From a bacterium (GTDB taxonomy: Bacteria > Desulfobacterota > Desulfocorpusculales > Desulfocorpusculum): 40,089 nucleotides of DNA. Shown one piece after another: positions 1 to 40,089 of the stretch. Every line of letters starts with the position of its first letter. Positions within the stretch are counted from its first letter, which is position 1. The position numbers and the translations under genes are program-made. The notes below the pieces were generated by a model. It made no database searches and was not told the DNA's origin. It saw only the letters and a program-made list of their open reading frames with translations. The stretch is taken from NCBI GenBank assembly GCA_037481695.1, contig JBBFLE010000006.1:193530-233618 (forward strand), in the 5' to 3' direction.

Positions 1-216
1 CGGATACCCGTGGTGATAGTTACCGGAGTGTCTCAGGCCACAGGGGTGGATTTCAGCCATTTGCTTGTGAGACAGCCCCAGCTCACGGGCCAGCCAGAGG
101 TGAGTGCCACTGGAGACACCATGTACAGCCGACCCTCTGGTTTCCTGGAAAAGCCTGTGGAACCAGAAGAACTCCTTAGGGTGGTCCGAGATATCTTGGA
201 ACCTAAGATGGCTTAG
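1..216 (+). CDS. Response-regulator receiver domain, C-terminal fragment (5' truncated)
   Basis: The frame is open from base 1, so the gene starts outside the window. The visible 71 residues begin with IPVVIVTG, which looks like strand beta-4 of a CheY-like receiver with its switch Thr. They end with FLEKPVEPEELLRVV, matching beta-5 with the conserved Lys-Pro and helix alpha-5. The phospho-acceptor Asp would lie upstream and cannot be seen. About 36 residues separate these elements, longer than in CheY. No DNA-binding output domain follows before the TAG, so this may be a single-domain regulator or the last domain of a larger protein. It lies 68 bp upstream of the thiolase on the same strand. 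Receiver identity is fairly secure; the target is unknown. Confidence 0.65.
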   Translation, partial: RIPVVIVTGVSQATGVDFSHLLVRQPQLTGQPEVSATGDTMYSRPSGFLEKPVEPEELLRVVRDILEPKMA

Positions 217-284
217 CCCTTGCTAAGACCCTTTTCATAACTACATTGGGAAACCAGCTAGGTGCACAGAACAGGAGGGGGAAC

Positions 285-1520
285 ATGGGAAGGCTTCAGG
301 AAGTGGTGGTGATCGATGCGGTCAGATCGGCCATAGGCAAGTCTGGCAGGAAGGGCATGGAAAAGGGCGGACAGCTCTGTCAGGCCTCTGCCCAGGATCT
401 CTTGGCCAACACCTTGAGGGGGCTCTTGGACAGGGTACACGCCCGGTGCCCCAAATTCCAGGAACAGGAGATCGAGGATGTGATCATCGGTTGTCTGAGT
501 CAGGTGGGAGAACAGGCCTTGAACATCGGGCGAATAGCTTCGCTCTTGGCCGGGATTCCCAAGGAGGCTGCTGGCTGCACTATAAATCAGTACTGCAATG
601 CTGGGCTAAAAGGCATTCACATGGGAGCCCATGAAATAATGGTGGGAGAAGCAGAGATAGTGGTTTGCGGCGGGGTGGAGCTCATGTCCCATTATGGGAT
701 AGGATCCGACTTGCAGGCCGCGCTTCAGGCCAATTTCCCCGTGCGCATGTCTTCCAGGGTTCAGGAAGTGGCCTTGGCAGTACCCCAGGGTCTTTGTGCT
801 GAGATGATCTCGGAGCAATACGGTCACAGCCGGGAAGACCTGGAGCGTTTCGGACTCTGGAGCATGCAAAAGGCTCTGGAGGCAGATCAGAAGGGATTCT
901 ATGCTGATCACATCGTGCCATTTGAGTACACCTGGGAAGGGGTTACCAGGAGAGTGGAGAAAGACGAGGTGCTTCGTCCCAAGGCCTTGCTGGATCCTGA
1001 AGGATACCTGGCAGACTCCATGAAACTTCCCACACCTTTCAAGGAAAACGGTCTTGTGAGTGCAGGTAGCTCCTCGGCCATCGTGGATGGAGCAGCAGCT
1101 GTGCTGCTCATGAGTTCCAGGAAAGCAGAGGAACTGGGTCTGGAACCCATGTGCCGTATCGCCTCTTGTGCGGTTGCCGGAGGAGATCCTGTGCCCATGC
1201 TCCTGGCTCCCATCCCTGCAGTGCAAAAAGCCTTAAAAAGGGCTGGGAAAACCATGGATCAGATGGATGTCATAGAGCCCAACGAGGCCTTTGCTTCTCC
1301 CCTTTTGGTTTTTGCCGACCAGCTAGGTTATGACAGGTTCGACCCTAGGGTGAACCCCACGGGAGGCGCCATTGCACTGGGGCATCCCATAGGGGCCTCG
1401 GGGGTGCTTTACTTTGGTGAGATGGTTCATCATCTGAAACGCACCAAGGGGCGTGCAGGGGTGCAAATGCTCTGTGGAGGAGGCGGGGTGGGCATCGCCA
1501 TCGTGGTGGAGGCCATCTGA
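285..1520 (+). CDS. Thiolase family protein (acetyl-CoA C-acyltransferase)
   Basis: A cytoplasmic thiolase that condenses or cleaves beta-ketoacyl-CoA, as in beta-oxidation or acetoacetyl-CoA metabolism. All catalytic motifs are present: the acyl-accepting Cys in NQYCNAGLKG (about residue 104), PNEAFAS, GGAIALGHPIGASG with the catalytic His, and the C-terminal CGGGGVGIA with the second Cys. The 411-residue length suits the family. The frame is open from a TTG at 246, but the ATG at 285 has AGGAGG at 273-278 with 6-nt spacing, and the family N-terminus (VVVIDAVRSAIGKSG) begins just after it. It is followed by a convergent usp gene 7 bp away. Chain-length specificity cannot be read from the sequence. 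Confidence 0.93.
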   Translation: MGRLQEVVVIDAVRSAIGKSGRKGMEKGGQLCQASAQDLLANTLRGLLDRVHARCPKFQEQEIEDVIIGCLSQVGEQALNIGRIASLLAGIPKEAAGCTINQYCNAGLKGIHMGAHEIMVGEAEIVVCGGVELMSHYGIGSDLQAALQANFPVRMSSRVQEVALAVPQGLCAEMISEQYGHSREDLERFGLWSMQKALEADQKGFYADHIVPFEYTWEGVTRRVEKDEVLRPKALLDPEGYLADSMKLPTPFKENGLVSAGSSSAIVDGAAAVLLMSSRKAEELGLEPMCRIASCAVAGGDPVPMLLAPIPAVQKALKRAGKTMDQMDVIEPNEAFASPLLVFADQLGYDRFDPRVNPTGGAIALGHPIGASGVLYFGEMVHHLKRTKGRAGVQMLCGGGGVGIAIVVEAI

Positions 1521-1527
1521 AAAGCTC

Positions 1528-1989
1528 TTATGACCCGGCAGGCCTGTTAGAGACAGTTAGCACCGGGACCGGGGAACGCTTCACCACCCTGTGGGCCACA
1601 CTGCCGAACATGAGAAGCTCAAGGGGGGAGCGTCCCCTGGCTCCCATTACCACCAAATCAACGCCTTTTTCTGAGATCGCCCTTAAGATCTCCTGGGATG
1701 GGCTGCCCGAGTGCACCAGGATCTCCCAGGAGAGATTTTGGGGGATAGAAGGGACGTACCTGCGGCGGATCTCCTCTTGTGCCTCCTGCCTGAGGCGATC
1801 CTCCTGTTGCTCCACCACCTGAGTCATGACAAAGGGTTCTGCCAGAACAGGATAAAGGGTTTGATGCACGGAGTGGAAAATTACCAAGCAGGCCTCATGA
1901 ATTCTGGCCATTTCCAGGGCGTATTGAAAGGCGTGATCAGCGGTGGGAGAGAAGTCCGTGCAATAGAGGATCTTTCTAAAAAGAGCCAT
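1528..1989 (-). CDS. Universal stress protein, UspA family
   Basis: A single-domain Usp of 153 residues. The N-terminus RKILYCTDFSPTADHAFQYAL matches the first strand and helix of the fold. The C-terminus carries the nucleotide-binding pattern G-x2-G-x9-G-S (GARG through MFGS, about residues 117-131), which predicts an ATP-binding type. A clear SD (AAGGAGAG) precedes the ATG. It lies 49 bp downstream of purQ on the same strand and could be co-transcribed with it. Members of the family bind ATP and modulate stress survival, but the specific target here is unknown. Confidence 0.9.
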   Translation of the reverse strand: MALFRKILYCTDFSPTADHAFQYALEMARIHEACLVIFHSVHQTLYPVLAEPFVMTQVVEQQEDRLRQEAQEEIRRRYVPSIPQNLSWEILVHSGSPSQEILRAISEKGVDLVVMGARGRSPLELLMFGSVAHRVVKRSPVPVLTVSNRPAGS

Positions 1990-2038
1990 GGTAGCTCTCC
2001 TTTCTTTTCAAAAGCTTCCCAGCCCTCCCATGGCCTGC

Positions 2039-2863
2039 TCAAAGCAGGTTGTCTCTGATGAAAGACACGGCATTCCTGAAGAGAACCACTCCCTGTCCCT
2101 CCTCCGGAAGTTCCTCCCTGGTCCAGCGGGGATGATTGGTCCTGTGGTGGTAGGCCTCTGGGTGAGGCATCAGCCCGAAAAGCCTACCCGTGGGATCGCA
2201 GATCCCAGCCACTGCCCCCCAAGAGCCGTTGGGATTCCATGGGTAATCCTGTGTGGGCTTCTTGGTGGAAGGATCCAGGTAGCGTAATACTATCTGGTGG
2301 TTAACAGAGAGTCTCTCCAGAAGATGGTAGTCCTTGCAAAAAAATTTCCCTTCTCCGTGTCTGACCGGCAGGTAAAGCTCTTTCAGGCCTCTTGTGAAGA
2401 CGCATGGGCTTTCAGCCTCCACTGCCAGATGCACCCAGCGATCTTCGAATCGACCGGAGTCGTTGAAGGTGAGGGTTACGCTCTGGAGGTCGTAACGACC
2501 GTCTAGCCCTGGAAGAAGCCCCAATTTAACCATCAACTGGAACCCATTGCATATTCCCAGCACCAACTTCCCCTGGGAGATGAATCTGTCTAGTTGATTT
2601 CTCAGAGGTTCTCCTGTTGTACTTACCCTTGCATATCTGAAGCGGTTGGCTGCAGCTTTAGCAGCACCTAGATCATCCCCATCCAGGAAGCCCCCGGGAA
2701 GGCACAGAAGGTGATAGTCGTCCAGACATTTCTCACCGGTTAGCAGATCCGCGAAATGGACAAGCTCCACCTCATCCGCCCCGCCCAGATGACAGGCATG
2801 AGCCGTCTCCCTTTCGCAGTTTATGCCGTTTCCCCAAAGCACCATGGCGCGAACAGCTGCCAT
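2039..2863 (-). CDS. purQ: Phosphoribosylformylglycinamidine synthase, glutaminase subunit (PurQ)
   Basis: Class I glutamine amidotransferase subunit supplying ammonia to PurL for conversion of FGAR to FGAM in purine synthesis. Seen directly: LPGGFLDGDDLGAAK, the nucleophile elbow LGICNGFQL with Cys about residue 105, and MPHPEAYHH with catalytic His (about 234) and Glu (about 236). At 274 residues it is longer than the usual PurQ of roughly 225. The region around YPWNPNGSWGAVAGI resembles the glutaminase domain of large one-chain PurL proteins. The ATG at 2863 has GGAGG about 13 nt upstream, a loose spacing, but no other start lies between. A near-consensus promoter is at 2913-2941. No purL or purS is in the window. 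Confidence 0.88.
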   Translation of the reverse strand: MAAVRAMVLWGNGINCERETAHACHLGGADEVELVHFADLLTGEKCLDDYHLLCLPGGFLDGDDLGAAKAAANRFRYARVSTTGEPLRNQLDRFISQGKLVLGICNGFQLMVKLGLLPGLDGRYDLQSVTLTFNDSGRFEDRWVHLAVEAESPCVFTRGLKELYLPVRHGEGKFFCKDYHLLERLSVNHQIVLRYLDPSTKKPTQDYPWNPNGSWGAVAGICDPTGRLFGLMPHPEAYHHRTNHPRWTREELPEEGQGVVLFRNAVSFIRDNLL

Positions 2864-2912
2864 GTGGCTGTTCCAACCTCCTTCATGTCTTTGGAATCAA
2901 GGAACGATTTGC

Positions 2913-2941
2913 ATTATACGACCACCCAGGGCAGGTGACAA
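2913..2941 (-). promoter_or_regulatory. Predicted sigma-70 promoter for purQ(-usp)
   Basis: Read on the minus strand, TTGTCA (2936-2941) is followed after 17 bp by a perfect TATAAT (2913-2918), about 50 bp upstream of the purQ start. This is one of the best -35/-10 matches in the window. Confidence 0.72.
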
Positions 2942-2986
2942 CGGATGGGCTTTGCTTGGGCCAGAGGCCTGCAAGGGCCATTGGAG

Positions 2987-3015
2987 AAAGCCCCGGGTGC
3001 AAAGCCCGGGGCTTT
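2987..3015 (-). terminator. Hairpin terminator after the LEA14-like lipoprotein gene
   Basis: Perfect 11-bp inverted repeat AAAGCCCCGGG / CCCGGGGCTTT with a 7-nt loop, starting 20 bp after the lipoprotein stop codon. On the minus strand the stem ends in CTTT, but no longer U-tract follows, so termination may be partial or the hairpin may only protect the 3' end. Confidence 0.55.
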
Positions 3016-3034
3016 GCATGGCCATGAGGTATCC

Positions 3035-3670
3035 CTACTTAGCCGGCGGGAAAACACCCTGGAATGTGGACTGTATGGTCTTTCCATCTGGTGTCTGGAA
3101 GATCGCCGCACCGTTTTTCACCTGGATGGGGAATCCCTGATCTCCCACGGTGTCCCACCATTTCTTGACCAAGTCTGCCTGCTTTGTTCCCATCTTTTGG
3201 ATCCTCTGAGCCGCCAGTCCCCCTACGGCCAGGCTGGCTATGGTGGCCTGGGCCTCCTGAACCACCACCACCCTCAGTTCATTGGTTTTGCCAGGAGGTA
3301 TCCACTGATCCTCGTACACTGTGGGCATGTTCACGTCAAAATCCTCGAAGGCTGCCGTGAAGCGAAGCTCGTCCAACATCACAGGAAAGCTGTTGGGATT
3401 CTGAATGTGGAACACATATGCCAGGCTCATGGTGCTGGTGTATCCATAACCACCCACTGTGCCGGGATTGTTACAGTCCTTGAAATTGATCCTGGGCCCT
3501 ATGAAAAAAGGTTGTATGTGATTTACCTCCACCCTTTCCAGTTTAACCACGGGCGCCTTGGCAGGGCCAGCTTGCTGGGCAGGGCCCATGGTCTCCATGG
3601 TTTCGCAACCCTGGAGGGCCAATCCCACGCTGAACAACAGAATCAAGCCTAGAAAAGCCCTTCTTTTCAT
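3035..3670 (-). CDS. LEA14-like (LEA type 2 fold) lipoprotein
   Basis: The start is taken as the ATG at 3670, preceded by AGGAGGG with 5-nt spacing; an ATG further upstream (3709) lacks this. The 211-residue product starts MKRRAFLG, has a hydrophobic stretch and a lipobox LQGC at about residue 21, so it should be a lipidated envelope protein. The mature part contains YVFHIQNPNSFPVMLDELRFTA-type sequence and an IPPGKTNELRVVVV segment, resembling the immunoglobulin-like LEA14/WHy fold (inferred by pattern only). It lies 84 bp after livF on the same strand and may be the last gene of that transcription unit, which would end at the hairpin at 2987-3015. Function unknown. Confidence 0.75.
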   Translation of the reverse strand: MKRRAFLGLILLFSVGLALQGCETMETMGPAQQAGPAKAPVVKLERVEVNHIQPFFIGPRINFKDCNNPGTVGGYGYTSTMSLAYVFHIQNPNSFPVMLDELRFTAAFEDFDVNMPTVYEDQWIPPGKTNELRVVVVQEAQATIASLAVGGLAAQRIQKMGTKQADLVKKWWDTVGDQGFPIQVKNGAAIFQTPDGKTIQSTFQGVFPPAK

Positions 3671-3696
3671 TTTTCCCTCCTTCCCGCTAGGACGCC

Positions 3697-3743
3697 TGGG
3701 GTTCAGCAAGCTGCCTTCCTGACAAAAAGAGCTGCGAACCCCA
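3697..3743 (-). other. Imperfect inverted repeat between livF and the lipoprotein gene
   Basis: TGGGGTTC (3697-3704) pairs with GAACCCCA (3736-3743), with a further GCA/TGC and GCT/AGC inside separated by single bulges. It lies just downstream of the livF stop. There is no U-tract, so it may be an mRNA-processing or stabilising hairpin rather than a full terminator. Confidence 0.35.
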
Positions 3744-3754
3744 AGACGCTCAAT

Positions 3755-4567
3755 TCAAGCCAACCAGCGTTTTCGCCTCTTGTAATGCTTGACCGAGCGG
3801 AAACTCTTTCTCTCACCTATGTCCGTGAGCCCCAGGTAAAAATCCCTAATGTCAGGGTTTTGTTTGAGAACCTCGGAAGTGCCGTCCATCACTATGCGCC
3901 CGTTTTCCATAACGTAACCGTAAGGGGCTACGGTAAGGGCCAGCTTCACGTTTTGCTCCACCAACAGGATGGGTATCCTTTCCTGATGGTTCAGTCTTTG
4001 GATGATCTCGAAGATCTCCTTTATGAGCAAAGGAGCCAAACCCATGGAGGGCTCATCCAAAAGCATGAGCTTGGGGCTTGCCATGAGGGCCCGGCCTATC
4101 ACGGTCATCTGCTGTTCCCCGCCGCTGGCAAAACCTGCCACCATGTTTCGCTTCTCCTTTAGACGGGGAAAGTAACTGTAAACCATCTCCAGCCTGTCTT
4201 TTAGGGCTCGGCCGTCACCGCGCAGATGTCCCCCCACCCTGAGGTTCTCCTCTATGGTGAGATGCTCAAAGACCCTTCTACCCTCAATGATCTGGAAAAT
4301 GCCCATCTTGGCGATCTCTTCCGGATCCCGGCGGTGGATCTGCTCCCCCAGGAATTCGATGGCACCATCTGTGACCCTTCCCTCCTCATGTTTGAGCAGG
4401 CCCGAAATGGCCTTTAGGGTGGTGCTCTTGCCAGCTCCATTGGCCCCAAGAAGGGCCACTATGCCTCCCTCAGGCACCTCTATGGAAACCCCCTTGAGCA
4501 CCAGAATCACTTCGTGGTACTTGACCTCTATATTGTGCAGTTGCAGGATCGGTTTTCCCGAACTCAC
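3755..4567 (-). CDS. livF: Branched-chain-amino-acid-type ABC transporter ATPase, LivF family
   Basis: One of the two ATPases of a HAAT-type importer. Walker A GANGAGKST (residues 41-49), Q-loop region FQIIEGRRVF, signature ASGGEQQM (147-154), Walker B LMLLDEP (167-173) and the switch His region are all present. The start is a GTG with GGAGG 12-17 nt upstream. At 270 residues it is about 35 longer than the classical LivF of roughly 235; the extra part is a basic C-terminal tail rich in Lys/Arg, ending KRRKRWLA. It lies 22 bp after the binding-protein gene and is the last transport gene of the operon. The substrate is not determined by the ATPase. Confidence 0.9.
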   Translation of the reverse strand: MSSGKPILQLHNIEVKYHEVILVLKGVSIEVPEGGIVALLGANGAGKSTTLKAISGLLKHEEGRVTDGAIEFLGEQIHRRDPEEIAKMGIFQIIEGRRVFEHLTIEENLRVGGHLRGDGRALKDRLEMVYSYFPRLKEKRNMVAGFASGGEQQMTVIGRALMASPKLMLLDEPSMGLAPLLIKEIFEIIQRLNHQERIPILLVEQNVKLALTVAPYGYVMENGRIVMDGTSEVLKQNPDIRDFYLGLTDIGERKSFRSVKHYKRRKRWLA

Positions 4568-4589
4568 CCCTTTGCCTCCTCGGGCTCTG

Positions 4590-5846
4590 TTACCAGCCCA
4601 GCCACTCCTTGGCCCATTTCTCCGGCCAGCGTTGTTTCAGATCTATGCGCTCCAGGAGCTGGAACTTGCCGTCCTTGTAAATGTAAATCTGGGCTATGCT
4701 GGTGGGACGGTGGTCAGTGGGGGAGAAGCTGACCGGAGGCGCCCCCAGACCAATATCAAAGTCTTTTAGGGACTCGAATCCGGCCTTCATGATCCCCTCG
4801 CCGTCGAGTTTGCCAGCCTTGTCAGCCCTCTTCATGGCTTCCCAAAGCAGCATCACCGCCGCCCAGGCCTGGGTGGTACGGATCAAGCGTTGTTCCTTGG
4901 GAACACCAGGGTTCATTTTCTGGGCGTATTCCACCACCTTGTCCATGAGCTTCACATTCTCTCCGAAGAACGCGCATGGGGTGGCGCCGATAGCATTTTT
5001 GGCCGCATCCCCCGCCAGTCGTGGCAGGTTTTCGTCAAAGCCCCAGTTGTTGATGATGTGCCAGGCCCCCAGGTTCTGAGCATAAGCATCACGGATGGCA
5101 GTGGAGACGCTCATGGTGGTGTTTCCATGCCAAACAAGATCCGGCTTGAACTTGGCTGCAGCTAGTACCTGACTCTTGGTGTCCAAAGCCGTTAGAGGTA
5201 TGTCCTGGTCATCCCCTATCTCGAAACCTAGCATCTGAGCCTGATCCTTTATGGCCTTGATGGGTGCGCTGGAGTAAGGCACTGCCGTGGCATAGAAGCA
5301 TACAAAACGTGGCTTGTCTCCCTTGGCCACCCTGTCCTTGTACATGGGATCCTTTTTCCAGATCTGGTCGTACCAGGCTGTTATGGCAGCCCTAGCATTG
5401 GAAGAGTAATCGGCCGAGAAGAACAGGTTGTAAGGGGTCTTCTTGGGGTCTGTAAGATGTGCGGAATAGGAGGCCGACACATAGGGCATCTTGTCCTTGT
5501 TTATGATGGGTGAGAGGGCTTCGGTGTCTCCTGTGCCCCATCCCAATGTTGCTATGACCCTGTCGAAGTTCTTGAGTCTCTTGTAAGTGGTAATGGCCTC
5601 AGGAATGCGATATCCGTAATCGTAAAGAAACAGTTTAATGCGTTTGCCGTTGACCCCTCCCTGGTCATTCACGTACTGGATGGCTTCTCTGATACCCATG
5701 GCATAGTCCTTGCCCACGTCAGATGTTGCACCGGTTATGTCCATGATGGCTCCTACCCTTATCTCCTCGGCAGGCCATGCCGAGGGAGCAAGGGCCAGAA
5801 TGCCCAGGACAACTAGAACCTGCAACCACCCACCCCTCTCTCTCAT
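4590..5846 (-). CDS. Periplasmic substrate-binding protein, LivJ/LivK family
   Basis: A 418-residue class I periplasmic binding protein. An N-terminal signal peptide (charged RERGG, hydrophobic core, APSAWPAEE cleavage region near residue 25) leads into IRVGAIMDITGATSDVGKDY, the standard opening of the LivK fold. GGVNGKRIKLFLYDYG and the hinge-type segments follow. The SD AGGAGGTGAATC is strong. It is the extracytoplasmic receptor for the importer encoded around it and sits between livM (108 bp upstream) and livF (22 bp downstream). The ligand cannot be read from the sequence. The acyl-CoA ligase in the same operon suggests a carboxylic acid rather than, or as well as, Leu/Ile/Val. Confidence 0.88.
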   Translation of the reverse strand: MRERGGWLQVLVVLGILALAPSAWPAEEIRVGAIMDITGATSDVGKDYAMGIREAIQYVNDQGGVNGKRIKLFLYDYGYRIPEAITTYKRLKNFDRVIATLGWGTGDTEALSPIINKDKMPYVSASYSAHLTDPKKTPYNLFFSADYSSNARAAITAWYDQIWKKDPMYKDRVAKGDKPRFVCFYATAVPYSSAPIKAIKDQAQMLGFEIGDDQDIPLTALDTKSQVLAAAKFKPDLVWHGNTTMSVSTAIRDAYAQNLGAWHIINNWGFDENLPRLAGDAAKNAIGATPCAFFGENVKLMDKVVEYAQKMNPGVPKEQRLIRTTQAWAAVMLLWEAMKRADKAGKLDGEGIMKAGFESLKDFDIGLGAPPVSFSPTDHRPTSIAQIYIYKDGKFQLLERIDLKQRWPEKWAKEWLGW

Positions 5847-5954
5847 GATTCACCTCCTGGAGTCAATGTTTGATCGAAGGTGCGATGTACTCAAGATATT
5901 TAGCCCCATCAATGCGTGTAGCTCCCACCTCCTTTCCTGAATCTGGCTGGGCCA

Positions 5955-7121
5955 TCAATACGAGAATGGCCAAAGGTTGAAGTAGTTCTTTATCTGCCAC
6001 CAGCGATACGCTATCCCATTGGGCTCGTAAATGAGAAACAGGGCTATGGCCAGGCCGAAGAGGGCTTCCTTTATAAAAAGGAACCTGTCCAGCAGCTCTG
6101 GGAAAGCACCCCCCAGGGGCACCACCACAGCCTTGAGCCCCTCCATGACCAGCACCATGAACATTGATCCGAATATGGTCCCATGGATGCTTCCCACCCC
6201 TCCTATGAGGATCACACCCACCCACCAAAGGGACCAGAACCACTGGAAATGTTCGGGACTGATTATGCTGTTAAAATTGAGCCAGAAAACCCCGGCCACT
6301 CCTCCCATGGCGCCGGCCACAAAAAATGCCAAGAGCTTGTAAGCAACTATGTTCACTCCCATAGCCTCGGCAGCTATGTCATTGTCCCGGATGGCTATCC
6401 AGGCTCTCCCAGGTTTGGAGCGAAGCAGATTTGCCATGGCCAGGGTCAAGAGCAAGACAAGAGCTGCTCCCAAATAGTAAACCTTTCGATCCGAGTCTAT
6501 GACGAAAGGGCCGATGGCGAAGTGCTCCGGCATCACAGTGAATGCCTGTTGGCGCCCTCCTATCTGACTGACGAACTGTGTTATGAAGAACTCAACGGTT
6601 ATCCACTGGGCAGCTATGGTTGTCATGATGAGGTAAAAGCCTTTCACCTTGGCCGAAGGTAACCCAAAGAGCACACACCACAGTCCTGCCACTAAGGCGG
6701 CCAGAACTATGGCCGCCGGGTAAAGAAGCCCTGCCTTCATCAGGCCTGCAAAGATACCCGCCAGGAGCCGCACCACTGGGTTGGGGTCATTGCCCATGGC
6801 GGCAAGCTCTGGTCCATGCATGAGCACCAGGCAGGAGGTATAAGCCCCCACTGCCACGAAGGCCGCATGCCCCAGGGTCACCTGTCCGCAGTAACCTATG
6901 AGTAGCTGGACTCCTGATGCGGCCATTATGGTGTACATCAGCATGATGGCAATGCTCAGAAGATAAGGGCCCAAATCCGGGGCCACGATATCCATGTAAG
7001 GAAATATCAGTAGAACCACCAGGGCCAAAAAGAACATCTTTGCTTTTACGAATTTGGTCTGCCACCAGGCATGGTCTTGCTTGTAATGTTCGTGATATAC
7101 CCCACAAGGCAGCCAGCTCAT
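5955..7121 (-). CDS. livM: Branched-chain-amino-acid-type ABC transporter permease, LivM family
   Basis: A 388-residue polytopic inner-membrane protein with roughly 8-10 hydrophobic segments. The family loop that contacts the ATPases is visible as AIRDNDIAAEAMGVNIVAYK, followed by the LLAFFVAGAMGGVAG helix. VQLLIGYCGQVTLGHAAFVAVGAY is the typical N-terminal LivM motif. It starts 3 bp after the livH stop, so the two permeases are tightly coupled. The N-terminus carries about 28 polar residues before the first helix. The family assignment is secure; the transported substrate is not. Confidence 0.9.
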   Translation of the reverse strand: MSWLPCGVYHEHYKQDHAWWQTKFVKAKMFFLALVVLLIFPYMDIVAPDLGPYLLSIAIMLMYTIMAASGVQLLIGYCGQVTLGHAAFVAVGAYTSCLVLMHGPELAAMGNDPNPVVRLLAGIFAGLMKAGLLYPAAIVLAALVAGLWCVLFGLPSAKVKGFYLIMTTIAAQWITVEFFITQFVSQIGGRQQAFTVMPEHFAIGPFVIDSDRKVYYLGAALVLLLTLAMANLLRSKPGRAWIAIRDNDIAAEAMGVNIVAYKLLAFFVAGAMGGVAGVFWLNFNSIISPEHFQWFWSLWWVGVILIGGVGSIHGTIFGSMFMVLVMEGLKAVVVPLGGAFPELLDRFLFIKEALFGLAIALFLIYEPNGIAYRWWQIKNYFNLWPFSY

Positions 7122-7124
7122 GTC

Positions 7125-8036
7125 TCACACCCTCTCAATTCTTTCCCAGCCCCAAAGGCCGTAAGGTTTGAAAAGAAGCAGAATGACCATGAATGCCAAA
7201 GGAGCCACTTCCTTTACCCCCCCAGGTGTGAACTGGGACAAGTACCCATCTGCCATGTTCTGGAGTACCCCAATGATTATCCCTCCCACTATGGCTCCGG
7301 GTACAGAGTTCAGACCTCCTAAGACCACTGCTGGCAAAACCAACAGGCCCAGGTACCCCACAGATATGTTGATTCCATTTACATTTCCCAGGAGGGTGCC
7401 CCCTACTCCTGCTGCCATGAAGGCAATGGACCAGGCCAGGGCATATACCAGCTTGGCGCTGACTCCCAAGGAGAGGGCAGCCATCTCGTCATCGGCTGTG
7501 GCCTGCATGGCCAGGCCCCATCTGGTGTACTTGAAAAAGGACACAAACACCACCAGAAGCACAAGGGCTGCGATAAAGCTCCAGAGATATACCGAGTCCA
7601 CATAGATGTTGCCCCAAATGGGAATGGGTTTCTTGCTGAAAACCTCAGGGGTGAACACTCTGGTGTCGGTCCCCCAGATGAACTCTACCGTGCCCTTGAA
7701 GAAGAAGGAGAGTCCCACCGTGACCATTATCACGCTCAGGACCGGTTCTCCTATCATTTTTCTTAGAAAGACCCTCTCGGTAAGGAGCCCCAGAACAGCG
7801 CCTATGATCAAGGTCCCCACCAAGGCCATCACAAAAGCAGTGGTAGACTGAGGCACGGCTTTGACGAACCAACCATACAGGCTCAAACACACATACGCTC
7901 CTATGAGGGTCAACTCCCCCATGGCCAGATTCAGAACCCCTGAGCACTTGTAGATGAGCACCCAGCCCAGGGCCACCAAGGCGTAAACAGAGCCCACCAT
8001 GATGCCTGAGATGAGAAGATTAAAGAATATTTCCAT
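7125..8036 (-). CDS. livH: Branched-chain-amino-acid-type ABC transporter permease, LivH family
   Basis: A permease of 303 residues with about eight membrane segments. It opens with FFNLLISGIMVGSVYALVALG, typical of LivH, and carries the ATPase-contact loop ATADDEMAALSLGVSAKLVY. I place the start at the ATG at 8036, which has AAGGGGG with 6-nt spacing and forms a TGATG junction with the stop of the upstream acyl-CoA ligase gene, so translation is probably coupled. A GTG one codon upstream is the alternative. It pairs with LivM to form the membrane channel. Confidence 0.9.
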   Translation of the reverse strand: MEIFFNLLISGIMVGSVYALVALGWVLIYKCSGVLNLAMGELTLIGAYVCLSLYGWFVKAVPQSTTAFVMALVGTLIIGAVLGLLTERVFLRKMIGEPVLSVIMVTVGLSFFFKGTVEFIWGTDTRVFTPEVFSKKPIPIWGNIYVDSVYLWSFIAALVLLVVFVSFFKYTRWGLAMQATADDEMAALSLGVSAKLVYALAWSIAFMAAGVGGTLLGNVNGINISVGYLGLLVLPAVVLGGLNSVPGAIVGGIIIGVLQNMADGYLSQFTPGGVKEVAPLAFMVILLLFKPYGLWGWERIERV

Positions 8037-9979
8037 CACTTTCCCCCTTCTTGCGGGACCTTCAAGATACGCATGTCGGCTTTTATGGGCACCACCCTGC
8101 CATCTTCGTACTTTATGCTGGTGTCCATGTGGACCATCTCCGCATCGCTGTACAGGGCCTGCACTATGTCCTTGTATCGCTCCTCCACAAAGGCCCTTCT
8201 TAACTTTCGTGTGCGGGTCAGCTCCTCGTCGTCAGCATCCAGCTCCTTGTACAAGTTGAGGAACTTCTGGATTCGAGCCGCTGGGGGCAGGGTCCTGTTG
8301 ACCTCCATTATGGGTTTGACTATGAGATCGTAGACCTGCGGCTTTTGAGAAAGCTCGGGGTAGGATGTATACGGAATGCCCTTCTGTTCTGCCCATTTGC
8401 CCACAGTGGCGTAATCTATGCAGATGACCGCAGTCATATAAGGCAATTTGTGTCCTATGACCCAGGCCTCTTTGATATATGGGCTGAATTTCAACCTGGC
8501 TTCCAGGAACTGAGGGGAGAACTTACGGCCGTCGCTCAGTATCATTATGTCCTTGGACCGGTCAAAGACCACGAGATGCCCGTCCTCATCTATGAAGCCA
8601 GTGTCTCCCGAATAGAGCCATCCGTCCTTGAGGGTCTTGGCCGTGGCCTCGGGATTCTTGTAATAGCCCAAGAAAACACTGGGACTCTTGGAGATGATCT
8701 CGTCCTCCTCGGTGACTCTTACCTCAGTTTCTGGGAGGGGCTTGCCCACTGTGTCGAACTTCACATCCCCGTCCCTGTGAAGCACCGAGATGCCGGCGAT
8801 CTCAGTCTGGCCGTAAATCTGCTTCAGGTTTACTCCAAGAGCGTGGAAAAAGCGGAAATGATCTGGCCCCATGGCAGCTCCACCCGTATAAGCATGGCGG
8901 ATGCGAGAAAGGCCCAGATGATCCTTGAGTTTCTTGAAGACCAAGAGCTCTGCCACAAGCCTTTTGAGCCTCAGGAAAACACTCGGGGATCTTTTCTCAA
9001 AAAGACAATCAGCCCAGGCATAGCCGACCTTCATAGCCCACTCATGGAGTTTGCGTTTGAGCCAGCTTGCATCCAGATGTTTGACCTGAACAGTCCTGAC
9101 CATCTGCTCGTAAATGCGGGGAGGAGCAAACATGGTCTGTGGACCTATTTCCCTGATATTCTCCTGGGCCGTCTCGGGTTCTTCGGGGAAGTTTATGGTA
9201 AAGCCCACCTGTAGCCCGGCCGAGATGGACATCATCTGTTCCCCGATCCATGCAAAGGGAAGATAGGAAACAAAATCGTCTTGGGGGTAACAAGGATCCA
9301 CCCGCATGAGGTTCTGGCCCATCTTAAGCATGTTGTAGTGGGTCAGAAGCGCTCCCTTGGGAAGGGCAGTGGTCCCGGAAGTGTAAAAAAGCAAGCAGAC
9401 ATCGTCCCCTTGGCCCTGGGAAACCAGTTCCTCGAAAAGGCCTGGCTTCTGCTTTTCCAGTTCTCTTCCCAGGCTTTGCACCTCCTTCAGGCTCATGAGG
9501 ATGGGGTCATCGTAGCCTCTCATGCCTTTGGGGTCGTCCCAGAGAATCTTTAAGAGCTTGGGACAGCGTTCCCTTATGGCAAGTCCCTTGTCCACCTCCT
9601 CCTGGCCTTCCCCCACCAGGAATTTGGCATCCGAGTGGTCCACTATGTACTGGACCTCTTCCAGGAGGCTATCCTGAAATAGCCACACTCCCACTCCACC
9701 TGCGCACATGGCAGCCATCTCGGCGAAAAGACCCTCGGGCCTGTTGTCTCCTATCATGGCCACCTTGTCTCCGCGCTGGAGTCCCAGAGCAACCATACCC
9801 AAGCATAGGGTCTTTACGTTTTCCAGATAATCGGCCCAGGTGATGGGCCTCCAGATGCCATACTCCTTTTCCCGCATGGCCACCTTCTTGGATCCATATT
9901 TTTGGCACATGCGCAGGAAGAGTTTCGGAAGGGTCAGATCCTTGGTAATCTCTATTTCGGCTTCAGCGTCGTGTGGCAT
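8036..9979 (-). CDS. Long-chain acyl-CoA synthetase (AMP-binding family) inside the liv operon
   Basis: ATP-dependent carboxylate-CoA ligase of 647 residues. Motifs in order: P-loop YTSGTTALPKGA (residues 199-210), YGQTEIAG (adenine/Mg region), YSGDTGFIDEDGHLVVFDRSKD (hinge) and a C-terminal domain with ILSDGRKFSPQFLE. The sequence pattern fits the long-chain fatty acid/FACL subgroup, but substrate length is a guess. The ATG has GGAGG with 7-nt spacing. It overlaps the livG end by 17 bp, and its stop overlaps the livH start by one base. The ligase is thus translationally embedded between ATPase and permease genes, suggesting that the imported acid is activated to its CoA ester on entry. Confidence 0.92.
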   Translation of the reverse strand: MPHDAEAEIEITKDLTLPKLFLRMCQKYGSKKVAMREKEYGIWRPITWADYLENVKTLCLGMVALGLQRGDKVAMIGDNRPEGLFAEMAAMCAGGVGVWLFQDSLLEEVQYIVDHSDAKFLVGEGQEEVDKGLAIRERCPKLLKILWDDPKGMRGYDDPILMSLKEVQSLGRELEKQKPGLFEELVSQGQGDDVCLLFYTSGTTALPKGALLTHYNMLKMGQNLMRVDPCYPQDDFVSYLPFAWIGEQMMSISAGLQVGFTINFPEEPETAQENIREIGPQTMFAPPRIYEQMVRTVQVKHLDASWLKRKLHEWAMKVGYAWADCLFEKRSPSVFLRLKRLVAELLVFKKLKDHLGLSRIRHAYTGGAAMGPDHFRFFHALGVNLKQIYGQTEIAGISVLHRDGDVKFDTVGKPLPETEVRVTEEDEIISKSPSVFLGYYKNPEATAKTLKDGWLYSGDTGFIDEDGHLVVFDRSKDIMILSDGRKFSPQFLEARLKFSPYIKEAWVIGHKLPYMTAVICIDYATVGKWAEQKGIPYTSYPELSQKPQVYDLIVKPIMEVNRTLPPAARIQKFLNLYKELDADDEELTRTRKLRRAFVEERYKDIVQALYSDAEMVHMDTSIKYEDGRVVPIKADMRILKVPQEGGK

Positions 9980-10784
9980 AAAGATCCTCCACGTCTCCCA
10001 AGTACGCCCGGATCACTTCCGGGTTCTGCTGCACCTCCGAAGGCTTTCCTTCCGCGATCTTCTGACCGAAGTTCAGCACAGCCACCCTGTCGGAGATGTC
10101 CATTACCACTCCCATGTCGTGCTCCACCAAGATGCAGGTGACCTTCCAGCGTTCCTCTTCGTTGACATCCAGTATGAATCGGGCCATGTCCTCCACCTCT
10201 TCCAGGTTCAGGCCTGCCATGGGCTCGTCCAGCAAAAGAACCTTGGGATTGAGGGCCAGGGCTCTGGCCAGCTCCACTCTTTTCTGAAGGCCGTAAGGGA
10301 GCATGCCCACGACCTTGTGCCTTATGTGCTCTATCTCCAGCAGGTCTATTATCTCCTCCTCTATGAACCTTCTACTCTCTATTTCCTCTCTGGCTGTCTT
10401 GCCCAGGTAAAAGCTGCCTGCCAGGATCCCTGACTTAAGATGCACATGACGGCCCAAACGGATGTTGTCCAGCACGGTCATGCCAGAGAAGAGCTCTATC
10501 TTCTGAAAAGTGCGAGCCAGCCCAGCCTCTGCCCTCTTGTAAGGGGGCCAGTGTGTTATGTCCTGTCCTTGGAAGAAGATATGCCCCCTGTCAGGCTTAT
10601 AGAGCCCGTTTATACAATTGAGGGTCACGGTCTTGCCTGCCCCGTTAGGGCCTATTATGGAGAAAATCTCTCCTTTTCTGACCTGGAAGGAGACGTTGTA
10701 GATGGCCTGAACCCCACCAAAAGAAATGGAAATACCATCAACCCTAAGTTGAATCTCAGATTCCGATGCCACTTCCTGCTCCAT
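9963..10784 (-). CDS. livG: Branched-chain-amino-acid-type ABC transporter ATPase, LivG family
   Basis: First gene of the transporter operon. Walker A GPNGAGKT (residues 45-52), the LivG-typical ARTFQKIELFSGMTVLDNI segment, signature LPYGLQKRVELARAL and Walker B VLLLDEPMAGLN are all present; the length of 273 residues is normal for LivG. AAAGGAG lies about 9 nt before the ATG. It forms the heterodimeric ATPase with LivF, encoded at the other end of the operon. A promoter-like site with an overlapping palindrome lies about 95-135 bp upstream. Confidence 0.92.
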   Translation of the reverse strand: MEQEVASESEIQLRVDGISISFGGVQAIYNVSFQVRKGEIFSIIGPNGAGKTVTLNCINGLYKPDRGHIFFQGQDITHWPPYKRAEAGLARTFQKIELFSGMTVLDNIRLGRHVHLKSGILAGSFYLGKTAREEIESRRFIEEEIIDLLEIEHIRHKVVGMLPYGLQKRVELARALALNPKVLLLDEPMAGLNLEEVEDMARFILDVNEEERWKVTCILVEHDMGVVMDISDRVAVLNFGQKIAEGKPSEVQQNPEVIRAYLGDVEDLYATRR

Positions 10785-10879
10785 GAAAATTGCTCCTTTT
10801 GCCCTTGGGCCTAGGCCTGTTTCAAGGTGTGCGTTTTTCTGAAGCTTTCAGCAACGCCCCCATCACGGGGCCAGGCTCT

Positions 10880-10908
10880 ATTACACCTTAGTTCAAGAAG
10901 ACAGGGAA
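10880..10908 (-). promoter_or_regulatory. Candidate promoter of the livG-ligase-livHM operon
   Basis: On the minus strand TGTAAT (10880-10885; 5 of 6 match to TATAAT) lies 17 bp downstream of TTCCCT (10903-10908; poor -35). The -35 hexamer sits inside the 20-bp palindrome, consistent with an activator- or repressor-controlled promoter. Confidence 0.4.
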
Positions 10909-10918
10909 TTCCCTGTCT
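10899..10918. promoter_or_regulatory. Perfect 20-bp palindrome, candidate operator
   Basis: AGACAGGGAATTCCCTGTCT is exactly self-complementary over 20 bp, with no spacer. It overlaps the predicted -35 of the liv/ligase operon and lies 115 bp from the livG start. The symmetry suits a homodimeric repressor (for example TetR- or GntR-type), but the cognate regulator is not in the window. Confidence 0.5.
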
Positions 10919-11224
10919 GCCGTGACTCGCTCCGGCTTCCTTTCTCTGTTTTTTTCCTGGCAGGACCGCCAGCTCCCAAGGAACAAGAAACAGCTTGAAA
11001 CTTTACATTGCCACCGGATAAGCGTGAGCCGTTAAAAGGAGAAGCCTGTGGGATCGCCATTGGAACGCCAGTCGCCAAAGCACACCACATCCCAGCGAAT
11101 AAGAACCCCCGAGAGAATCCACAAAGAGCCGTCTTTTACCGTGCGCTAAGCTAATAGCAGATCTTCTAGTAGCTTGTCAAGCCATGGATGAGCACACCAC
11201 ATGAAAAAAATCTACCTGGGGTGC
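10919..11224. other. Intergenic region with no recognised gene
   Basis: About 305 bp between the operator and the end of the next gene. A 65-codon frame on the minus strand (10893-11090) has no SD, overlaps the palindrome and shows no family resemblance, so I do not call it. The imperfect repeat GAGCACACC / GGGGTGCTC near 11187-11226, at the 3' end of the small membrane-protein gene, could be a weak terminator. No RNA gene was recognised. Confidence 0.4.
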
Positions 11225-11551
11225 TCAATCAGAACGTATGATCATAAAGTATAAGGTTGTGGCCACTATGAAAGATCCACCGATGAAAAGACCTAATATC
11301 TGGTTAAAGCTCATCTCCACCCCTTCTTCAGGGATCGTGAAATGCAGCAGCACCACCGTGGCACAAAGCCCCATTATGAACACCGCGGTGCGAACCATTT
11401 TCTTTATGAGACATATGATCACCAGCAAGGCTGTGCAGCCTCCCAGGATCAGGAAGCCTTGCTCGTCCAGATTCATGATGGTTTGTTTCACTCTTTGGGT
11501 CTCGAAGAAGCCAAGGAGGGTGGAAAACCAAGCAGAGATCTTTTCTTTCAT
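11225..11551 (-). CDS. Small inner-membrane protein of unknown function
   Basis: A 108-residue product with GGAGGTG 5-10 nt before its ATG, so translation is likely. An N-terminal stretch of about 30 residues looks amphipathic (KISAWFSTLLGFFETQRVK). Three hydrophobic segments follow, with cores near FLILGGCTALLVIICL, TAVFIMGLCATVVLL and ILGLFIGGSFIVATTLYFM. I do not recognise a family. It is transcribed divergently from the GerMN-domain gene, from a promoter with a perfect TATAAT. Confidence 0.65.
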   Translation of the reverse strand: MKEKISAWFSTLLGFFETQRVKQTIMNLDEQGFLILGGCTALLVIICLIKKMVRTAVFIMGLCATVVLLHFTIPEEGVEMSFNQILGLFIGGSFIVATTLYFMIIRSD

Positions 11552-11583
11552 TTTCTCACCTCCATGCCCGCTGGCATAGGCGG

Positions 11584-11612
11584 ATTATATCTGGCCCCAT
11601 GGGGCTCCACAA
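11584..11612 (-). promoter_or_regulatory. Predicted promoter of the small membrane-protein gene
   Basis: On the minus strand TTGTGG (11607-11612), 17 bp, then a perfect TATAAT (11584-11589), about 33 bp before the ATG. The spacer contains the 12-bp palindrome GCCCCATGGGGC (11594-11605), a possible operator position. Confidence 0.55.
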
Positions 11613-11637
11613 GCCGAAAGTCAAAGAAAATGGCTCC

Positions 11638-11667
11638 TTGACAAGCACTACTGCCTTGACCTAGATT
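11638..11667 (+). promoter_or_regulatory. Predicted promoter of the GerMN-domain gene
   Basis: Consensus TTGACA (11638-11643), an 18-bp spacer, then TAGATT (11662-11667; 4 of 6 match), 36 bp before the ATG. An overlapping TTGACC/TATGGA pair is an alternative. Confidence 0.45.
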
Positions 11668-11703
11668 GATTTTTTACTATGGAGCGGCGGGTGCTTACTC
11701 CAC

Positions 11704-12363
11704 ATGGGTTCCACACATTACAGAAGCCGGCGAAGCTCCTCTAGAAACAGAAGCGGCTCTTCCCTGTCCAGGAATCGCAGGAAGAGAACCTGGGGAAAAT
11801 GGTTCGTGCTTTGGGGGATCTGCATGCTGCTTTTAGCAGGTGCATGGTTTGGCTACAGGTGGTGGAAAAAAGAAGATCTGGGAATGTCCCAATGGGAGTC
11901 CAGGAAGGAAACCCCCCAGGAGAGAAAAAAGGTCACCCTGTTTTTCTCTGACGAACAAGCCGAATTCCTGGTGGGGGAGACCAGGGAGGTGGAGGACCCC
12001 GGCACTGTGGATGGCCTGGCAGGGGTCTTGCTCCAAGAGCTGTTGCGAGGGCCTCAAGGGGGGCTTCAGCCCACCATTCCTGCGGGCACCAGACTCCTGG
12101 CTCCTGTCTCATGCTCCGAGGGGATTTGCAAGGTGAATTTCAGCCAGGAGTTGGTAACCCGGCATCCGGGCGGCACATCCGGGGAAATGATGACAATTTA
12201 CTCGGTGGTGGAAACTCTATGTGAGAACCTGCCCAAGGTAAAGAGGGTTCAATTCCTGGTGGAAGGAAAACCCAGGGAGACCCTGGCCGGACATCTGTTC
12301 ATAGGGGCTGCTGTTGCCCCGGAGCCTGGCCTCTCCAAGAGGGATGCCTGGCAAAAACCTTAA
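11704..12363 (+). CDS. GerMN-domain membrane-anchored protein
   Basis: A 219-residue protein. The first 28 residues are rich in Arg and Ser (nine of each) and should be cytoplasmic. One membrane segment follows (WFVLWGICMLLLAGAWFGY, about 33-51), then an extracytoplasmic domain. That domain shows the GerMN pattern: VTLFFSDEQAEFLVGETREV, LLQELLRGP, LLAPVSCSEGICKVNFSQEL, YSVVETLCENLPKVKRVQFLVEG and an ending near the GHL motif. GerMN domains were first described in Bacillus GerM and also occur in Gram-negative envelope proteins; no sporulation gene is nearby. No good SD precedes the ATG, so the start is less certain than the domain. Confidence 0.78.
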   Translation: MGSTHYRSRRSSSRNRSGSSLSRNRRKRTWGKWFVLWGICMLLLAGAWFGYRWWKKEDLGMSQWESRKETPQERKKVTLFFSDEQAEFLVGETREVEDPGTVDGLAGVLLQELLRGPQGGLQPTIPAGTRLLAPVSCSEGICKVNFSQELVTRHPGGTSGEMMTIYSVVETLCENLPKVKRVQFLVEGKPRETLAGHLFIGAAVAPEPGLSKRDAWQKP

Positions 12364-12601
12364 GTGAAGCCCTGCGGGACTCAGGATACTGGCACTGCTT
12401 GTAATTTTGGTGAGCAATGGCGAAAAATGCAGCTTTGCAGAATGCATGAGCTTGAAGATGGATGCATTTTCAGGGAAACACAGTCTTTTCTTTTTTGGTC
12501 AGGCATAGGCAGCAAAGGCCTTCCTGAGCTTTTGCGGGCCTTAATCCATAAGGAGCCCCGGGAGTAAGCTTCATCCATCGGCGTATGGACGGGAAATCTC
12601 T

Positions 12602-14644
12602 ATGTCAAGAAGACTTCATCGAGTGCGAAACATCGGGATCATTGCTCACATAGATGCGGGCAAGACCACTGTTACCGAGCGCATGCTTTACTACACGGGT
12701 AAATCCTACAAGATGGGCGAGGTGGACGAGGGCACGGCAGTCATGGACTGGATGCCCCAAGAACAGGAGCGGGGCATAACCATCACCGCGGCTGTGACCA
12801 CCTGCGAGTGGAGAGGTCACGAAATCCACATCGTGGACACCCCGGGCCACGTGGACTTCACCATAGAGGTGGAGAGAAGCCTGCGCGTCTTGGACGGAGC
12901 GGTTGTTGTGTTTTCGGCCGTAGAAGGTGTGGAACCCCAGTCGGAAACCGTCTGGCATCAGTCAGACAAGTATCACATTCCCAGGTTGGTGTTTGTGAAC
13001 AAGATGGACAGAATAGGGGCCAGCTTCCAGACCACGGTGGAGATGATGAAAAAGAAACTGGGGTGTCGGCCCATACTTCTTCAGATTCCCTGGGGTAAGG
13101 AGGGAGATTTCAAAGGAGTCATAGACCTGGTGCGCATGGTGGGGATCAGGTGGAACGAGGAGACGCTGGGGGCAACATTCGAGGAGGTGGACATACCCCA
13201 AGACATAAGATCCAGGGCTGAGAAGGCCCGCGAGGAAATGATAGAGCTTCTGGCTGACCGGGATGACACCATAGCCGAGCTTTACCTGGCCGGGGAGCCT
13301 GTGGGGGAGGATCTCCTTCGGAAAGAGATCAGAAGATCCACCCTGTCTTTTGATCTGGTGCCGGTGCTTTGCGGGTCGGCCTTGAAGAACAAGGGGGTGC
13401 AACCCCTCTTGGACGGAATCGTGGATTACCTGCCCTCCCCTCTGGACATTCCGCCTGTCAAAGGAAGAGTGCCCGGCACGGAGAACTGGGAGGAACGCCC
13501 AGCAGATGACAAGGCTCCTTTGTCGGCCTTGGCCTTCAAGGTGGCCATGGATCAAGGTCGCAAGATGGTTTTTCTGAGGATCTACTCAGGCACTCTCCAA
13601 AGCGGCCAGGAAGTGCTCAATGCCACCCGTGGCAAGCGTGAAAAGGCAGCCAGGCTGCTACAGATGCATGCCAACAAGAGAGAGAGGATAGATCTGGCCG
13701 GAGCAGGGAGTCTGGTTGCAGCCATGGGGCTCAAGGACACGGTCACTGGAGACACCCTCTGTGACGAGCAACATCCCATTCTTTTGGAAAGCATGGAATT
13801 CTACGAGCCAGTGATTTCAGTGGCCGTGGAGGCTCGCACCCGGGCCGACCAGGAGAAGCTGGCCTTTGCATTGGGAAAGCTGGCAGAAGAAGACCCCACC
13901 TTCAGGGTGAAAGAGGATCCTGAGACCGGACAGACCATCATCTCGGGAATGGGCGAGTTGCACCTGGAGGTGTTGGTTGAGAGAATGCGCCAGGAGTACA
14001 ATGTGCAAGCCAATGTGGGAAAACCCCAGGTGGTATATAGGGAGACCGTACAAGGAAGTGGAGCAGGAGAGGGTCGTTTCGAGAGGGAGATTCAAGGCTC
14101 TTTGCATAAAGCCCATGTAAAAGTGAGGGTGGAACCCCTTGGAAGGGGTGAGGGTAACCGGATAACATTTGAACTGCCACCAGAACAACTTCCCGATGCT
14201 TTTCGCCAGGCTGTGGAACAGGGGATCAGGGAAGCTTTGGAAGGAGGTGTAAGTAAAGGTTATCCGGTGGTGGATGTGCATGCAAAGGTTCTGGAGGCCT
14301 CCTTCCAGGAAGGACTGGGGAGCGAGCTGGCCTTCAAGGTGGCTGCCTCCATGGCCTTTCAGAGCGCCTGCGAGGCAGCAGAGCCGCTTTTGCTTGAGCC
14401 TACCATGCGCCTGGATGTCATGGTACCTCCGGAATTCCTGGGAGATGTTTTGGGAGACCTCCACGCCAGGGGAGGTAAGGTGGAGGGCATAGAACAAAGA
14501 GGTGTGATACAGGCCATCAATGCCCTGGTCCCTCTGAAGCGAACCTTTGGCTATTCCACCACCCTCAGGTCCCTCACCCAGGGCCGGGGGACCTTCAGCA
14601 TGCAGTTTTCCCATTATGACAGGGCGGAGCGAAGCGGAACTTGA
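12602..14644 (+). CDS. Elongation factor G paralogue (EF-G2-like translational GTPase)
   Basis: A 680-residue translational GTPase. G1 AHIDAGKTT (15-23), G2 RGITIT, G3 DTPGH (79-83), G4 NKMD (133-136) and G5 GSALK are intact, and domains II-V follow in EF-G order. Domain IV departs from canonical EF-G: after VYRET the usual motif ending GGRGQYG is replaced by [18 protein letters not shown]. The gene stands alone, not with rpsL, rpsG or tuf as fusA does. It is therefore more likely a second EF-G type (a recycling or specialised factor) than the main elongation factor. The SD (GGACGGG) is weak. A canonical fusA should exist elsewhere. Confidence 0.85.
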
Positions 14645-14663
14645 AACAAGCATGCTGTTTCAA
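14641..14663 (+). other. Inverted repeat at the EF-G stop codon
   Basis: TTGAAACA / TGTTTCAA, an 8-bp perfect stem with a 7-nt loop beginning at the EF-G stop. It has no U-tract, so it may be a weak terminator or 3'-end protecting hairpin between this gene and the facing gene at 14714. Confidence 0.35.
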
Positions 14664-14713
14664 CATTGAGCGCCTCGATCCACCCCCTGGTAGCGTGGGA
14701 AACCAGATCTGGG

Positions 14714-15256
14714 TCATTTGCCTGCCAATGTCGCCAATCCCTTGAGATCTAGCTGATTGGCCAGAGGTTTCAGGTCATCCTTGGCCGTAGCTCCGTCCAG
14801 ATCCAGGATCAGAAGGAAGCGTTCCTTTACCAGCACCATTAGGGTGGCGGTCTCTGACTCCTTTTCAAAGAGCTCCACACCCGGGAACCCTCCCACCGTG
14901 ACTGCCTTGGCCGGGTTTGGTCCCTTGGCATCCACCTCGGCCTTCAGATCCTCGTAATCCTCATAGGCCTGGGGCACCCCTGCCCCGTCTATGAGGGTCA
15001 CCTCCAGACCCTTGTCTCCCTGGGCGTAGGAACGGAATGCCAGGGTATAGGAGCCCTGGCCGCTCTTCATGGTCTGACCCTCTGCAGGCCCCTCTGCCTT
15101 CCAGCCCTGAAGCTCCTTCAAGAAGGGGATAAGCTTCTCCACCGCCACAGGTTGCACGGAAGCCTTGGGCTTATCCTGGGATACGGCAGGCCCCTGCAAT
15201 CCCAATTCCATGATCACCAAAAGACCCATTGTGGCCAGGAACAACCTTCTGCCCAT
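14714..15256 (-). CDS. Secreted protein of unknown function
   Basis: A 180-residue product with an N-terminal signal peptide (GRRLFLATMGLLVIMELGLQGPAVSQ, cleavage probably after PAVSQ or nearby) and no lipobox Cys, so it should be periplasmic. The mature part is polar and largely beta-like, with segments LIPFLKELQGWKAEGP, SYTLAFRSYAQGDKGLEVTLIDG and TLMVLVKERFLLILDLDG. I do not recognise the family. GGGAGGTAACTC precedes the ATG, a good SD. The gene follows mtnA on the same strand, but a hairpin with a T-tract lies between, so it probably has its own promoter. Confidence 0.7.
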   Translation of the reverse strand: MGRRLFLATMGLLVIMELGLQGPAVSQDKPKASVQPVAVEKLIPFLKELQGWKAEGPAEGQTMKSGQGSYTLAFRSYAQGDKGLEVTLIDGAGVPQAYEDYEDLKAEVDAKGPNPAKAVTVGGFPGVELFEKESETATLMVLVKERFLLILDLDGATAKDDLKPLANQLDLKGLATLAGK

Positions 15257-15314
15257 GAGTTACCTCCCATTTTCTTGTTTGATAATTCTGGACATCTAGT
15301 GCTACATTCTATCC

Positions 15315-15345
15315 AAAAAAACTCCCAGCGGCCAGCCCGGGGGGT
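15315..15345 (-). terminator. Intrinsic terminator after mtnA
   Basis: On the minus strand, just after the mtnA TAA, a GC-rich hairpin (CCCGG / CTGGG with an 8-nt loop, flanked by a C-run) is followed by seven T. The stem is short and includes a G-T pair. It would end the HDAC-gatCAB-mtnA transcript. Confidence 0.5.
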
Positions 15346-16445
15346 TAGCTTCCCAAGATCCGCTCTATGGATTCATATAAAGGCTGTTGCAAGACCCCTC
15401 GTTCGGTCACTATGGCTGTTATGAGCCTGGCCGGGGTAATGTCAAAAGCCGGATAACGGGCTGAGACCCCTTCTGGAGCCAATCTCATTTCTCCCAGCAA
15501 GAGAACCTCCTGCGGGTCTCTTTCCTCTATGGGTATGTTACGGCCGTTTTCCAATTCCCAATCCAAGCTGGACAAGGGAGCTGCCACATAGAAAGGAATT
15601 CCATGTTCCCTGGCCAGGACCGCCAGGCTGTAAGTGCCGATCTTATTTGCCACATCCCCATTTCTGGCTATTCTGTCTGCCCCCACGATCACAAGATCCA
15701 CCTCTCCCACACTCATGAGGTGCCCTGCCATGTTATCAGTTATTACGGTCACCGGAATCTGGTCTTTTTGAAGTTCCCAGGCCGTCAGCCGTGCCCCCTG
15801 CAAGAAGGGCCTGGTCTCGTCAGCCAATACGGAGATATTCTTCCCCCTTCTGTGAGCCGATCTGACCACCCCTAAGGCTGTGCCATATCCTCCTGTGGCC
15901 AAGGCCCCTGCATTGCAGTGTGTCAATATCCTGGCCCCCTCGGGCACAAGCTCTGCGCCCGCCTCCCCCATGGAGAAATTGGCCATCACATCCTCAACCC
16001 AGATCTTCTTGGCCTCGTGGAGCAGGGCCTTCCTGATCTCATCCGGTGTGGCCTTGCCAAGACTTCTTGCAGCCTCAAAACACCTCCTGAGAGCCCATCC
16101 TAGATTCACCGCCGTGGGTCTCGTCTCTAAAAGCTGCCTGGCCTTTGGCTCCAGAAGCTCCAGAAGCTCTGCACCTGTTGGAGCACTCAGGCTGCGGGCT
16201 GCCAAGGCCAGACCCATGGCGGCTGCTATCCCTATGGCAGGAGCCCCCCGCACAGCCAGCTCCTTTATGGCCTGCGCCACCTGCTCAGAGCTCTTCAATT
16301 CCATATAGATCTCGCGGCCTGGCAGCAGCCTTTGGTCCAGAAGCACAAGGCGGTCTTCGCGCCAGTCCAGGGTTCTAAAATGGGGTGAAAGATATTGTTC
16401 TATGGGCTTCAGCATGGGATCCGTGAACATGGCAACTTTCCTCAT
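15345..16445 (-). CDS. mtnA: S-methyl-5-thioribose-1-phosphate isomerase (MtnA)
   Basis: Converts methylthioribose-1-phosphate to methylthioribulose-1-phosphate in methylthioadenosine salvage; member of the eIF2B-alpha/beta/delta-like superfamily. Seen: RGAPAIG (about 66-72), the catalytic Cys in [19 protein letters not shown] (about residue 177), DNMAG, and [10 protein letters not shown] with catalytic Asp near 257 followed by NKIGTY. The length of 366 residues is typical. Its ATG overlaps the gatB stop by 4 bp, so translation is coupled to an amidotransferase subunit, an unexpected partner. No other methionine-salvage gene is in the window. A ribose-1,5-bisphosphate isomerase-like role is possible but less likely given the intact MtnA motifs. 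Confidence 0.92.
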
Positions 16446-17881
16446 TCGCCCTTGAGTTTTTGCTCCAGGAGTCTTTGAGCCAACTTGGGGTCCGCCTGCC
16501 CTTGGGTTTTGCGCATGACCTGGCCCATGAAAAACGCCAATAACTTGCTCTTGCCCTGGCGAAAAGCCTCAACCTCTTTTGGGTGCTCCCTTAGAATCTC
16601 TTCTATGACAGAGTAGAGGGACCCCTGGTCTGAGACAGTGGCCCAACCCTTTTCCATCAAGACTTCCTCAGGGGTCTTACCCGTCATGTACATCTCCTCG
16701 AAAAGGCTTTGGGCTATGCGTCTGCTGATACTACCCTGCTCCAGAAGGCCCAGCATTCTGGCCAGTTGCTGTGGCTGAACAGGGCATTCCTGGATGGATC
16801 GGCCATCGCGGTTCAGAAGTCCCAGAACTTCTCCGCTGATCCAATTGGCCACCTGTCGGGGATCATGGAACTCCTTGACACATGCCTCGAAGTAATCTGC
16901 CAGTGCTCGGGAGCTGGTAAGGAGTTCTGCATCGTAGGGCCTAAGGCCGTATTGAAGCACGAACCTCTTCCTCTTGGCAGCCGGAAGCTCGGGAAGTTCT
17001 TGCCGCAGCTTTTCCAGCCATTGCTCATGAATTTCCACTGGGACCAGATCAGGATCTGGAAAGTATCGGTAGTCATGAGCCTCTTCCTTGCCCCTCATGG
17101 AAAAGGTGATCTGTCTGTGTTCGTCCCAAAGACGGGTTTCCTGGATGACCTTGCCTCCTTCCTCCAGAATCCCTATCTGCCTTTGGATCTCATAAGATAT
17201 GGCCCGCTGCACGTTCCTGAAGGAGTTCATATTCTTGAGTTCTGTTCGGGTGCCCAGTTCCCCCTGCCCCAAGGGCCGCACAGAGACATTGGCGTCGCAT
17301 CGGAAACTGCCCTCCTCCATGTTTCCATCACAGATCTCCAGGTAAACCAGAATCTCCCTCAATTCCTTGAGATAGGCCACGGCTTCTTCAGGGCTCCTCA
17401 TGTCGGGCTCCGAGACTATCTCCAGCAGGGGTACGCCGGTGCGGTTGAAATCCACATAGCTCAAAGGCCTGGTCTCGTCGTGGACCAGCTTGCCTGCGTC
17501 CTCCTCCATGTGGATTCTGGTGATGCCGATTCTCTTGGTAATCTCTTCTCCCAGAGGGATTTCAAGATAACCGGCTGAGGCCAAGGGGGATTCGTATTGA
17601 GAGATCTGATAACCTTTGGGTAAATCAGGATAAAAGTAGTTTTTTCGGGCAAAAACACTTTGGGAGGCAATCCTGCAATGAGTGGCCAAGGCCAGCTTCA
17701 GGGCAAATTCCACCACCTGTTTGTTGAGCACTGGCAAGACCCCAGGCATGCCCAGACACACGGGGCAAGTATGGGTATTGGGATCGGCTCCAAAGGAAGC
17801 CGAGCAGCCGCAGAAAATCTTGCTTTTTGTACGAAGCTGCGCATGCACCTCAAGGCCGATAACCGGTTGGTATTTCATCAT
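16442..17881 (-). CDS. gatB: Aspartyl/glutamyl-tRNA amidotransferase subunit B
   Basis: The 479-residue tRNA-binding kinase subunit of GatCAB, which activates the mischarged Glu/Asp side chain before amidation. It opens with [23 protein letters not shown], followed by [16 protein letters not shown] and [12 protein letters not shown], all classic GatB motifs. The Cys residues near the start (CGC and CPVC) fit the zinc site. The C-terminal 150 residues form the helical YqeY-like tail. Two adjacent ATG codons have AGGAGG 5 or 8 nt upstream; either could be the start. It lies 28 bp after gatA and overlaps mtnA by 4 bp. Confidence 0.96.
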
Positions 17882-17909
17882 TGGGACCTCCTGGCCTCAC
17901 CCCCATTTT

Positions 17910-19361
17910 TCAAAGTTGTGCTCTGCTCAGATGATAACCAGCAGCCTGCTCAAAACCATAGGCCACCTGTAAAACGCGCTCCTCTTGAAAATGAGCGCCT
18001 ATTATTTGAAGCCCTATGGGAAGCCCTTTGCGGTCTAGACCGCAGGGCAGACTCAATGCTGGGAGCCCGGCCAGATTTACAGGAATGGTAAAATAATCAC
18101 TAAGATACATCTGAATGGGGTCCTGCAGTTTTTCTCCCAGCCTAAATGCCGTGGTGGGGGCCGTGGGGCTGATTATCACATCGCAAAGCTCGAAGGCCCG
18201 GCGGAAGTCCTCCATCAGCAGGGTACGAACCTGACAGGCTTTGAGATAGTATGCCTCATAGTAGCCGGCTGAAAGGGCGTAGGTTCCCAGCATAATTCTT
18301 CGCTTGACTTCCTTTCCGAAGCCCCTGGAACGGCTGCACCGATACATCTCCAGAAGCCCACCTTCTTCTCCGCAGCGAAAACCATACTTCACTCCATCGT
18401 ATCGTGCCAGGTTGGAGCTGGCCTCAGCCGGAGCCACCAGATAATAGGCAGCAAGGGCGTGGCCCAGACGGGGAATTGTCACGGGCACGAGCCGAGCTCC
18501 CAAAGTTTCCAGCAACTCAAGGGATCTCCGTACAGCTTCCAAAACATCGGGCTCAACTCCTTGCTCCTCTTGTAGGTAGCCCACGCGAAGGTCCTTCAAT
18601 TCACCCTTGAGCCCTTGGGCATAGTCTTGCGGGGGCATGGGAACAGAGGTGGAATCCCTGGGGTCGTGGCCCACTATGGCACTCAGCAAAAGGGCGCAGT
18701 CTTTCACATCCTTTGTCATGGGCCCAATCTGATCCAAGGATGAGGCAAAGGCCACCAGTCCGTACCTGGATACCCTTCCATATGTGGGCTTCATTCCCAC
18801 TATGCCGCAGCATGCTGCTGGTTGTCGAATGGACCCCCCCGTGTCCGATCCTAAAGCTCCGAGGCACTCTTGTGCGGCCACGGCCGCAGCAGAGCCACCG
18901 CTGGAGCCTCCTGGGATTCTCTCAAGATCCCAGGGATTTCGGGTAGGACCAAAGGCACTGTGCTCCGTGGAGGAGCCCATGGCAAACTCATCCATGTTGG
19001 TCTTACCCAAGAAAACAGCTCCCTCTTTCCTGAGCCGTTCCACCACCGTGGCGTCATAGGGGGGCACGAAATTTTCCAGAATCCTGGAGCCGCAGGTGGT
19101 AGGTAAGTCCCTGGTGCAAAGCACATCTTTCAGCGCAAGGGGAATACCCAGCAAGGGGGTTCGCTCCCCGGAATTCAGTCTGCGGTCAGCTTCCCTGGCC
19201 TGGTCCAGAGCTCTTTCTCCTGCCAGAGCCAGAAAGGCCCTTACCTTCTCCTCCACCGAGGAGATTCTCTCCAGAAGGGATCTGGTCAGCTCCAGGGAAG
19301 TGATCTCCCTCTGGTCCAAGAGGCGTCTGGCATGCCATATGGTGAGTTCCCAAAGTTCCAT
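17910..19361 (-). CDS. gatA: Aspartyl/glutamyl-tRNA amidotransferase subunit A
   Basis: The amidase subunit, which releases ammonia from glutamine or asparagine for GatB. The Ser-cisSer-Lys triad is complete: Lys78 in PLALKD, Ser153 in [13 protein letters not shown] and Ser177 in [12 protein letters not shown]. The 483-residue length is normal. A moderate SD (GAGAGG) precedes the ATG. It is separated from gatC by about 190 bp, a larger gap than in most gatCAB operons, while gatB follows at 28 bp. Confidence 0.96.
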
Positions 19362-19394
19362 TGGTGCCTCTCTAGATGCTCAAAGTCTTGTTTC

Positions 19395-19424
19395 ACCCTG
19401 GGCAAAGCCCATGCCCCACAGGGT
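19395..19424 (-). other. Hairpin in the gatC-gatA spacer
   Basis: The 193-bp spacer (19362-19554) holds a two-part hairpin: outer stem ACCCT / AGGGT and inner stem GGGCA / TGCCC. No U-tract follows, which argues against simple termination. A TGTACAA / TTGTACA pair (near 19437-19467) is also present. Only frames of about 16-23 codons occur, with no convincing SD. Confidence 0.3.
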
Positions 19425-19554
19425 CCTCATTGATGATGTACAAGTGTACCGGCCTTATGTGTTGTACAAACCCTGAAACCCATGGATCAAAGCGCCCGAG
19501 CCTGAATTCTTCCACGAGAAAGCCTGGAGGAGTTGGATGGGGAGTTCAGCAGGC

Positions 19555-19842
19555 TCATTCGATGACCCTTGGGACTTGGAATGTGTTCCCAAAACGCCTG
19601 GGAGCGTTGGCCAACACTTCTTTGGGCTCCATGGAGGGCAGGATCCTGTCCTCTCTGAACACGTTGAAAAGCTCCATGGCGTGAGTGGTGGGCTTTATGC
19701 CCTGGGTTGAGACCTGTCTCAGTTGTTCCATGTACGTCAAAATGGAATCCAGCTCTCTTGTAAGCTGCTCCAATTCCTCCTGGCTAAAGCTCAAGCGGGC
19801 CAATTCAGCCACATGTTCCACTTCCTGCTTGCTCAATCCCAT
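19555..19842 (-). CDS. gatC: Aspartyl/glutamyl-tRNA amidotransferase subunit C
   Basis: A small subunit of 95 residues that bridges GatA and GatB. It starts MGLSKQEVEHVAELARLSFSQ and contains ELDSILTYMEQL, GIKPTTHAMEL, LPSMEPKEVLANAP and FQVPRVIE, all typical of GatC. An ATG six codons upstream (19860) is possible, but the ATG at 19842 has GGAAAGGGG at suitable distance and gives the normal family length. The start lies within the last codons of the deacetylase-like gene (10-bp overlap), so the two are probably co-translated. Confidence 0.94.
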   Translation of the reverse strand: MGLSKQEVEHVAELARLSFSQEELEQLTRELDSILTYMEQLRQVSTQGIKPTTHAMELFNVFREDRILPSMEPKEVLANAPRRFGNTFQVPRVIE

Positions 19843-20897
19843 ATCAAGGCCCCTTTCCATTTTTCCCCGTGGGCATCTGAAACCCTCTTGACAAGAGCGT
19901 CTACTCTTGACTTGCCCTGAGCCTCCACAGCCACAAGATCCCTGTCAGAGCTGGGCCTACCCATGAGTTCCAGGAGCACTGCCTTGCCCCCTGCCCTCAA
20001 GCCCTCAAGATTGTAGCCCCCTTCCAAGGCCACAAGCACCCTGCCCTGGCAAACCTCCTCAGCCATCTCCAAGAGCACTCTAGCCAGCAAGCCGAATCCA
20101 GCTCCTGTGACGGCCATGCCTCCCAAGGGATCTCCCTCATATATGTCAAAGCCGGCGGAGATGATCAGCAACTGAGGTTTGAACACTTTTCCCACGGCAG
20201 CAAATATTCTTCTGTAGATGCCCACGTACTCTGAATCTCCACATCCTATCGACAAAGGCACATTGACAGTATAGCCTGTGCCTTGCCCTTTGCCTGTTTC
20301 CTGAAAGGAGCCACTTCCAGGGTAATAGGGATACTGGTGGGTGGAACCATAGAGCACCGTAGGGTCATCATAAAAGGCCCATTGGGTGCCGTTTCCATGA
20401 TGAAGGTCCCAATCCAGTATCATGACGCGGGACAGTCCGTGGCGCACCTGGGCGTATCTGGCTGCCACCGCCACGTTGTTGAAAAGGCAAAACCCCATTG
20501 CCCGAGACGGCTCGGCATGGTGCCCGGGAGGCCTTATCATGGCAAATCCATTCTTGATCTCCCCGGCCATGATCCTGTCCAATGCCTCCAAACATCCGCC
20601 TACTGCAAAAAGGGCTGCCTCATAGGAACGGGCAGAGGTCTGGGTATCCGGGTCCAATGAAGTCCTGGGGCGCCCGGCCGTAGAGGCCACCCTTTCTATG
20701 TACCTGGGTTCGTGGACCCTCTCCAAGTCTTCCCGAGTGGCGCTCCTAGGAGGTATTAAGATGAAGCCCCCACCCAGATCAGGCTCTTGCAGCATCTCAT
20801 ACAAGGTCTTGAGGCGATCCGGGCTCTCAGGATGATAGGGCCCTGGATCGTGCTCCAAAAAAAGAGGATCTTTGACAACGCCTGTCTTGGCACTCAC
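19833..20897 (-). CDS. Histone deacetylase-family (arginase/deacetylase fold) amidohydrolase
   Basis: A zinc hydrolase of the HDAC/acetoin-utilisation/acetylpolyamine-amidohydrolase superfamily. Seen: HDPGPYHPESPDRL, MIRPPGHHAE (tandem active-site His), ILDWDLHHGNGTQ (zinc-binding Asp and His), SAGFDIYEGDPLGG (second zinc Asp) and LEGGYN. I start it at the GTG at 20897, which has GGGGAGG with 5-nt spacing; an upstream in-frame GTG (20924) lacks an SD. That gives about 354 residues, normal for bacterial members. The substrate could be an acetyl-lysine protein, an acetylpolyamine or another amide. It heads the gatCAB-mtnA cluster. Confidence 0.9.
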   Translation of the reverse strand: MSAKTGVVKDPLFLEHDPGPYHPESPDRLKTLYEMLQEPDLGGGFILIPPRSATREDLERVHEPRYIERVASTAGRPRTSLDPDTQTSARSYEAALFAVGGCLEALDRIMAGEIKNGFAMIRPPGHHAEPSRAMGFCLFNNVAVAARYAQVRHGLSRVMILDWDLHHGNGTQWAFYDDPTVLYGSTHQYPYYPGSGSFQETGKGQGTGYTVNVPLSIGCGDSEYVGIYRRIFAAVGKVFKPQLLIISAGFDIYEGDPLGGMAVTGAGFGLLARVLLEMAEEVCQGRVLVALEGGYNLEGLRAGGKAVLLELMGRPSSDRDLVAVEAQGKSRVDALVKRVSDAHGEKWKGALIWD

Positions 20898-21223
20898 GGT
20901 CACCTCCCCTGGGAAACTCCACACACCCCAGCCCTAAGAGTTCTTATATCTTTTACCACAGCTGCTTGGAAATCGCGAGCCGCCATGCTCAAACTCCCCA
21001 AATCTTCCTTTTCGGTTACCAGCTCAGATGGATCTTGTCATCCATACACGATGCGTGTTGCATGGAGAAGCCTTTTTTGAAGGCCACGAGCGTTTGCCCT
21101 GCAAAACTGGATTGTCATGCCTGATCTGCTGGGATAAAACTTGAGAGGCAGCTTTTGGGAGCACCACCAGTTCCTGCTTCAGGTCACTGGAAGGGCAAAC
21201 AGCCAAGGGAGGATCAAGGCCTT
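20898..21223. other. Divergent intergenic region between the deacetylase gene and yjbQ
   Basis: About 325 bp with no gene recognised. It must hold the promoters of both flanking genes. Weak candidates are TTGTCA (21112-21117) with GATAAA (21133-21138) on the plus strand and TTTCCA/GATATA on the minus strand near 20945-20975. A short hairpin GCCTT-TTTTG-AAGGC lies near 21070. Confidence 0.35.
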
Positions 21224-21622
21224 ATGGAGACTATAACAGTTAGGTCCAAAGAGCGGATGGAGATGGTGGACATAACTCCACAGGTGGCAGAGGTGTTGGC
21301 CAGGGCAGCTCTGGGCAAAGGAGCTTGCCTTGTGTACGTCCCCCATACCACTGCGGCCGTGACAGTAAACGAGGGAGCAGACCCAGATGTGTGCCGAGAC
21401 ATTCTGGAGAGCTTATCCAGGCTGGTGCCCCGCAAGGGAGGATACCACCATGGGGAAGGCAATTCAGATTCCCATATTCTTACAAGCCTGGTGGGCTCCT
21501 CCCAACTCATTCCGGTGGAGGCGGGCAAGCTGGTTCTGGGGACCTGGCAAAAGATATTTTTGTGCGAGTTTGACGGGCCCAGGACCAGAAATGTCTGGGT
21601 GCAGCTCCTTGGAGTTTCTTGA
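21224..21622 (+). CDS. YjbQ/UPF0047 family protein
   Basis: A 132-residue protein with the complete UPF0047 pattern: VYVPHTTAAVTVNEGADPDV, LVPRKGGYHHGEGNSDSHI and LGTWQKIFLCEFDGPRTRNVWV. The conserved His, Glu and Asp residues suggest a metal or phosphate site. E. coli YjbQ can partly replace thiamin-phosphate synthase, hence the common database name, but the physiological role is unsettled. The ATG at 21224 is chosen because the family N-terminus begins there and AGGGAGG lies 11 nt upstream. It converges with the SPFH genes. Confidence 0.85.
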   Translation: METITVRSKERMEMVDITPQVAEVLARAALGKGACLVYVPHTTAAVTVNEGADPDVCRDILESLSRLVPRKGGYHHGEGNSDSHILTSLVGSSQLIPVEAGKLVLGTWQKIFLCEFDGPRTRNVWVQLLGVS

Positions 21623-21719
21623 GCTCAAGCTTCAAGAGCACAAAAGCCTCATTGGAGGGTGCTTGCTGGTCTGATTCTCCAGGCCCCAAGGCTTTGGGGT
21701 AAGGTGCTTGGAGACCCTC

Positions 21720-22799
21720 CTAGTGCCTTTTTTCCTGCTTTTGGGGATCGGCCTGGCTTTCTGTTGCAGTACCTCTGGGGAGCCCCTTGAGGCCGTATAG
21801 CTCCAGCAGGCGGTTTATATCAGTGGTTCTTAGGTCCAAGCCTCCACCCGAGACTGGGATCAGCAAAATGGGTTTGTTTTGTAAGTTTTCGGCCACCTTC
21901 AATTTCAGCAGGGTTTCTCCTCCCTTGCCGGCAAGGGCCTTGGTCATCTCTTCCAAACCCCTGGCTTCTGCCTCTGCTTCTGCCCGGATGGCCTTGGCCA
22001 ACATCTGCTGTTTGTCGTAGTAAGCATCGGCCTCTATCTTGGCTTGAAGGTAATCTCCGTCAGCCTTGGCCACCATCTGATTCACCTTTCCTATGGCCTC
22101 TTGGAGCTTCTGAAGCCATTCCTCCTGGGCGGCTCTGGTCTCGCTTTTTGCCTTCTCCGCCAGCTGGTCTGCTACCTTTCTGTCTTCTATGGCCTTCTCA
22201 TAAGCGGGATTAAATCGATAGTCCTTTGTCAGGACATTTTCTACTATTATGCCGTATGGATTCAGGATATGGTTCAGAACCTCTTTGGCTTGTGCAGCCT
22301 TCTTGGCACGTTCCTCTGCAACATAGAGTTGTTCGGTCCTTAGCTCCCCGAATATGTCCCTGGGAGAGCTGCGTGTCACTGTGCGCACAAGACTCTCTCT
22401 GAGTTCCTCGTCGCTTCTGGCCACAAAGGCCAGAATGTGAGGGGCCATGGCCGGATTAATGCGGTAGGAGATGATCACATCCAGGCTCAGATCATTGCCA
22501 TCTATGGTCTTAAAAAGCAGGTCATCACGTCCCTCTCTGTCTCCTCTTCCAGGCTGAAGGGTCATCTCCAACACCTGGATCTTAGTATCAAATGTGTGCC
22601 AGTCGTTAATGAAAGGAACGAACCAGTAAGTGGCCCCTGGTTCGTAAGCGCGTTGTTCAACCCCCGGACTCCTGAGAATACCCAGCTTTATGGTGCGAAC
22701 GCCCACCTCTGTGGGGCCAGTAGAGTAGGGATAGCATCCCGTAAGTGCAAACAAGAGGGGCATGCACAACACAGTGAGTTTTCTCCAAGGGGATCTCAT
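21720..22799 (-). CDS. SPFH (band 7)-domain lipoprotein
   Basis: A 359-residue protein with signal peptide and lipobox LTGC near residue 22, so it should be lipid-anchored and lie outside the cytoplasm. The SPFH domain spans about 30-215: TEVGVRTIKLGI, FVPFINDWHTFDTKIQVLEMTL, DGNDLSLDVIISYRI, ESLVRTVTRSSPRDIFGELRT and LNPYGIIVENVLTKDYRF. A long charged Ala/Glu-rich coiled-coil region follows (about 215-295), typical of prohibitin/HflK-like proteins. The residue after the Cys is Tyr, not Asp, so inner-membrane retention is not signalled. It follows the other SPFH gene by about 50 bp, suggesting an HflKC-like hetero-oligomer. Confidence 0.85.
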   Translation of the reverse strand: MRSPWRKLTVLCMPLLFALTGCYPYSTGPTEVGVRTIKLGILRSPGVEQRAYEPGATYWFVPFINDWHTFDTKIQVLEMTLQPGRGDREGRDDLLFKTIDGNDLSLDVIISYRINPAMAPHILAFVARSDEELRESLVRTVTRSSPRDIFGELRTEQLYVAEERAKKAAQAKEVLNHILNPYGIIVENVLTKDYRFNPAYEKAIEDRKVADQLAEKAKSETRAAQEEWLQKLQEAIGKVNQMVAKADGDYLQAKIEADAYYDKQQMLAKAIRAEAEAEARGLEEMTKALAGKGGETLLKLKVAENLQNKPILLIPVSGGGLDLRTTDINRLLELYGLKGLPRGTATESQADPQKQEKRH

Positions 22800-22852
22800 G
22801 CTTCCTCCTCAACAAAGGCCTACAGGAAATAAAAGGCCCAAATCCAGTTTTC

Positions 22853-23923
22853 TCATCGGCCTTGCAACTCAAAATTCCTCATGGTTTGTCCCAGGTTCAG
22901 AGGATTCAAACCCCCTTGCCCATCAGAGGGCAGTATCAGCACCTGCAGTCCCTTGTATGCTTCTGCCATCTGGAGCCCCACCAGTATATCTGCCCCGGGT
23001 CCTCCAAGAGCCTTGTTCTTCAGAGCAGTTCGGTCAGCCTCCGCCAAGCTCACAAGCAAGTCCCCCTCTGCCTTGCGGGTACGGCTGTAAAGATCCGCCT
23101 CGGCCTTCTTTCTCACAGCATAGGCCTCTCCTTCCTGGAGCTTCACTCCCACTGCAGCCCTGCCCTCCTCCACGGTCTTGCTGAGCTTGGCCATCTCGGC
23201 AGAAGCCCTGGCCTCGGCCTGGTTCTTGAAAACCAGCTGGTCTTTGAGCTTTTTCTCCTCTATGTTTTTCTGTATCTCCTCGCTGTACTGGAAATAACGG
23301 ACCAAAACATGCTCCACCACCAAACCCTTGGGCCGCAATTCCTGGTTCATTATTTCCCTGGCCTGATGGACCTTTTTGACCCTCAAGGGGCTGTTGTAAA
23401 ACTCCTCTGTGGTGAGCTCCCCCAAGGTCTGCTTGAGAATGGCCTCTGCCCTTGGAACTATGCCGTTGTCTTCAAATAGACGCCCAGGGCCCAAAGTCAC
23501 GAAAACCTGATAAGGATCCACTATACGGTAGAGCACCGAAGCATCCACCTCCACGAAAAAGCCATCCGAGGTCTGGATGTAGGCTGCTCTTTCATGGCGG
23601 GCGAACTGGGAGCGGGTTATGGGGTTGTTGCTAAGCTCCAAAACCTGGATGGACTTGGGGAACTTGTGAATCTTTTCAAAGGGTTCTGGAAGCACGAACC
23701 GGTAGCCTGTCTGGTAAGGCTTTTTTTGAATACCCCTGTGGAGGCCGATCATGACCTGTTTGATGCCAAACTCGTCCGGGCCTATGTAGGTTAGGCACGA
23801 GGCATAGCCTACCAGGCAGGCCAGAAGTACCACTATCAAAAACAGAATCAGTTTTCTCACCCCAAAAGCCCCAGAAGAAACTCCTGTTGAGGCAGGGGGG
23901 CTTGGGTTTGCTGTTTTGCTCAT
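22853..23923 (-). CDS. SPFH (band 7/prohibitin)-domain membrane protein
   Basis: A 356-residue protein with one N-terminal membrane segment (LILFLIVVLLACLVGYASC), then an SPFH domain: GPDEFGIKQVMIGLHRGI, TGYRFVLPEPFEKIHKFPKSIQVLEL, SDGFFVEVDASVLYRIVDPYQVF and LRPKGLVVEHVLVRYFQY. A coiled-coil region rich in Glu/Lys/Ala follows and a short hydrophobic C-terminus. The ATG at 23923 has AGGGGG with 6-nt spacing; an ATG two codons upstream would overlap that SD. It is the first gene of a two-gene SPFH operon with its own promoter. Partnership with a protease such as FtsH is known for HflKC but unproven here. Confidence 0.87.
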   Translation of the reverse strand: MSKTANPSPPASTGVSSGAFGVRKLILFLIVVLLACLVGYASCLTYIGPDEFGIKQVMIGLHRGIQKKPYQTGYRFVLPEPFEKIHKFPKSIQVLELSNNPITRSQFARHERAAYIQTSDGFFVEVDASVLYRIVDPYQVFVTLGPGRLFEDNGIVPRAEAILKQTLGELTTEEFYNSPLRVKKVHQAREIMNQELRPKGLVVEHVLVRYFQYSEEIQKNIEEKKLKDQLVFKNQAEARASAEMAKLSKTVEEGRAAVGVKLQEGEAYAVRKKAEADLYSRTRKAEGDLLVSLAEADRTALKNKALGGPGADILVGLQMAEAYKGLQVLILPSDGQGGLNPLNLGQTMRNFELQGR

Positions 23924-23967
23924 CTGCATCCCCCTTTTTTTGGAGAGGTTGAAGGTTTTCGTCCAGG

Positions 23968-23996
23968 ATAGTGAAGGGAAATGAAGTGGTTGTCAA
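23968..23996 (-). promoter_or_regulatory. Predicted promoter of the SPFH operon
   Basis: On the minus strand a perfect TTGACA (23991-23996), 17 bp, then CACTAT (23968-23973; 3 of 6 match), about 45 bp before the start codon. Confidence 0.5.
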
Positions 23997-24080
23997 TCCC
24001 AGTCTTGGCGAAGCTTTGAGATTTGCATTTGAGAGTCTTACAGCCCGGTGACTTGAGCCTGCCAAAAGCTGGGCATGCGG

Positions 24081-24109
24081 TTGACTGGCCTAGGGGGATT
24101 TGCTAAGTT
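24081..24109 (+). promoter_or_regulatory. Possible promoter of tRNA-Ala
   Basis: TTGACT (24081-24086), 17-bp spacer, then TAAGTT (24104-24109) preceded by TGC. It would start transcription a few bases before the tRNA. The -10 match is weak. Confidence 0.38.
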
Positions 24110-24123
24110 TGGGAAAGGCCCAT

Positions 24124-24198
24124 GGGGATGTAGCTCAGCGGGAGAGCATTGCCTTCGCAAGGCAGGGGTCGGGGGTTCAAATCCCCTCATCTCCACCA
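24124..24198 (+). tRNA. tRNA-Ala (anticodon CGC)
   Basis: The complete cloverleaf can be drawn: acceptor GGGGATG / CATCTCC (one G-U), D arm GCTC...GAGC, anticodon stem TTGCC / GGCAG around loop TTCGCAA (anticodon CGC, reading GCG), T arm GGGGG-TTCAAAT-CCCCT, discriminator A and an encoded CCA (24196-24198). It lies about 80 bp upstream of hisB. Confidence 0.95.
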
Positions 24199-24278
24199 GA
24201 GACTATTCGGCTTCAGGCGGGTGTGGCTCAGATCCGTGAGAATTAGGCCCGCCTGATTCTTCTACCCCGGACCACGCC

Positions 24279-24869
24279 GTGGCCAGAGAATCCAAAATAC
24301 AAAGGAATACCAGCGAAACCCAGGTGGAGGTGAAGCTGTGCCTGGAAGGCACAGGGAAGTCGCAGATCTCCACAGGAATAAGCTTCCTGGACCATATGCT
24401 GGAGCAATTGGCCCGCCACGGTTGGTTTGATTTGGAAGTGTGCGCCAGGGGGGATCTAAAGGTAGATTTCCATCACACCGTGGAGGATGTGGGGATCTGC
24501 CTTGGAAAAGCCATAAAGGAGGCCCTGGGAGGCGGGGCTGGCATCCGGCGTTTCGCCCACGTGCAGGTGCCCATGGATGAGAGCCTTGTGGGGGTCTCCA
24601 TGGATCTCAGCGGGAGGCCCTATCTGGTTTGTCGCCTGCCCAGGAGAATGGAACGGGCAGGGGATTTCTCTGTGGGGCTTCTGGAGGAGTTTTTCAGGGC
24701 CCTTAGCGTGCACGGGGGGATAACTCTGCACATAGATTTTCTCCGGGGCAAGGACCCGCACCATTTGATGGAGGCGACCTTCAAGGCCTTTGGTAGGGCC
24801 CTTGCAGAAGCCGTAGCCCTGGAGCCCAGGAGCCAAGGGGTGCCTTCCACCAAGGGAGTCGTGGATTGA
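24279..24869 (+). CDS. hisB: Imidazoleglycerol-phosphate dehydratase
   Basis: Catalyses the sixth step of histidine synthesis. It is the monofunctional 196-residue form without the N-terminal phosphatase found in E. coli. Seen: FLDHMLEQLARHGWFDL, the metal-binding DFHHTVEDVG, VQVPMDESL, GRPYLV, and DPHHLMEATFKAFGRAL, the second His cluster. The start is a GTG with only a weak SD; no better start lies between it and the upstream stop. The lipoprotein gene follows at 20 bp, then hisA and hisI, all same strand and probably one transcript. Confidence 0.95.
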   Translation: MARESKIQRNTSETQVEVKLCLEGTGKSQISTGISFLDHMLEQLARHGWFDLEVCARGDLKVDFHHTVEDVGICLGKAIKEALGGGAGIRRFAHVQVPMDESLVGVSMDLSGRPYLVCRLPRRMERAGDFSVGLLEEFFRALSVHGGITLHIDFLRGKDPHHLMEATFKAFGRALAEAVALEPRSQGVPSTKGVVD

Positions 24870-24889
24870 AGTGTCGAAGGGAGAGAGCA

Positions 24890-25573
24890 ATGAAATCGGG
24901 GCGCAAGTGGAGGGGCTTGTTGGTGGTTTTCATGGGCCTTGGCCTGGTTGTGGGGTGTTCGGGGCCCGAGAGGTTCACGACTTACTCTCATCCGGCTCTG
25001 TCGGCAGCTCGCACAGACAAGATGGCAGTGATGCCATTCTTCAAGGGCCGCCATCCCAGCCAGATGGGGCAGGCTTTGCAATGTCCCCTGTGTAAGCTCT
25101 GGTTCGATCCGGCCAATGTTGTACAAGGCTCGGAAGAAACCCTGACTCGTATGGCCTACGAGTTCATGCTGGAGCGCTTTGGGGATAGGATGGCCTCCAT
25201 GGATCACGTTATGGCCACTTACAGCGGGATATCAAGGGATGAGGAGCGGGACACTCCCCTGTCCCTAGCCAGAAGGGTGGGCCAGAGCATGGGGGTGAAC
25301 GCAATACTGGTGGGCACAGTGTGGCGTTACAGGGACAGGACCGGGGGGCCGGCGGCTACCTGGAATCCAGCTTCCATTGCCTTTGACTTGTACCTGGTGG
25401 ATGTTCGTACTGGAGAGACCTTATGGATGGGGAGCTTTGAAGAGACGCAGAAATCCCTGAGCGAAAACATATGGGATTGGGGGACCTTTTTCGACAGGGG
25501 TGCACGATGGCTCACTGCCAACGAGCTGGCGCGCTATGGGATGAGGGAACTGTTGAAGCAGTTGCCTTTGTAA
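24890..25573 (+). CDS. Putative lipoprotein with a CPLC motif, between hisB and hisA
   Basis: A 227-residue product. The ATG at 24890 has AAGGGAG with 6-9-nt spacing; an upstream frame start (24866) lacks one. A signal peptide ends in the lipobox VVGC (about residue 20). The mature part starts AVMPFFKGRHPSQMG and carries CPLCKLWFDP, then ARRVGQSMGVNAILVGTVWRYRDR and IAFDLYLVDVRTGETLWMGSFEETQ. The second half resembles LpoB/CsgG-type periplasmic lipoproteins (pattern only). The two Cys of CPLC could bind metal or form a disulfide. Nothing links it to histidine synthesis, so its place inside the his cluster looks like operon sharing. Confidence 0.7.
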   Translation: MKSGRKWRGLLVVFMGLGLVVGCSGPERFTTYSHPALSAARTDKMAVMPFFKGRHPSQMGQALQCPLCKLWFDPANVVQGSEETLTRMAYEFMLERFGDRMASMDHVMATYSGISRDEERDTPLSLARRVGQSMGVNAILVGTVWRYRDRTGGPAATWNPASIAFDLYLVDVRTGETLWMGSFEETQKSLSENIWDWGTFFDRGARWLTANELARYGMRELLKQLPL

Positions 25574-25595
25574 CGGGCAACAGGATCCTTCTGTG

Positions 25596-26327
25596 ATGCT
25601 GGTGATTCCTGCTGTGGACCTCTTGGGAGGACAGGCCGTGCGGCTCTTGCAAGGGGATCCGCAAAAAAAAACTGTCTTCTCCTCAGATCCCTTATTAGTC
25701 CTCAAGCGGTGGGTGGAACTTGGTGCTGCCAGGGTGCATGTGGTGGATCTTGATGGATCTTGGGCTGGGAGACCCAGGAACAAGGAGCTCATCCAGCTCA
25801 TGGTAAGAGAGGCTGGAGTGCCTTTGCAACTGGGGGGAGGCATAAGGGATCTGAAAACCGCCGGAGCCTATCTGGAGGCGGGAGTGGACAGGATCGTCCT
25901 GGGCACCGCGGCTGTGGAGAACCCAAAGTTGGTACGGGAAGCCTGTGGGCTGTGGCCCGGTCGTGTGGCTGTGGCCATTGATGCAAGGCAGGGGCGTGTT
26001 ACGGTGCGTGGTTGGACCGTAAACACTCCATGGGATCCACTGAAGTTGGCCCTGGCTTTGCAAGAGGTGGGGGTGTCGGCCTTTATTTACACTGACGTAA
26101 ACAGAGACGGCATGAGGGAGGGTCTGAATTTAGAGGCGGTGGTGGAGCTGGCAAGAGGGGTGAAGGTTCCTGTGATAGCCTCAGGAGGGGTGGGATCTTT
26201 GGAGGACATAAGAAGGGTGGCCGCAGTTGCCAAAGAGGGGATAGAAGGAGTCATCGTGGGAAGGGCGCTCTACGAAGGAGCCCTGGACTTGAGGGAGGCC
26301 ATAAGGGTGGCCGGGGAGGTCGGCTGA
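25596..26327 (+). CDS. hisA: ProFAR isomerase (HisA)
   Basis: The (beta/alpha)8 barrel that isomerises ProFAR to PRFAR in histidine synthesis. Seen: VIPAVDLLGGQAVRLLQGD with the catalytic Asp, HVVDLDGSWAGRPRN, PLQLGGGIRD, VDRIVLGTAAVENP, IYTDVNRDGMREG with the second catalytic Asp, and the phosphate-binding VPVIASGGVGS and GVIVGRALYEG. The ATG at 25596 gives the normal family start MLVIPAVDL; an adjacent GTG is one codon upstream. It lies 22 bp after the lipoprotein gene and 3 bp before hisI. Confidence 0.95.
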   Translation: MLVIPAVDLLGGQAVRLLQGDPQKKTVFSSDPLLVLKRWVELGAARVHVVDLDGSWAGRPRNKELIQLMVREAGVPLQLGGGIRDLKTAGAYLEAGVDRIVLGTAAVENPKLVREACGLWPGRVAVAIDARQGRVTVRGWTVNTPWDPLKLALALQEVGVSAFIYTDVNRDGMREGLNLEAVVELARGVKVPVIASGGVGSLEDIRRVAAVAKEGIEGVIVGRALYEGALDLREAIRVAGEVG

Positions 26328-26330
26328 GCC

Positions 26331-26723
26331 GTGGCCGGGTCATGGACAGAACTGGTTCGTTTCGGAAAAGACGGGCTCGTGCCTGCAGTTGTGCAGGAGC
26401 TAGGTACCAAGCGTGTATTGATGTTGGGATACATGAATAAAGAGGCTTTGGAGCTTACGGTTTCCAGGAAAAGAGTGTACTTTTGGAGCCGATCCAGGGG
26501 GGAGCTTTGGTGCAAGGGGGAGAGTTCCGGTCACGTGCAGAGGCTGGTGGAGATAAGGCTGGATTGCGATGGCGATGCTATACTGGTGATGGTGGAACAG
26601 GAAGTGGGGGCTTGCCACACAGGACACGAGAGCTGTTTTTTCAGGGCACTGGAAGGGCAGAGCTGGGTGGAGGTGGATCCCTTGGTTTTTGACCCAAAAG
26701 AGGTGTACGGAAAAAGCAAATAA
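26331..26723 (+). CDS. hisI: Phosphoribosyl-AMP cyclohydrolase (HisI)
   Basis: Opens the adenine ring of PR-AMP, the third step of histidine synthesis. The 130-residue product carries [10 protein letters not shown], the [19 protein letters not shown] core, the metal-binding DCDGDAIL and the zinc-binding Cys/His set [14 protein letters not shown]. It is the single-domain form: no HisE domain is fused. The start is a GTG 3 bp after the hisA stop. A promoter-like site immediately follows the stop, so the his transcript may end here or run on into yqeY. Confidence 0.94.
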
Positions 26724-26726
26724 GTA

Positions 26727-26756
26727 TTGACTCCAGCTGTTTGAAAGATCTATTCT
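26727..26756 (+). promoter_or_regulatory. Predicted promoter of the yqeY-dnaG-rpoD cluster
   Basis: TTGACT (26727-26732), an 18-bp spacer, then TATTCT (26751-26756), in an AT-richer stretch about 35 bp before the yqeY ATG. Confidence 0.5.
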
Positions 26757-26791
26757 ATTAGTTTAAAATCGATATCAGAAAGGGGCGGCTC

Positions 26792-27235
26792 ATGGGCCTG
26801 AGCGACCGGATTCACCAGGAGATGCTCATTGCCACAAAGAGCCGGGACAAGGAGAGGCTCTCGGCTTTGCGGATGATACGTTCGGCTTTGCAAAACAGGC
26901 AGATAGAAAAGCGCCGAGAGCTCACAGACCAGGAGGTCCTAGAGGTCCTTTCATCGCTGGTGAAGAAAAGCAAAGAATCCATAGAGCAGTTCGAAAAAGG
27001 CAACCGTGGGGACCTGGTGGAAAAAGAGCAAAGGGAACTACAGGTTATACTTTCCTTTATGCCGAAGCAGATGAGTCAGGAGGAGCTCAGATCCGAGCTG
27101 AAGAAGATAATAGATGACTTGGGAGCCAGGGGCCCCAAGGATATGGGAATGGTGATGAAGTCGGCCATGGAAAAACTCAAGGGAAGGGTAGATGGAAAAG
27201 TTGTGAACCAACTGGTCAAGGAGCTGCTATCCTGA
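26792..27235 (+). CDS. YqeY (GatB/YqeY-domain) protein
   Basis: A helical 147-residue protein related to the C-terminal tail of GatB. It opens with LSDRIHQEMLIATKSRDKERLSALRMIRSALQN and has LVKKSKESIEQFEKGNRGDLVEKE and LGARGPKDMGMVMKSAMEKLKGRVDGKVVN, the YqeY pattern. The ATG has AAGGGG with 7-nt spacing. In many bacteria yqeY stands between rpsU and dnaG; here it leads the cluster and no rpsU is present. Its molecular role is unsettled; tRNA binding is suggested by the GatB relation. Confidence 0.9.
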   Translation: MGLSDRIHQEMLIATKSRDKERLSALRMIRSALQNRQIEKRRELTDQEVLEVLSSLVKKSKESIEQFEKGNRGDLVEKEQRELQVILSFMPKQMSQEELRSELKKIIDDLGARGPKDMGMVMKSAMEKLKGRVDGKVVNQLVKELLS

Positions 27236-27427
27236 GGTTTTGATGGCTTGGCTTGGGTAAGGGTGGCACATGAAAGTCTGATGGGGAGGCCTTAGAAGAA
27301 GGAATATGATTTGGCCTCCAGGTTGGAGGAGGCAGCAGAAGGCGGCCTTTGGAATTCTGTGGGTGGGGTCTTTGGTCCCCGGGCAGGCAATGATCTAGGC
27401 GGGCCCGACGGGCTCAGGAGGTGGGTT

Positions 27428-29212
27428 TTGGCAGGAGGGCCCATCCCAGAAGAGATAATCACCGAAGTCTTGAGTCGCTGTAATATAGCGGATGTGGTGG
27501 GGGAGTATTTGCAACTCCGCAAGGTGGGCAACGGTTACCAGGCCCTTTGCCCTTTTCACTCGGACGCCAAGCCCTCTTTTTATGTCAATGAGTCCAAGGG
27601 GTTTTTCCACTGTTTTGGGTGCGGCGCAGGAGGCAATGTCTTTCACTTTCTCATGAGGGCCAGAGGCATGTCCTTTCCTGAGGCCGTGCGTGCAGTGGCC
27701 TCTCGGGTGGGAGTTCGGGTTCCTGAAAGAGAGCTTTCTCAGGAGGAAAAAGAGCTACGCCGGGAGAGAAACCTCTTGCTGGATGTAAACAGGGAGGCAG
27801 CAGGTTTTTTCAGGGCCCAACTCTTGGGTTCTCAGGGGGTTAAGGCAAGGGCTTATCTGGAGCAAAGGGGTATTTCGTCTCAGACGCAAGAGCTTTTTGC
27901 TCTGGGATGGGCTCCTGTGGGATGGAGGGGACTTCTAGAGCACCTGAAGCCCAAGGGCGAGCAGTTTGTCAAGAAGGCTCATACCCTGGGGCTCTTGGTG
28001 GAGGGAAAGGATGGGTCCTTGTACGACAGGTTCAGGGGCAGGATCGTTTTCCCTATTCAGGAAGAAGACGGTTCTGTGGTGGGTTTTGGGGCCAGGGCCT
28101 TGGGCTCTGAAGAACCCAAGTACCTCAACAGCCCCGAATCGCCCCTTTTTTCCAAGGGCAGGTGTCTCTATGGACTCCAGATGGCAAGGCCAGTGATCAG
28201 GCAGAGGGATGAGGCCATCTTGGTGGAAGGTTACATGGACCTCTTGGCCATTTATCAGGCAGGGATTAGCAATGCTGTTGCCACCCTGGGGACCTCTTTG
28301 ACCCGTGAACACCTCATGAGACTCAGGCGCTACAGCGCAAATCTGATTTGTGTGTTCGACGGGGATGAGGCCGGGGAAAGGGCCACCATGAGAGCAGTGG
28401 ATCTTTGCCTGGAGATGGGGGTGTGGGGCAAGGTCTTGAGACTTCCGCCGGATGAGGATCCTGACTCTTATGTCAAGAAGAAGGGGAAGGAGGGTTTTCT
28501 GAGGGCCTTGGAGGGGGCTGTGTCCTTGATGGATTTCTTGGTTACAAAAACCCAGGCTCGTTATTCCGGCAAGGGCATAGAAGGCAAGAAAAAGGCCCTG
28601 GCAGAGCTTATACCTAGACTCAGGCGATTGAAGGATCCCATCCTGAGGGATCATTACATTGCTTTTGTGGCCAATGCACTGGGGGTTTCAGAGCTCAGAG
28701 TGGAAGAGCTTCTGAGAGAAGATGGAGGCATTCGGGCTGGTAACACTTTGGAACCTATGAGTTCTTGGGAAAAATTCCCTACCTCCGAGAAGCTCCTGGT
28801 GCAATGTCTGCTCTCTGATCCCTCTTTGGCTAAAGGCCTGGATCAGGTTATTCTAAAAGAGATGCAAAATGATCAACTCAGGGAACTGGCCAGGCTCATA
28901 TGGGAGAGGGTGGAGCGCAAGGGAGTTCCCGGAGACTCTTCTGAGCTTTTCTCCTGTCTTGAGAGCAGCCAAGCCGGGGAACTCCTGGCACAGCTCATAT
29001 CAGGACTGGAAGAGGTGGGGGAGAATCCCCAACGGGTATGCCAGGATTGTCTCAAAGATCTTAGAAGAAGATCCCTGGACAGGCAGATAAAGGACCTGGC
29101 CGGAATGATAAGCCGAGCAAGGCAATCTAGCGACAGCCACAAGCTCACCGAGCTAGAAGGGCGAAGAGCCAGACTGGTCTTGGAGAAGAAGCGCTTGGGG
29201 CTGTCGGCCTGA
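27428..29212 (+). CDS. dnaG: DNA primase
   Basis: Makes RNA primers at the replication fork. Domains: CHC2-type zinc-binding (Cys41, His44, Cys62, Cys65 in CPFH...CFGC), the RNA-polymerase core with YLEQRGIS and [17 protein letters not shown] with AILVEGYMD (catalytic Glu about 267) and [10 protein letters not shown] (about 310-319), and a helical DnaB-binding C-terminus. The frame is open from a TTG at 27311, but the family N-terminus begins near [17 protein letters not shown] at 27428 has AGGAGG at 27416-27421 with 6-nt spacing, giving 594 residues, a normal length. The start is non-ATG, which may keep expression low. Confidence 0.96.
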
Positions 29213-29241
29213 TCGGCCTTCACATTGGAGGTGTGGGGTTC

Positions 29242-30972
29242 ATGGGAAAAAAACCCCCTTTTGAAGAGATGGATCCTTTGATGATGGATTTTTCCAAGGC
29301 AAAGGGCTATGGACCTGTTGAGGATGTCAACGGGGTCCTGAATTCGGACATTCTTACCTCAGAACATTACGATGACGTCATGGGGATGTTTGGGGACATA
29401 GACCTGGAGGTCTCCGATGTCATAAAGAAAGCCGAAGTGGCCCATGAGGCCGCTCCACTGTTGGAAAACGAAAGCCTCCTGCCTGAGGAAGATGAGGATC
29501 TATTGGGCAAGACCAATGATCCGGTAAAACTTTACCTCAGGGAGATGGGGGCTGTTTCCCTGTTGACCCGCGAGGGAGAAGTACAGATTGCCAAGCGGAT
29601 CGAGAGAGGCCTCAAAAAGGTGGCTCAGGTTGTGTGTCACTCTCCTCTTGCCATCCGGGAAATCCTGGATTTGGGAGAGCAGTTGCGCAAGGGAAGAATA
29701 AAGGTCAAGGATGTGATCAAGGATCTGGAAGATGAAGATATTTACATGGTGGAAGACGTGCATCTTCGTCGGATCCTTGAGATAATAGATCGCATTGGGG
29801 AGCTCAACGGGCAGATGCGCGCCTTGAAAGAGCAAAATCTGTCTAATCAGGAAATGATAAAAAAGGCTCAGGAGATCTCCGAGAATCTCCAAGAAGCCAT
29901 AAGAGAGCTGAACCTCAATGCTCGACAGGTGGATACAATAGTTAGAAAATTAAAGGAGCTTGTGGATAGGGTGGAGGCCGCAGAGGCGGTAGTGCGCAGA
30001 TGTGAAGAGGAGTTGGGCATGCCCCTCAAGGAGCTGCGCCGTTTTATGAGGAGGGTTAAGAAGGGGGGAAAGGAGCTGGAAAAGCTGGCCTTTGAGGTAG
30101 GCATGCCTCCTTCCAGATTGTTGCTCCTGGAACAGGAGTTGCGGGAAGCTGTTCAGGAGCTGAGGAAAGTAGAAGCAGAAGCCCAAATGAGCCCTCAACG
30201 CCTCAAACGGGATCTCAAGCGTGTCCTGGAGGGTGAGGCAGAAGCCTCCACAGCCAAAAGGGAGCTGGTAGAGGCGAATCTAAGACTCGTCATAAGCATT
30301 GCCAAAAAATATACGAATAGAGGACTTCAGTTTCTGGACCTGATCCAGGAAGGCAATATAGGCCTGATGAAGGCAGTAGACAAGTTCGAGTACCAAAGGG
30401 GTTACAAGTTCAGCACATACGCAACCTGGTGGATAAGACAGGCCATCACCAGGGCCATTGCAGATCAGGCCAGGACCATACGAATCCCGGTGCACATGAT
30501 AGAGACCATAAACAAGCTGATCCGTACATCCCGTTACCTGGTTCAGGAAATGGGCAGGGAGCCAACGCCAGAGGAAATTGCAGAGAAAATGGAGCTGCCC
30601 ATTGACAAGGTTCGCAAGGTTCTCAAGATCGCCAAGGAGCCCATTTCCTTGGAAACACCCATAGGCGAGGAGGAGGACTCCCACCTGGGGGATTTCATAG
30701 AGGACAAGAAGATAGTTTCTCCTTCCGAGGCGGTGCTGCGCAGAAACCTGGCTGAGCAGACTCGCAAGGTCCTTGCCACCCTGACCCCTAGGGAGGAAAA
30801 GGTCTTGCGTATGCGCTTCGGCATTGGGGAGAAAGCAGATCATACCCTTGAAGAGGTGGGGCAAGACTTCGAGGTGACCAGAGAGAGGATTCGACAGATC
30901 GAGGCCAAGGCCTTGCGCAAGCTGAGGCATCCAAGCCGCAGCAAGAGGCTCAAGACTTTTCTGGAGAGGTGA
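29242..30972 (+). CDS. rpoD: RNA polymerase primary sigma factor (sigma-70)
   Basis: The housekeeping sigma factor. From the ATG at 29242 (GGAGG 10 nt upstream) it has 576 residues: an acidic N-terminal region (1.1-like), region 1.2 [20 protein letters not shown], a non-conserved helical region of about 220 residues, region 2 from [17 protein letters not shown] through [13 protein letters not shown] (2.4), region 3 and region 4.2 [20 protein letters not shown]. The size and region 1.1-like start separate it from alternative sigmas. An in-frame GTG at 29233 overlaps the SD. It lies 29 bp after dnaG, the classic dnaG-rpoD pairing. Confidence 0.96.
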
Positions 30973-30982
30973 AAGTTCTGAT

Positions 30983-31004
30983 CCCCCTTTTCCCACCAAG
31001 GGGG
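30983..31004 (+). other. Hairpin between rpoD and the tRNA
   Basis: CCCCCTT / AAGGGGG, a 7-bp perfect stem with an 8-nt loop, 10 bp after the rpoD stop and 14 bp before the tRNA. There is no U-tract, so it may serve RNA processing between mRNA and tRNA as much as termination. Confidence 0.45.
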
Positions 31005-31017
31005 TACTGCAGTAAGA

Positions 31018-31090
31018 GGGCCCATAGCTCAGTTGGAAGAGCCACCGGCTCATAACCGGTTGGTCCCTGGTTCGAGGCCAGGTGGGCCCA
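31018..31090 (+). tRNA. tRNA with anticodon CAU (probably elongator tRNA-Met)
   Basis: Acceptor GGGCCCA / TGGGCCC, D arm GCTC...GAGC, anticodon stem ACCGG / CCGGT with loop CTCATAA (CAU), T arm CCTGG-TTCGAGG-CCAGG, discriminator A. The next bases are CTT, so the CCA is not encoded, unlike tRNA-Ala in this window. Position 1 pairs normally, which excludes initiator tRNA. The CAU anticodon could also be tRNA-Ile2 (lysidine-modified); sequence alone does not settle it. Confidence 0.9.
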
Positions 31091-31115
31091 CTTCAAACCA
31101 TTCAGGAGGTGTACC

Positions 31116-31229
31116 GTGGGAGTGGCCAAGGGAAAGAAGCGCGTCTCCCCGTGCCAACCCACGGGGACCTCATGGACTCCATGCACCCGCCTTGGGTGCA
31201 TTTTTTTTTTGAAGGGGAGTCAAAAGTGA
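31116..31229 (+). CDS. Possible 37-codon leader peptide ahead of nif3
   Basis: A short frame with AGGAGG at 31104-31109, 6 nt before its GTG, as good an SD as most real genes here. The peptide starts MGVAKGKKRVSPCQPTG and contains CIFFLKGSQ near its end. Its TGA (31227-31229) overlaps the nif3 GTG (31226-31228), the GTGA arrangement of translationally coupled genes. The intrinsic terminator at 31181-31210 lies inside the frame; its U-tract encodes Phe-Phe. I do not recognise the peptide. It could be an attenuator leader, a coupling frame or chance. Confidence 0.4.
   Translation: MGVAKGKKRVSPCQPTGTSWTPCTRLGCIFFLKGSQK
31181..31210 (+). terminator. Strong intrinsic terminator upstream of nif3
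   Basis: ATGCACCC / GGGTGCAT, an 8-bp perfect stem with a 5-nt loop, whose last base begins a run of ten T (31201-31210). It is the best terminator in the window. It ends the rpoD-tRNA transcript yet lies only 2 bp before the SD of nif3. A second hairpin, CCCCGTG / CACGGGG (31147-31166), precedes it. Confidence 0.85.
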
Positions 31230-32185
31230 GCTGCCTAGTCCGGGACGTGATGATGTGGCTCGAGGAATGCTTCCCTGCACAGAGCGCCGAGCCCTGGGAT
31301 CTAGTGGGTCTTCAAGTGGGGGATCCCTCGGCGTCAGTAAAAGGAGTCCTGGTAGCTCTGGATCCGACGTATGAGGCCTTGGAGGAAGCCGCCAGGTTGG
31401 GGGCATCTCTTGTGGTGACTCATCACCCTGTTTGGCTTGGCAGCCTCAAGGCAATCCGCTGGGATGAGCCTGAGGGAAGGATAATCTGCTCAGCCATCAA
31501 AAAGGGAATACAGATTCTGTGCGTTCATACCAACCTGGACAAAGCCTGGGGCGGGCCCAACGACCTGCTGGCACAGGCCCTTGGCCTGCAGGATATCCAA
31601 CCTTTGGGGGGAGGGATCGGCAGGATAGGAGTCTTGCCTCGAGAAATGGAGGTCTTGGAGCTTTGCGGGACTTTGGCTACCAGGCATCCCCAGATTAGGA
31701 TTGCAGGAGCTGTGGATCTCAAGGTGAGAACTGTGGCGGTCTGCTGCGGAAGTGGTGCCTCCCTATTGGTGGAGGCCAGGCACTGCGGTGCCCAGGTGCT
31801 TGTAACCGGAGATGTGAAGTATCACGACGCACGCAGGGCCGAAGCCCTTGGAATTGCATTGGTGGATGCAAGTCACTATGGCACGGAGAAAGCCCTTGTG
31901 CCGTGGCTGGCCCAAAGGTTGAGAGAAGCTTCCTCAAAACACAATTGGGGAATATCGGTCTGGTGTTCCCAGGGGCAGCAGGATCCTTTTTGGGAACCTC
32001 TGCTTAGTAAGGGTGGGGAGGGGATTTTTTCGGGGGAGGTGTGCTTTGGAGGAACAAACCAAGAGACTGGTGGAGATCCAACAAGTGGATCTTCGCCTGG
32101 CCGAGATCCACAGGCTGAGGAATCAGCTTCCCCAAGAGATGGAAAAGCTGATGGCCCAGCTAAAGGCAGAAAGGGATCGTCTTGA
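31226..32185 (+). CDS. Nif3-like dinuclear metal centre protein (GTP cyclohydrolase I type 2 homologue)
   Basis: Hexameric NIF3/YbgI family. Seen: DLVGLQVGDP, VVTHHPVWLG (metal His pair), ILCVHTNLDKAWGGPNDLLA, VCCGSGASLL, LVTGDVKYHDA and DASHYGTEK, so the metal ligands are complete. Upstream in-frame codons reach into the tRNA, so I start at the GTG at 31226, which has AGGGGAG with 6-nt spacing; this gives 319 residues. The usual family ending falls at QQDPF (about residue 256). Here the frame continues about 63 more residues in low-complexity Gly/Ser/Pro sequence that overlaps the next gene by 140 bp. That tail is suspect (see findings). The biochemical role is unknown despite the name. Confidence 0.85.
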   Translation: MSCLVRDVMMWLEECFPAQSAEPWDLVGLQVGDPSASVKGVLVALDPTYEALEEAARLGASLVVTHHPVWLGSLKAIRWDEPEGRIICSAIKKGIQILCVHTNLDKAWGGPNDLLAQALGLQDIQPLGGGIGRIGVLPREMEVLELCGTLATRHPQIRIAGAVDLKVRTVAVCCGSGASLLVEARHCGAQVLVTGDVKYHDARRAEALGIALVDASHYGTEKALVPWLAQRLREASSKHNWGISVWCSQGQQDPFWEPLLSKGGEGIFSGEVCFGGTNQETGGDPTSGSSPGRDPQAEESASPRDGKADGPAKGRKGSS

Positions 32186-32786
32186 GGAGGCCAGAGCAGG
32201 GCTTGAGGCTCTGAAGTCCAGGCGCAGAAGTTTGGAACGGGACTTGGAGGCAGGCGGCGAGAGAGTTCGTAAGACCCAGGCCAGGCTCTTTGAGGTCAAG
32301 ACCAACAAGGAATATCAGGCCCTGCTCAAGGAAATAGAAATGGCCAAAGAAGCCAACAGTGTCCTGGAGGAACAGATCCTGATTTTGATGGAGCAGATGG
32401 ATGAGGGGGCAAAGAAGCTAAAGGAGCTGGAAAAACAGGTGGCCTCGGCAGAGAGTTCCATATTGAGCCGCCAAAAGGAGATAGAGGCTCGCATTGCCAG
32501 CCTGGATTCCGAGGAGGCCAGTGCCCAGAAGGCCAGGCAAAGGGTTGCTGCGGGCATTGACCCCAACTGTATGGTTATATACGAGAGGATTGCACGCAGT
32601 CACGGAGGGGTGGGGGTGGCTAGGGTCGATGGCGGGACCTGCCAGGGATGTTTCGTGAGCATCCCTCCTCAGCTCTACAATGAGATCCTAAAAGGGGGCA
32701 GCTTGATCCAGTGTCCGTTTTGCCAGAGGTTTCTCTATCATCAGGGTATGGGTGATGAGGTACAGGAGGCCGAGGGTGGACCCTGA
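32046..32786 (+). CDS. Coiled-coil zinc-ribbon protein (CdsZ/CT398 family, C4 type)
   Basis: A 246-residue protein: about 180 residues of helical coiled coil (LVEIQQVDLRLAEIHRL to RQKEIEARIASLDSEEA), then a C4 zinc ribbon with CQGC and CPFC pairs about 25 residues apart. The start is a TTG with GGAGG at 32035-32039, 6 nt upstream; a GTG in-frame at 32013 is less well placed. This family often sits next to nif3 and rnhA. In Chlamydia the homologue interacts with sigma-54 and secretion or flagellar proteins, but no such partner is here. The start lies within the nif3 frame and the end overlaps rnhA. Confidence 0.85.
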   Translation: MEEQTKRLVEIQQVDLRLAEIHRLRNQLPQEMEKLMAQLKAERDRLEEARAGLEALKSRRRSLERDLEAGGERVRKTQARLFEVKTNKEYQALLKEIEMAKEANSVLEEQILILMEQMDEGAKKLKELEKQVASAESSILSRQKEIEARIASLDSEEASAQKARQRVAAGIDPNCMVIYERIARSHGGVGVARVDGGTCQGCFVSIPPQLYNEILKGGSLIQCPFCQRFLYHQGMGDEVQEAEGGP

Positions 32787-33192
32787 ATGGGTAGAGGTTT
32801 TCGTGGATGGGGCATCCCGAGGGAATCCTGGGCCTGCGGGAATGGGGGTTGTATTCCGAGAGCAAGGCGGCCAGCAGATGCTGGTGCTCAGGAAATACCT
32901 GGGAGAGACTACCAACAATGTGGCAGAGTACAGAGCGCTTTTGGCCGCCCTTGAGGAGGCCGCCCGAAGAGGGCTCAGGAGGCTTAGGATTCACACCGAT
33001 TCCCAGCTCATGGAAAGGCAGCTAAAGGGCGTATACAGGGTACGGCAGCCGCACCTAAAGAATCTCCACGAGCAGGCCTTGAGGGACCTCTCCAGCCTGG
33101 AGCAATACGAGATCGTGCACGTGCCCAGGGAATTGAACAAGGAAGCTGATGAAATGGCCAACAGGGCCATAGAGGAACATTTTCGAAGGTGA
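32776..33192 (+). CDS. Ribonuclease HI family protein
   Basis: A 138-residue RNase H fold. The acidic active site can be traced: VEVFVDGASRGNPGPAG (first Asp), NVAEYRALLAALEEA (Glu), LRIHTDSQLM (Asp) and LNKEADEMAN (last Asp). It lacks the basic-protrusion helix of E. coli RNase HI and so resembles the bacterial/archaeal RNase HI subgroup with wide substrate use. I start at the GTG at 32776, which has AGGAGG with 6-nt spacing. ATG/GTG codons at 32752-32757 are alternatives. It overlaps the zinc-ribbon gene by 11 bp and precedes rnpB. Confidence 0.9.
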   Translation: MDPEWVEVFVDGASRGNPGPAGMGVVFREQGGQQMLVLRKYLGETTNNVAEYRALLAALEEAARRGLRRLRIHTDSQLMERQLKGVYRVRQPHLKNLHEQALRDLSSLEQYEIVHVPRELNKEADEMANRAIEEHFRR

Positions 33193-33246
33193 GGTGAGGG
33201 TTTCCAGAGAAGCTGAAGGCCAAAACCATATGTCATATTTGGATGA

Positions 33247-33655
33247 AGGCCGAAGCGCCCAGTGCGGCCGCCCGCTTAAGTCCCCCCAAGGGGCCGGAGG
33301 CGGGAGGAAAGTCCGAGCTCCTCAGGGCAGGGTGCTCCGTAACGCGGAGTCCCGGTGACGGGCAGGAAAGTGCCACAGAAAAGACACCGCCCGCCTGTGG
33401 CGGGTAAGGGTGAAAAGGTGAGGTAAGAGCTCACCAGTCCCTCGGGCGACCGAGGGAGCTAGGCAAACCCCACCCGGAGCAAGACCAAATAGGAGGGGCT
33501 TCCCGCTTCATGCGGGGAGAATGGGTGGCCCGCCCAACCCTCGGGTATGGTCGCTGGAGGGCCCGGGTAACCGGGCTCCTAGAGGAATGGCCGCAGCCTG
33601 TGGGAGGGAAACCTTCCACAGGAACAGAACTCGGCTTACAAGGGCGCTTCGGCCT
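33247..33655 (+). ncRNA. rnpB: RNase P RNA (M1-type, bacterial class A)
   Basis: Catalytic RNA that matures the tRNA 5' end. P1 is a 14-bp helix: AGGCCGAAGCGCCC (33247-33260) pairs perfectly with GGGCGCTTCGGCCT (33642-33655). The universally conserved blocks are present: GAGGAAAGTCCGAGCTCC near 33304, GGCAGGAAAGTGCCACAGAAA near 33361, GGAGCAAGACCAAATAGG near 33476 and ACAGAACTCGGCTTA near 33624. The size of about 409 nt is normal for class A. It lies 54 bp after rnhA and converges on mltG with 3 nt between the P1 end and the mltG stop. Confidence 0.96.
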
Positions 33656-33658
33656 CTC

Positions 33659-34687
33659 TCAAGGTCTTATCTTTTGATAGCGTGCCACGGCCCTGACATG
33701 CTCCCCTATGGTGCGGGAGAAATGGTGGGTGCCATCCTTCTTGGAAACAAAAAACAGGTAATCGGTATTGGCAGGGAAAAGAGCAGCCCGTATGGATTCC
33801 TGTCCTGGGTTGCAGATGGGGCCTGGGGGAAGCCCCCGGAAAACATAAGTGTTGTAAGGATGGGGGACCAGCAGATCGCTCTTTCTGAGGCTTCCGTTAT
33901 AGTTGTCCAGGCCGTAGATCACAGAAGGATCGCTTTCCAGTTTCATTCCCATCCGAAGCCTCTTGTGAAAGACTCCAGATACCAGGGGCCTTTCATCAGG
34001 GGCTGAGGTTTCCTTTTCTATGAGAGAGGCCAGGGTGACTGCCTCAAGTATGTTCCATCCCAAATCAAGCAGCCTGGAATTGAACTCCGGGGCAAAGGCC
34101 TTCTGGAAGCGTTTGACCATGGTATGCAAGATATTTTGCTCGGTGGTCCCAGGAGGGAAAAAATATGTGTCGGGAAACAGAAATCCTTCCAGGGAGGTGA
34201 CCTCAAATCCCAACAATTCAGATGCCCATGCAGGATCCCTGGCCCTTCCAAGAAAAGTCCCGGGATTCACCAAGCCCATAGCTGCCAGCTTCTCGGCCAC
34301 CTGAGCCAGATTCCATCCTTCCGGAATGGTGACTCTGTACAGCTCTACTCTTCCATTGACCAGCCTATCTAGCAGATCCAGGGCGCACGTGGGGGCCTCC
34401 AGACGATAGATTCCCGCTCGGATCCGCTGGGCTTCACCTCTTAGGACCGCCAAGGCCACAAAAGCCCAAGCATTTGTTACGACACCTTCTCTCTCCAGAA
34501 GTGAGCCAATCTCCTGAAGACTCTTTCCCGAGGGAACCTCCAGTTGCCGGGGGAATGAAGATGTTGCGCAGGGCAGCAGCCAGAAGATCCAGGCCAGGTA
34601 AGCCAGTCCCATGACAACCACAAGGCCTGCCAAGGCCAGGTTGCGCATGCATGAAGGAATTCTTGGGCAAGAAAACTTTCGGATCAT
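33659..34687 (-). CDS. mltG: Endolytic murein transglycosylase MltG (YceG)
   Basis: An inner-membrane lytic transglycosylase that cuts nascent peptidoglycan and is thought to release new strands. A 342-residue product: short cytoplasmic N-terminus, one membrane helix (NLALAGLVVVMGLAYLAWIFWLL), a LysM-like region with VPSGKSLQEIGSLLEREGV, and the catalytic domain with LEGFLFPDTY, catalytic Glu in TLASLIEKET (about 224), DPSVIYGL and YNTYVFRGLPPGPICNPG. The ATG has AGGAG with 5-nt spacing and overlaps the PAP2 stop by 4 bp, so the two genes are coupled. Confidence 0.94.
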   Translation of the reverse strand: MIRKFSCPRIPSCMRNLALAGLVVVMGLAYLAWIFWLLPCATSSFPRQLEVPSGKSLQEIGSLLEREGVVTNAWAFVALAVLRGEAQRIRAGIYRLEAPTCALDLLDRLVNGRVELYRVTIPEGWNLAQVAEKLAAMGLVNPGTFLGRARDPAWASELLGFEVTSLEGFLFPDTYFFPPGTTEQNILHTMVKRFQKAFAPEFNSRLLDLGWNILEAVTLASLIEKETSAPDERPLVSGVFHKRLRMGMKLESDPSVIYGLDNYNGSLRKSDLLVPHPYNTYVFRGLPPGPICNPGQESIRAALFPANTDYLFFVSKKDGTHHFSRTIGEHVRAVARYQKIRP

Positions 34688-35580
34688 GAAAGCTCCTGTG
34701 CTCCTGGCTTACCTTGCCACAAAGGCCTGAGCCTTTGGATAATGTAGGGCAGCCCCAAAGAGACCCACAGCCCCAGCAGGCAGTATTGAACAAAGATAAA
34801 AGAGGGAATCTGGGGCAGGCATCTTCCTATACCCTGACTCAGCGCAGCTCCTCCAGCCCAACCCAAGAGCAGCTTCATGACCTGCCAGGACCATGGTCCT
34901 TTGGCCGAAAAATCCACCCAGCGGCTCTCCAGAAGATAACCCAAGCAAAAGCCCGAAATGCTGCCAGCCACCATAGCCTGCAAGGGATGAGTCTGACCCA
35001 GCACGCCGGCCACGGGCAAGACCACCCCTAACCAGGGCAAAACCGTGCCTTCCCATCCTTTGGGGACCCTGGATATTCTCCTGTCCAGGGCCACAAGCCC
35101 TATCAAAATAAAGCCCCCCAAGAGCCAGCCTCCCAGGATGTCAAGGGGAAAATGAAGCCCCATGTAAATTCTGGAGAGGGAAATGGCCAAGACTACCGTG
35201 GCCAGCAACACCGGTCTTTTTCTCCATGGAGCTCTTCTGCCCAGCCATCCCCAAAAGACCATGGCATTCTGGGCGTGGCCACTGGGAAAGGAGTAGCCTC
35301 CTCCAGAAGAGGCCCAAAGAACCCTGACCCGGGAAGGATCTGGCCTGGGGATCTGAAACAACTCCTTGACAAGGCTGTTGAAATAAACAGAGAAAAGAAA
35401 AACCAAAGCCAGCCTAACGCCTTGCTTCTTGTCCACACACCAATAAAAAAAGGGCACAAACAACAAAAAGAAGGCCTCGGTGCCCAAAAAAGTCGCTGTC
35501 ATGGCCATCCAGTCCAGCAGGTCATTCTGAAAGGACTGACACCAAAGGATCACTTGATATCCCCAGGCATGATCACTCAT
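34684..35580 (-). CDS. PAP2-family membrane phosphatase
   Basis: A polytopic lipid-phosphate phosphatase of about 298 residues with the three-part active site: KELFQIPRP (K-x6-RP), YSFPSGHAQ (PSGH) and SRIYMGLHFPLDILGG (SR-x5-H-x3-D). Candidate substrates are undecaprenyl pyrophosphate or phosphatidate-type lipids. Coupling to mltG favours cell-wall carrier recycling, an inference. The frame is open from 35739, but the upstream 53 codons are polar and atypical. The ATG at 35580 is nearer the family start, although its SD (GGGAAG) is modest. Confidence 0.87.
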   Translation of the reverse strand: MSDHAWGYQVILWCQSFQNDLLDWMAMTATFLGTEAFFLLFVPFFYWCVDKKQGVRLALVFLFSVYFNSLVKELFQIPRPDPSRVRVLWASSGGGYSFPSGHAQNAMVFWGWLGRRAPWRKRPVLLATVVLAISLSRIYMGLHFPLDILGGWLLGGFILIGLVALDRRISRVPKGWEGTVLPWLGVVLPVAGVLGQTHPLQAMVAGSISGFCLGYLLESRWVDFSAKGPWSWQVMKLLLGWAGGAALSQGIGRCLPQIPSFIFVQYCLLGLWVSLGLPYIIQRLRPLWQGKPGAQELS

Positions 35581-35952
35581 GGAAGACTTCCCGCCTCGTA
35601 CAAGGGCTCTCAGGCAAAACAAACTAAGACTACTTTGAAAATTCTCTATTGAAAAGGGCCCTGGCTTACCATGGCAGCATCTTGAAAACCGGCTCTGGGC
35701 CTGCTTGGCAAAAAATTCTGTTTGGGATATGATCCCCATTGTCCGCCTATGTTCGGAAAACTGGGGTAGTAATTGGGATCCCGTGAGAGAAATGAAGAGG
35801 CCTGAATGGCTGGGAGGACATGGGGCCTTGGGAAGGATGGTCCCGAATCACTGAGGGAATTTGGCCACAGGAGGTGATCATTGCCCGGATAAATGAGACG
35901 TGTTGCATGAGATGCTTGGAAGGGACCCTAGCGCACAAAGGAAGATGAGACC
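35581..35952. other. Divergent intergenic region with an isolated perfect SD
   Basis: About 370 bp between PAP2 and the next gene. The minus-strand frame above the PAP2 start is probably untranslated. At 35869-35879 the plus strand has AGGAGGTGATC, an 11-nt exact complement of the usual 16S rRNA 3' end. The following start would be ATT (35880) opening 22 codons that end at 35948, or ATG at 35907 opening 13 codons in the same frame. Either is only a tentative leader peptide. No RNA gene was recognised. Confidence 0.35.
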
Positions 35953-36324
35953 ATGGAGACTGTTCTTTATGTAATAGGTGCAACGTGGATAGTCATGGGG
36001 ACCTTCGTGGTGCTTTACACCGAGAGGGCCAGGAAATGGTGGGTGGCCATCACGGATCCCATTCCTTTCAAGGCATTGGCCTTTTGCCCCATACTGGTGG
36101 GGGTGCTTCTCATGATAGCTGCTCCCACAACCCATACTTTCTGGTTGGTGGAGGCAGTGGGGGCCCTTGCGGTGATAAAGGGACTGCTCCTGTTGCTTAT
36201 TCCCAAAGAGGAACACCGAAGGTGGCTCATGAGCTGGTGGCGGGAGAGGAGTTCGGATGTAACCTGGCGCTTTTGGGGACTCTTGGGTGTGATCCTGGGA
36301 GTGTTTTTAGTGCTAAGGCTATAG
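35953..36324 (+). CDS. Small membrane protein with an internal duplication
   Basis: A 123-residue product with about four membrane segments. Two similar halves are visible: G-x5-MGTFVVLYTERARKWW...ILVGVLLMI and G-x5-KGLLLLLIPKEEHRRWL...LGVILGVFLVL. Each half is a hydrophobic helix, a charged Arg/Trp-rich cytoplasmic turn and a second helix, like a tandem of the YjeT/DUF2065-type hairpin (resemblance by eye). AAGGA lies about 10 nt before the ATG. Function unknown. It stands alone, with a converging gene after a hairpin. Confidence 0.65.
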   Translation: METVLYVIGATWIVMGTFVVLYTERARKWWVAITDPIPFKALAFCPILVGVLLMIAAPTTHTFWLVEAVGALAVIKGLLLLLIPKEEHRRWLMSWWRERSSDVTWRFWGLLGVILGVFLVLRL

Positions 36325-36356
36325 CCTGGGCTAATAGGCAGCTCCCACCTGGAGCA

Positions 36357-36375
36357 GCTCCGGTTCATCCGGAGC
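36357..36375. terminator. Hairpin between converging genes
   Basis: GCTCCGG / CCGGAGC, a 7-bp perfect stem with a 5-nt loop, in the 86-bp gap between the converging membrane-protein and PEP-binding genes. An AT-rich stretch follows on the plus side (ATATTTT, 9 bp later). It may act in both directions, weakly. Confidence 0.42.
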
Positions 36376-36410
36376 CAGAGACCATATTTTGAGTGTTAAT
36401 ATAAGCCCCT

Positions 36411-38705
36411 TCAGCTCCAGCGTCCTGATTCCGCAGAGGGCCTCAGGGGCCCCAAAAATCCAAGTCCTTTTTGATTTTCCGCATCCTGGTACACGTGGAG
36501 CAGTTGCTCGCTGCAGGCTCCAGGCACATGGATGACCTTTATCACCTCCTCTAGCACCTGGAACTCTGGTATGAGGCTTCCCAGAAGGTTGGGCGAACCC
36601 AAAAAGAATTCCTCCCGGAATATGTTTCCTGGTTGGTCGGGGTAAATGGCTATGGGAACTATGCGCGCCTCCACCAAGTCATTGAAAAAATGGGTCCCGT
36701 ACGACAGCTCCGGGGTGGCCCCTTTTTCTTCAAAGGCTATCTCGGCCAGGAAGAGGGTTCTGTTGATATCTTCATATCCCACCCTCACGCCCAGGTTTAT
36801 GTCATTGCTTCCCCAACGGCCCGGGCCGAACAAGCCATATCTCTTGGTCTCCAGAACCCTGTTAAGCCGGCCCACAGCCCTGCCCACGGCCAGCTTCTGC
36901 TCATATGTCTGGAGCCTTCCATATGCCTTGGGATCTACGTAAACCACATATTCCACGTTGGGGATCGCCCCGTTGGAAACCCCTCGATCATTGCTGAAGA
37001 GGATTTTTTCTTCAGGCACGTCTGCGGGCAGGCGCACGCTGAAATCATTGGGTCCTATGGCCAGGGTCCTGCATTGTAGCAGGTGTAGTTTGCCCTGGTC
37101 CCAAGCGAATTCGATGTCCACAGGGTGTCCGTATGCTTCCTCCAAGCGGTGTAATATCTTCTTGAGCAGTTTGACAAAAGGGGAACGGGTGAGAAAGTTT
37201 TCAAAGGTAACGCAGCATTTCCTGGGATCCAGGGGCTGAGTCCTGAACATGGGTGGGGCCAGGTGTCCATCCTGGATGACCGAGACGGCCTCGTGGAGAT
37301 CCGGGTGAGAAACCCTCGAGAAGAGCTCGGTCAAATCCAAGGTTTCCACCCTGTTTTCCCTGAGATTGAGCACATCCACCATTTTTTGGGAATACTTCCT
37401 TATCTGTTCGGTTCCGACCTCAGGTCTCAGCAAGGGATGGCTCAGGGCTATCATTCTGGGATAGTCCCCGGCCACACGATCCACTGCCCTTGTGCCCAGG
37501 CCCAGCACCAGCCTCACCAGACCTTCTTCCATCTTGATCCTAGGGGTCCATCGGTAGGTGTTTCTGGAATAGGCCACACCCGCCGCAAAAGGAAAGAAGT
37601 AATCCCCCCATTTCCTGCCTGCCACCTTCTGCACAAGAACGCTCATTCTCTCATCGAAATCCAGCAGGTCGTGGTCCATGCGGTAAAGAATGGGGGCCGG
37701 GCCGAAGGTGCTCATGTGTACCTTCTTGAGTCCCCGCATGAAATCCTGGAGGCGAGTTTGCAGGTCTCCCTGATTGGCCAGAAATACAGAGTCATACTTG
37801 CCCGAAAAAGCATAACCAAAGTTGTCTTCCAGGAGGCTGGAGGAACGCAGTATTAGCGGATGCTCTCCTACCTTCTCCAAGAAGCCCTTGAACTGTTCCA
37901 CCAGGTCAGGAGGAAAGACTGCCCGCTCGAACAATCTGGCCATGGTCTTGTACTCCTCCTCTATGGTTTCCCTGCTCTTGTACTTCTGGCTGCGGAACTC
38001 CTCCAGGCCGTTGTAATCCAGGAAATCAGAAAAGATTCCCGAGTTGAAATAATATGATTCGGGAATTACCACATGTTTTTCCAGTTCCGGATCTCTTTTG
38101 GAGAGCCTGGGCAATAGGATCTTGTAAGCCAAGAGCATTCCAGCCGCCTTTCCTCCTATACGACCGGAACGCCTCCTGCTCCAGTAAGATTGATTGCAAA
38201 GCTCGTTTATGTCCCTGATGGTTATGTGGTGTTTGGCGATCCCGATGAACTTGAGCTGGTTGGATATGAAGTGGTTGATGAGGGCCACCCTGGTGCCTAT
38301 GGCCTCGTTGGGGGGTATGTAGAGATCTCCCTCTGGAATCTCGCAGAAGGCGCTAAGAGCCTTCTTTATCTGGATGGAGGTGGCTCCATCCATGTTGACT
38401 ACCCTGTTTAGGTTTCTAAAACGTTCAATCTTTCTGGCCAGATTGATGTGGGCCTCTATCTCTTCCTGTTGAAAATGGCTGGAAAAGTAGAGGTCCGTGA
38501 GGGCATCTTCCACCTCCCGAACCTCTTCCTCGCTCCAGCTCTGTTTTGTTTTGGCCAGGTACTGTTCAGCCTCTCGGTGGAGCTCCTCCTCGGTCTTGAT
38601 TCTCCTGTCCCTGAGGGCCTGCCTGAAGACTCTGCGCATCTCGGGCAGGAGCTTGGGATACTGCATCATCTGTTGGTACATCCTGTAAGCCTTGACGAGA
38701 TCCAT
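36411..38705 (-). CDS. PEP-synthase-like ATP-grasp protein without the phosphohistidine domain
   Basis: A 764-residue protein. Residues 1-170 are helical and not assigned. A pyruvate-phosphate dikinase N-terminal (ATP-grasp) domain follows with GRIGGKAAGM (181-190), HPLILRSSSLLEDNFGYAFSG (282-302) and a C-terminal ATP-site segment VDIEFAWDQGKLHLLQCRTL. The central phosphohistidine motif of PEP synthase/PPDK (T-x-H-A-A type) and the PEP/pyruvate TIM barrel are both absent. Instead there is a C-terminal domain with FGPGRWGSNDINLGV and ELSYGTHFFNDL. It starts 2 bp after the gdhA stop (ATG at 38705; a TTG at 38732 is possible). Expected chemistry: ATP-dependent phosphotransfer of unknown target. 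It cannot act as an ordinary PEP synthase. Confidence 0.78.
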   Translation of the reverse strand: MDLVKAYRMYQQMMQYPKLLPEMRRVFRQALRDRRIKTEEELHREAEQYLAKTKQSWSEEEVREVEDALTDLYFSSHFQQEEIEAHINLARKIERFRNLNRVVNMDGATSIQIKKALSAFCEIPEGDLYIPPNEAIGTRVALINHFISNQLKFIGIAKHHITIRDINELCNQSYWSRRRSGRIGGKAAGMLLAYKILLPRLSKRDPELEKHVVIPESYYFNSGIFSDFLDYNGLEEFRSQKYKSRETIEEEYKTMARLFERAVFPPDLVEQFKGFLEKVGEHPLILRSSSLLEDNFGYAFSGKYDSVFLANQGDLQTRLQDFMRGLKKVHMSTFGPAPILYRMDHDLLDFDERMSVLVQKVAGRKWGDYFFPFAAGVAYSRNTYRWTPRIKMEEGLVRLVLGLGTRAVDRVAGDYPRMIALSHPLLRPEVGTEQIRKYSQKMVDVLNLRENRVETLDLTELFSRVSHPDLHEAVSVIQDGHLAPPMFRTQPLDPRKCCVTFENFLTRSPFVKLLKKILHRLEEAYGHPVDIEFAWDQGKLHLLQCRTLAIGPNDFSVRLPADVPEEKILFSNDRGVSNGAIPNVEYVVYVDPKAYGRLQTYEQKLAVGRAVGRLNRVLETKRYGLFGPGRWGSNDINLGVRVGYEDINRTLFLAEIAFEEKGATPELSYGTHFFNDLVEARIVPIAIYPDQPGNIFREEFFLGSPNLLGSLIPEFQVLEEVIKVIHVPGACSEQLLHVYQDAENQKGLGFLGPLRPSAESGRWS

Positions 38706-38707
38706 AC

Positions 38708-39958
38708 CTAGACCCAGCCTCTGAGCCTGCAAGCCTCTGCAACCCTGGCCACAGCCACCAGATAAGCCGCCTGGCGCATGTTGATTCGCTCGCGACTGCT
38801 CATTTCATGTACGGCTCGAAAGGCATTGGTCATTTTGTCATCCAGTCTCTGGCAGATGTCTCTAAATTCCCAATAGAAGTTATAAGTGTTTTGCACCTGC
38901 TCGAAATAGGAAACCGTCACGCCCCCTGCATTGGCCAAAAAGTCGGGCAAAATAATTATGCCTCTGTCGAACAAGATCTCGTCGGCCTCAGGAGTGGTGG
39001 GGCCATTGGCCAACTCACAGAGTATCTTGCAACGTATACGGCTTGCGTTTTCCTTGGTGATGGAGTTCTCCAAGGCACAAGGAAAAAGAACCGCCACATC
39101 CAGCTCCAGAACATCCTCGGAGGGGATTTCCTCTGCTTCGGGAAAACCTTTTAGAGTGTCGTACTTCAGCTTGTAATCCACTAAGGCGCGGGCATCAATG
39201 CCCGAGGGGTTGTAAATGGCTCCCTTGGAATCCGAAGCTGCCACTAATTTCAAGCCCAGCAATTCCTGCCCCAGTAAGGCCGCGTGTTGGCCGGCATTGC
39301 CAAAGCCCTGTACGGCCATGGGCTTGCCTTGCAGCTCTACACCGAAGACTCGTGCGGCCTCTCTTGTGACGTATATGCCTCCTCTGGCTGTGGCATCCCC
39401 TCTTCCCTGTGAGCCCCCTAGTGCAAGAGGCTTACCTGTGATCACCCCAGGATGCCTTTCACCCATCATGGTCTCATACTCGTCCATCATCCATGCCATG
39501 ATCTGAGGAGTGGTATAAACATCTGGGGCTGGAACATCTTTGGTGACCCCCAAGGAACGTCCAACGGCTCTAACATAGGCCCTGGCAAGTCTCTCCTTTT
39601 CTGTGTCCGAGAGTTCTTTGGGATTGCAAACAACGCCTCCTTTGCCTCCACCCAAGGGAATGTCCACAACCGATGTCTTCCAGGTCATCCAGGCAGCCAG
39701 GGCCCTAACAGTGTCCAATGTTTCGTCGGGATGCCATCTGATCCCTCCTTTGGCCGGCCCCCGCGCCGTGTTGTACTGAACCCTGAAAGCATGAAATATC
39801 CTGGTGCTGCCGTCGTCCATCTTCACAGGAAGAATCACCTTGAGTTCCTGCATGGGCCAGCGCAAGAGTTCATGAGTTGCCGGATCCAGCCCCAGTTTCT
39901 CAGCCGCCATGTCCAACTGCTGCTGCGCGATCTTGAAAGGATTCAACTTCTGGCTCAT
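38708..39958 (-). CDS. Glutamate dehydrogenase (Glu/Leu/Phe/Val dehydrogenase family)
   Basis: Oxidative deamination or synthesis of glutamate (2-oxoglutarate + ammonia). A 416-residue product: GPAKGGIRWHP (67-77; substrate Lys), GGGKGGV with catalytic Lys near 106, PAPDVYTT with catalytic Asp near 146, GSQGRGDATARG and the Rossmann motif GFGNAG (218-223). The ATG at 39958 has AAGGGGG with 6-nt spacing; a more upstream start at 40006 is unlikely. Coenzyme preference and whether it acts on Glu or a branched amino acid need assay, though the pattern and size fit GDH best. It is first in an operon with the ATP-grasp protein. Confidence 0.92.
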   Translation of the reverse strand: MSQKLNPFKIAQQQLDMAAEKLGLDPATHELLRWPMQELKVILPVKMDDGSTRIFHAFRVQYNTARGPAKGGIRWHPDETLDTVRALAAWMTWKTSVVDIPLGGGKGGVVCNPKELSDTEKERLARAYVRAVGRSLGVTKDVPAPDVYTTPQIMAWMMDEYETMMGERHPGVITGKPLALGGSQGRGDATARGGIYVTREAARVFGVELQGKPMAVQGFGNAGQHAALLGQELLGLKLVAASDSKGAIYNPSGIDARALVDYKLKYDTLKGFPEAEEIPSEDVLELDVAVLFPCALENSITKENASRIRCKILCELANGPTTPEADEILFDRGIIILPDFLANAGGVTVSYFEQVQNTYNFYWEFRDICQRLDDKMTNAFRAVHEMSSRERINMRQAAYLVAVARVAEACRLRGWV

Positions 39959-40046
39959 GGTCATCCCCCTTTCGTTTTTGTGGAGCTGCTTTCCCAAATA
40001 TCCCAAGGAAATCTGGCTCCATACACGAATTTGTGGGTGGGATTGG

Positions 40047-40074
40047 TTTATAGGGACTTGAAAGCATGAATCAA
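40047..40074 (-). promoter_or_regulatory. Predicted promoter of the glutamate dehydrogenase operon
   Basis: On the minus strand TTGATT (40069-40074), 16-bp spacer, then TATAAA (40047-40052; 5 of 6 match), about 90 bp before the ATG. The resulting leader of about 80 nt shows no clear structure. Confidence 0.52.
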
Positions 40075-40089
40075 ATCCCGTACTTCCTA

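Follow-up and report, generated by a model that had tools for sequence, protein, structure and literature searches.

How is a gene expressed when a terminator stands directly before its ribosome-binding site, and does a short reading frame running through this terminator set its output? The question is raised by nif3 in the window analysed here, a 40,089-nt stretch of DNA from a bacterium of the genus Desulfocorpusculum. On its plus strand, the window carries yqeY, dnaG, rpoD, tRNA-Met(CAT), nif3, a coiled-coil C4 zinc-ribbon gene, an rnhA-like gene and, directly 3′ of rnhA, the gene for RNase P RNA (rnpB; Table 1). The original prediction, made from this DNA alone, had described a 37-codon GTG frame with a perfect AGGAGG at 6-nt spacing between tRNA and nif3, the overlap of its TGA (31227-31229) with the nif3 GTG (31226-31228), and a terminator (8-bp stem plus ten T) before nif3, whose T-tract stops 2 nt before the nif3 Shine-Dalgarno sequence (SD). 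All of these elements are present in the sequence as described.

Table 1. Features of the rpoD to rnpB region, in window coordinates.
Feature	Position	Strand	Evidence
rpoD, major sigma factor	29233..30972	+	Pfam Sigma70 regions 1-4
tRNA-Met, CAT anticodon, 3′ CCA not encoded	31018..31091	+	ARAGORN; Rfam tRNA
Linker, 89 nt, tRNA to terminator; sequence unconserved, no promoter found	31092..31180	+	Comparison of 107 gaps
GTG frame, 37 codons, AGGAGG at 31104-31109; probably incidental	31116..31229	+	Sequence; unconserved
Predicted hairpin, leader SD and GTG paired with CCCACGG and ACCUC	31106..31172 (ends approximate)	+	Folding
Intrinsic terminator, 8-bp stem ATGCACCC/GGGTGCAT, 5-nt loop, T10	31181..31210	+	Sequence; pairing probability about 1; position kept in relatives
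nif3 Shine-Dalgarno AGGGGAG	31213..31219	+	Sequence
nif3 (DUF34/NIF3)	31226..32044	+	Pfam PF01784, E 2.7e-74
Coiled-coil C4 zinc-ribbon protein (CT398_CC + Zn_ribbon_9)	32049..32786	+	Domain search
rnhA-like RNase H	32752..33192	+	Pfam RVT_3/RNase_H
rnpB, RNase P RNA class A, next downstream gene	33252..33654	+	Rfam RF00010, 289.8 bits

The terminator reads ATGCACCC-GCCTT-GGGTGCAT, followed by T10 at 31201-31210, i.e., a GC-rich hairpin directly followed by a T-tract, as is expected of an intrinsic terminator. Upon folding of the window RNA it formed with a pairing probability of about 1, and forbidding it cost 13.4 kcal/mol; thus, no antiterminator competes, and no mutually exclusive antiterminator fold was found in the window. 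The possibility of a repeated terminator family within the same genome was discarded, as a close pattern was found there once. The MAG Desulfarculaceae bacterium JdFR-97 is the sole good same-family relative, with a Nif3 identity of only 46%, so that the nearest comparison is already a distant one. It carries a near-identical hairpin, GATGCACCC-GAATT-GGGTGCAT with a T run, behind another gene (L114, 1477-1531); its own nif3 gap is without that hairpin. In the window, a further hairpin (CCCCCTT/AAGGGGG, 30981-31010), lacking a T-tract, is found in the 45 nt that separate the rpoD stop from the tRNA and is possibly a processing or stability element.

For the comparison with relatives, 107 distinct tRNA-Met to nif3 gaps were used, nearly all from the same phylum; in one of the three genomes examined from the class, the locus was not detected. 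Under strict criteria (6 or more stem pairs, of which 4 or more G-C, and 6 or more T in 8), a terminator was detected in 65 of the 107 gaps vs 0.4% of dinucleotide shuffles. With a relaxed, fold-based scan, terminators were found in 85 of the 100 gaps that measure 40 nt or more vs 5% of shuffles, spanning 38 of 48 family-level groups. A predicted hairpin-plus-T terminator between tRNA-Met and nif3 is nearly universal among the relatives in the phylum. Its position is conserved as well, a median of 24 nt separating it from the nif3 start and 91 nt from the tRNA; the usual location is 10-40 nt before the nif3 start, far from the tRNA. Clear terminators behind other tRNAs of the window's own genome are found 9-13 nt after the tRNA, which places the one between tRNA-Met and nif3 on the nif3 side of the spacer. 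The stem also covaries: among the ten distinct sequences of one family, 96.7% of the pairing was kept and 6 of 12 pairs had changed on both sides, a pattern matched by none of 500 shuffles. Where the original prediction had proposed to look for conservation of this interval in related genomes, the terminator was kept in position, but the leader frame, the strong SD and the long T run were not. A small-RNA gene in the linker was also considered and rejected, since the linker sequence is unconserved beyond near relatives.

Promoter scores within the linker were the same as in shuffles (5.46 vs 5.65 across 82 loci), and a nif3 promoter there was rejected for this lack of enrichment, with the reservation that consensus scans could miss a non-canonical one. 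In the window, the 15 nt between T-tract and nif3 GTG leave no room for a promoter, so that none appears between the terminator and the next gene, as expected of an operon-internal terminator. The 90 nt before the tRNA scored above shuffles (7.55 vs 6.31), with 54% scoring 9 or more. Neither in the window's own linker nor before its tRNA was a sigma-70 promoter recognised, and we therefore infer promoter use there from the relatives. At seven loci, nif3 follows only 10-24 nt after the tRNA without a terminator, as would be expected of co-transcription of nif3 with the tRNA.

The absence of promoter enrichment between tRNA and nif3 makes read-through the likely expression route for nif3, the zinc-ribbon gene and rnhA. 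This part of the original prediction gains from the comparison, whereas leader translation as the control of read-through does not. We consider it probable that 31181-31210 is a terminator internal to the operon, which closes off the rpoD/tRNA-Met transcript and leaves a minority of polymerases to read into the three downstream genes. Polymerase arriving from rpoD/tRNA-Met would mostly halt at the terminator, giving abundant tRNA precursor, and a minority of polymerases would pass it, giving the nif3, zinc-ribbon and rnhA mRNA. The terminator would then probably set the ratio, so that the tRNA is abundant and the downstream genes are expressed at a low level. The whole tRNA-nif3 spacer would be the leader of the read-through RNA, and the terminator would abut the nif3 ribosome-binding site because nif3 has no separate promoter. 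Both the supply of nif3 mRNA by partial read-through and the lack of a dedicated regulator are inferred. The next gene downstream, rnpB, may or may not share that transcript. In 21 of the 30 genomes examined, rnpB lies at most about 3 kb downstream of nif3 on the same contig. Judged by gene order, rpoD, tRNA-Met, nif3, the zinc-ribbon gene and rnpB form a phylum-wide cluster, which places the tRNA gene together with the RNA of its processing enzyme.

The original prediction assigned the control of read-through to the leader: ribosomes translating the 37 codons would block formation of the terminator, and the leader stop would couple translation to nif3. The perfect SD at its spacing and the TGA/GTG overlap speak for such a function, and a perfect-AGGAGG leader that runs through the terminator and ends near nif3 arose in only 0.74% of shuffles of the window linker. 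With any strong 5-mer SD admitted, this share rose to 5-9%, and the leader frame exceeds chance only weakly. About ten other AGGAGG-plus-start sites in the 40-kb window open no long gene. The codon score of the leader, -0.118 per codon, lies above the range of out-of-frame sequence (-0.45 to -0.60) but below that of real in-frame gene segments (mean 0.292, 10th percentile 0.092), and no family and no relative was found for the peptide. In the predicted fold, the leader SD and GTG are base-paired with CCCACGG..ACCUC, the terminator forming regardless. The 7-bp hairpin CCCCGTG/CACGGGG proposed within the leader exists in the sequence, but the folded RNA prefers this different hairpin.

Leader-peptide attenuators such as those of trp, his and thr combine a short frame and a terminator upstream of a structural gene, and the window resembles them in this respect. 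It differs in that there is no regulatory codon run and no antiterminator, and in that the frame passes through the terminator and is unconserved. Strong-SD leaders through the terminator occurred at chance level (2 observed vs 2.5 expected at 83 loci). Leaders with a weaker SD were found 11 times vs 5.7 expected at the same 83 loci, and several of these are from close relatives. Among the 65 loci with a strict terminator, two had a strong-SD leader, and only that of the window ends near nif3; an open frame that lacks an SD, crosses the terminator and stops at most 30 nt from nif3 is common (40 of 65). A counterpart is found in JdFR-97, where a GTG frame of 35 codons, preceded by GGGAG and starting about as far from the tRNA as that of the window, runs through that genome's own terminator (gap L113). 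However, this frame stops 36 nt before nif3, its peptide is unlike that of the window, and a weak-SD frame of this kind alone arises in 12.6% of cases by chance. Across the phylum the leader frame is unconserved, although a leader at the level of the family is possible. Taken together, control of read-through by leader translation is unlikely, and the 37-codon frame most likely arose incidentally, in a linker that is rich in purines and poor in stops.

RNA polymerase slippage at T10 had been suggested in addition, as an event that would yield a leader-Nif3 fusion. The arithmetic is correct: one extra base in the T10 tract would join the two frames, and upstream of its start the nif3 frame stays open as far as 31082. 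Programmed slippage would be expected to use a long homopolymer that is itself conserved and links two conserved frames; here, a T run of at least 9 occurs in just 2 of 85 loci, the leader frame is not conserved, and the T-tract is an ordinary part of the terminator. The proposal therefore lacks comparative support, and we regard the fusion as highly improbable.

The stem sequence itself recurs, which raises the alternative of a dedicated, conserved attenuator or RNA regulator, in which a protein or RNA would recognise the GGTGC hairpin and control nif3, the zinc-ribbon gene and rnhA. GGTGC/GCACC was present in 34 of 65 gap terminator stems vs 3 of 86 control terminators taken from randomly chosen regions in relatives, a contrast inflated by the many chance hairpins inside genes among these controls; in the window's own genome, 0 of 22 control terminators had it. 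Whole-genome searches with the hairpin pattern matched only a few sites per genome, which in most of the genomes tested included the nif3 gap, and the location of the terminator next to the nif3 ribosome-binding site rather than the tRNA would also suit a regulator of nif3. However, the tmRNA terminators of the same genomes likewise share their stem sequence across families, so that stem conservation alone does not imply regulation; this control weakened the GGTGC stem as proof of a special function, and we take the recurring stem to reflect an inherited terminator that changes slowly, which does not prove that it is specially recognised. A long stem, AACCCGTCTCTCCGG..CCGGG..GACGGGTT, is common to tmRNA terminators (L328-L356) of several families of the phylum; rnpB offered too few terminators to serve as a control for the stem motif. 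Neither a conserved aptamer nor a conserved linker was found, the window has no competing antiterminator, and Rfam scans returned no family, i.e., no riboswitch, T-box or known leader. For the T-box, the window gave no match at the gathering score and L112 gave none with E up to 1. A regulator acting on the terminator, e.g., a protein antiterminator or NusA/NusG, is possible, but a dedicated one recognising the hairpin is unlikely. We are similarly doubtful of a wider version, in which the phylum-wide terminator with its partly fixed stem would be a regulated gate coupling the expression of nif3, of the zinc-ribbon protein and possibly of RNase P RNA to the tRNA-Met transcript, with a translated leader as an extra layer in this family. 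An operon-internal terminator with partial read-through remains the reading that we prefer.

Such an arrangement has precedents. In the rpsU-dnaG-rpoD operon of E. coli, an internal terminator lowers the expression of the next gene. The window shares with it an operon around the same genes, dnaG and rpoD, but there the terminator lies between rpsU and dnaG, whereas that of the window is located downstream, between tRNA-Met and nif3. The name macromolecular synthesis operon is used for rpsU-dnaG-rpoD in PMC5179076. The enteric tRNA-tufB operon (thrU-tyrU-glyT-thrT-tufB) has tRNA genes and a protein gene on one promoter and transcript, with the expression of the protein gene set by the region at its start, according to the part of PMC6134099 considered here. 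It is thus a precedent for a tRNA that shares its transcript with an mRNA, although the tRNAs and the protein are different and no comparable tRNA-tufB terminator is described in that part (PMC6134099). The order of nif3 and the zinc-ribbon gene in the window corresponds to DUF34-DUF164 (COG0327-COG1579), the most frequent pair reported for DUF34; the sections of that review considered here do not mention tRNA-Met linkage or the terminator (PMC8469502). Our literature searches found no description of the tRNA-Met/nif3 junction.

To our knowledge, NIF3/DUF34 is among the most widespread protein families without an agreed function. The mechanism proposed here is ordinary, and the junction is unusually well conserved. 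A conserved read-through terminator joining nif3, tRNA-Met and often RNase P RNA in one operon would offer a simple and testable account of how NIF3/DUF34 is dosed, and the same model would explain the architecture kept across the phylum.
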